Part shown: positions 1 through 39,948 of the stretch, in pieces | How positions within the stretch are numbered: the first letter of the stretch is position 1 | Layout of the letters: the number at the start of each line of letters is the position of its first letter | DNA from: an uncultured Verrucomicrobiota bacterium | GTDB taxonomy: Bacteria > Verrucomicrobiota > Verrucomicrobiia > Limisphaerales > UBA9464 | DNA length: 39,948 nt | NCBI GenBank assembly: GCA_903842505.1 | Contig: CAIMMI010000218.1 | Coordinates: 1 to 39,948 of the forward strand | Reading direction: 5' to 3' | Notes under the pieces: generated by a model | What the model was told of the DNA's origin: nothing | What the model saw: the letters and a program-made list of their open reading frames with translations, nothing else | Databases searched by the model: none | Made by a program: the position numbers and the translations under genes

Positions 1-151
1 CTCCGGTTGCCACACGCGCCGCCTCCAGAGTCACCGGGTTGGCATCACAGAGCGCGTGCACGCGGACGTCGCGGCAGAGGGCGAGGCCCGGAAGATGATT
101 CTGCAGACTGATGCCACCAGTACCGATGATGGCGATGTTCAAGGTGCTCAT
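1..151 (-). CDS. Gfo/Idh/MocA-family oxidoreductase, N-terminal part
   Basis: Only the first 50 codons lie in the window; the gene runs off the left edge. The protein begins MSTLNIAIIGTGGIS, a beta-strand followed by the GxGGIx dinucleotide-binding turn. It continues with a second strand (residues about 28-37, VRVHALCDANP) whose acidic end would bind the ribose of NAD(P). This spacing is typical of Gfo/Idh/MocA dehydrogenases, which oxidise or reduce sugars and cyclitols in the cytoplasm. The substrate cannot be read from this fragment. The ATG at 151 is the only sensible start; no clear Shine-Dalgarno sequence precedes it. It is divergent from the stub at 203, with about 50 bases between. 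Confidence 0.8.
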   Translation of the reverse strand, partial: MSTLNIAIIGTGGISLQNHLPGLALCRDVRVHALCDANPVTLEAARVATG

Positions 152-202
152 GTGAATGTCGACGAACCTTCCCGGCCGGAACCCAAAGATGGAAGTTGAA
201 AG

Positions 203-427
203 ATGAACCGCAACCTCACCCTCTACCGCGCCGCCGTCACCCGCCAGCAGGCCCAACTCGGCGAACTCCGCTACGCCCTCAAGCACGCCTTCGACGGCGC
301 CCTCAAGCCCATGGTCGAAACCCTCCTCGCCTCCGAAAAGCTCTCCTCCGCCGACCTCGACGAACTCCAATCCCTCATCGACGCCCGACGCAAGGACTCC
401 GCGCGCCCGCCGAAGTCCAAGCGCTGA
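203..427 (+). pseudogene. BlaI/MecI-like repressor, C-terminal stub
   Basis: A 74-residue reading frame. Residues about 9-64 match the C-terminal dimerisation half of BlaI/MecI/CopY repressors: a Tyr-Arg start, then a helix, then FDGALKPMVETLLASEKLSS, then a final helix of the DLDELQSLIDARRKD type. The winged-helix DNA-binding half (normally about 70 residues before this) is absent. There is no room for it: an in-frame stop sits at 197-199 and a divergent gene starts at 151. A purine run GGAAG lies 7 bases before the ATG, so it could still be translated. It is either a decayed repressor or a small protein that dimerises with intact BlaI paralogues. No BlaR1-like M56 peptidase is adjacent. Confidence 0.5.
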
Positions 428-454
428 GTCCAAACGCAGAAACCCACCCATGCC

Positions 455-586
455 ATGCTCCAACTCCTCCCGGACGCCGGCCAGGGCACCCCTCTCCCCG
501 ACGGCACGCGTCGCAGGCGCATCCTCCTGATCACCCCGACCCTGATCGATCCAGCCGGACAACCCGTGAACCCGGAGCCCAGGTAG
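455..586 (+). pseudogene. secretin-like C-terminal remnant
   Basis: A 43-residue frame, in the same phase as the BlaI-like stub and separated from it by that stub's stop codon. Its core, RRRRILLITPTLIDPAGQPVN, resembles the last beta-strand and tail of type II/III secretion secretins as found in Verrucomicrobia (pattern: hydrophobic strand, T-x-T-L-I-D-P-A-G-x-x-V). Everything upstream of that tail is missing. I infer a gene remnant rather than a working gene. The rest of 587-640 shows no gene. The match is short and made from memory of the family. Confidence 0.4.
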
Positions 587-640
587 GCAGCGTCAACTGG
601 GGTCTGGCCACCCGTCCTTCCAGCCCTATGTTCTGGCCCA

Positions 641-1141
641 ATGACGGCTCTCGATGTCGCGGCCCTGGGCGTGGCCCTGGTGATCATGATGGTCGGATTC
701 CTCGGGTCGGTCCTTCCCGGGATCCCGGGTCCGCCCCTGATCCTGGCGGCGGCGGTAGTCCACAAGCTGGTGCGCGGCGATGCCGGGGCGAGTGGGTGGG
801 TGATCGCCGTGCTCACGCTGATGACGGGGCTCTCGTTGGCCCTCGACTTCATCGCGACCTCGATCGGGGCGAAGAAGATGGGAGCAACATGGAGAGGCGC
901 AGTCGGGGCCGCGCTCGGGGCACTTTTCGGTCTGCTTTGGATGCCTTTTGGCTTGGTGCTCGGACCGCTCCTCGGGGCCATGGCCCTCGAGGTGCTGGGC
1001 GGCCGGGAATGGCGTGAAGCCGGGAAGGCTGGCATCGGGGCAGTCCTCGGGTTGGTGGCCGGGGCCATCGGCAAGCTGGGGTGTTCGGCCGCGATGATCG
1101 GGCTTTTCCTCGGAAACCTGCTTGTCCGGTGGGTCCACTGA
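641..1141 (+). CDS. DUF456 family membrane protein
   Basis: 166 residues, almost entirely hydrophobic. Residues 7-40 carry the hallmark of DUF456: a first membrane helix running into GFLGSVLPGIPGPPLILAA, a re-entrant-looking Gly/Pro loop. Further helices lie at about 52-72, 85-113 (glycine-rich, GAAxGALFGL) and 126-163. The family is widespread, about 160 residues long and of unknown function; this copy is full length. The start at 641 puts the first helix right at the N-terminus. No Shine-Dalgarno sequence is visible. The next gene starts 43 bases after its stop in the same direction, so they may be co-transcribed. Confidence 0.85.
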   Translation: MTALDVAALGVALVIMMVGFLGSVLPGIPGPPLILAAAVVHKLVRGDAGASGWVIAVLTLMTGLSLALDFIATSIGAKKMGATWRGAVGAALGALFGLLWMPFGLVLGPLLGAMALEVLGGREWREAGKAGIGAVLGLVAGAIGKLGCSAAMIGLFLGNLLVRWVH

Positions 1142-1184
1142 TTCTTCGCTTCCACCCGGCGCCAACCCGGGCCAGCCTGATCGC

Positions 1185-2087
1185 ATGATGCGTCGTCACC
1201 CGATCGCCGGCGTCCTGACCCGGCTTCTCCTGCTCTCCCTGCTGCTCGTCCGCGCCTTTGGCCAGAAGGCCGACGCCGATGGCGGACGCCCCAGCGAGGC
1301 CGAATTGAAGGCGAAGTATGAGGCCGCCGTGAACAAGCTTCCTTGGTCCCAGGGACCGGGCGAAGCCAAGCTGTCGGATCGGGCGACGATCCCTTACGGC
1401 TCCGATTTCCGGTTCCTCGCCAGCAAGGACGCCGTCCGCCGCCTCAAGATGTCGGGCAACCGGGTCAATGAAGACGAGATCCTGGGACTCCTCGAGAGCA
1501 AGGTCGACAAGTGGTGGGTGGTGTTCCAGTTCGAAGAGGTCGGCTACATCAAGGACGACGAGAAGAACGACCTGAATGCCGACAAGCTCCTGGACTCCTA
1601 CAAACAGGGAGTGGAGCAGGACAATGCCGAGCGCGATGAGAGTCCCACAAAGGTCATCGGATGGCACACGCCGCCGAAGTATGATGAGACGACCCACAAT
1701 CTGGAGTGGGCCATCACCTTCGAGACCGCCGGGGAACAATACGTGAACCACAATGTCCGGGTGCTCGGACGCAAGGGGGTCATGAAGGTCGTCCTCGTCG
1801 AGGACATGGCCAATCTGGACAAGACCCTCCCGAAGTTCCGCGCCGCGTTGGGGACGTTCAAGTTTCAGACCGGCGAGTCTTATGGCGAGTACAAGCCGGG
1901 CGACAAGGTGGCCAAATACGGCCTCACGGCGCTCGTTGCCGGTGGCGCGGCCCTGGGCGCGGCGAAGCTCGGCCTGTTCGCCAAGTTCGGGCTGATCTTC
2001 AAGAAGTTCTTCAAGTTCATCATCATGGGCGTCGTGGCCATCGGCGCTGCCATCAAGAAGCTCTTCAGCCGCGGCGACCGGAACTGA
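1185..2087 (+). CDS. DUF2167 family exported membrane-anchored protein
   Basis: 300 residues. The start at 1185 (MMRRHPIAGVLTR) gives a clear signal peptide at about 1-28; an upstream in-frame start would bury it. The body follows the DUF2167 pattern closely: W-x-QGPGEAKL, an A-T-I-P-Y-G strand, a GNRVNEDE loop, WWVVFQFEEVGYIKDDEK, a GW..PPKYDETTHNLEWA block and a VNHNVRVLGRKGVM block. A C-terminal hydrophobic stretch (about 245-290) ends in a basic tail, so the domain is probably held outside the inner membrane. The function of the family is not known. The next gene starts 6 bases after its stop. Confidence 0.85.
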   Translation: MMRRHPIAGVLTRLLLLSLLLVRAFGQKADADGGRPSEAELKAKYEAAVNKLPWSQGPGEAKLSDRATIPYGSDFRFLASKDAVRRLKMSGNRVNEDEILGLLESKVDKWWVVFQFEEVGYIKDDEKNDLNADKLLDSYKQGVEQDNAERDESPTKVIGWHTPPKYDETTHNLEWAITFETAGEQYVNHNVRVLGRKGVMKVVLVEDMANLDKTLPKFRAALGTFKFQTGESYGEYKPGDKVAKYGLTALVAGGAALGAAKLGLFAKFGLIFKKFFKFIIMGVVAIGAAIKKLFSRGDRN

Positions 2088-2093
2088 CGCTCC

Positions 2094-3239
2094 GTGACCG
2101 AACGTCAGCAACTCCTCGGCATCCTCGGGCTGATCTATCTGACCGAGTGCATCCGCTGGGTGCGGCGGGGCGGGGTCGTGTTCAACTCCGCCCCGGAAGC
2201 CCGGATCTGGCGCAAGTCACCGCTGCTGAACAACAGTCAGGGCGACGCGTACATCGGGTGGGCCTTGCCAACCTTCGGCGAATTCCACGTTGCCCGAGGC
2301 TTCCCCTTCTCCCCGCATACCGATGGATTGCTGACCTTCACCGCGGCCAGCTTCCATCAGGACGGACGCCCGTCCCAACCCGCGTTCCTCAAGCCGTGGA
2401 ACGACCTCTCCCAGGTCACGGCGCAGGGCGAAAAGCTCGTCGTCTCCGGACAGGCCGTGTGGGTCTGTGACACCCCAAACGAGGCTGGCCGGCTGGCCGC
2501 GGAAATCCGCGCCGGGGCCGCGTTGGAACCGAACCGGCGCACGGAGTGGTCCCATCGCCTGCTGGAAGCCCAGTTCGATGTCCCCGCGATCCGCGAACGG
2601 CTCGCCGATTCGCGTCGACGTCTGCGCCGCTTGCGGCAAGTCGGTGCCGCCGCATGGAGCCTGATGTTCCTGGCGATGCCCGTCGCCGTCTGGCGTTGGG
2701 GTTGGACACCTCCCCTCTGGATCGGCATCCCGCTCCTGTTCGCCTGCTCCCTCTGGATTTCACGCGAGGTCCTGCGTCTCCATCGCGAATGGTTTCCGCA
2801 GGCAGGCGACGACCGGTTCCGGCTCGTCCTGTTGACCGCCCTCTCGCCGGTCACCGCCGTGCGGGCCGCCGAACTCCTCGACCGCCCCCGGTTCGAGGAA
2901 TTCCACCCGGCCGCCCTGGCCCTGGCCTCGCTTCCCAGGGAAGCTGCCGAACCGCTTTGCGCCGCGCTCTGGCGCGACTTGAAGCACCCACGTCTTCCGC
3001 TCCCTGCCCTGCCCGCAGACCAACTGTTGATCGAATCCAAGTGGCGCGACCAGGTGCTCAAAACGTTCGGACACGCGGCCTCGAAGGAAGGCTTCGATAC
3101 GGTCCGTTGGGACGCACCTCCAGCGAGGACCGAGTCCAATCACGGCCGCTACTGCCCACGCTGCCACGCGCAGTCCACGTCGCAGGGCACCGTTTGCCAG
3201 GACTGCGGCGGAATCGCACTCCTCGACATCCCTGCGTGA
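2094..3239 (+). CDS. membrane protein with C-terminal zinc ribbon
   Basis: 381 residues from a GTG start 6 bases after the DUF2167 stop, so very likely co-transcribed with it. I do not recognise the family. The N-terminal 170 residues contain a short hydrophobic segment at about 7-16, then a soluble region. An Arg-rich stretch (residues about 165-187) precedes two membrane helices at about 189-204 and 209-225. The rest is soluble and Leu/Ala rich. The C-terminus holds two CxxC knuckles, CPRCH and CQDCG, spaced 14 residues apart, which is a zinc-ribbon arrangement. The order helix pair then zinc ribbon suggests a cytoplasmic metal-binding tail, but no activity can be assigned. Confidence 0.7.
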   Translation: MTERQQLLGILGLIYLTECIRWVRRGGVVFNSAPEARIWRKSPLLNNSQGDAYIGWALPTFGEFHVARGFPFSPHTDGLLTFTAASFHQDGRPSQPAFLKPWNDLSQVTAQGEKLVVSGQAVWVCDTPNEAGRLAAEIRAGAALEPNRRTEWSHRLLEAQFDVPAIRERLADSRRRLRRLRQVGAAAWSLMFLAMPVAVWRWGWTPPLWIGIPLLFACSLWISREVLRLHREWFPQAGDDRFRLVLLTALSPVTAVRAAELLDRPRFEEFHPAALALASLPREAAEPLCAALWRDLKHPRLPLPALPADQLLIESKWRDQVLKTFGHAASKEGFDTVRWDAPPARTESNHGRYCPRCHAQSTSQGTVCQDCGGIALLDIPA

Positions 3240-3275
3240 ACCGCACAGACCAGCCGGAGGCTGACCACGGGCGCG

Positions 3276-4454
3276 TTACCAACCACCCGGCGGCTTGACC
3301 GTTCGGACCGGCCGATTCGTCCCGGACCCAGCCGGTTCCTGCTTCGCCTTCTTCTCCTTGAAGGCCGAACGAAGCAACCAATGCCGGGTGATGACCTGGT
3401 TCACGTTGGACACCAGCGTGCTGACATTGCCCGTGACGTTGGTGTCCCGCATGAGCAGGACGTTCACGTTGGTCAGGGTCAGGTTGACGTTCGAGGACAA
3501 CGTCGGAATGACGACATTGATGTTCGAAGCCAACTGGCGCGTGGTCAGGAGCGTCTGGTCGAGATTGTTGGTCAGCATCGGCCACGCGTCCCGGAGTTGC
3601 GCCGTCAACTCACGCGTGTTGACCAACACCGCGTCGAGGTTGTTCGTCAACCCGGGCAAGGTCTGTCGCGCCGTGTCGAGCACCTGGCCAACCTGGTTCG
3701 TGATGCCGGGCAGCGCCCCCTTCACGATCTCCAACGACCCCTGCAATTCCCCCAGCATCGCCGGCAACGTGCTGTCCACCGTCTCCGCGATGTGGTCCAA
3801 CCGGGACATGACCCGCTGGGCCTGCGCGACCAGCGTTTCACTCTGGTCGAGTCTCAGATAGTAGCCGCCGGATGTCTGGGCGGGCTCATATTTCAGGTAC
3901 TTGTTCGTCCGTTCCGCCCCCGGTTCGAAGATCGCAAACTTGCTCATCAGCACCCCCGGCTGCCCATTCGGCGCCTTTCCAAAGGTTGGAATCCCCTGGG
4001 TGGAACCCTGCGTGACTTCCAGAAACGAACCACCCAGCAGTTCAATGGGCAGTCCACTCAGCTTCACCCGCGCATCACTGTTCACGTACCCAGGAAACTG
4101 CGCCTTCCCCTCTGCCCGGATGCTGAACCGCACGAACACATTGAAATGGTTGGTGACATGATGATCCCAGGCGAGGCGCTCGCTCAACTCGATGGCCGTC
4201 ACCTCGGTCACTTGCCCGACCTTGAATCCCATCAGGTTCACCGGCGAACCCGGCTTCAATCCCGAGGCGTCCTGCAGATAGGTGAAGTACGGAACCTCCA
4301 CCACGAACCACCCGCGAGCCTCCGCCGTCCGTCTCAGGAACAAGGCAAAGCCAACGACCATCAGCAGGCCCGTCACGCACAGGAACAGCCCGACATACCA
4401 CTCCACCTTGCTCAGGCGGGTCCTCAACTGCGGGGTCAAATCCTGTAATCCCAT
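3276..4454 (-). CDS. mlaD: MlaD-like MCE-domain lipid transport protein
   Basis: 392 residues. One membrane helix (about 19-40) anchors the protein in the inner membrane. The MCE domain follows at about 48-150, with the diagnostic block SGLKPGSPVNLMGFKVGQV and later ARVKLSGLPIELLGGSFLEV. The C-terminal 180 residues are a long helical region built from repeated Asn-rich segments (TLPGLTNNLDAVLVNT, WPMLTNNLDQTLLTT, TLSSNVNLTLTNV). This fits the extended helical needle of longer MCE proteins, which carries phospholipid across the periplasm. AGAGG lies 8 bases before the ATG. It is the last gene of the mlaE-mlaF-mlaD run; no mlaA, mlaB or mlaC is in the window. Confidence 0.88.
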   Translation of the reverse strand: MGLQDLTPQLRTRLSKVEWYVGLFLCVTGLLMVVGFALFLRRTAEARGWFVVEVPYFTYLQDASGLKPGSPVNLMGFKVGQVTEVTAIELSERLAWDHHVTNHFNVFVRFSIRAEGKAQFPGYVNSDARVKLSGLPIELLGGSFLEVTQGSTQGIPTFGKAPNGQPGVLMSKFAIFEPGAERTNKYLKYEPAQTSGGYYLRLDQSETLVAQAQRVMSRLDHIAETVDSTLPAMLGELQGSLEIVKGALPGITNQVGQVLDTARQTLPGLTNNLDAVLVNTRELTAQLRDAWPMLTNNLDQTLLTTRQLASNINVVIPTLSSNVNLTLTNVNVLLMRDTNVTGNVSTLVSNVNQVITRHWLLRSAFKEKKAKQEPAGSGTNRPVRTVKPPGGW

Positions 4455-4466
4455 GAACGTATCCTC

Positions 4467-5234
4467 TCAGTCTGAATCGTGCAGCAGGTCCCGGAGGTCT
4501 GGATCCTCACACCCTTCGAACTCGGATCGCCCGCCCACGCAACGCCATCTGCCGCCGTGCGTCACGGCAAATCTCCCGCCAACGCCCAGCAGCGCCTTGG
4601 GATCATCCGTGGCCAGGATGAGGGTCATGGGCTTTCCCCCGAACTTCGGGTGACCCGCCAGCAACTCCAACAGGAACGACCGCCACCATCGGGAATGCGA
4701 TGCATCCAACCCGGTCAACGGATTGTCCACCAGCAGCAAACCCGGCCTCAGGATCAAGGCTCGAGCCAAGGCCGCCCGATGCGCCCACGCGCGACCCAAC
4801 CGGCCAGCGGGTTGATCAGCCATTGCCGCCAACCCGAACCGGGCAAGGAATTCCATGACCTCATCCGCCACCTCATCCAACCCATGGTTGCCATGATAGC
4901 AGAGCGGCAACGCCACGTTCTCGAACACCGTCCGGGATGAAAACAATCGCCCGGCCCCATCGAAGACCATCCCGATCCGCCGCCGGATCTTCTCCAACTC
5001 CCCGCCTTCATTCCCGGGCACTACCACCCCAAAGACACGCACTTCCCCGCCAAGGTACGGATGCAACCCGGCTGCCGTCTCCAGAAGCGCCGTCTTGCCG
5101 GATCCCTGCAACCCCGTCACCACCCAGCACTCTCCCTCGGCAACCTTCCAGTTGACCCCCGTGATCAAGGGCAGTCGCGGGGATCGCGGGTGCACCACGG
5201 TCACATCCAGCATCTCGATGACGGGGGGCTCCAT
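4467..5234 (-). CDS. mlaF: MlaF-like ABC ATPase with degenerate catalytic motifs
   Basis: 255 residues, between mlaE and mlaD, so its role as the nucleotide-binding subunit of an MCE lipid transporter is well supported. Walker A is intact (GLQGSGKT, residues 41-48). The other catalytic motifs are not: the Q-loop reads VFDGAG (Asp92 in place of Gln), the signature reads RLGRAW (145-150) instead of LSGGQ/M, Walker B ends LLLVDNP with Asn171 in place of the catalytic Glu, and the H-loop position reads LATDDP with no His. The D-loop GLDASH is kept. The sequence is otherwise full length and in frame, so this is not simple decay. I infer slow or absent hydrolysis, or a subfamily with altered chemistry. 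Separated from mlaE by 3 bases. Confidence 0.85.
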   Translation of the reverse strand: MEPPVIEMLDVTVVHPRSPRLPLITGVNWKVAEGECWVVTGLQGSGKTALLETAAGLHPYLGGEVRVFGVVVPGNEGGELEKIRRRIGMVFDGAGRLFSSRTVFENVALPLCYHGNHGLDEVADEVMEFLARFGLAAMADQPAGRLGRAWAHRAALARALILRPGLLLVDNPLTGLDASHSRWWRSFLLELLAGHPKFGGKPMTLILATDDPKALLGVGGRFAVTHGGRWRCVGGRSEFEGCEDPDLRDLLHDSD

Positions 5235-5237
5235 GGC

Positions 5238-6098
5238 TCAGATGAGGAAGTAAACCGGAAGGAAGAGGGCATCCACGAACAGGCACGCCACCATCGTATG
5301 GGCCATGGTCTTCGTCGTCGCATGGCCCACGTCTTCCAGGCGCATGGCCTCGGCCAACCCGTGGTAGCAGATGATCAAGGAGGTCAGCATCCCGAAGGCC
5401 AGTGTCTTCAGGGCCAGGAGGGGAAAGTCCACCCAACTGACGGCATCCGCGATCACCCGGAAGTACTCGCCCAGCCCCATCGGGAACCCCCGCAGGAATG
5501 CCACCAGATAGCCCGCCAGCAATGCCGTCATCACCATGTAGACCGTCAGGCTCACGATCGAGACCGTGAAACCAATCAACCGCGGCACCACCAGATAGTG
5601 GATCGGGTCGATTCCCATGGCCTCCAACGCCTCCACCTCACCCACGGCCCGCGCCGTTCCCAACTCCGTCACCGCAGCGGTCCCTACCCGCGCCAAAACC
5701 ACCATCGCCACCGTCAGCGGCCCCAACTCCCGGACGACCACGGTCACCAGCAATGGGCCCATCAACTGGGTCTGCCCGACTTGCACCAACAGCAGCACCG
5801 TCTGGCCCACAATCACCAGGCCCAGCGCCATTCCCAGAAAACAGACGATCGGCAGGACCTTGACCCCGGACCGAAGAATTTCCTGCTGCACCAGGGGACG
5901 GATCACACGCGACGACGTCCCAAACTTCGTAGCCAAGGTTCCCAGCGTGATCAGCGTAAAGGCCCCGATGCGCCGACTCGTCTCGACCCCACCCAGGATC
6001 CGGTGACCGAGTCCCCCAAAGCCGCGCACGCCCCTCCTCACCGCCGAGAACAGCAGGCCTTCCCGAGGCTGGAGAGTGGCTTTGACTTGCGGATCCAC
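5238..6098 (-). CDS. mlaE: MlaE-like ABC transporter permease
   Basis: 286 residues from a GTG start. The MlaE/PF02405 pattern is clear: an amphipathic N-terminal region, a first membrane helix at about 82-105 (VLPIVCFLGMALGLVIVGQT), then the family block RELGPLTVAMVVLARVGTAAVTELGTARAVGEVEALEAMGIDP-type sequence at about 124-165, and three more helices to the C-terminus (FLPVYFLI). It forms the inner-membrane channel that passes phospholipid between the bilayer and MlaD. It is the first gene of the mla run. priA lies 54 bases upstream on the same strand, so the transporter may be transcribed from the priA promoter. Confidence 0.92.
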   Translation of the reverse strand: MDPQVKATLQPREGLLFSAVRRGVRGFGGLGHRILGGVETSRRIGAFTLITLGTLATKFGTSSRVIRPLVQQEILRSGVKVLPIVCFLGMALGLVIVGQTVLLLVQVGQTQLMGPLLVTVVVRELGPLTVAMVVLARVGTAAVTELGTARAVGEVEALEAMGIDPIHYLVVPRLIGFTVSIVSLTVYMVMTALLAGYLVAFLRGFPMGLGEYFRVIADAVSWVDFPLLALKTLAFGMLTSLIICYHGLAEAMRLEDVGHATTKTMAHTMVACLFVDALFLPVYFLI

Positions 6099-6152
6099 GA
6101 CGCCACCACCCTAGGCCTGCCCGCCCGCGCTTCCCAGTTTCAAGTTGGCTGG

Positions 6153-8408
6153 CTAGACGAGATTCACCGGATCCACGTCGATCACCAGATGCACGTCATC
6201 CGGCAACGAGGTCGATGCCTCCAGTCGCGCCAGGACACCGCTCATCCGCAACATCGCCCGGCACCGGATCATGATCTGGTATCGGTACAGGCTTTCGGCC
6301 TTCACCAAGGGCGCCGGTGCCGGTCCCGCAATCACGAGTCCCGGCCACCCGCCCACCGCCACATCCAACTCTTTCCGGAGATGTTCGGCGGACATCCGCA
6401 CCTTGTCCTCGTTCCTGCCCTTGAGCGTGAGCAACGCGATCCGCGCAAACGGCGGATACTTCAGTTGTTCACGGAATTCGACTTCGGCCTCATAGAAACC
6501 CAGATAGTCGTGCCGCCGGGCAAATTGGATCGCCGGATGAAACGGCGTGAAGCTCTGCACGAAGACCTCCCCCTCCACGTCCCCGCGTCCAGCCCGACCG
6601 CTGACCTGGGTCAGCAACTGAAAGGTCCGTTCGCCCGCCCGGAAGTCCGGCACGTGCAGGCTCAGGTCCGCATAGAGCACCCCAACCAACGTCACGTTCG
6701 GAAAATGCAGCCCCTTCGCGATCATCTGCGTCCCCACCAGGATGTCGATCCGCCCGGTCCGGAACTCCGTCAGGATCCGTCGGTAGTCGTCCTTCTTCTG
6801 AAGCGTATCCCGATCCATCCGCGCAATCCTCGCCTTGGGAAACAGGCGAACCAACGTCTCCTCGACCCGCTCCGTTCCCAACCCGGCATACCGGATCGCT
6901 CCGTCTCCACACTCCGGCTTTGGACACCGCACAGGGGCCGCCTCGGAATGCCCGCAGATATGGCACATCAGGAGGTGCTTCGCCCGATGGAAAGTCAGGG
7001 ACACGCTACAGTTCGGGCAACCCGCCACATAGCCACATTTTGGACACTGGAGGGAACTCGAGTAGCCACGCCGGTTGAGGAACAGGATTGTCTGCTCCCC
7101 CTTTTCAATCCGCTGCCGGATCCCTTCCTTCAACGGCTCCGAAAAGACTCCCGGCGTCCCCTTCTCCCCCTTGCGCGACTCCAACCGAAGGTCGACGACC
7201 CGCACCACCGGCAACTTCTGCTCGGTCGCCCGCGAGTGCATCTCCAGGAGCGAGTACTTCCCCTTCCGCGCGTTGTAGTAGCTCTCAACCGACGGCGTTG
7301 CTGATCCCAACAAGACCACCGCCCGTTCCCGGGCCCCGCGCACCACGGCCACATCCCGCGCATGGTACCGGGGCGCCTCCTCCTGCTTGTAGGAATGCTC
7401 GTGCTCCTCGTCGACCACGATCAGCCCCAGCTGGTCCACCGGCGCAAACACCGCCGACCGCGCACCAATCACGATCCTCGCCCGGCCCTGCCGGATCTTG
7501 TGCCACTCGTCGTGCTTCTCACCCGCCGACAGATGGGAATGCAACACCGCCACCATCGTGGCATTGGGCCCCGTGCTGAACCGGGCCTTGAACCGCTCCA
7601 CCGTCTGTGGAGTCAGTGAAATCTCCGGAACCAGCACAATCGCCCCCTGCCCCCTCGCCAACGCGATCCCGATGGCCTGCAGGTAAACTTCCGTCTTCCC
7701 GGAACCCGTTACGCCATGCAGCAGCAACGGAGCTATCGGCGCCAATTCCGTTTTCCCATCGCCAACGATGACCGCCTGTTCCATCGCCAATCGGATCGCG
7801 GTCATGGCCCGCTCCTGCTCGGGATTCAGCTTCATCGCCTCGGTCGGCAGGATCTGCTCTTTGGCATACGGATCCCGCTCGTCCACCCGGGGCGCAATCC
7901 GGACCAATCCCTTGTCCTCCAACCGGCGCACCGTTTCGTCCGTCGTCTCCGCCAACTTCAGCAACTCCTGCAGCGGCAACTCCCGCCATTCCTCAATGAC
8001 ATTCCAGATCTCCTTCTGCCTGCCCGTCAGCTTCGGCATCTCCCCAACCACCGGCAACGCCTGGACATAGAGCCGCTCCCGCCACTTCGCATCCTCCTTC
8101 CGAACCGAGTCCGGGAGCACACTCTTCAAGGCCACCTCAACGGCGCAGCAATAGTACTCCGCCATCCAACGAGCCAGATCGAGCACCCGCGGCGTCAGCA
8201 TCCCACTCACCCCGACGGCACTCGAAATTGCCCGGAGATTCGTGTGCGGCGAACTGTCCACGAGTGCCGTGACCACCCCGATCACCAAGCGTGGACCGAA
8301 GGGAACCTTGACCCGGGTCCCGACCTCGATGCGCTCCTTCAGCTCCGGTGGAATCGAATAGTCGAACTCCTTCCGGACCGCGATCTCCAGGGTCACACGG
8401 GCGATCAT
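6153..8408 (-). CDS. priA: PriA, primosomal replication-restart helicase
   Basis: 751 residues, full length for PriA, which reloads the replicative helicase on stalled forks. The N-terminal 3'-DNA-end binding domain (1-100) contains VKVPFGPR and EVALKSVLPDSVRK. Helicase motif I is GVTGSGKTE (232-240) and motif II is DEEH (333-336), followed by the aromatic loop SYKQEEAPRYHARD. The zinc-binding insert has all eight cysteines (C455, C458, C464, C467, C482, C485, C495, C500). A C-terminal helicase lobe (GTERVEE, DILVGTQMIAKGLHFPNVTLV, QVSGRAGRG) completes it. It lies 18 bases downstream of the haem-protein gene and upstream of the mla genes, all on the minus strand. Confidence 0.97.
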   Translation of the reverse strand: MIARVTLEIAVRKEFDYSIPPELKERIEVGTRVKVPFGPRLVIGVVTALVDSSPHTNLRAISSAVGVSGMLTPRVLDLARWMAEYYCCAVEVALKSVLPDSVRKEDAKWRERLYVQALPVVGEMPKLTGRQKEIWNVIEEWRELPLQELLKLAETTDETVRRLEDKGLVRIAPRVDERDPYAKEQILPTEAMKLNPEQERAMTAIRLAMEQAVIVGDGKTELAPIAPLLLHGVTGSGKTEVYLQAIGIALARGQGAIVLVPEISLTPQTVERFKARFSTGPNATMVAVLHSHLSAGEKHDEWHKIRQGRARIVIGARSAVFAPVDQLGLIVVDEEHEHSYKQEEAPRYHARDVAVVRGARERAVVLLGSATPSVESYYNARKGKYSLLEMHSRATEQKLPVVRVVDLRLESRKGEKGTPGVFSEPLKEGIRQRIEKGEQTILFLNRRGYSSSLQCPKCGYVAGCPNCSVSLTFHRAKHLLMCHICGHSEAAPVRCPKPECGDGAIRYAGLGTERVEETLVRLFPKARIARMDRDTLQKKDDYRRILTEFRTGRIDILVGTQMIAKGLHFPNVTLVGVLYADLSLHVPDFRAGERTFQLLTQVSGRAGRGDVEGEVFVQSFTPFHPAIQFARRHDYLGFYEAEVEFREQLKYPPFARIALLTLKGRNEDKVRMSAEHLRKELDVAVGGWPGLVIAGPAPAPLVKAESLYRYQIMIRCRAMLRMSGVLARLEASTSLPDDVHLVIDVDPVNLV

Positions 8409-8426
8409 CGACGATCCATGGCCGTG

Positions 8427-9536
8427 TTACTGCCGCCGCGGCTTCAACGACGCCAGGTAGGTCAGCAAATCGGCAAAGTCCTGAGCCGACATCGAATCCT
8501 GCATGCCCGCAGGCATGATCGATTGCGCCTGCTTGTCCCGCTTCACGATCTCGGTCTTCCGGTATCGCAACACCTGCCCTCCAGGAACCTTCATCGCGAC
8601 TTCCTGATCCGTCTCACTCGAAATCAAACCCAGAACTTCATCCCCATCCCTCAGGGTCAGTAGCCACGCTTCGTAACCAAAGCTGATCCCCGCGCTCGGA
8701 TCGACGATCGCATCATAGAGTGCCTCCTTGCCCAACTTGCCGCCGATCTCACCCAGATTGGGCCCAAACTCCACGCCCTCCCGGCCAACCTGATGACACG
8801 CGATACAACCTGAAGCCGCACGCTTGAAAACAGCAGCCCCGCGTCCGGGATCCCCCTCCAACTGGAGGACCCGCTCCTTCGGCAGCTGTGCCTCGCGCCT
8901 GGAAATCGTCCCGGACCGGCCAAGCTTCTGCACCTGCTCCCGGACCTTCGGCCAGCGGGCAGCCTGCAACCCCTGCATCGCCCCATCCGCCAAGGCGCCA
9001 GTCAATCCGTTCGATCCCATCAATCGGAGCAGCGCCTCGGCCCCGGACTCACTCGTCAGCAATGCTGCCACCGCAGCCTCGCGCTGGGCAGATGTACGGT
9101 CCGAAGCCGACAGGAGACGCACCAACTCGGGAGTCCACTCCGTCCGACCCGATCTGCCCACCGTTCGGATCAACTCCGCCGCAACGCCCGCCGCCTGGAG
9201 CTCCTCCTTCAGGGCTGACGCATCGGTCACCCCGATATAGCTCACCGCATCCAAGGCCGCCTCGTCCCCCGGATGCTTCCGCAAATAGTCAACCAACTGG
9301 GGAACCCGATCCTTCAAATCGAAGTCGCGGATCAATTCCACCATCACCCCCTGCCCCCGGACGCCGTCGACCATCTTCTCCACCGCGCGCTTCAACGCAG
9401 GGTTCGCTGACAAATCCGCCCCCTTCAGTCTGCGAACCGCTTCGATGGCCACCGCGTTCGGCTCCTCGGCCAGCATTGGAAAGACCGCGAACCCAAGCAC
9501 CAGTGCCACGATTCGAATCAATGGGTAGGAAGGCAT
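8427..9536 (-). CDS. exported c-type haem protein, Pirellula/Verrucomicrobium type
   Basis: 369 residues with a signal peptide at 1-23 (hydrophobic core ending FPMLAEE). Residues about 30-215 are helical and Leu/Ala rich and look like HEAT-type repeats. The C-terminal third is the putative haem-binding domain typical of Planctomycetes and Verrucomicrobia: a single CIACH haem site at 244-248, then VEFGPNLGEIGGKLGKEALY, a strand pair reading LTLRDGDEVLGLI, and the MPAGM segment near 345 that probably supplies the axial Met. These proteins act in periplasmic electron transfer, often with dehydrogenases; the partner is not visible here. It leads the minus-strand run into priA and mla, with only 18 bases to priA. 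Confidence 0.9.
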   Translation of the reverse strand: MPSYPLIRIVALVLGFAVFPMLAEEPNAVAIEAVRRLKGADLSANPALKRAVEKMVDGVRGQGVMVELIRDFDLKDRVPQLVDYLRKHPGDEAALDAVSYIGVTDASALKEELQAAGVAAELIRTVGRSGRTEWTPELVRLLSASDRTSAQREAAVAALLTSESGAEALLRLMGSNGLTGALADGAMQGLQAARWPKVREQVQKLGRSGTISRREAQLPKERVLQLEGDPGRGAAVFKRAASGCIACHQVGREGVEFGPNLGEIGGKLGKEALYDAIVDPSAGISFGYEAWLLTLRDGDEVLGLISSETDQEVAMKVPGGQVLRYRKTEIVKRDKQAQSIMPAGMQDSMSAQDFADLLTYLASLKPRRQ

Positions 9537-9560
9537 GTCCAGAACGGGTTCGGTTCAGAC

Positions 9561-9591
9561 AAAACAAATGCCGCTGGGAAACCAGCGGCAT
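9561..9591 (-). terminator. Rho-independent terminator of the tRNA gene
   Basis: A perfect 10-bp stem (ATGCCGCTGG at 9568-9577 against CCAGCGGCAT at 9582-9591) with a four-base loop. On the minus strand it is followed by ATTTGTTTTG, a U-rich tail. It begins 4 bases past the encoded CCA end of the tRNA. It also separates the tRNA transcript from the haem-protein gene downstream. Confidence 0.9.
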
Positions 9592-9595
9592 GGAG

Positions 9596-9670
9596 TGGTA
9601 GCGCGTATGGGAATCGAACCCATCTTTCAGCCTTGAGAGGGCCGTGTCCTAACCGATAGACGAACACGCC
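9596..9670 (-). tRNA. tRNA-Glu (anticodon CUC), CCA encoded
   Basis: The reverse strand folds as a complete cloverleaf. The acceptor is GGCGTGT paired with ACGCGCT, the D arm is GTCT/GGAC, and the anticodon stem CGGCC/GGCTG carries the loop CTCTCAA (anticodon CUC, glutamate GAG codons). The T arm is ATGGG-TTCGATT-CCCAT. The discriminator base is A and CCA is encoded in the DNA. The first acceptor pair is G1-U72, and a second wobble, U5-G68, is present; both are tolerated. The gene has its own promoter-like elements upstream and a strong terminator just downstream. Confidence 0.97.
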
Positions 9671-9684
9671 ACTGATGAGTGCAT

Positions 9685-9713
9685 TACGTACAGGGCACTG
9701 CATCCCGGGTCAA
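9685..9713 (-). promoter_or_regulatory. promoter of tRNA-Glu with overlapping inverted repeat
   Basis: On the minus strand TTGACC (9713-9708) is followed after 17 bases by TACGTA (9690-9685), and the tRNA begins about 15 bases further on. The -35 box matches the sigma-70 consensus at five of six positions; the -10 is weaker (an alternative, CGTAAT, lies two bases further on). The -35 lies inside a perfect inverted repeat, CCGGGT-CA-ACCCGG at 9705-9718. The repeat could be an operator, or on the plus strand a small terminator because ATTTTTG follows it. Confidence 0.55.
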
Positions 9714-9805
9714 CCCGGATTTTTGCCCCATCCAAAATACCAACCCCTCCTTCACACCCAGGACGGGGCAATCGAATTCAGGAGAGACCGGGAAAATGAG
9801 CCCCA

Positions 9806-9843
9806 GAAAAGCAAAAAGGGCCGCCTTCCGAAGAAGGCGACCC
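9806..9843 (-). terminator. Rho-independent terminator after the PEP-CTERM gene
   Basis: On the minus strand an 11-bp stem (GGGTCGCCTTC with GAAGGCGGCCC, one T-G wobble) closes a TTCG tetraloop and is followed by TTTTTGCTTTT. It lies 18 bases past the stop codon of the PEP-CTERM gene at 9861, so it ends the two-gene unit of exported proteins. Confidence 0.92.
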
Positions 9844-9860
9844 TGATGTGCCATTCCGAA

Positions 9861-10406
9861 TTACTTGCGGCGGAAGAGCAGCAGGCCACCGAGACCCAAC
9901 GCGGCGAGCGCGTAGGTGGAGGGCTCGGGAACCAGAGCGAAGCTCGTGAAGTTCGCGATGACCGCGGGGAGGGTCGGCGGGCTGCCGGCGCCACCGAGCT
10001 TGTCGATCGAGAAGGAGATCTCGTTCTTGTAGAGAGCCGAGGCGTAGGACGCACCGGAGGTCACATCCCAGGCGCGAACCTTGACATCAGCCTTCGCGTC
10101 AGGAGCAACGAACGGAACAACCAGCGTGCCACCCGAGAACAGACCAGCGTTGGCGCCAGTCAAGGGAGCGGAACCGGTGTAAGCAGCACCAGACTTGGTG
10201 ACGGACTCGAAGTTACCCGACGTCGGGTTCTTGACGAGGATGTCAACCAGGAAGTTGGCACCAGCGATCGCCGTCGTGCCGTCCTTGTCGAAAATCTTCG
10301 GACGACCGGCAGTCTTGATGTTGGAGAAGTCGATCGTGCCCTGCGCCATCACCGAAGCGGCGGCGAAAACACCAACGACACCCGCGAACAGTTGAGCTTT
10401 GTTCAT
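9861..10406 (-). CDS. PEP-CTERM sorted exported protein
   Basis: 181 residues. The signal peptide is 1-21 (MNKAQLFAGVVGVFAAASVMA, cut before QGTID). The middle is a Gly/Ala/Ser-rich beta-type domain of unknown function. The C-terminus is a textbook PEP-CTERM tripartite signal: VPEPSTYALAALGLGG, a membrane helix, then the basic tail FRRK. Such proteins are sent through the membrane and processed by an exosortase (EpsH/XrtA type), often in exopolysaccharide-forming bacteria; no exosortase gene is in this window. I start at the ATG at 10406; a TTG two codons earlier is possible. It follows the gene at 10438 by 31 bases and is closed by a strong terminator. Confidence 0.9.
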   Translation of the reverse strand: MNKAQLFAGVVGVFAAASVMAQGTIDFSNIKTAGRPKIFDKDGTTAIAGANFLVDILVKNPTSGNFESVTKSGAAYTGSAPLTGANAGLFSGGTLVVPFVAPDAKADVKVRAWDVTSGASYASALYKNEISFSIDKLGGAGSPPTLPAVIANFTSFALVPEPSTYALAALGLGGLLLFRRK

Positions 10407-10437
10407 GAGCAATGAGTGGTTTGTTTGAGTTGGAGAA

Positions 10438-11046
10438 TCAGTTGATCGTGAACGAACGGCTCCAGTTCTTGGAAGGCTCGTTGTTCAGGACGAAGAAGGA
10501 CTCAGCAACAGCAACCGTGGGCGCGTCGCCCAACCAGGTGCCACCGAGAGCGTCGGTGCCGGCGTAGTTGCCGCTGACGAACTGGTAGACCGTCTCGTCG
10601 CCGACCGGGTACTCGAGACCGTCGAGCTTGCCAGCCTGGGGAAGAGCGGAAGAGCGGATGGACAAGCCATTCGGGATGCTGACAACCTTACCCACGGCAA
10701 CTTCACCGACGAAGGTGATCTTGACGTCAGCGGCATCGAGGCCGAAGGCGAAGAAGCCGCCGCCAGGAGCGACAACCACATCAGCACCTTCGATCCAGGC
10801 GCCACCCAGCGCCGTGGAACCCGTGAAGGAACCGCCGACGAAGTGGTAGAGGGCGAGGTCGCTGCTGATCTTGATCACCTCTTCAACAGTGTTGCCACCG
10901 TTGTTGAGGGGATTGGCGATCATCAGGAACTGGTTCTTGGGGACCGTCTTGTTGACGTAACCCACAATGTTCTTCGAGGTCGTCTGCGCGAGCAGAGAAC
11001 CACTGGCCGCAACAGCGACCGCGAGGAGAAGAGCGTTAGTTCTCAT
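10438..11046 (-). CDS. exported protein with internal duplication
   Basis: 202 residues with a signal peptide (MRTNALLLAVAVAASGSLLAQ); the start at 11046 is chosen because it places that signal at the N-terminus. An N-terminal block (KNIVGYVNKTVPKNQFLMIA) is followed by two copies of one motif: LYHFVGGSFTGSTALGGAW and VYQFVSGNYAGTDALGGTW, about 80 residues apart. Each is followed by a hydrophobic strand pair (GGFFAFG, ESFFVLN). The pattern resembles exported paralogous families of Verrucomicrobia (TIGR02597-like), but I cannot confirm that. It has no anchor of its own. It is the first gene of a unit with the PEP-CTERM protein, so the two may share an extracellular site. Confidence 0.75.
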   Translation of the reverse strand: MRTNALLLAVAVAASGSLLAQTTSKNIVGYVNKTVPKNQFLMIANPLNNGGNTVEEVIKISSDLALYHFVGGSFTGSTALGGAWIEGADVVVAPGGGFFAFGLDAADVKITFVGEVAVGKVVSIPNGLSIRSSALPQAGKLDGLEYPVGDETVYQFVSGNYAGTDALGGTWLGDAPTVAVAESFFVLNNEPSKNWSRSFTIN

Positions 11047-11101
11047 GGAATGGCTAATAACTTCCGTGTGTACTCGGAGGTTGCCCAACACCCCACCACC
11101 C

Positions 11102-11135
11102 CGTCAACTGCAATTTTGGAAAGAATCCATCTTTC
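11102..11135 (-). promoter_or_regulatory. possible promoter/operator in divergent region
   Basis: The 190-base divergent region between 11046 and 11238 contains TTGACG on the minus strand (11107-11102), preceded by a perfect inverted repeat GAAAGA-ATCCA-TCTTTC at 11119-11135. No convincing -10 box follows at 17 bases. The repeat would lie just upstream of a promoter for the two exported-protein genes. This is a weak call. Confidence 0.2.
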
Positions 11136-11237
11136 TTCCATCAGGGCCGACACCCCCCATCCTGTCCCGAAAATCCACCCTTGATGCAACCTTCAGTTCC
11201 GGATGGTGTTTCAACTTCCGTGGCTCATTCTCTCCAC

Positions 11238-12119
11238 ATGCTCCATCGCCGCCTGCTTGTTGTTGCGATGACCGCCTCGCTCGCGGTGCTCCCCCCTGTT
11301 CATTCCGGCGCAACCAACGCGTCGTCCGCCTCCCCTGAAACCACTGCCGCCCCTGTCGAGGGCGCCATCGTCGCGGTCCCCACCTCCCCTTCGGCCGATC
11401 CAACGAACGGAAACCCGTTCCGGCTGATCTCCGCCAGAAATGCCTTTGGAATCAAGGAACCGGTGGTTGCCCCACCGCCCCCACCCGAAGTTCCCCCCAC
11501 CCCACCGCCGGTTCCTTCCAATGTCACGCTGACCGGCTTCTCGCTCTGGCAGGGCCGCAAGAAGGTGTACCTCCAGATCGCGGCTCCGGGTAGCAAGGCT
11601 CCGTCCTATCGGGACATGGAGGAGGGCGATATCCAGGACGACATCGAAATCCTCTCGATCGACGAGAAGAACGAGGTCGCCAAGATCCGGAACGCCGGTC
11701 AGGAGTTCACCCTCAATTTCAAGGAGAACGCCCCCAAGGCAGCCGCCGGCGCTACCCCGATGCAACCCGGCACCCCGGGCGTCATTCCCTCTCCGGTGAC
11801 AGCCGGGGTCGCGAACACGGGCGTCATCCGGCAGCCGGGTGGCGGCCCGACCGTCATCGGCCGGGGAGGCGTGGTCGAGGGTGGCGATGGTGGAATGGGC
11901 GGAGCGCCCAATCCCAATGCCGGTGACGTTTCGGGGCTGGGTGCTCCGGCTGCCGGGATCCTGCCCGGCCTTCCGACACGCCGGGCAAGGGCGGAAGCAG
12001 CCGCAGCCGCTCCGAATTCTGCACCCATCCTTCAACCGGGCGCACCGCGGATCATCAACGGGCGAACCATTCCAGCACCGCCGCCGGTGCCGGTGCTCGA
12101 CGTGCCCGCTGGCGAGTGA
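11238..12119 (+). CDS. exported GspC/PilP-like protein
   Basis: 293 residues. The ATG at 11238 gives a signal peptide of about 25 residues (MLHRRLLVVAMTASLAVLPPV, cut near HSGA). Residues about 60-75 read NPFRLISARNAFGIKEP, then a proline run, then a small beta domain at about 95-158: NVTLTGFSLWQGRKKVYLQI, YRDMEEGDIQDDIEILSID and a closing strand EFTLNF. This order (proline linker, V-x-L-T-G strand, EGD turn, VAKIRN strand) resembles the periplasmic homology-region domain of type II secretion GspC and type IV pilus PilP. The rest is a low-complexity Gly/Pro/Ala tail. No secretion genes adjoin it; serA follows 75 bases later. Function is inferred from the domain pattern only. Confidence 0.55.
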   Translation: MLHRRLLVVAMTASLAVLPPVHSGATNASSASPETTAAPVEGAIVAVPTSPSADPTNGNPFRLISARNAFGIKEPVVAPPPPPEVPPTPPPVPSNVTLTGFSLWQGRKKVYLQIAAPGSKAPSYRDMEEGDIQDDIEILSIDEKNEVAKIRNAGQEFTLNFKENAPKAAAGATPMQPGTPGVIPSPVTAGVANTGVIRQPGGGPTVIGRGGVVEGGDGGMGGAPNPNAGDVSGLGAPAAGILPGLPTRRARAEAAAAAPNSAPILQPGAPRIINGRTIPAPPPVPVLDVPAGE

Positions 12120-12194
12120 TCGGCATGCCGAACGGTTGACGAGGGCGGATGTTGACCCTGTGCCGGGCGCTTCCTACCGTCGCGCCTCGTATCT

Positions 12195-13793
12195 ATGCAC
12201 GTCCTTGTCTGCGACCCCATCTCACCCCGCGGAATCGAATTCTTCAAGGCACGCCCCGAATTCCGGGTCACCGTGCTTCCGAAGCGGCTGTCTGAAGCGG
12301 AATTGATCCCGCTTCTGGCCGATGTGGATGCCATGGTCGTGCGCTCCGAGACCAAGGTCACCCGGAAGCTCATGGAGTCCGCTCCGAACCTGAAGGTCGT
12401 CGGTCGGGCGGGCGTGGGCATCGACAACGTGGATGTCGAGGCAGCCACCCAGCGCGGGGTGGTCGTGATGAACACCCCGGGTGGAAACACGATCACGACT
12501 GCGGAACTGACCTTCTTCATGCTGGGCGCCCTCGCCCGCAAGATTCCTGCGGCACACGCTTCGATGGTGGCCGGGAAATGGGATCGAAAGCTTTTTCAGG
12601 GCACCGAAATCGCCGGAAAGACCCTCGGCGTCCTGGGCGCCGGAAGGATCGGCACCGAGGTTGCCAAGCGGGCCTTGGCGTTCGGCATGCGGGTGGTCGC
12701 CTACGATCCGTTCCTCAACGATACGCGCGCGAAACAGCTGGGAATCGAAGCGGTTTCGGATCCGGACGCAGTTTACCGGCAAGCCGATTTCATCACGGTC
12801 CACATGCCGGTGACACCCGAGACGCGTGGCATGCTGAATGCCGAAGCCTTCTCCCGCATGAAGCCCGGCGTCCGGCTCATCAACTGCGCCCGCGGCGAAA
12901 TCATCCATGAGGACGATCTGGTGGCGGCCCTGACGAGTGGTCGGGTCGCCGGTGCCGCCCTCGATGTGTTCATCACGGAACCGCTTGATGCCGCCCACCC
13001 ACTCCGGGCGCTGCCCAATGTCATCCTGACGCCTCACCTCGGCGCATCCACCGAAGAAGCCCAGGAGAAGTGCGGGCTCGAAGTCGCGGAGATCATTACT
13101 GCCTTCCTCCTGACCGGTGAGGTCCGCAACGCCGTCAACCTGCCCGGCGTGGATGCCAAGACCTACGAACTGGTCAAGCCCTACCTCGCCCTCGGCGAAA
13201 AGCTGGGTTCCCTGCTCGGTCAACTGGTCAAGACTCCGGTGGACCGAGTCCATATCACTTATGGAGGTCGCGCACGCGAACTCCCCCAGACCGACCCCAT
13301 TACCCGGGCTGTCCTCAGCGGATACCTCCGGCAAGGCTCGGTGGCGGACATCAACAACATCAATGTCCGCAGCGCGGCAGCCTCGCTCGGCTTGGCGGTG
13401 GAGGAGAAGCGGTCAGACGAAGCCGTGACCTTCAACGAGTGGCTGCATGTCCAACTGTTCAACGGCAGCGAGAAGGTCCTTTCGGCGGGCGGCACGTTCT
13501 TTGGCTCCCCCAACAACCCCCGGATCGTCCGCCTCTACTCAACCCCGGTGGAGATCCCCATCTCGGGCACCCTCCTTCTCCTGAACAACCAGGATCGGCC
13601 GGGAATCGTCGGCAAGCTGGGAACCGTACTCGCCCGGCATCAGGTCAACATCGCCAGCATGAGCCTCGGACGCGAAGCCGCCGGTGGCGAGGCGCTCACG
13701 GTGCTGGTCCTGGACAGCTCTCCCTCCGCGGAGTGTCTGGCAGAACTCGCCGCAGATCCCGCCATCTCCAACGTTCAGGTCGTCCGCCTCTGA
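12195..13793 (+). CDS. serA: SerA, D-3-phosphoglycerate dehydrogenase
   Basis: 532 residues, the length of the long SerA form. It oxidises 3-phosphoglycerate to 3-phosphohydroxypyruvate, the first step of serine synthesis. The NAD site is GVLGAGRIGTEVAKRA (145-160) with Asp171 after the second strand. Catalytic residues are visible: Arg233 (INCARGEI), Glu262 (FITEP) and His281 (TPHLGAST). After residue 315 comes the allosteric substrate-binding domain (RELPQTDPITRAVLSGYL), then a C-terminal ACT domain at about 455-532 (LLLLNNQDRPGIVGKLGTVL) that would bind serine for feedback control. The kinase-MurQ fusion follows after 32 bases on the same strand. Confidence 0.97.
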   Translation: MHVLVCDPISPRGIEFFKARPEFRVTVLPKRLSEAELIPLLADVDAMVVRSETKVTRKLMESAPNLKVVGRAGVGIDNVDVEAATQRGVVVMNTPGGNTITTAELTFFMLGALARKIPAAHASMVAGKWDRKLFQGTEIAGKTLGVLGAGRIGTEVAKRALAFGMRVVAYDPFLNDTRAKQLGIEAVSDPDAVYRQADFITVHMPVTPETRGMLNAEAFSRMKPGVRLINCARGEIIHEDDLVAALTSGRVAGAALDVFITEPLDAAHPLRALPNVILTPHLGASTEEAQEKCGLEVAEIITAFLLTGEVRNAVNLPGVDAKTYELVKPYLALGEKLGSLLGQLVKTPVDRVHITYGGRARELPQTDPITRAVLSGYLRQGSVADINNINVRSAAASLGLAVEEKRSDEAVTFNEWLHVQLFNGSEKVLSAGGTFFGSPNNPRIVRLYSTPVEIPISGTLLLLNNQDRPGIVGKLGTVLARHQVNIASMSLGREAAGGEALTVLVLDSSPSAECLAELAADPAISNVQVVRL

Positions 13794-13825
13794 ACGGCAA
13801 CCATCCAACCCCAAGAGACCTCCCC

Positions 13826-15637
13826 TTGAGCCCGGCCCTCATCGGTCTGGAGTGCGGCGGAACCCGGACCGTGGCGATCGCCGCGACGCCGGACCTGCAA
13901 CTCATCCAGCGGATGGAGGCCGGTGCCTGCAACCTGAGGTTGGTGTCGGATGCCGAACTGGAGAGCCATTTCTCCAGGATTGCCGCCCAATTGCCGCCTG
14001 CGGCAGCGATCGGTGTCGGGATGGCCGGTGTGCGCGACGCCGCGGACATCTCCCGGGTGCGGTCCGTGCTTTCCAAAGTCTGGCCCGGTTGCCCGAACGA
14101 GGTGGATCATGACCTCGAATCCGCGCTCTCGACCGCCGAACTCGATCATCCGGGCCAAGGCCGAAGCCGGGTGATCCTCCTCAGCGGAACCGGCTCCTGT
14201 TGCTACGGCCGGTCGCCCTCCGGAAAGACCGCCAAGGTGGGGGGCTGGGGTCATCTGCTGGGGGATCGCGGAAGTGCCTACGACATCGTTCACCGGGCCC
14301 TCCGGGCAGCCGCCCACCACCTCGATCACTCCGGCCGATGGTGTCTTCTGGGGCAGCGTGCGCTCGCCCGGTTGCTGCTGAATGCGCCCAATGACCTGAT
14401 CGCATGGATGCAGTCCGCGACGAAGTCGGAGGTCGCCGCACTCGCTCCCGAGGTGTTCGCCGCTGCTGCCGAGGGCGACCCCGTCGCGCGCAAGGTCCTT
14501 GCCGGGATCGAAGAGGATCTCGCCAGAGATGCGGTTGCCTGCGCGCGCCAACTTGGGCGCAGTCCTGCCGACATTGTCTTCGCCGGCAGCGTCGTGTTGC
14601 GTCAGGCAGCCTTTGCCAGGCGCATCGCCCGTCGTATTCGAGCAACCCTCCCCGGCGCATCCGCACGCCCACTCCAACGGGAATCGGCGTGGGGATCCGT
14701 CGTCATGGCCCAAAGGTCGCTCGGCACCGCGTTCAAGGGCTCAAAACAGATTGCCGCAGCCAAACCCCTGGTGGCCGATGCCGAGGACTCCTTCCGGATT
14801 CCGAAGTCCCGGGAACTTTCGCCCACCGAACAACGCAACCCACGAAGCACCCGCCTCGACCGCCTTCCCGTCCGTCAGGCGATTGAACTGATGCTGGATG
14901 AGGACGTCGGCGTTGGATCGGCGATCCGTGCACAGATGGGCGGGATCGAGAAACTGATCCGCCGGGTCAGCGCGGCCCTCGCGAACGGTGGGCGCCTCTT
15001 CTACGCCGGTGCCGGGACCAGCGGGCGGTTGGGGGTTCTCGACGCAAGCGAGTGTCCGCCGACGTTCCGGACCCCGCCCGATTGGGTGCAGGGGATCATG
15101 GCTGGCGGATTCCGCGCCCTCCATTCTGCCGTTGAGGGAGCGGAAGACGATGCAGTCGCGGGTGCGGCGGCCCTCGCGGGTCGGGGCGTGGGTCCCAAGG
15201 ATGTGGTGGTCGGCATTGCAGCCAGCGGCAGGACCCCCTTCGTCTGGGGCGCACTGCATGAAGGCAGGAAGCGGGCGGCGTTCACGGCCCTGCTGTGCTT
15301 CAATCCGCACCTCGAATGCGATCGCAAGGGACCGCCTGACCTGTTGCTCGCGCTGGACACCGGTCCCGAAGTGCTGACCGGTTCGACACGACTCAAGGCC
15401 GGCACGGCGACAAAGCTCGTCCTGAACCTCGTCACGACCCTGAGCATGGTCCGTTTGGGCAAGGTGGTCGGCAACCTCATGGTCGACCTCAATCCTTCCA
15501 ACGTGAAGCTGCGCGATCGCGCCATCCGCATCGTCCTTGAACTGACCGGAACAGACCGGGCTGCCGCCGAAGCGGCCCTCGTGGCCGAGGGTTGGATCGT
15601 CAAGGCAGCCATCGCCCGCCTCGGTAGAAAAGCCTGA
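13826..15637 (+). CDS. murQ: fused N-acetyl sugar kinase and MurQ etherase
   Basis: 603 residues from a TTG start 32 bases after serA; no ATG suits the N-terminus. Residues 5-300 are a BadF/BcrA-type sugar kinase (GLECGGTRTVAIAA phosphate-1 loop; ILLSGTGSCCYG at 117-128; KVGGWGHLLGDRGSA at 137-151), the fold of N-acetylglucosamine/N-acetylmuramate kinases. Residues about 330-603 are MurQ, which cleaves the lactyl ether of MurNAc-6-phosphate: FYAGAGTSGRLGVLDASE with its catalytic Glu, SAVEGAED with the second, GIAASGRTPF, and NLMVDLNPSNVKLRDRA. A kinase joined to the etherase would phosphorylate recovered MurNAc and pass it on, for cell-wall recycling. The kinase substrate is inferred. The ABC ATPase starts 4 bases after the stop. 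Confidence 0.9.
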   Translation: MSPALIGLECGGTRTVAIAATPDLQLIQRMEAGACNLRLVSDAELESHFSRIAAQLPPAAAIGVGMAGVRDAADISRVRSVLSKVWPGCPNEVDHDLESALSTAELDHPGQGRSRVILLSGTGSCCYGRSPSGKTAKVGGWGHLLGDRGSAYDIVHRALRAAAHHLDHSGRWCLLGQRALARLLLNAPNDLIAWMQSATKSEVAALAPEVFAAAAEGDPVARKVLAGIEEDLARDAVACARQLGRSPADIVFAGSVVLRQAAFARRIARRIRATLPGASARPLQRESAWGSVVMAQRSLGTAFKGSKQIAAAKPLVADAEDSFRIPKSRELSPTEQRNPRSTRLDRLPVRQAIELMLDEDVGVGSAIRAQMGGIEKLIRRVSAALANGGRLFYAGAGTSGRLGVLDASECPPTFRTPPDWVQGIMAGGFRALHSAVEGAEDDAVAGAAALAGRGVGPKDVVVGIAASGRTPFVWGALHEGRKRAAFTALLCFNPHLECDRKGPPDLLLALDTGPEVLTGSTRLKAGTATKLVLNLVTTLSMVRLGKVVGNLMVDLNPSNVKLRDRAIRIVLELTGTDRAAAEAALVAEGWIVKAAIARLGRKA

Positions 15638-15641
15638 CTCC

Positions 15642-16622
<981 letters not shown>

Positions 16623-16690
16623 GCGGTAGACGGCTGCGACCTCCGAGAGAGAAACTTGCCCTCGTCGTCGCAGCATCCACCCTCCAGCCC

Positions 16691-17572
16691 ATGACGGAGA
16701 CCTACTCCGAGACCGAAGCGTCCATCCCCGCACGCTCCGAACGGCAGGCCATGGACTGGAGCCTCGTTCTCGCCAGCCAGTCGATCGAGGTCCGTCTCGA
16801 ACGACTCCCGGGCAGCGGTCGCTGGCAATTGATCGTCCCGGAACCGGAATCGCAGCGGGCCCGTGATGTCATCCGCCAGTTCCTGCGGGAAAATCAGGGC
16901 TGGGCATGGCGGGTCAACGTTCCCGGTTCCACCGTCAACCTCCACTGGGTGTCCTTGGTCTGGGTGTTCCTCATTGCCGTCCTCCATGCCGCCGGCGGCC
17001 CCGGATTCCGGACCGCCCTCTATGAATCCGGTCCCGCTCGAAATGGCGAGTGGTGGCGTGCATTCACCGCCACCTGGCTGCACGCCGACGCCGGACATCT
17101 CGCCATGAACGCGGTGCTGGGGGGGCCCGTGCTGGGCCTCGCAATGGGTCGCTATGGCGCGGGAATCGCCGCCGCCGGAACCCTTTCAGCCGGGGCCCTG
17201 GCCAACTCGGTCGCGGCCTTGATCCGCGAGGGCGACTATACCGGCCTGGGCGCCTCGGGGGTCGTCATGGCAGGTATCGGCATGCTCACCGCCAACCGGG
17301 TCGGCCTGTGGCGCCATGGATGGCGCGCCACCCGCTGGGTCGCGCCGACCTTGCTGGCCGGAGCCGTGCTTTTCCTTCACCTCGGAACCAGCCCACAGAG
17401 CGACATCCTCGTGCACGCACTCGGGTTCGCCTTTGGCATCCCTGCTGGAATGCTGGCTGCCCTGTGGCCGGAGAACCGCCTGGGTGTCCTCAACCGCATC
17501 GGATGGGCCACCACTGCCGCCACGATCATCCTCCCGTGGGCCCGCCTGTCCCTGGGCCAGCCCCATCCTTGA
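16691..17572 (+). CDS. rhomboid-family intramembrane serine protease
   Basis: 293 residues. An N-terminal cytoplasmic region (1-80) containing MDWSLVLASQSIEVRLE and VPEPESQRARDVIRQF resembles the small DUF2007-like module often found before bacterial rhomboids. Six hydrophobic segments follow. The rhomboid catalytic set is present: WWRAFTATWLHADAGHLAMN (loop 1 and oxyanion Asn140), GLGASG with nucleophile Ser189, and VHALGFAFGIPAG with His242. It cleaves membrane protein substrates within the bilayer; the substrate is unknown. No Shine-Dalgarno sequence is present; a C-rich leader precedes the ATG. Its last 47 bases overlap the convergent methyltransferase gene. Confidence 0.94.
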   Translation: MTETYSETEASIPARSERQAMDWSLVLASQSIEVRLERLPGSGRWQLIVPEPESQRARDVIRQFLRENQGWAWRVNVPGSTVNLHWVSLVWVFLIAVLHAAGGPGFRTALYESGPARNGEWWRAFTATWLHADAGHLAMNAVLGGPVLGLAMGRYGAGIAAAGTLSAGALANSVAALIREGDYTGLGASGVVMAGIGMLTANRVGLWRHGWRATRWVAPTLLAGAVLFLHLGTSPQSDILVHALGFAFGIPAGMLAALWPENRLGVLNRIGWATTAATIILPWARLSLGQPHP

Positions 17573-18146
17573 CGACCCTCAATCGGAACCAGACTTCTTC
17601 CGGGGTAAACCACGTCGCGAAGAACCGCTCGTAAAGGACCGGCTCCAGATTCAGGAAAAAGCCCATCCAGCGGAGGATCGCGAAGTTCGAGACGTGGAAC
17701 TTCTTTTCCTCCACCCGAAACCGCGCCGGAGAATTGTAGTTGGTCCGGTGCCCCCGCTTCCACTGTTCGTAAAACCGGAGTTTCCGGCCACTCACGTCCT
17801 CGTAGTTGTCAAAGGACCGGATCCCAAAGGGAGTCCGGTGGTCCGGTTCCGAGTAATACTTCGTGCTCAGGAAGAAGGGCACCCGGACCACGACCAACGC
17901 ACCGGGACGCGAAACCCTCCAGATCTCGGTGATCACCGCGTTGAAATTCGGGAGATGTTCGAGGATGTGGCTCGCGAGGACCTCATCGAAATGGGAATCC
18001 GGGAATGGCCACGGGTAACTCAACAGGTCCACCACGGTGTTCCCACCATAGTCGACCATGTCCAGGTTCACCCAGCCCGGCCGGATGTCCAAGCCACACC
18101 CGATGTTCAGGCGCTTCCCGGCCATCCCTTTGTCCGCGTCCGTCAT
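17526..18146 (-). CDS. class I SAM-dependent methyltransferase (first of pair)
   Basis: 206 residues from the ATG at 18146. The core begins almost at once: KRLNIGCGLDIRPGWVNLDM (SAM-binding glycine loop and acidic strand end), then PWPFPDSHFDEVLASHILEHL and the strand LVVVRVPFFLS. This type (YgfP/MLTR-like, with LNIGCG and xNxD) often acts in polysaccharide or glycan clusters. An ATG at 18209 would add 21 residues and directly abut the stop of the upstream gene; I prefer the shorter form because the domain starts there and GCAGGG lies upstream. The C-terminus is a glycine tail overlapping the convergent rhomboid gene by 47 bases. The methyl acceptor is unknown. Confidence 0.85.
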   Translation of the reverse strand: MTDADKGMAGKRLNIGCGLDIRPGWVNLDMVDYGGNTVVDLLSYPWPFPDSHFDEVLASHILEHLPNFNAVITEIWRVSRPGALVVVRVPFFLSTKYYSEPDHRTPFGIRSFDNYEDVSGRKLRFYEQWKRGHRTNYNSPARFRVEEKKFHVSNFAILRWMGFFLNLEPVLYERFFATWFTPEEVWFRLRVVKDGAGPGTGGPTGG

Positions 18147-18209
18147 TCGGTAACCCTGCTGAAATTCGTCTCCCAAACCAAGCGGCGATCCAACCGCCCC
18201 TGCCCCCAT

Positions 18210-18920
18210 TCAACGCCCGCCGGCCTTTGCCTTCAGAAGCAACCCGCAGTTCCATGACAGGAACTCCCGGGCTATCGGGATCCGTAGCAACCCTCCCAGT
18301 TCCGTATAGTAACGGGGCGCCATCGCCTCGACCGACAGCCGGCCATCCGCCTCCAACCAACCCAACGTCCTCCCGATGTGCGTCACGAAAAGGTTTTCGC
18401 CAGGCCGGTGAAACCGCTTCTTCGCCACCAGATCGAAAAGCCGCGTCCCGATCCCCGGCCCAAGATAGTGCAGCGGCGAGAACTCATGGCCGCCCCAGGG
18501 CGAAAGCCAGTTCGTCCAACTCAGATAAAACCTTCCCTCCTCAGCCAGCAATCGATCCGCTCGCGCGAGGAACGCCCGCGGTTGGGCGAGGTGTTCCAGG
18601 ACATTGGAACAGATCACCAGATCGTACCGCCCCATCCCCTCCAGGCTGTCCCGATCCAGATTCACCTGCTGGAACGGTGCCGATTGATGCTCCGGCAAAA
18701 GGTAATTCGTCTCGTCCGCGAAGGAGACGTCGCACCCCAACCGCTTCAACTCTCCGCCAAACACCCCGTGCCCGCATCCCAGGTCCAGGACCCGGACGCC
18801 CGCACCCAACCGTACCCCGGACTCGCGGATCCAACGGATCGCGTCCACGGCCTGCATGCGGTAGAACTCCGGGTCATCCCGGTGCTTCGCAAACCTCCAG
18901 AGCAATTGGGGAAGGATCAT
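18210..18920 (-). CDS. class I SAM-dependent methyltransferase (second of pair)
   Basis: 236 residues. Motif I is VRVLDLGCGHGVFGGELKRL (about 43-62), motif II ends CDVSFADE, and motif IV is YDLVICSNVLEHLAQP, followed by a RLLAEEGRFYLSWTNW strand. This is the Methyltransf_11/23 fold. The region after it (GGHEFSPLHYLG, RTLGWLEADGRL) resembles methyltransferases found near glycosyltransferase genes, but none are here. It is transcribed first of the two methyltransferases, with the next gene 63 bases or less away, so they probably form a two-gene unit. It is divergent from the ABC exporter gene at 19028. Confidence 0.88.
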   Translation of the reverse strand: MILPQLLWRFAKHRDDPEFYRMQAVDAIRWIRESGVRLGAGVRVLDLGCGHGVFGGELKRLGCDVSFADETNYLLPEHQSAPFQQVNLDRDSLEGMGRYDLVICSNVLEHLAQPRAFLARADRLLAEEGRFYLSWTNWLSPWGGHEFSPLHYLGPGIGTRLFDLVAKKRFHRPGENLFVTHIGRTLGWLEADGRLSVEAMAPRYYTELGGLLRIPIAREFLSWNCGLLLKAKAGGR

Positions 18921-19003
18921 CGCCGACCGCGGAGTAAACGTTTGCCGGCGCGGCTCCTCAAGACCCGTTTGCAGGAACGAAGACGGACTGGCGCCCAGCC
19001 CTG

Positions 19004-19023
19004 AGCGGGGACACTGTCCCGCT
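19004..19023 (+). promoter_or_regulatory. inverted repeat just before the ABC exporter start
   Basis: AGCGGGGAC (19004-19012) pairs with GTCCCGCT (19016-19023) around an ACT loop, with one bulged G. It ends 4 bases before the ATG at 19028, exactly where a ribosome binding site would be. It could be an operator for the divergent promoters or an RNA hairpin that limits translation. Confidence 0.35.
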
Positions 19024-19027
19024 GCCG

Positions 19028-19777
19028 ATGATCGAGCTTGTCGATTTGGTGAAGGATTTCGGAGAAGTCCGCGCCGTGGATGGAATCACCCTCAACGTCC
19101 AGCGCGGGGAGTTCTTCTGCGTCCTGGGCCCCAACGCCGCGGGCAAGACCACCACCATCAAGATGCTCGTGGGCCTCATCCGACCGACCCGAGGCTCAGC
19201 CCGCATCGCCGGATTTGACGTGCAGGCCCAACCGCTGGAGGCCCGCCGCAGACTGGCCTACGTCCCCGACTTCCCTTTCCTGTACGACAAACTCACCCCT
19301 TGGGAGTTCCTGCGCTTCACCGGCCAACTCTTCCAGATGGAGGAACAGCCCCTCGCCGCGGCTCCCGCACCCCTCATCCGCAGGTTCCAACTCGAGGAAT
19401 GGCTCCACAAACCCATCGAGAGCCTCTCCCACGGCACCCGCCAACGCGTCGCCATCGCCTCTGCCCTCCTCCACGACCCGGAAGTCTTCGTCATCGATGA
19501 ACCCATGGTGGGCCTCGACCCCCACCACGCTCGCGTCGTCAAGGACACGCTCCGCGAGCGCGCCAGCCGAGGCATGACCGTATTTCTCAGCACCCACCAG
19601 ACCAGCGTCGCCGAGGAGATGGCCGACCGCGTCGGAATCATCCATCGCGGCCGCCTCATCGCCGCGGGCACCCCGGCCGAACTCCACCGCGCAGCCGGCA
19701 CGGACGGAACCCTCGAACGGGCATTCCTTTCGATCACCGAGGGTGAACGTGCCACCGCTCCCCAAGCCCTGGGATGA
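19028..19777 (+). CDS. ABC exporter ATP-binding protein
   Basis: 249 residues. Walker A reads LGPNAAGKTTTIKML, the Q-loop region YVPDFPFLYDKLTPWEFL, the signature SLSHGTRQRVAIA, Walker B FVIDEPMVGLD and the H-loop STHQTS. Motif residues needed for hydrolysis are present, in contrast to the MlaF-like protein. It belongs to the ABC-2/drug-lipid exporter group (CcmA-like). Its stop overlaps the start of the permease gene by 4 bases (ATGA), so the two are translationally coupled and surely form one transporter. The substrate is unknown. Confidence 0.95.
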   Translation: MIELVDLVKDFGEVRAVDGITLNVQRGEFFCVLGPNAAGKTTTIKMLVGLIRPTRGSARIAGFDVQAQPLEARRRLAYVPDFPFLYDKLTPWEFLRFTGQLFQMEEQPLAAAPAPLIRRFQLEEWLHKPIESLSHGTRQRVAIASALLHDPEVFVIDEPMVGLDPHHARVVKDTLRERASRGMTVFLSTHQTSVAEEMADRVGIIHRGRLIAAGTPAELHRAAGTDGTLERAFLSITEGERATAPQALG

Positions 19778-21573
19778 AGAACGGTCCATCACCCCTCGCC
19801 CTGATCCTCCGGGCCAATCTGATCTCGAGCGGCCGGCGCCTCCTGGCCCTTCGGCACCAATCCCGCCTGCTGGTCGCCGTCATCAGCTGCTTCCTGATCG
19901 GTTACCTGTTCCTCTCGTTCCAACTCTTCCACGTCGGGCTCCGCTTCATCGGCCGTTTTCCGGGCCTCGGCTCCCTCCTCGTCGAACGGCTGATCTTCCT
20001 GCTGTTCGCCTGCCTGTTCTTCCTTCTCCTCCTGTCCAACCTGATCATCTCCTACACCAACCTCTTCCGAAACCGGGAAACGTCCTTCCTGCTGACCCTG
20101 CCGGTGCCTGTCAGCACCGTGTTCACCTGGAAACTGATCGAAAGCACGCTCCTCGCCTCGTGGGCGTTCCTCTTCCTCATCGCCCCCCTGCTGGCGGCCT
20201 ACGGCATCGTCAACCACGTCGCCTGGCACTTCTACCCGGTCACCCTGCTCCTGGTGGTCATCTTCCTGGTCATCCCCGCAACCCTCGGTGCCGCCGGTGC
20301 CATAGCCCTCGGCCGGTACATGGATCGCAAGGCCTTCCAGATCGCCGCCGTGGCAGGCCTCCTCGCCAGCCTCATCCTGATTGGCCTCCGATTCAGGCCC
20401 GAGCCCGTGGCGGACGAACAGCTCGAAGCCCGCATGCAGGCGGTCATCGATCGACTCCTCGTCAACACCCGCTTCGCGCAGTCACCCATCCTTCCCAGCT
20501 ACTGGCTCAGCGCGGGAATCCAGAACTGGGCGGAGGGGGCCCTTCACGCGGCCGGATTCTTCGTGCTGGTGCTGTTCAGCCACAGCCTCTTCCTCGCACG
20601 CCTCGCAACCCAGTTCCTCGGTTCCCCGTTTGCCGACGCAGCCACCCAGGTCCAATGCCGGGGAAGCCTGTTCATCGAGTGGGCTTGGTTCCGTCGACTG
20701 GAACTCCAACGCGCTGCCATGACCGCCGAACTGCGCAACACCTTCGCCGACCTCGCCACACCAGGTCACCCCACATCCCGCAAACCCGGCCCAACCTGGT
20801 TCCCCGTCGATCGTCTGGACCAGATCCTTCGTTGGGTGGGGCTCGCTCCCGATACCCGCGCCATCGTGACCAAGGACATCCGGGTTTTCTGGCGCGATAC
20901 CACCCAGTGGGGCCAGACGGTCCTGCTTTTCGGCCTCCTCGCCGTCTACGTCATCAACCTCCGCCATTTCACACGCCAGCTCGATTCCCAGTTCTGGGTC
21001 AGCCTCGTCTCGTTTCTCAACCTCGGCGCCTGCGCCCTCAACGTCGCAACCATCACCACCCGATTCGTATTCCCCCAGTTCTCCCTCGAAGGACGGCGTG
21101 TCTGGGTCGTCGGAATGGCACCCATGGGCCTTGCCCGGGCCTTCCGCATCAAGTTCTGGTTGGCCACGACCGTCGCCCTCGCCCTCACCCTCTCGCTCAC
21201 CATCCTGTCCGGCCACCTCCTCCGACTCGACGCATCGCGCATCTCGTTCTTCGCAATCGCCATCACCGTCATGACTTTCACCCTCAACGCGATCGCGGTC
21301 GGGCTGGGCGTCCTTTACCCGAACTTCCGCGAAACCAACCCATCCAAGATCGTCTCCGGCTTTGGTGGCACCTTCTGCCTTGTCCTCAGCTTCCTCTACA
21401 TCTTTGCGTCGGTCGTGATCCTCGCCGTCGGCTCCCCCTGGGGATGGCGGGACCTCGACCCCCAGCCAGCGCGTGCCGCATTGGCCTGGACCTCCTTCTC
21501 TCTCGTCAGCCTCCTCGCCGGCGCCATTCCCTACCGCCTCGGCCTCCGCAAGGCGGCCAACACGGAACTTTGA
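19774..21573 (+). CDS. ABC exporter permease
   Basis: 599 residues and very hydrophobic. Membrane segments are visible at about 33-52, 68-95, 120-150, 155-180, 190-210 and 265-285, then from about 385 to the C-terminus another set (for example 394-410, 420-440, 470-490, 500-525, 540-560). This two-block arrangement matches large ABC-2-like permeases in which both halves sit in one chain. Between the blocks is a soluble region with IVTKDIRVFWRDTTQWGQ, the coupling-type motif often seen in this group. It is coupled by a 4-base overlap to the ATPase gene. No substrate can be assigned. Confidence 0.88.
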   Translation: MKNGPSPLALILRANLISSGRRLLALRHQSRLLVAVISCFLIGYLFLSFQLFHVGLRFIGRFPGLGSLLVERLIFLLFACLFFLLLLSNLIISYTNLFRNRETSFLLTLPVPVSTVFTWKLIESTLLASWAFLFLIAPLLAAYGIVNHVAWHFYPVTLLLVVIFLVIPATLGAAGAIALGRYMDRKAFQIAAVAGLLASLILIGLRFRPEPVADEQLEARMQAVIDRLLVNTRFAQSPILPSYWLSAGIQNWAEGALHAAGFFVLVLFSHSLFLARLATQFLGSPFADAATQVQCRGSLFIEWAWFRRLELQRAAMTAELRNTFADLATPGHPTSRKPGPTWFPVDRLDQILRWVGLAPDTRAIVTKDIRVFWRDTTQWGQTVLLFGLLAVYVINLRHFTRQLDSQFWVSLVSFLNLGACALNVATITTRFVFPQFSLEGRRVWVVGMAPMGLARAFRIKFWLATTVALALTLSLTILSGHLLRLDASRISFFAIAITVMTFTLNAIAVGLGVLYPNFRETNPSKIVSGFGGTFCLVLSFLYIFASVVILAVGSPWGWRDLDPQPARAALAWTSFSLVSLLAGAIPYRLGLRKAANTEL

Positions 21574-21660
21574 TCCGCTCACCCGCCATGTGAACAACTG
21601 CCCACTGGCCAATCATCCTTCATAGCCCTATCGTTTCCTTTCTGCCCGAGGGGCGCACTT

Positions 21661-22329
21661 ATGCCGTACGACGATACCGAGTTTGTGGACCGCGACTTCC
21701 CGTCTCCACAGACGGGTTCAACCCCGGGCAACTCCCGGGCTTCCTCCGCTGGCACCGGCCGCGCCCCGACCCGCGAAGACCTCGACGCCCAGGCGACGGC
21801 AACCCAACAGCAACTGATCAAACTGCGGGAAGCTCAGGAACAACTCGAACGCGCCCGGGCTGAACTCGAGGAAATGCGCCGCCGCCGCGCCGACTTCCAG
21901 AACGGCCGCACCGAACTCCAGGACCAACTGACCCGCGGAATCGGCATCCTCGAGAAAGGCGCTTTCGAAGCCCGCCGCGATGCCGAGCAAATGACCCGGT
22001 CCCTCGATGGCCTCCGCGCCGCCATGGGAGAGGTCGACTCCCTCAAGGAATCCGACTGGACCGACTCCAACTGGAGTCAGGAACTCAGCCGGGCACTCAC
22101 CGCCATCGACAACGCCCGGATGGAATTGAACTCCGCTCGACTCAAATGGCCGGTGCTCGATGGAAAACCCTCCCCAGTCTCCCAACAAGCCGCGTCTCCC
22201 CGCGTCCCCGCGATCGCCGACCTGCCTCTCCCTGCCCTGCTGCGCCTCGGCTTCGCCTTGACCTGGCCGCTCCTGCTGCTGGGCACCGCCGCGTTGATCG
22301 TCGCGTCCTGGGCATTGCTGCGCCACTGA
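21661..22329 (+). CDS. coiled-coil, tail-anchored membrane protein
   Basis: 222 residues; I do not recognise the family. Residues 1-38 are polar and disordered (MPYDDTEFVDRDFPSPQTG). A long coiled coil runs from about 39 to 100 (LDAQATATQQQLIKLREAQ onward), followed by a helical region up to about 160. The C-terminus is a single membrane helix (about 198-219, LTWPLLLLGTAALIVASWAL) with only three residues after it, so the protein is tail-anchored facing the cytoplasm. GAGGGG lies 7 bases before the ATG, a real Shine-Dalgarno sequence. The next gene, 12 bases later, has the same architecture. It lies 87 bases downstream of the ABC exporter pair. Confidence 0.75.
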   Translation: MPYDDTEFVDRDFPSPQTGSTPGNSRASSAGTGRAPTREDLDAQATATQQQLIKLREAQEQLERARAELEEMRRRRADFQNGRTELQDQLTRGIGILEKGAFEARRDAEQMTRSLDGLRAAMGEVDSLKESDWTDSNWSQELSRALTAIDNARMELNSARLKWPVLDGKPSPVSQQAASPRVPAIADLPLPALLRLGFALTWPLLLLGTAALIVASWALLRH

Positions 22330-22341
22330 CCACTCGTCCCC

Positions 22342-22851
22342 ATGGGCTGGCTAAAGCAGAGATCCACAGACGACCCGTTTGAAGCCCGTTCGCGGGAACT
22401 CGCGGATCAAATCCGCAAGCTGGAGAAGCAGATCGACCAACTTGCCCATACCCCACCCCCGGGCCCGGCCCCGACTCGTTCCAGGCCCCCTTCAAGACCC
22501 GTCTCGCCCAACCCATCGCCTGCGCCAACCCGGGCTCCCCAATCCCTGCCCCCGGCGCCAGCCCCAAGTCTTCCCCTCGCCTCGCCCACCACCGAAGCCG
22601 ATGGGCGAATCAATCCCCAAGGCCTCCGCAAGTTTGACCTGTCCTCCGTCTGGCGAAGGATCCGGGTCCACTTTCAGGGCCCAAACACCAACAATCCCCG
22701 GATGGTCCAGTACCTGGCCGCGGGATCCGTCCACGGACTTCGCCCCCTCCGGTACGAAAAACGGGTTGCCCGCAACCGGTTCATCGGCCTCTTCCTCCTG
22801 CTGGTCCTCATCCTGTTCGGCCTCGCCCGCGTCTACTTTCCCCAACGCTGA
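22342..22851 (+). CDS. proline-rich tail-anchored membrane protein
   Basis: 169 residues, 12 bases after the previous gene. Residues 10-36 form a short coiled coil (ARSRELADQIRKLEKQIDQL). Residues 37-85 are a Pro/Ser/Ala linker. Residues about 88-145 look like a conserved core: FDLSSVWRRIRVHFQGP, NNPRMVQYLAAGSVHGLRPL and RYEKRVARNRF. One membrane helix (about 147-162, FIGLFLLLVLILFGLA) ends the chain. No known family comes to mind. It has the same layout as its neighbour (coiled coil first, C-terminal anchor), so I infer the two work as a pair. Confidence 0.72.
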   Translation: MGWLKQRSTDDPFEARSRELADQIRKLEKQIDQLAHTPPPGPAPTRSRPPSRPVSPNPSPAPTRAPQSLPPAPAPSLPLASPTTEADGRINPQGLRKFDLSSVWRRIRVHFQGPNTNNPRMVQYLAAGSVHGLRPLRYEKRVARNRFIGLFLLLVLILFGLARVYFPQR

Positions 22852-22869
22852 GCCAACACGCCGATTCCA

Positions 22870-22889
22870 TTTCGTTAACACTAACGAAA
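22870..22889. promoter_or_regulatory. perfect 20-bp palindrome, candidate operator
   Basis: TTTCGTTA-ACAC-TAACGAAA, 8-bp arms with a 4-base spacer, in AT-rich DNA that stands out from its GC-rich surroundings. It lies 19 bases after the stop of the upstream gene and 43 bases before a promoter-like -35 box. No U-run follows on the plus strand, so it is a poor terminator there; a dimeric regulator site is as likely. Confidence 0.4.
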
Positions 22890-22931
22890 ACCCAATTACC
22901 CCTTCCGTACGGGAAATTTCAGGCTTTCACT

Positions 22932-22960
22932 TTGACTTACCCATCGCGCGTCCATAGCCT
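22932..22960 (+). promoter_or_regulatory. promoter-like pair before the candidate small RNA
   Basis: TTGACT (22932-22937), a 17-base spacer, and TAGCCT (22955-22960). The -35 is five of six to sigma-70 consensus; the -10 is weak, three of six. A transcript would begin near 22967. No protein gene follows on this strand before a strong terminator at 23033. Confidence 0.4.
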
Positions 22961-22966
22961 GCCATT

Positions 22967-23033
22967 GCAGTGAGGCTTTCGCCTCAGTTCCTCCTTCCCG
23001 GTGGCCGTTAAACGACGCCACCGGTCTTTTTTT
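22967..23033 (+). ncRNA. candidate small RNA with exposed CU-rich stretch
   Basis: About 67 nucleotides between a promoter-like pair and an intrinsic terminator, in a gap between convergent protein genes. Hairpin one is TGAGGC-TTTC-GCCTCA (22971-22986). A single-stranded stretch GTTCCTCCTTCC follows (22987-22997), complementary to an AAGGAGGA-type Shine-Dalgarno sequence. Hairpin two is CCGGTGGC with GCCACCGG (22998-23024) and leads into TCTTTTTTT. This layout (two stems flanking a C/U-rich seed) is common in trans-acting regulatory RNAs. I know no named family that fits. The 5' end is inferred, and the terminator alone could serve the upstream gene. Confidence 0.45.
22998..23033 (+). terminator. 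Rho-independent terminator
   Basis: An 8-bp perfect stem CCGGTGGC/GCCACCGG (22998-23005 and 23017-23024), with a small inner CGT/ACG pairing in the loop, then TCTTTTTTT. The U-run is only on the plus strand, so it ends plus-strand transcripts (the candidate small RNA, or read-through from 22851). Its tail meets the stop codon of the convergent miaA. Confidence 0.92.
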
Positions 23034-23943
23034 ACCTCAGTCGGCCTCGAAGCCCCATCGCGACCTCTTCCGCCGAGGTCCCGGCCTCCACCGAAACCCA
23101 CTCCAGATCCAACTGCTGACGAAACCAGGTCAACTGCCGCTTGGCGTACTGCCGGGTTCGCGCTTTTACCCATTCAACCGTCTCCCGCAACCCGCGCTCA
23201 CCCGCCAGATGTTCCATGACCTGGCGATACCCAATCGCCTGCGCCGCCGTCCGGTTCCCAGCCAACCCTTCCGGCAGCAATCGTCGGGTTTCGTCCACCA
23301 ACCCGGCGGCGAACATCCCGTCAACCCGATCCTCGATCCGCCGCACCAGCTCCTCCCGGGAACGCTCCAATCCAAAACTGCGGCCCGCCACCGCAGGCGC
23401 CCGATCAGGCCACGCAGCCCGCTGCACCGAAAACGGTTTCCCCGTCAACCGGATGACCTCCACCGCGCGCACGACCCTTCGCCGGTTTTGTACGTCAATC
23501 TCATCGAAGGTCTGCCAATCCCGACGCGCCAACTCATCCAGCAACACCGGTGTCGGCACGGCCTCCAACTCCGCCCGGAGCACCGGATCGGGTGGCGGAG
23601 CGTCCCCCAACCCATTCAGCCATGCATTGAGGTAGAGCCCGGTTCCGCCGCACAGGATCGGCACCTTGCCCCGTGCCTGGATCCCAGCCACCGCCTCCCC
23701 GGCCATCCGGACAAACCGCGCCGCATCGAATCCTTCCGTCAAATCCAGAACGTCAACCAGGTGATGCGGAACCCGTTCCCGCATCGCAGGGGTCGGCTTC
23801 GCTGTTCCCAGATCCAACCGGCGGTAGACCTGCATGGAATCCACCGAAACAACCTCCCCTCCGATCAACTCGGCCAGACACACGGCCACGTCGGACTTCC
23901 CCGAAGCCGTCGGACCCGCAATCAACACCGGGGAAAGGTTCAT
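23032..23943 (-). CDS. miaA: MiaA, tRNA dimethylallyltransferase
   Basis: 303 residues, the usual length. It transfers a dimethylallyl group to A37 of tRNAs that read codons beginning with U. The P-loop is AGPTASGKS (9-17). The catalytic and prenyl-binding block is VVSVDSMQVYRRLDLGTAKP with Asp35, and PHHLVDVLDLTEGFDAARFV follows. ILCGGTGLYLNAWLNGL and the insert DVQNRRRVVRAVEVIRLTGKP bind the anticodon loop. The C-terminal QAIGYRQVMEHL and RTRQYAKRQLTWF complete the family pattern. Its start overlaps the end of lspA by 4 bases, so lspA and miaA are coupled. Confidence 0.97.
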   Translation of the reverse strand: MNLSPVLIAGPTASGKSDVAVCLAELIGGEVVSVDSMQVYRRLDLGTAKPTPAMRERVPHHLVDVLDLTEGFDAARFVRMAGEAVAGIQARGKVPILCGGTGLYLNAWLNGLGDAPPPDPVLRAELEAVPTPVLLDELARRDWQTFDEIDVQNRRRVVRAVEVIRLTGKPFSVQRAAWPDRAPAVAGRSFGLERSREELVRRIEDRVDGMFAAGLVDETRRLLPEGLAGNRTAAQAIGYRQVMEHLAGERGLRETVEWVKARTRQYAKRQLTWFRQQLDLEWVSVEAGTSAEEVAMGLRGRLR

Positions 23944-24485
23944 TCGGGCCGCTCGTTCCGCTCCGCACCGGCTGACCCCGGCTCCCCGCCCTGTCCCAGG
24001 AATCCCATCAGGAGCATCAGACCCACCCCGGTACAGATCGCCATGTCGGCAACATTGAACGCAGGAAAACCCGCCTCGCCGCCCGCCCGCGGATGAACGT
24101 GAAAATACAGGAAATCCACCACATGCCGCCGGGATGGAAGCAACCGGTCGATCAGGTTCCCCAGCGTCCCCCCGAACAACAGTCCGAGCGCCACCTGTCC
24201 CATCGGACGATGCGCCTCAAAGTGGTGTCGCCAGTACCACAACGCCCCCACTGCCAGAAGCGCCACCACCGCGAGCGCACCGTTGTTGCCGTGAAACAGG
24301 CTCCAGGCCGACCCCGTGTTGCCCCAGTGCACGATATGCAGGAACCCAGGCATCAGCGCCCAGTGGTCGCCCAGCCTCAGCGTCAGCACGATCACCAACT
24401 TGCTCAACTGGTCCAATACCAGGATCAAGCCACCCAGCATCAGGATCCGCGCCTCGGATCCTCCACTCCGCCACCAGTTCAACAT
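23940..24485 (-). CDS. lspA: LspA, lipoprotein signal peptidase
   Basis: 181 residues from the ATG at 24485 (a GTG two codons earlier is possible). It cleaves the signal peptides of prolipoproteins in the inner membrane. Four membrane helices are visible. Conserved blocks are VLDQLSKLVI, HWGNTGSAWSLF, GGTLGNLIDRLLPSRRHVVDF with catalytic Asp124, and FPAFNVADMAI with catalytic Asp147. The chain has a polar C-terminal extension rich in Gly and Glu (GQGGEPGSAGAERNERPE). A target is in the same window: the lipoprotein at 31749 has a clean lipobox. Coupled to miaA by a 4-base overlap. Confidence 0.96.
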   Translation of the reverse strand: MLNWWRSGGSEARILMLGGLILVLDQLSKLVIVLTLRLGDHWALMPGFLHIVHWGNTGSAWSLFHGNNGALAVVALLAVGALWYWRHHFEAHRPMGQVALGLLFGGTLGNLIDRLLPSRRHVVDFLYFHVHPRAGGEAGFPAFNVADMAICTGVGLMLLMGFLGQGGEPGSAGAERNERPE

Positions 24486-24513
24486 GCGCACCTCATCAGT
24501 CCGTTCATCCAGG

Positions 24514-25443
24514 TCATCGTTTTGGCCGACCGCCCTCCCGGGCAGGCTCGACCAGCTTCAGGATTGCTTCCGCCGGGATCGTCATCTTGACGACCATCTG
24601 CGTTGTCGGAGCCTCACTCTTGGGATCCGCGTTGATGGTGTGTGTCCGCGCCACCATGCCCACCACCGCCCCCCGGTCGTTGAAGACGGGGCCTCCACTC
24701 GACCCGACCGCAAAATCCGCCGTCACACACATCCAGTCCATCGGGCGTCCACCCGCCTCCACCGCCTTCTTCGTGTATCGCGAGATGTGCCCCTGCGTGA
24801 ACGTGAACAATTCCCCACTCGGGTGACCAATCACCGTCACCGGTCGACCCACCGGTTCATCGATCGAAACCGGCAACGGAACCAGGTCCCGAACCCCGAT
24901 CCGGACCACGATCACATCCCGCTCGCGGTCCGCCGCCAGAACTTCCTCGACCGGAAAGCACCGACCGTCCTGCGTCAGGGCTCCTATGGCCACGACGTTG
25001 GTGTTCCGTCCATCAGCAAATACATGGTAGTTGGATACGATCTCGCCACGCCGTCCGATCACCCATCCCGTTCCCGTCCCACCCGTATGCCAGTGCGGGC
25101 AACGATTGCATTTGTAGACGGATCCCAGTGCAACCACCGAAGCGGAGCAACGCTCGTAGACTTCGGACGCCTCCAGACCCCGCTTACCCAGCTTTGCGAG
25201 TTCGACGACCGTCCGATGACGCGACTCCATCTGCTTCCTCAACTCCGGCAGGGGTTGCGTCTTTCCAGCCGAATAACCCTCACCCAACTGATCCGCAAAC
25301 CGCTGCCAGGAGGCCCCGTCATCCACAACCAGCGGACGCGCGCCACTCCCGGCCGCCTCAACGACCCAAGCCATGCCCATCGTCGCCGCAAGACAACCAC
25401 CCACCACCCACCTCATGACCCATCCGATTGTCGATTTGCTCAT
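24514..25443 (-). CDS. exported trypsin-like (S1) serine protease
   Basis: 309 residues with a signal region at about 10-31. The S1 catalytic triad is visible: His140 (SNYHVF), Asp176 (ERDVIVVRI) and Ser249 in AVGSSGGPVF. There is no PDZ domain, unlike DegP/HtrA. A helical region (45-95, ELRKQMESRHRTVVELAKL) precedes the protease. Just before the catalytic His domain lies KCNRCPHWH (111-119), two Cys and two His in nine residues, an unusual insert that could bind a metal or form a disulfide. AAGGGG lies 9 bases before the start. The gene is separated from lspA by about 28 bases on the same strand and is divergent from the M42 peptidase. Confidence 0.9.
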   Translation of the reverse strand: MSKSTIGWVMRWVVGGCLAATMGMAWVVEAAGSGARPLVVDDGASWQRFADQLGEGYSAGKTQPLPELRKQMESRHRTVVELAKLGKRGLEASEVYERCSASVVALGSVYKCNRCPHWHTGGTGTGWVIGRRGEIVSNYHVFADGRNTNVVAIGALTQDGRCFPVEEVLAADRERDVIVVRIGVRDLVPLPVSIDEPVGRPVTVIGHPSGELFTFTQGHISRYTKKAVEAGGRPMDWMCVTADFAVGSSGGPVFNDRGAVVGMVARTHTINADPKSEAPTTQMVVKMTIPAEAILKLVEPAREGGRPKR

Positions 25444-25625
25444 GATGCCACCCCTTCCAACCGTTTCACACCGACTGCTTCTGCTGCAATGTGCACGAAA
25501 GTCTGCGCTGATCCTCCGTGACCGTCACTCCGGAATCCAGTCCCCATCCATGCTCCGATACCCAAATCCACTCCCCTCAACTCAGGACTGAATTCTGCGA
25601 AACACCCGACTACCATTTCCCCCAC

Positions 25626-26696
25626 ATGCGCGCTGAATCGCTTCAATTCCTCCGAAATCTCGTCAACACCCCCAGCCCCGTCGGTCACGAAACCCGCGGC
25701 CTCCGCGTCTGGCTCGATTACGCCCAGACCTACTCCAATGCGACCCACTCCGACGCCTACGGCAATTGTGTCGCCACCCTGAACCCCGGGGCCGGCCCTC
25801 GTCTCATGCTGGCCGCCCATGCCGACGAGATCGCCATGTCCGTCTCCTTCGTCACCCCGGAAGGCTTCATCCACGTCCGTCGCACCGGAGGCATCGACCC
25901 CGCCATTTCCAAGGCCCAGAGAATCGTCATCCACACCCGCAACGGTCCGGTCAAAGGCGTGGTCGGCAACGTCGCTCCCCACCTCACCCGGGGCGATGGC
26001 GACCCAAAGCCCCCCAAGATTCACGATCTCTTCATCGACATCGGAACCTCCTCCCGGGACGAGACCTTCCAACTCGTCCGCATCGGCGATCCCATCACCC
26101 TGGCCAACGAGTTCGACATCCTCCGGGGCGACATCGCTGTGGCCCGCGCCTTCGACAACCGCATCGGCACCTGGGCCGTCGCTGAAACCCTCCGCCTCCT
26201 ACGTCCGCACATGGCCCATCTGGAGTGGGAAATCTGCGCCGTCGCCAACGTCCAGGAAGAAGTCGGCCTCCTCGGGGCCCGCCAGATCGCCTACTCCCTC
26301 AACCCGGCCGCCGCGCTCGTCGTGGATGTCACCCATGCCACCGACTACCCAACCGTGGACCCCCGCCAGCACGGCGAAATCCGCATGGGCAAGGGCCCAG
26401 CCCTGACCCACGGCGGTTGCAACCACATCGAAGTCGTCGGCCGCCTCGAGGCGATCGCCGCCGCCAAGGGAATTCCCCTCCAGCACGAAGCCATGTCGGC
26501 CAGCTCCGGCACCGACACCGACGTCATCTTCTGGACCCGGGGCGGCATTCCCAGCGCCCTGATCAGCCTCCCGAACCGCTACATGCACTCGCCCGTCGAA
26601 CTCGTGAACCTCCGGGACCTCGAATACATCCCCGAACTCATGGCCGCCTTCGCCCTCTCGCTCCGCAAGGACGAGGAATTCAAGGTCCGAATCTGA
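25626..26696 (+). CDS. M42 family metallo-aminopeptidase
   Basis: 356 residues from the ATG at 25626, chosen because the family motif SLQFLRNLVNTPSPVGHE starts there; the frame is open further upstream. The dinuclear metal site is complete: His65 (AAHADEIAM), Asp177 (AFDNRIGTW), Glu211-Glu212 (NVQEEVGLLGARQ), Asp234 (VVDVTHATD) and a C-terminal His in NRYMHSPVE. The family (glutamyl aminopeptidase/PepA-like, TET assemblies) trims peptides in the cytoplasm. A C-rich leader without Shine-Dalgarno precedes it. A 6-bp hairpin (ACCCGG/CCGGGT, 26696-26714) follows the stop, without a U-run. Confidence 0.94.
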   Translation: MRAESLQFLRNLVNTPSPVGHETRGLRVWLDYAQTYSNATHSDAYGNCVATLNPGAGPRLMLAAHADEIAMSVSFVTPEGFIHVRRTGGIDPAISKAQRIVIHTRNGPVKGVVGNVAPHLTRGDGDPKPPKIHDLFIDIGTSSRDETFQLVRIGDPITLANEFDILRGDIAVARAFDNRIGTWAVAETLRLLRPHMAHLEWEICAVANVQEEVGLLGARQIAYSLNPAAALVVDVTHATDYPTVDPRQHGEIRMGKGPALTHGGCNHIEVVGRLEAIAAAKGIPLQHEAMSASSGTDTDVIFWTRGGIPSALISLPNRYMHSPVELVNLRDLEYIPELMAAFALSLRKDEEFKVRI

Positions 26697-26740
26697 CCCG
26701 GACGGCAACCGGGTCGCCGGCACCCGACCGAATCCTGAAA

Positions 26741-27451
26741 TCAAGCCGGCTTCACCGCGACATTGAGGCTCATCACCCCACCCATCAGGTGGATGATCCG
26801 GGTGGGGCGACAACCCTCCGCGACCAGCAACGCATCCACCCCCCGTTGCCCCGGGTACTTCAGGAGGGATTCAAGGATGTAGCTGTGCGTCTCCGAGTCG
26901 CCGCAGAACAGCTTTCCGAAGATCGGCACCAACCACCGCAGGTACTGGAAATACAACCAGCGCCACGTGGCATTGTCCGGCTTGCCAAACTCAAGAATCA
27001 CCAACCGCCCCCCCGGCTTCAGCACCCGCATCATCTCCTTCAACCCCAACTCGACGCTCGCCATGTTCCGCACCCCATAGGCGACCGTGACCAAGTCAAA
27101 CGCACCGGACTCAAACGGCATCGACAAGGCATCCCCCTGCACGAACCGAACCCCGCTGCCATCGCCTCTCCGCCGGGCCACACCCAACATCGCCTCGGAG
27201 AAATCCAGCCCCGTTACCTCCACTCCAGCAGCAGCCAGGCTGAACGCGACGTCCCCCGTGCCACAGCAGACATCGAGCGCCCTCTCTCCTGACCGGACTC
27301 CCGCTTCACCAATCATCCGCCGCTTCCACCAGCGGTGCATCCCCAGACTCTGGAGATCGTTGATCAGGTCATAACGGGGCGCCACCGCGGCAAACAGGTC
27401 CACCACCCGCCCAGCCCGGCTCGGCCCGTCGACATAGAACTTGTTCGGCAC
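26741..27451 (-). CDS. ubiE: UbiE/MenG, demethylmenaquinone methyltransferase
   Basis: 236 residues from a GTG start with AAGGTGG upstream. It methylates the quinone ring in menaquinone (or ubiquinone) synthesis. The family signature is clear: FAAVAPRYDLINDLQSLGMH and WWKRRMI near the N-terminus, SAM loop ALDVCCGTGDVAF (58-70), GLDFSEAMLGVA, YGVRNMASVELGLKEMMRVL and GGRLVILEFGKP. The C-terminus (MGGVMSLNVAVKPA) is also typical. Menaquinone is the likely product, since no ubiquinone genes are near and Verrucomicrobia use menaquinone. Convergent with the M42 peptidase gene, 44 bases away. Confidence 0.95.
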   Translation of the reverse strand: MPNKFYVDGPSRAGRVVDLFAAVAPRYDLINDLQSLGMHRWWKRRMIGEAGVRSGERALDVCCGTGDVAFSLAAAGVEVTGLDFSEAMLGVARRRGDGSGVRFVQGDALSMPFESGAFDLVTVAYGVRNMASVELGLKEMMRVLKPGGRLVILEFGKPDNATWRWLYFQYLRWLVPIFGKLFCGDSETHSYILESLLKYPGQRGVDALLVAEGCRPTRIIHLMGGVMSLNVAVKPA

Positions 27452-27491
27452 ACACCCACCTTACTCCATCCACCCAGCCCAGCCAACCGGG

Positions 27492-27586
27492 GAGCCGCCG
27501 CCAAAACCGGTGAGTCCATGCCCTCCGTCGAGCCGCCGCCAAGACCGGTGGGGCGAGACTCCGTCGAGCCGACGCACGAAACCCGG
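27492..27586. repeat. three imperfect tandem repeats, period 36-38 bases
   Basis: Units starting at 27492, 27530 and 27566 share the core GAGCCGCCGCCAA-ACCGGTG; the first two differ at one of 21 bases, while the third is diverged. Between units, CTCCGTCGAGCCG occurs twice (27523-27535 and 27559-27571). The block lies in the 200-base divergent region between ubiE and the LytS-like kinase. It may be a copy of a dispersed intergenic element, since no gene is encoded here. Confidence 0.6.
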
Positions 27587-27651
27587 GAACATCGCCCCAT
27601 CCACCTCCTCCTCAGTTCAGCCTTCCGCCGGAACCCACATCAACGAATCCT

Positions 27652-28836
27652 ATGCCCATGCCAATCCCCACCCCTCTCCGCAATCTGCTGCTGTGGTGCG
27701 CCGGCAGTCTGTTGCTGTGGGGAATGATCACCCTCGCCTTCGCGGCCCAACTGGTCTTCGCCGCCGAGGTGGAATGGCAACCCGCCCTCCAGGCCTCGAT
27801 CCGCGAATGGTCTCCATGGGCCGCCTTCACCCCGATCGTCGTCGCCCTCACCATCCGCTTCCCCTTCGAACGGGGACGCTGGCCCCTCAGCCTTTGCGTT
27901 CACCTCCTCGGCTGCACTGCCGTCGTCGCCGCAACGGGCCTTCTCTCCCAATCCCTCGGCGGACGCGATGCCTCGCCGCCCGGACCTCCCTGGCGGCGTC
28001 CCTTCAACCCGGAATCCGGCCCGCCTCCGTCCGATGAACGCCCCGAGGGACCTCGCCGCGGGGGAGGCCCTCCCCGCGGCCCGGGCAACCGGGCCGACCG
28101 ACCCGGCCCCGGCGGTCGCGGCCCGCTCCTGATGCGCGCGCGCCTCAACATCCCCGTCTACTGGATCGTCGTCAGCGCCACCACTGCCGTCCTGCACTCG
28201 CGAAGGGCCCGCGAACGCGAACGCCGCAGCCTCGAACTCGCAGCCAGCCTCGCCCAAAGCCGCCTCGCCACACTCCGGGCCCAACTCCAGCCCCACTTCC
28301 TCTTCAACTCCCTCAACGCCATCTCCACCCTCGTCCACCGGGACCCAAACGCGGCCGACGAAATGATCAGCAATCTCAGCGACTTCCTCCGCCTGACCCT
28401 CGAACACTCCGAATCCCAGGAACTCCCCCTCCGCAACGAACTCGAGTTCGTCCGCCGCTACCTCGCCATCGAGCAGGTCCGCTTCGGCGACCGCCTCCGC
28501 GTCATCGAGCAGATCCCGCAAGACGCCCTCGATTGCCTCGTCCCAGTCCTCCTGCTCCAACCCCTCGTCGAAAACGCCCTCAAGCACGGCATCGCTCCCA
28601 AGCGCGGACCCGCCACTCTCCAGATCACCGCCGTCCGATCAGACCGCCAACTCCTGCTGACCATCGAAGACGACGGCGTCGGCCTCGGCGTCCCAGGCAA
28701 TACCCGACCCGGAATCGGCCTCTCAAACACCCGCTCCCGCCTCCGCGAACTCCACGGCCCCAACGCCGAACTCACCCTGGAAAACCTCCCCTCCGGTGGC
28801 ACCCGAGCCACTGTCAGAATCCCCGACCGATCCTGA
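27652..28836 (+). CDS. LytS/YehU-type sensor histidine kinase
   Basis: 394 residues. Four membrane segments are visible (about 8-30, 56-70, 79-98 and 167-181). Between the third and fourth lies a 60-residue loop almost entirely of Pro, Gly and Arg (about 103-160), probably outside the membrane or disordered. A coiled linker (183-205) leads to the His_kinase domain: QLQPHFLFNSLNAIS with phospho-acceptor His215. The ATP site follows: LQPLVENALKHGI, then DDGVGLG and GIGLSNTRSRL. The response regulator begins 3 bases after its stop. The signal sensed is not evident. Confidence 0.94.
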   Translation: MPMPIPTPLRNLLLWCAGSLLLWGMITLAFAAQLVFAAEVEWQPALQASIREWSPWAAFTPIVVALTIRFPFERGRWPLSLCVHLLGCTAVVAATGLLSQSLGGRDASPPGPPWRRPFNPESGPPPSDERPEGPRRGGGPPRGPGNRADRPGPGGRGPLLMRARLNIPVYWIVVSATTAVLHSRRARERERRSLELAASLAQSRLATLRAQLQPHFLFNSLNAISTLVHRDPNAADEMISNLSDFLRLTLEHSESQELPLRNELEFVRRYLAIEQVRFGDRLRVIEQIPQDALDCLVPVLLLQPLVENALKHGIAPKRGPATLQITAVRSDRQLLLTIEDDGVGLGVPGNTRPGIGLSNTRSRLRELHGPNAELTLENLPSGGTRATVRIPDRS

Positions 28837-28839
28837 CCC

Positions 28840-29601
28840 ATGAAGATCCGCACGTTCCTCGTCGACGACGAACCCCTCGGTCGCGAACGCATCCGCTCCC
28901 TCCTCGCCCACGAACCCGACGTCGAGATCATCGGCGAAGCCGAGGACGGAGAGGCCGCACTCGACGCCATCCAGCGTCTCCACCCAGACCTGGTCTTCCT
29001 CGACATCCAGATGCCCGGCCTGGACGGCTTCGGTGTCGTCCGCGGCCTGACACCTCCCATCCCGCTCATCATCTTCGTCACCGCCTACGACCAGCATGCC
29101 ATCAAGGCCTTCGAAGCCCACGCTCTGGACTACCTGCTCAAGCCCGCCAAACCGGCCCGCCTCCGGGACGCCCTCCAACGGGCACGTTCCCAACTTCAAC
29201 TCGCCCGCACTCCTGCCGCCGAACTCCCCCGGCAACTCCTCGACCTCCTCGCCACCCGCGAACCCGAACGCCCCACCCTCACCCGTCTCCCAGTCAGGAC
29301 CAATGAACGCACCACCTTCGTCCGCGTGGGTGCCGTCGACTGGATCGAGGCCGCCGGCAACTACGTCGTCCTCCACGTGGGTAAGGAAAACCACATCCTG
29401 CGCGATTCCCTCGCCGCACTCGAAGACCAACTTCCCCGCAGCTTCCTCCGGATCAGCCGCTCCACCATCGTCAACCTCGACCGGGTCCGGGAACTCCAGG
29501 CCATGGCCGCCGGCGAGCACGTCGTCATCCTCCAGGACGGTCGCCAGATCCCCATGACCCGGGGCGTCCGCGAGGTGGAGGACCGACTCCGGTTCAGCTG
29601 A
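28840..29601 (+). CDS. LytTR-type response regulator
   Basis: 253 residues. The receiver domain (1-120) has FLVDDEPL (acidic pocket), phospho-acceptor Asp55 (VFLDIQMPGLDGF), Thr81 and Lys101 (YLLKPAKPARL). The C-terminal LytTR DNA-binding domain (about 145-253) has RTNERTTFVRVGAVDWIEA, NYVVLHV and RSTIVNLDRVREL. It works with the LytS-like kinase encoded 3 bases upstream. LytTR proteins bind direct repeats upstream of target promoters; I saw no clear copy in the 84 bases before the next gene, which is the nearest candidate target. Confidence 0.95.
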   Translation: MKIRTFLVDDEPLGRERIRSLLAHEPDVEIIGEAEDGEAALDAIQRLHPDLVFLDIQMPGLDGFGVVRGLTPPIPLIIFVTAYDQHAIKAFEAHALDYLLKPAKPARLRDALQRARSQLQLARTPAAELPRQLLDLLATREPERPTLTRLPVRTNERTTFVRVGAVDWIEAAGNYVVLHVGKENHILRDSLAALEDQLPRSFLRISRSTIVNLDRVRELQAMAAGEHVVILQDGRQIPMTRGVREVEDRLRFS

Positions 29602-29685
29602 ATCGCGAGTCCACGTAACCAATGGGGCACAGGCTCGGTCTCTCCCTGAAATCACTCACGTCTCCATCCATTAACCTCCCTGCCC

Positions 29686-30399
29686 ATGAAACGCCTGCTG
29701 ACTCCCCTGCTCGTTCTGGCGACCTCGGCCCTCTGCCTCGCCGATGCCAAGCAAGACATCAAAGCCGCCGCCCAGAAACTCGCCGACGCTCCCAGCTACT
29801 CCTGGACGACCTCCACCGAGATGGCCAACTCCCAGAACAGCCCGGCCAAGATCACCGGCAAGTCCCTCAAGGGCTCCTTCGCCCTCATCACCTCCGAACG
29901 CGACGGCACTGTCACCACCGCCGTCGTCAAGGGCGAAAAGGGCGTCCTCAAGACCGATGAAGGCTGGAAGACCGCCGAAGACCTTCGCAATGCAGGCGGT
30001 GGCGGAGGCGGTGGTGGCCGCGGCATGCGCGGGGCCGTGCTCCTCCGCACCCGCCCCCCGGCCGACGACGTCCTCCGCATGGTCGACAAGACTGGGGAAC
30101 TCAAGTCCGCCGAGGGCGTCATCTCCGGCGACCTGACGGAAGCCGGCGCCAAGGAACTCATGTCCTGGGGACGGGGTCGCCCCGGTGGGCAAGCCCCCGA
30201 ACCCAGGAACGCCAAGGGTTCCGTCAAGTTCTGGGTCAAGGACGGCCAACTTTCCAAGTTCCAGGTCACGGTCTCGGGCACGATGTCCTTCAACGGCGAG
30301 GACCGCGACATCGAGCGCACCTCCACCCACGAGATCAAGGATGTCGGCACCACCGAAGTGAAGGTCCCCGAGGAAGCCTCCAAGGCTCTCGGTTCCTGA
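29686..30399 (+). CDS. exported protein of unknown function
   Basis: 237 residues with a signal peptide (MKRLLTPLLVLATSALCLA, cut before DAKQD). The body alternates beta-strands and turns: PSYSWTTSTEMANSQ near 37-51, then KGSFALITSERDG and EKGVLKTDEGWKTAEDL. A run of eight glycines follows (around 103-110). Later come GSVKFWVKDGQLSKFQVTV and a closing KDVGTTEVKVPEEA. The fold suggests a LolA/LprG-like half-barrel that might bind lipid or lipoprotein, but that is inference only. It stands 84 bases after the response regulator and is closed by a terminator at 30469, so it is a possible target of that system. Confidence 0.75.
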   Translation: MKRLLTPLLVLATSALCLADAKQDIKAAAQKLADAPSYSWTTSTEMANSQNSPAKITGKSLKGSFALITSERDGTVTTAVVKGEKGVLKTDEGWKTAEDLRNAGGGGGGGGRGMRGAVLLRTRPPADDVLRMVDKTGELKSAEGVISGDLTEAGAKELMSWGRGRPGGQAPEPRNAKGSVKFWVKDGQLSKFQVTVSGTMSFNGEDRDIERTSTHEIKDVGTTEVKVPEEASKALGS

Positions 30400-30468
30400 A
30401 TGAACAATCCCGGTCCTTTCAGGTCTTTTTCAAGTCGCTGGCGATTCCAGACGGCTTAACGCAAACGC

Positions 30469-30499
30469 AAGGGCGGATCCCTCCGGGGTCCGCCCTTTT
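30469..30499 (+). terminator. Rho-independent terminator
   Basis: AAGGGCGGA (30469-30477) pairs perfectly with TCCGCCCTT (30489-30497), with a further CCC/GGG pairing inside (one bulged T) around a TCCG loop, and ends in TTTTG. It lies 70 bases after the exported protein at 29686. The rest of 30400-30625 holds no other feature I can support. Confidence 0.9.
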
Positions 30500-30625
30500 G
30501 ATTTCCTCGGACGCCAGCATCCCAAAACCAACCAACGCCAGACCGACACCCTCGACGGACTTTCAAGCACCCACCTCGCTGACAGCAACGGCCCAACCTG
30601 AACGCCGGGCCAGCTTGTCTTCGCT

Positions 30626-31432
30626 TCAGCCCGGGATCCGGAAATTCGGACTCTGACTGAGGAATCGAACCGGGTTCTGGAAGATCACCCGGTCAATCGC
30701 TTCCGCAGCCCAACCCCGACGCCGCATCTCCAACGCCGTCCGGGGAATCGCCAAGGGAACGCTTTCGCCCCAGTCACAGGCAGAGTTCATCCACAACCGC
30801 TCCCCACCGTAGACGTCCAGGATGTCCACCGCCCGGGCCGGAGTACACTTGCTGATCGGATAGAGGGTCATCCCGCCCCAGAATCCCGCGTCCAGGACCA
30901 TCCGGACCGTGTGTTCCTCCACGTGATCAATCAACACCCGCTCCGGTCGGATCCGCCCATCCGCCTTCAACACATCCAGGATAAGCCGCGTTCCCTTCAG
31001 CTTGTCCTCCAGGTGCGGCGTGTGCACGAGGATCAATTGACCTGTCCGGGCCGCCAGATCCACGTGCATCTCCAGCACGCGCATCTCATTCCGGGAATTC
31101 TTGTTCAACCCGATCTCCCCGATCCCCAAAACCGTCGACCGATCCAGGAACTCCGGGATCATCGCGATCACCGACTCCGCCAACGCCACATCTTCGGATT
31201 CCTTCGGGTTGATGCAGAGCCAGCAGTAGTGCGGCAATCCGTACTTGGCAGCCCGCGCCGGCTCATACTCGGTCAATTGCCGGAAATAATCGCGGAACCC
31301 ATCCGCCGAGGATCGGTCGAACCCTGCCCAGAAGGCGGGCTCGCAGACCGCCGCACAGCCAGCTGTCACCATGTCCTGATAGTCATCCGTCGTCCGGCTG
31401 ACCATGTGCCCATGAGGTTCGATGTATCGCAT
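30626..31432 (-). CDS. EboB-like TatD-family metal-dependent hydrolase
   Basis: 268 residues. The frame is open far upstream, but the start at 31432 is where the domain begins ([20 protein letters not shown]) and GGAAGGAA lies upstream. The TatD metal ligands are visible: His7 and His9 (HGH), Glu106 (GIGEIGLN), His137 (LVHTPH), His170 (LIDHVEE) and Asp220 (NSACDWGES). The details ([44 protein letters not shown]) match EboB of the ebo clusters better than ordinary TatD nucleases. Those clusters take part in moving secondary-metabolite precursors to the periplasm. No other ebo gene is in the window, so function is uncertain. Confidence 0.85.
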
Positions 31433-31748
31433 GCCAACAAAGTTCCTTCCCCCAACCTTCGTCCCGCGAGGGTCCCAAGTCGAGCGGGCAGACCAATCCA
31501 CACAGCTCTGGAATCGGGCGACTGGAGACTTCCCACCCGGCACGTGAGGACACTCGCCCCACCGAAGCCATGCCTCACGCAGTGGCCCCCAGCCTTGCCC
31601 CCTCCCTGAATAAGGGCATTTTCGCTCCGTCCACTGACCATCCGTGAAAATGAACCGCCCATCCGGAGCCCTCCTCGGAGTGCCAACCGGAATATCCTTC
31701 GGGGATGGATCCGGTTCGTTCCGGTGCCGCCACTCAACCCTCCGTTCC
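31433..31748. other. 316-base divergent intergenic region
   Basis: Between the EboB-like gene (leftward) and the W-rich lipoprotein (rightward). I see no gene here that is better than chance, although both strands stay open in some frames because of the high GC content. It must contain the divergent promoters. The only AT-rich patch is near 31607-31621 (TGAATAAGGGCATTT); no box pair with proper spacing was found. Confidence 0.5.
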
Positions 31749-34247
31749 ATGAAGCACCTGCTCCTTCCCTCGATCTGCGCCCTCCTTGTGGCGGGATGCA
31801 ACCCGGTAGCGCGCCAAGCAACCGCGGGAACGGAGTCCCCCAACCCGGCCTCCGCCACCAATCCAGCCCAGCCGGCCACTCCCCTCCCACCCACCGGCAC
31901 TTCCAACCCGGCTCCCACCGGGGCCTCCGCCACGAACCCGCCCGTTGCGGTCCCCCGTCCCGCCACCCCTGCCGCAGCCGTCCTCGCCGCCCCCAAGCCT
32001 CCCCCGGAGCTGCCAGCGCCCGCCCAGGACGCGGTCCGACTCGCCCAGACCACCATCGATCCCTCGGTCGTCATCAACTACATTGACGCCATCCAGGAAC
32101 CCTTCTCCCTCAACGCCGACCAGATCATCTACCTCTCCGATCTCGGCCTCGGAACCCCGGTCATCAACGCCCTCCTCAAGAAGGCCACCAAGCCGCTGAT
32201 GGTGGGGGGACCCGTCCAGCAGGTCGTCATCAACGCTGCCCCCGACCCGACCAACACCTTCGCCAACGCTCCCGTTGAACTGCCCCCCACGGCGACCAAC
32301 GTCCTCCTGACCAACTACCTCGCCTCGACCGTCGCTGGCGCTCCCACCGGAATCCCGGGAGCCCCGCTCCCCGCTTCCCCGGCCCCGGTGTACGGCCAAC
32401 CCCAACCCGGCTACGCGCCCGCTCCGGCACCGACCCAACTCCCCCAACCTCCCGCCCAGCAGGTCGTCGTCGCCCAACCCGCCACCTACAACGTCTTCTA
32501 CGAATCGCTCTCCCCCTACGGCAACTGGGTGATGATCGAACCCTACGGATGGTGCTGGCAGCCCAGCGTGGTCTCCGTCAGCCCGACCTGGCGCCCGTAT
32601 TGCGACGGCGGCCAATGGCTCTGGACTGACAATGGCTGGTACTGGCAATCGTCCTACTCCTGGGGCTGGGCTCCTTTCCACTACGGCCGCTGGCACCGCA
32701 GCAGTTCCATTGGATGGGTCTGGGCTCCCGGCACCGACTGGGGCCCCGCCTGGGTCTCCTGGCGTTACAACGACGCCCACTGCGGTTGGGCCCCCCTGCC
32801 CCCGGAATGCCATTGGTCCGCGGGCGTCGGCTTCTCCTGGCATAGCCGCGGATCCCGCGTCTCCATCGGCTTCGGCATCTGGGATGACTGCTGGTACGCC
32901 ACGTCCTGGAACCGCTTCTGCGATCCCGGACTCCCCCGCTGGTGCGTCGATCGCCGCGATATCCCCCGCTTCGTCCACAACAGCCGCAACGCCGTCGGCG
33001 GCGATCACTCCGTCAACATCGTCGGAAACAACAATACCGTGATCATCAACAACGGTATCCCGGCCGACGAGGTCCAGCGCCGCGGCCGCCAGGAGGTCCG
33101 AAAGTATGCCGTGGCCGACGCTTCGACACCGGACCGCGCCGCCCAACGGGTCAATGCCGCTTCCTCGGCCGTGCGCCCCGAAATCGCCGCCTTCCGACCT
33201 CGCGTCCAAGCCGAACCCGGTGCCAACTCCGCACCGCCCCAGTCGATCCTGGCTCGCCAGGAATCCCGCAAGAACAACCCCTCTCCCTCCGCCTCCAGCG
33301 GTATCGTGCCATCCCGCCCCGGCGGCGCTTCGGCCAACCCGGTTCCACCCGTATTCGGCGCAACCGCACCCGGCCGGTCTTCCCCGGCCGCCACGGCTCC
33401 CGTCCGTCCCGATGCCGGGGTTCCCTCGCGCTCCATGGGCAAGGCCGGTGAACCCTCCTCCCGCCCCAGCGGCAACGCCGGCATGAACCCAGTTCCCAAC
33501 GTACCGAACGCCCCCAGCCTGCCCACGGCCAGGCCCGGCAGTTCGCCGACCCAGCAGGGCAACCCTTCGCTCCCCGCGCGGAACACGCCTTCCTTCCGCT
33601 CCGACCTCAACACCAGCCCGGCCACTGCTCCCGGCAACGCCGCCCCACGCCCCAACATCAACCCGGCCCCGACCCGCTCGGTCTCCACCCACGCCCCCGC
33701 GTCGCCCGCCACCCGTCCCGCGGACAACTCCCTCGCCCGACCGACCTACGCGAACCCCTCTTACTCTTCGCCTGCCGCGCGCCCCGCGCCCACACCCGCC
33801 CCGTCCCCGACTCCTGCCCCGGGCTCCGGCCTTCCGCCCCGCTCCTATCCCGGCAGCAGCCCTGCCGTCCGACAGGACCCCGCCGCACTCCAGCAGACGC
33901 CGTCCATCCGCTCCGAGTTCCGCAAGCCGGAACCGACCTTCCGTCAGGCTCCTACCCCTTCCGTCGGTTCCTCGTACAATTCGACCCCGCCAGTGACCTC
34001 CGGCGGCAACTACTCCGCTCCGGCGCGATCCACGCCCTCGTTCCAGGCCCAACCCGCACCGAGATACAGCCAGCCGTCGCCATCACCCGCCCCGGCTCCT
34101 TCCATGCGCTCCGAACCGCGCATGGCTCCCACACCCTCCGCCCCCTCCCCCGGTTATTCAGCGCCTTCCCGAAGCTATCCGGCGGCCCAATCCCAGGGCG
34201 GCGGCGCACGCCCCACTCCCAGCCGGGGTTCCGCTCCCAACGACTGA
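31749..34247 (+). CDS. large W-rich DUF6600-like lipoprotein
   Basis: 832 residues. The ATG at 31749 gives a lipoprotein signal, [17 protein letters not shown], with lipobox LVAGC at Cys17. Residues 18-95 are Pro/Ala/Thr rich. A helical segment (about 95-140) follows. The core at about 247-400 is rich in Trp and Tyr: [49 protein letters not shown] and [11 protein letters not shown], the pattern of DUF6600-type domains. Then comes [15 protein letters not shown], a beta-helix-like stretch, and about 360 residues of Pro/Ser/Ala disorder. It would be lipidated and held on the outer membrane. The domain function is unknown. A jelly-roll-like protein gene follows 27 bases later. Confidence 0.85.
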
Positions 34248-34274
34248 GATCAAGACTTCCTCAACCCCAGCCCC

Positions 34275-35285
34275 ATGAGCCTCAGGATTCATCGGACCGC
34301 GCCCCTCGGCCTCACCCTCGCCGTCGCTGTGCTCACCTCCGACACGTCCGCCCAGTCCGCTCGGCCCGGAACCCGCTCCGCTGCTCCCGCCACGGAACGC
34401 GTCCTCTTCGAAACCGGCTTCGAAAAGTTCGAGGGCTATGACCCCGACTTTGACCTGTCCGGCCAGAACGGCTGGATCGGCCTCGGCAATGGCGGCAATG
34501 GCGTCCTCCCCGGCCCCATCCCCGGCTTTCAAGGTCAGGTCGCCTACATCGGATTCAACCCGCCCTCCGGCACCAACGACCTCCTCAACCTCTTCCGTCC
34601 CGTCGCCCTGGTCCCCGTCGGAAACGCTCTCCCCCTCATCACCTTCAAGGTCAGCTTCCAGGTCTTCGACTCGACCACCAACGCCCCCCACTTCGACGAC
34701 TTCCGCTGGAGCGCGTACAACACCCGCGAAGAACGACTCTTCACCATCGACTTCGATAACGACGCCCAGCAGATCAATTACGTCCTCGACGACGGCAAGG
34801 GCTTTAAATCCACCGGATGGAGCTTCGTCGCCGGCGAAGCCTACGACCTGACCATCACTCTCAACTTCGCCCGCAACCTCTGGACCGCCGACATCAACGG
34901 CGCCGTGATCGTCAACGCCCAGCCCATCTCCACCCGGGGCTCCAAACTCGACCTGAACGAGATCGATGCCGTCTGGGCCATCCGGACCCCAGGGAAGGCA
35001 GGCGACAATTTCATGGTCTTCGACGACTACCGCCTGACGGCCCTGCCCATCGACGAAATCCCACCTACCCTCGAGTTCGTCGGCCAACTGACCACCGGAG
35101 CCACCATCATCCGGGTCCTCGGTGAACCCGGCGTCCTCTACGCTCTCGACCGGACCGCCGACTTCAAATCCTGGATCGAGGTCGCCACCGGCCGGGCCAC
35201 CGCTCCCAATGGCTTCGTCGAGATCCACGACCCCTCCGCCCTCCGCAGTGACCACCGCTTCTACCGCGCCCGCAGCGTCCGGTAA
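34275..35285 (+). CDS. exported jelly-roll-like protein
   Basis: 336 residues with a signal peptide of about 27 residues (ending SDTSA). Residues about 42-260 look like a concanavalin/laminin-type beta sandwich: LFETGFEKFEGYDPDFDL, NGWIGLGNGGNG, VSFQVFDSTTNAPHFDDFRW, LFTIDFDND and DNFMVFDDYRLTAL. The C-terminal 65 residues are a module common in verrucomicrobial exported proteins: RVLGEPGVLYALDRTADFKS, then W-I-E-V and a closing FVEIHDPSALRSDHRFYRA. Such modules occur at the ends of surface and carbohydrate-related proteins. Binding target unknown. The gene is 27 bases after the W-rich lipoprotein, so the two are likely co-transcribed. Confidence 0.78.
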   Translation: MSLRIHRTAPLGLTLAVAVLTSDTSAQSARPGTRSAAPATERVLFETGFEKFEGYDPDFDLSGQNGWIGLGNGGNGVLPGPIPGFQGQVAYIGFNPPSGTNDLLNLFRPVALVPVGNALPLITFKVSFQVFDSTTNAPHFDDFRWSAYNTREERLFTIDFDNDAQQINYVLDDGKGFKSTGWSFVAGEAYDLTITLNFARNLWTADINGAVIVNAQPISTRGSKLDLNEIDAVWAIRTPGKAGDNFMVFDDYRLTALPIDEIPPTLEFVGQLTTGATIIRVLGEPGVLYALDRTADFKSWIEVATGRATAPNGFVEIHDPSALRSDHRFYRARSVR

Positions 35286-35286
35286 C

Positions 35287-35390
35287 GGGCGCATCCGTCC
35301 TCGTTGCCCTCCGAGGCCCATTCCCAAGGACGACGAGGACGTCGCCGCCCCATTCCTGTTCTCACGCGGGGGCGGTGTCGGGATGCGCCC
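35287..35390 (+). ncRNA. candidate three-way-junction RNA leader
   Basis: Three perfect, nested pairings fill this gap. The outer stem is GGGCGCATCC (35287-35296) with GGATGCGCCC (35381-35390). Inside it, GTCCTCGT (35297-35304) pairs with ACGAGGAC (35333-35340), and CCGCCCC (35345-35351) pairs with GGGGCGG (35369-35375). The junction strands are 0, 4 and 5 bases long. The element starts 2 bases after the stop of the gene at 34275 and ends 84 bases before the PEP-CTERM gene. It could be a leader regulator, a stabilising 3' end, or a DNA-level hairpin element. High GC content raises the chance of accidental pairing. Confidence 0.4.
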
Positions 35391-35474
35391 CGGAATCACC
35401 CGTCCATGAAATTGGCTTTGACCAGACTCCGGACTTCTGGCAACCCCTACCCAGATCTTCACTGTCGCGCCATC

Positions 35475-36539
35475 ATGAGCTCCAAACCCCTTCAAATCGC
35501 CCTCGCCCTCCTCGCGGCAAGCCCAGCGCTCGCTCAACTCGCTCTCGAACCGTACTGGTCCGTCGCGCCCGTCAACGCGACCACCTTCCCGGACTCCAAC
35601 AACCTCACCCGCGGCGGCGGGTTCAATCCGGTCACCGGAAACCTTCTCGTTGCCTCCCGGGCCGGTGGAACCGGCGTCCGGATCCTCGACGGCGCCACCG
35701 GCACCGAGAAGGGCACCCTCAACGTCACGGGCATCGCCGGCGGCACCTTCGCCCTGAACACGGTCGCCGTCGCTGCGGATGGGTCCATCTACGGAGCCAA
35801 CCTCGTCACGGACGCTGCTACGTCGCCTTTCCGGGTCTACCGCTGGGCCAACGAATCCGCCGTACCTACCCTCGTCTACTCCGGCAACCCCGGTGCCGGT
35901 CGGTTTGGTGACACCTTCGCCGTACGCGGTTCCGGCTCCACCACCGAGATCATCGCCGGCCAGGGCGGCACCGGAGTCGCCACCGCCACCCGCCTCTTCC
36001 ATCTCGGCACCGCCGACGGATCCACCTACACCCCCTCCACCCTCACCGTCACCGGCATCACCGGCGGTGACCTCCGCCTCGGTCTCGACTTCGGAGCGGG
36101 CAACACGATCTTCGCCAAGCAGGGCAGCGCACTCCGCTACGTCTCCTACGACGTCAACTCCCTCACCGCCACCCTCACCTCCTCGTTCACCCTCGGAACC
36201 GGCGGCGGCACCGCCGGTCCTCTCGCCTACGCCGACGGCATCCTCGTCGCCTATGCTTACGCCCCCACCGCCGGCCCCAACAGCGTGAACGTCTATCAGG
36301 TCGACAGCCTCGTCACCACCGGCAACAACGTTCCTGCGGACTTCGAACTCCTCGGCACCTCCAACGCCAATGCCAACGGCGTCGGCGGCGTCGACTTCAA
36401 CGCCGACAGATCCATCGTGTACGTCATCGCGCCCAACAACGGCATCCACGCCTTCCGCGTCATTCCGGAACCCGGCACCTGGGCCCTCCTCGGTGTCGGC
36501 TCCGCGCTGCTCGCCTGGTCGATCCGCCGCCGCGCCTGA
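35475..36539 (+). CDS. PEP-CTERM exported beta-propeller-like protein
   Basis: 354 residues. The ATG at 35475 sets the signal peptide (MSSKPLQIALALLAASPALA, cut before QLALE). The body is a series of similar beta units: RGGGFNPVTGNLLVASRAGG, GVRILDGATGTEKGTLN, TVAVAADGSIYGANLV, GLDFGAGNTIFAKQGS and a final VGGVDFNADRSIVYVI. This suggests a seven-bladed propeller of the DUF4623 kind. The C-terminus is a PEP-CTERM signal, IPEPGTWALLGVGSALL followed by SIRRRA. It would be exported, sorted by an exosortase and shown on the surface or in matrix. A terminator lies 36 bases after the stop. A frame upstream to 35304 is open but has no signal peptide at its start. Confidence 0.88.
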   Translation: MSSKPLQIALALLAASPALAQLALEPYWSVAPVNATTFPDSNNLTRGGGFNPVTGNLLVASRAGGTGVRILDGATGTEKGTLNVTGIAGGTFALNTVAVAADGSIYGANLVTDAATSPFRVYRWANESAVPTLVYSGNPGAGRFGDTFAVRGSGSTTEIIAGQGGTGVATATRLFHLGTADGSTYTPSTLTVTGITGGDLRLGLDFGAGNTIFAKQGSALRYVSYDVNSLTATLTSSFTLGTGGGTAGPLAYADGILVAYAYAPTAGPNSVNVYQVDSLVTTGNNVPADFELLGTSNANANGVGGVDFNADRSIVYVIAPNNGIHAFRVIPEPGTWALLGVGSALLAWSIRRRA

Positions 36540-36574
36540 TTCCGCTCCCCCACAGGCCGTCAGGCTCACAACCA

Positions 36575-36606
36575 ACGCCCTCCTCCCGGAGGGCGTTTTG
36601 CTTTCC
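36575..36606 (+). terminator. Rho-independent terminator
   Basis: ACGCCCTCC (36575-36583) pairs perfectly with GGAGGGCGT (36588-36596) around a TCCC loop, followed by TTTTGCTTTCC. It ends the transcript of the PEP-CTERM gene. Between it and the kinase at 36787 lies a relatively AT-rich 180-base leader with a small hairpin GAGCC-GACTTGA-GGCTC; no riboswitch family was recognised there. Confidence 0.9.
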
Positions 36607-36786
36607 CTACCCAATCCCCTGATGGCCTGTACCGACCTTCCCAACGCGGGCAAAAACCAGAATTACCCATATTTGTCAGCACCCGTTTACCCGGATTGGT
36701 AACTACGCTGGACGAAGGCGTAAGATGTAACCAACAAGCTGGAGCCGACTTGAGGCTCGGAAAGATTGGTTCCTGCGCCCATTGCG

Positions 36787-39700
36787 ATGAGCACCCAGTC
36801 CCTAGGCACCTTCCTGCTGACTCCCATTGCGGCTGGGTACCTCGCCCAACTGGTCCTGCTGCTCTTCATCGTTGCCTCCCTGATCCCCCTTTGCCGCAAG
36901 CCGGGGCCTGCAACAGCCGGCAATCGAGCTCTCCTCGCCACCTTCGCGCTCCTGATCCCCTTCTCCGCCGCCGGCCTCGCGGAATCCGGATTCGACGGAC
37001 CAACCCACATCCTCGGCGCCATGCTGAAGCCGACCTTCGTCATCTTCGCATCGGCAGCCCTCGTCCAGTTCGCCAAACGCCTCGGAGGCCCCGACCACTC
37101 CCTCCGCCTCGAACACCGATTCATCTCCGGCATCTCCGCACTCATCGTCCTTTACGAAATCGGCTCCATCAGCCTCCGGTTGAACCAACTCTTCAGTGAG
37201 GATTCCGTCAGCTGGAGATCCCCCATCGAGTCCCTGACTCCGGCGTTTGCGATCCTGCTCGCCACCTGGATCCTCGTCCGCCGTTTACTCATCTTCGCCC
37301 GCGCCGAGGCCGCTTCGGCCGGTTGGTATCGGGCCCTCACCCAACCTGCCTGCCCGCAAGCCCGCTCCCTCCGCTTCTACTTGGTGCTCGCCTTCGCCAC
37401 CACCTCCTTCTCCCTCGCTGCCTACGGTCCCGCATGGCTCCTGTCCAAAGCCAGCGCCGAAGCCACCATCAGCATCGGCGTCCTCATCATCCTCTTCCTC
37501 TTCTCTTACCACCACCTCTCCCACGCCGAACAGAAGGTTGGACTCGCCTTTCGACTTCAGGGCTTGGCAGTCCTTGTCAGCCTCGCCTCCCTGATCGTGA
37601 TCACCCTGTTCGTCCACCACAACGTCATCGGTCGCCACCAACTCCACGAAACCTACAAACGCACACCCGCATCCACCCTTCAGGACCATCAGTCGTTCAC
37701 CTGGCTCCCGAGCGGAACGAACCTCACCCCCACCCAATCCACCTTCACTTGGGATTCCTCCAAGATTTCCCAAATCCTCTCGAACAATTCATCCGTCCAC
37801 CTGCCTTTCGATTTCCCCTGGCATGGAACCTCGTTCCGCGACTTCGTCGTCGACAAAAACGGATTCCTCACGCTCGGTTCCAAAGGGGCTCCCTACAGCG
37901 ATCTCCACTGGTCGATCAACCGGTACCCTCGCATCGTCCCGGCCTTCATCGAACTCGATGCCTCCCGACTCCACGGCGCCCAGATCCTTCTCCACTCCAG
38001 TCCGAGTCATGTCACCGTGACCTGGTCCAGGCTTTCCGCCACCGAGCACCCCTCCTTCACCCCGTCCTTTCAAGCCACCCTAAAGCCCGACGGGACCATC
38101 CAGTTCAACTATCTGGACCTCTCCGATCCGGATCACGACCTCACCCGGTACCGCCCCATCATCCACTACGCCGGTGTCTTCTCCGGCAACCTGCAAGCAC
38201 CCACCGCAATCCAGATCCCGGATGGAATCCCCTCGAAGGAGACGCCCGGCACCGGCGGATTCTTCTTCAATCTCCTCGGTGAGTGGAGGGAGGACAATGC
38301 CGTCCTGAGCTCCGAACTGGCCCTCACCTTCGTCCTCCTCCCGGTCCTCAACGTCACCCTCCTTGGCTGGTTCCTCCGTTCCCGCATCCTCGCCCCCCTC
38401 GATCAACTCGTTCATGCCGTCCGGTCCCTCGGCACCTCCGGAATCCAGGACCCGCTGCCCGCCAACGGAAACGATGAAATCGCCGAACTGACCCGTGGCT
38501 TCAACCAGATGTCCTCCTCCATCCAGTCCGCCTCGACCGCACTGCTCAACCACCGCAATGAGCTCCAGGTCGAAGTCGAACGAAGGACCCGGCAACTTCA
38601 GGAGGAACTCGCCGAACGTCAGCGCGCCGAGGCCCGCGCCGAGGCCGCCAACCGCGCCAAGGGACAGTTCCTCGCCAACATGAGCCATGAACTCCGTACC
38701 CCACTCAACGGAGTCATCGGCATGAATTCCCTCCTCCTCGAAACATCCCTCGACTCCCACCAACGCGAGTTCGCCCTCACCGCCCGCCAATCCGGCGAAG
38801 CCCTCCTCCATGTCATCGGCGACATCCTCGACTTCTCCAAGATCGAGGCAGGACGACTCGAACTCGCTCCCTCCCGTTTCAACCCCACCCAACTGCTCCG
38901 CGAGGCCCTCGATATCATCGCCCCCTCCGCCGAGGCTCTCTCCCTCAATCTTGTCGCCCGGATCGACCCCGAAGTCCCCTCAGCAGTCATCGGGGACGTC
39001 GGTCGGATCCGTCAGATCCTCCTCAACCTCCTCAGTAATGCCGTCAAGTTCACCCAGCACGGCGAGGTCGAGATCTCCCTGATCGCTCCTCTCCTCTCCA
39101 ACCAGACCTGCCGCATGGTCTGGGTCGTCCGAGACACCGGTATCGGAATCGACCCCGCCGTCCGAGAGCGACTCTTCAACCCCTTCGAACAGGGCGATAC
39201 CCGCCATTCACGGCGCTATGGCGGCACCGGCCTCGGCCTCGCCATCTGCCGGCACCTCGCCGAACTCATGGGCGGTGACGTCTCCTGCGAAAGCACCCCA
39301 GGTGGCGGCTCCACCTTCTCGTTCTCGATGATCGCTCCGGTCGAGGCCCCTGCCGTCCAACCTCCAGACCTGTCCCAAAAACTGGGCCGCCTCGCCGTTT
39401 TCAGTTCATCCCGGTCATCCCGCGACCTCCTTCTCGAACAACTCCTTCGCGCACGGATCTGCCCGGATCAATTCTTCGACGACGTCGATTCCGCACTGGC
39501 CCCCTCCCCCTTCACCAACCTCCCCTTCGCCAGTGTCATCTTCGACCAGGCCGTCCACTCACCTCTCCCATCCGAGGACATTGCCCGACTCCGCTCACAC
39601 CCCGCCTTCAGTCAGGCTCGCATCCTGCTCCTGGCCCCGAAGACCAAGCCGCCGTCTCCTCAGGACCAATCGAAGCTCCGCCTCGACGGTTGGTTGCCCA

Positions 39701-39948
39701 AACCCATCCTGCCGGATCGCCTCATCGCAGCCTTGGCACAGGACCTCCGCTTGCCCTCCCCCCACCTCTCATCCGATCCGGCGTCAATCCAGACACGCAT
39801 CGTCCCACCCACACCGCCGTCCTCCCAGTCCGACGCTCTCCAGAAGGTCAGCACGCTGACCAACCTCTCCGTCCTGATCGCGGAAGATCACCCGGTCAAC
39901 CTCCGCTTCGCCACCATCGTCGTCGAGAGCCTTGGCATCCACCCCCTC
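36787..39948 (+). CDS. hybrid sensor histidine kinase, C-terminus beyond window
   Basis: 1054 codons are present without a stop; the gene runs off the right edge. Residues 1-280 hold about eight membrane helices. Residues about 285-510 are extracytoplasmic and contain a beta sandwich with [20 protein letters not shown] followed by GFLTLGS, similar to nidogen-like domains. A last helix (about 510-532) leads to a HAMP domain ([14 protein letters not shown]), a coiled coil, and HisKA with His634 ([19 protein letters not shown]). The ATPase domain has N, G1 (DTGIGID) and G2 (GGTGLGLAI) boxes. A degenerate receiver follows (about 866-985; acidic pocket replaced by FSSS but WLPKP kept), then a true receiver begins ([10 protein letters not shown], about 1029) and is cut. 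The ligand is unknown. Confidence 0.93.

Follow-up and report, generated by a model that had tools for sequence, protein, structure and literature searches.

A predicted short RNA kept through the order Limisphaerales, a probable antisense repressor of an outer-membrane porin

The window analysed here is a stretch of 39,948 nucleotides from an uncultured Verrucomicrobiota bacterium, and its positions 22932 to 23033 raise the question of whether a short interval between two protein genes holds a small RNA (sRNA) gene and, if so, on what such an RNA would act. The first-pass annotation had read there a promoter-like pair, two hairpins and a strong terminator around 67 bases without a protein gene. 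All of these parts are found in place and homologues keep the same layout; the sRNA locus is a real observation. The length of about 67 nt also holds, save that the T-run of the sRNA touches the stop codon of miaA on the minus strand. The features of the locus are as follows.

22342 to 22851, plus strand: upstream flanking gene, hypothetical protein of 169 aa without a Pfam match (ORF, Pfam search)
22871 to 22888, plus strand: upstream box TTCGTTAACACTAACGAA, probable regulator site (CGTTA/TAACG enriched upstream of homologues)
22932 to 22937, plus strand: -35 hexamer TTGACT (sequence; promoter score in homologues)
22955 to 22960, plus strand: -10 hexamer TAGCCT, 17-nt spacer from the -35 hexamer (sequence; promoter score in homologues)
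22967 to 23033, plus strand: sRNA gene, about 67 nt, matched by both covariance models; inferred to start 7 nt past the -10 hexamer and to end with the T-run
22971 to 22986, plus strand: 5' hairpin TGAGGC-TTTC-GCCTCA (fold; both-side changes in 4 of 6 pairs)
22987 to 22997, plus strand: open stretch GTTCCTCCTTC between the hairpins (sequence, fold)
22987 to 22994, plus strand: seed GTTCCTCC, predicted single-stranded, complement GGAGGAAC (exact in 41 of 51 model-found loci)
22998 to 23024, plus strand: terminator hairpin, stem CCGGTGGC/GCCACCGG (both-side changes in 9 of 11 pairs)
23027 to 23033, plus strand: terminator T-run, seven T (sequence)
23032 to 23943, minus strand: downstream convergent miaA, IPP transferase (PF01715, E=8.3e-78)

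The region 22962-23034 folds at -27.7 kcal/mol, against -15.1 +/- 2.7 kcal/mol for shuffled sequences (z -4.6; none of 200 as good). The promoter, with 8 of 12 matches, fell short of the cut-off of 9 in a simple consensus scan, which overlooked the sRNA terminator too. The Rfam 15 scan of the window returned only a tRNA above its gathering threshold, and when the window region and seven homologous loci were scanned by E-value, every match lay far below the gathering scores. Since the scan missed both ends and Rfam offered no match, the single sequence was inconclusive, and conservation had to decide whether the sRNA is real.

A BLASTN search of 58 genomes, the window's own included, turned up four copies within the genus (E<=3.7e-6), each judged by eye to adjoin miaA, and at E=0.235 one copy in another family that is visibly the same element beside other neighbour genes. 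A covariance model, R1, was built from the window and these five copies. Within the Limisphaerales (Verrucomicrobia subdivision 3), 196 genomes were searched with R1, and homologues appeared in 119 at E<=1e-5 and in 148 at E<=0.1; the 77 genomes without a match at the stricter level may reflect loss, divergence or genome incompleteness. A second model, R2, built from 33 sequences, matched 30 of 39 relatives at E<=1e-5, with a single strong copy in every one of them; six of the nine genomes of the window's genus are included. The window (22962-23033) scores 86.8 bits with R1 and 63.8 bits with R2, being a training sequence of both. Across 287 other genomes sampled from the phylum, R2 had no match at E<=1e-5, the best reaching 1.6e-5; with the window's own this sample numbers 288, those genomes whose kinship is shown belong to the same class or phylum outside the order, and the 233 matchless ones are unlisted. 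Twenty-two weak out-of-order matches were inspected, and none combines hairpin, seed and promoter. In three of the genomes outside the order (L069 in G329, L064 and L065 in G263 and G257), GTTCCTCC or GTTCCTCCTG stands beside hairpins without the 5' GAGG hairpin, which is probably chance.

Furthermore, the exact hairpin-and-seed pattern was found in 67 stretches of the genome_contigs collection (84,980 species), 66 of them records of metagenome-assembled genomes (MAGs). Sixty of these 66 bear verrucomicrobial titles, many of them 'subdivision 3', Limisphaerales or Pedosphaera, and six are titled only 'bacterium'; three titled Akkermansia or Methylacidimicrobium were taken as mislabels. It is from these titles, together with the taxonomy entry, that the name of the order is taken. 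The 67th match, in Caballeronia, lacks promoter and terminator and was set aside as chance. Literature searches, judged by title and the opening of the abstract, returned no description of such an RNA, though catalogues of candidate structured RNAs may hold a nameless entry. By its sequence, then, this is a short RNA kept through the order Limisphaerales and absent from Rfam 15.

The stems covary in the alignments. Among 33 sequences, both-side changes occur in 10 of 17 pairs, a count reached by 1 of 500 shuffles, and the covariation score is reached by none of 500. With 96 distinct rows, fitted to the model and including the Caballeronia row and several partial rows, such changes extend to 13 of 17 pairs (182 cells; 0 of 500 shuffles). 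Per-position conservation was taken from 88 distinct rows, after removal of 11 partial or chance rows. As the 67 pattern matches require the seed, its conservation was judged on the 51 model-found loci alone, where it is altered in ten; five of these ten carry C-to-T changes, with which G-U pairing to the target is still possible. Stems and seed are thus retained in relatives, on which the first-pass annotation had staked its reading. Its anti-Shine-Dalgarno seed between the hairpins stands as well, with the correction that the open stretch conserved across the order, GGUUCCUCC (in the window AGUUCCUCC), is longer than plain CCUCC. Of the general marks of an sRNA, covarying stems and a conserved unpaired seed are present, together with what appear from sequence evidence to be its own promoter and an intrinsic terminator. 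In four loci (L096, L122, L128 and L136) an extra 5' hairpin-like stretch, for instance CTTGAGGTTCTGCCTCGG, precedes the usual one, giving a lengthened variant of the RNA.

Candidate targets were sought through the seed, as the first-pass annotation had advised. The pattern GGAGGAACC-N1-8-ATG gave 125 matches in 18 genomes, against 49 for a reversed control pattern. Thirty of the 125 were inspected as loci and 40 more besides; most are not gene starts, and one gene recurs, with GGAGGAACC at its ribosome binding site (RBS) in five of the 18 genomes (G075, G105, G114, G134 and G154). It encodes a signal-peptide protein starting MKFNKWTLGLAA (or MKFNQWT), a porin of the BBP2 type (PF07642, with E=7.1e-50 for the protein of G214 and 2.8e-40 for that of G141). 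The porin gene lies 6.6 kb upstream of the sRNA in G075 and about 97 kb from it in G134, and on a different contig in G105, G114 and G154. Because of the short distance in G075, the corresponding sRNA flank was fetched in seven more genomes of g50 and 13 additional ones. Found by neighbourhood, with no seed requirement, the porins in five g50 stretches (G141, G162, G194, G204 and G214) all carry ACATCGGAGGAAC(C)AGATGAAG; the flank search found no porin in the other two g50 stretches, one of them just 6.8 kb long, nor in the 13 others. A profile HMM run over all fetched sequence added one more, in G129 (1.6 Mb, family f11), carrying AATCCGGAGGAACACATGAAG.

In all six porins found without the seed requirement, the RBS contains a perfect complement of 8 nt or more; three of the g50 porins and that of G129 match over 8 nt rather than 9. 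Altogether the site is conserved at the BBP2 porin RBS in 11 genomes of families f11, f22, f42 and f62, five of the eleven porins having been found through the seed itself. In the ten porins compared, the start region is near-invariant and the leader further upstream variable; since conservation extends beyond the site, part of it may serve translation. The porin leaders also hold a conserved hairpin-like element, GGGGCAAAC-CGGTTTTGCCCC, upstream of the start (alignment columns 22-68), which may act as another control element or as an upstream terminator. The RNA of the window's own genome retains the seed GTTCCTCC; in that genome six of 14 nine-mer sites were inspected, none a porin, and no porin was located. 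The most real-looking start among these six (L354, contig C35) belongs to a 66-aa protein with GGAGGAACCCGACATG at its start and no Pfam match, which by eye looks like a CcoQ-type oxidase subunit.

In nine genomes, each taken with its own seed and G114 being left out as its RNA was not fetched, predicted pairing energies between seed and porin range from -15.3 to -18.8 kcal/mol; among 1028 start regions the porin ranks 1, 15, 2, 15, 1, 1, 7, 7 and 7, and of 400 shuffled seeds no more than one equals the real one. The duplex in G129 comes only 54th of 1135, and five of 400 shuffled seeds equal it. In a G129 sample of 1134 ORFs, GGAGGAAC stands within 20 nt of any candidate start in just three, of which only the porin was judged a clear start. 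Predicted cofolds for G105, G134, G154 and G214 leave both sRNA hairpins intact with the seed paired to the porin RBS, and those for G075 and G162 open the 5' hairpin. In the porin mRNA folded alone, the mean unpaired probability at the site is predicted as 0.28 (G105), 0.35 (G154) and 0.56-0.81 in four others, highest in G162 and about half on average; the folding of the mRNA may thus hide the site. Moreover, the AAC(C) that follows GGAGG in the porin site fits the conserved (G)GUU of the sRNA and not the 16S tail. The pairing may extend further, across a bulged base, through GA in the sRNA and UC in the porin, which read GG and CC in G129 and so resemble a compensatory change; this extension is not relied on because it gains less than 1 kcal/mol.

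These observations are best accounted for by an Hfq-independent, trans-encoded antisense RNA that blocks translation of the porin, a reading we consider likely. The two hairpins would hold GGUUCCUCC open, and this stretch would pair perfectly with GGAGGAAC(C), just before the start codon of the BBP2 porin, Shine-Dalgarno sequence included. Since the pairing covers the Shine-Dalgarno sequence and ends 1-3 nt before the AUG, blocked initiation is to be expected, by analogy with NfeR1 (PMC10746234) and ChvR (PMC6237742). Pairing would exclude 30S subunits from the porin mRNA and lower porin synthesis without Hfq, so that the exposed stretch probably shuts off production of the porin whose RBS it matches. 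The Hfq-dependent class of sRNAs supposes Hfq in the organism, and a search for it (PF17209) was negative in all 29 relatives and positive in 5 of 14 control genomes, although a very divergent Hfq would escape it.

The host uses Shine-Dalgarno sequences sparingly, as the first-pass annotation had supposed. Of 272 genes (66 named loci, starts picked by a simple rule), 11 have a tetramer at -17 to -3, whereas a control distance gives 22. The 580 genes of G129 show a small excess: the 5-9 nt bin holds 64 tetramer sites, the other bins 23-38. In the five genomes of 18 where the pattern matched, the 16S tail is canonical. According to PMC10783764, Akkermansia is among some other Verrucomicrobia in which Shine-Dalgarno sequences are scarce and CCUCC is conserved. 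The suggestion that the RNA acts on the minority of genes possessing such a sequence agrees with the target search, which yielded the RBS of the porin as a predicted site. It is conceivable, albeit tentative, that in this setting an anti-Shine-Dalgarno seed is nearly gene-specific, the Shine-Dalgarno sequence of the porin serving mainly as a docking site shared by ribosome and sRNA, which would amount to single-target control without Hfq.

The seed does contain CCUCC like the 16S tail, and a global anti-Shine-Dalgarno RNA could in principle damp any mRNA with a Shine-Dalgarno sequence, the porin being one target of many. A few single nine-mer starts look real, before a CheC-like protein (L327), an ABC ATPase (L326), a CBS protein (L165) and the 66-aa protein of the window's genome. 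However, among the inspected sites only the porin recurs between genomes, and start regions show no clear enrichment of seed complements: with k=6, 24 were counted in G129 against 23.2 +/- 7.5 for shuffled seeds, and 16 in the named loci against 11.7 +/- 5.5. In the window 7 of 32 genes match (1.4 +/- 1.1 shuffled), and no matched six-mer contains GGAGG. Nor do two other candidate targets bear this reading out. The gene rpsU, which has an extended Shine-Dalgarno sequence, pairs no better with the real seed than with shuffled ones, attaining the 5% level in none of 12 genomes and ranking 6-85 of 302 by energy in ten; an 8-nt site at tuf in G129 is not conserved in 18 genomes. A global role is accordingly unlikely. 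The pattern AGGAGGAAC-N2-7-ATG gave 16 sites in eight g50 genomes, none judged a real start; it is unable to detect the porin, whose site is CGGAGGAAC.

Alternatively, the RNA may bind a protein, for instance as a decoy that draws off a ribosomal protein normally bound to the 16S tail, or some other regulator, the porin match being secondary. The sequence CCC(A/G)GTG of the terminator stem is conserved beyond need, which would suit this reading, as would the scarcity of Shine-Dalgarno sequences in an order whose rpsU (bS21) carries an extended one. In the rpsU loci of 18 genomes (L204-L223) it reads, for instance, GAAAGGAAGTGA, and 18 of 20 rpsU copies pair with the 16S tail at -14.6 to -20.2 kcal/mol, the exceptions being the second-type L219 and L223; start regions average -4.8 kcal/mol, with 3 of 302 below -13. 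This resembles the rpsU autoregulation of Bacteroidota described in PMC9976891, whose main text holds no occurrence of 'Verrucomicrobi'. Binding to a putative protein partner, however, leaves unexplained a complement of 8-9 nt at one conserved gene, which makes this explanation improbable.

The antisense RNA proposed here is also predicted to be transcribed on its own account. Of the 35 distinct model-found copies whose upstream sequence is long enough, 33 reach a promoter score of at least 8, as do 5 of 171 control windows; for pattern-found copies the figures are 52 of 54 and 14 of 267. Beyond the promoter, the 200 nt upstream contain CGTTA or TAACG in 78 of 87 distinct copies and in 31 of 409 control windows; near the sRNA the motif is often palindromic or directly repeated. 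This box is probably the site of a putative regulator that would set the timing of sRNA synthesis. Sought elsewhere as a sign of a regulon, GATAACGTTATC occurs at seven sites in 97 genomes, two of them upstream of the sRNA. The upstream gene points away from the sRNA in 55 of 88 copies; in 45 of 88 it comes from one uncharacterised family, divergent in all 45. Downstream lies a convergent MMPL-family gene in 57 of 88 distinct copies and a convergent miaA in 20 of 88. Many sRNA copies in f1, the family of the window, follow a small hypothetical gene.

Promoter, box and RNA stay together through differing neighbourhoods, and the sRNA is therefore read as an independent gene, with a sigma-70 type promoter and an intrinsic terminator of its own as judged from sequence. 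That it is mere terminator or 3' UTR of a neighbour with a chance likeness to an sRNA is scarcely credible: the window's promoter does begin 80 nt past the upstream gene (end at 22851), relatives of which lie before 10 of 88 copies, but the 5' hairpin and seed are conserved and the RNA, its promoter included, is found next to unrelated genes, many of them divergent, contrary to the doubt that the first-pass annotation had itself raised. As for the divergent upstream family (for instance L048, L052 and L269), its members are mostly about 460-540 aa long with repeated F/Y/W motifs; the first 300 aa of one member have no Pfam match, and by eye the family is possibly an outer-membrane barrel.

Masking the start region of major outer-membrane proteins by base-pairing RNAs is familiar from MicF, MicA and MicC of enterobacteria, which depend on Hfq and act on OmpF, OmpA and OmpC, respectively. 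The RNA proposed here would likewise mask the start of an outer-membrane protein mRNA by base pairing. Closer in manner are two Hfq-independent RNAs. NfeR1 of the rhizobial alpha-r14 family exposes unpaired anti-Shine-Dalgarno seeds to translation initiation regions, those of transporter mRNAs included (PMC10746234), as is proposed for the present RNA. However, NfeR1 is an alphaproteobacterial RNA of 123 nt with three hairpins, each with an unpaired CCUCCUCCC, a layout not found here, where about 67 nt hold two hairpins and the one seed GGUUCCUCC. ChvR of Caulobacter represses by base pairing a single outer-membrane mRNA, that of a TonB-dependent receptor, with a site close to the RBS (PMC6237742). 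It differs, by description and not by sequence comparison, in having two pairing sites and regulation by ChvGI, against one site and a putative regulator here. Both work like the proposed RNA, with no sign of kinship found (no Rfam match; a different layout in NfeR1). In Bacteroidota, rpsU is autoregulated through its extended Shine-Dalgarno sequence by ribosomes lacking bS21 (PMC9976891); there too a Shine-Dalgarno sequence is a regulatory signal in a lineage that hardly uses it, whereas here a small RNA would be the agent.

The finding would give a large, mostly uncultured order of Verrucomicrobiota, one where no Hfq was detected, an sRNA family whose target is concretely predicted. If the proposal is true, control of outer-membrane porins by RNAs that mask the RBS would extend to another phylum. 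Additionally, an anti-Shine-Dalgarno seed could then be specific where Shine-Dalgarno sequences are rare.
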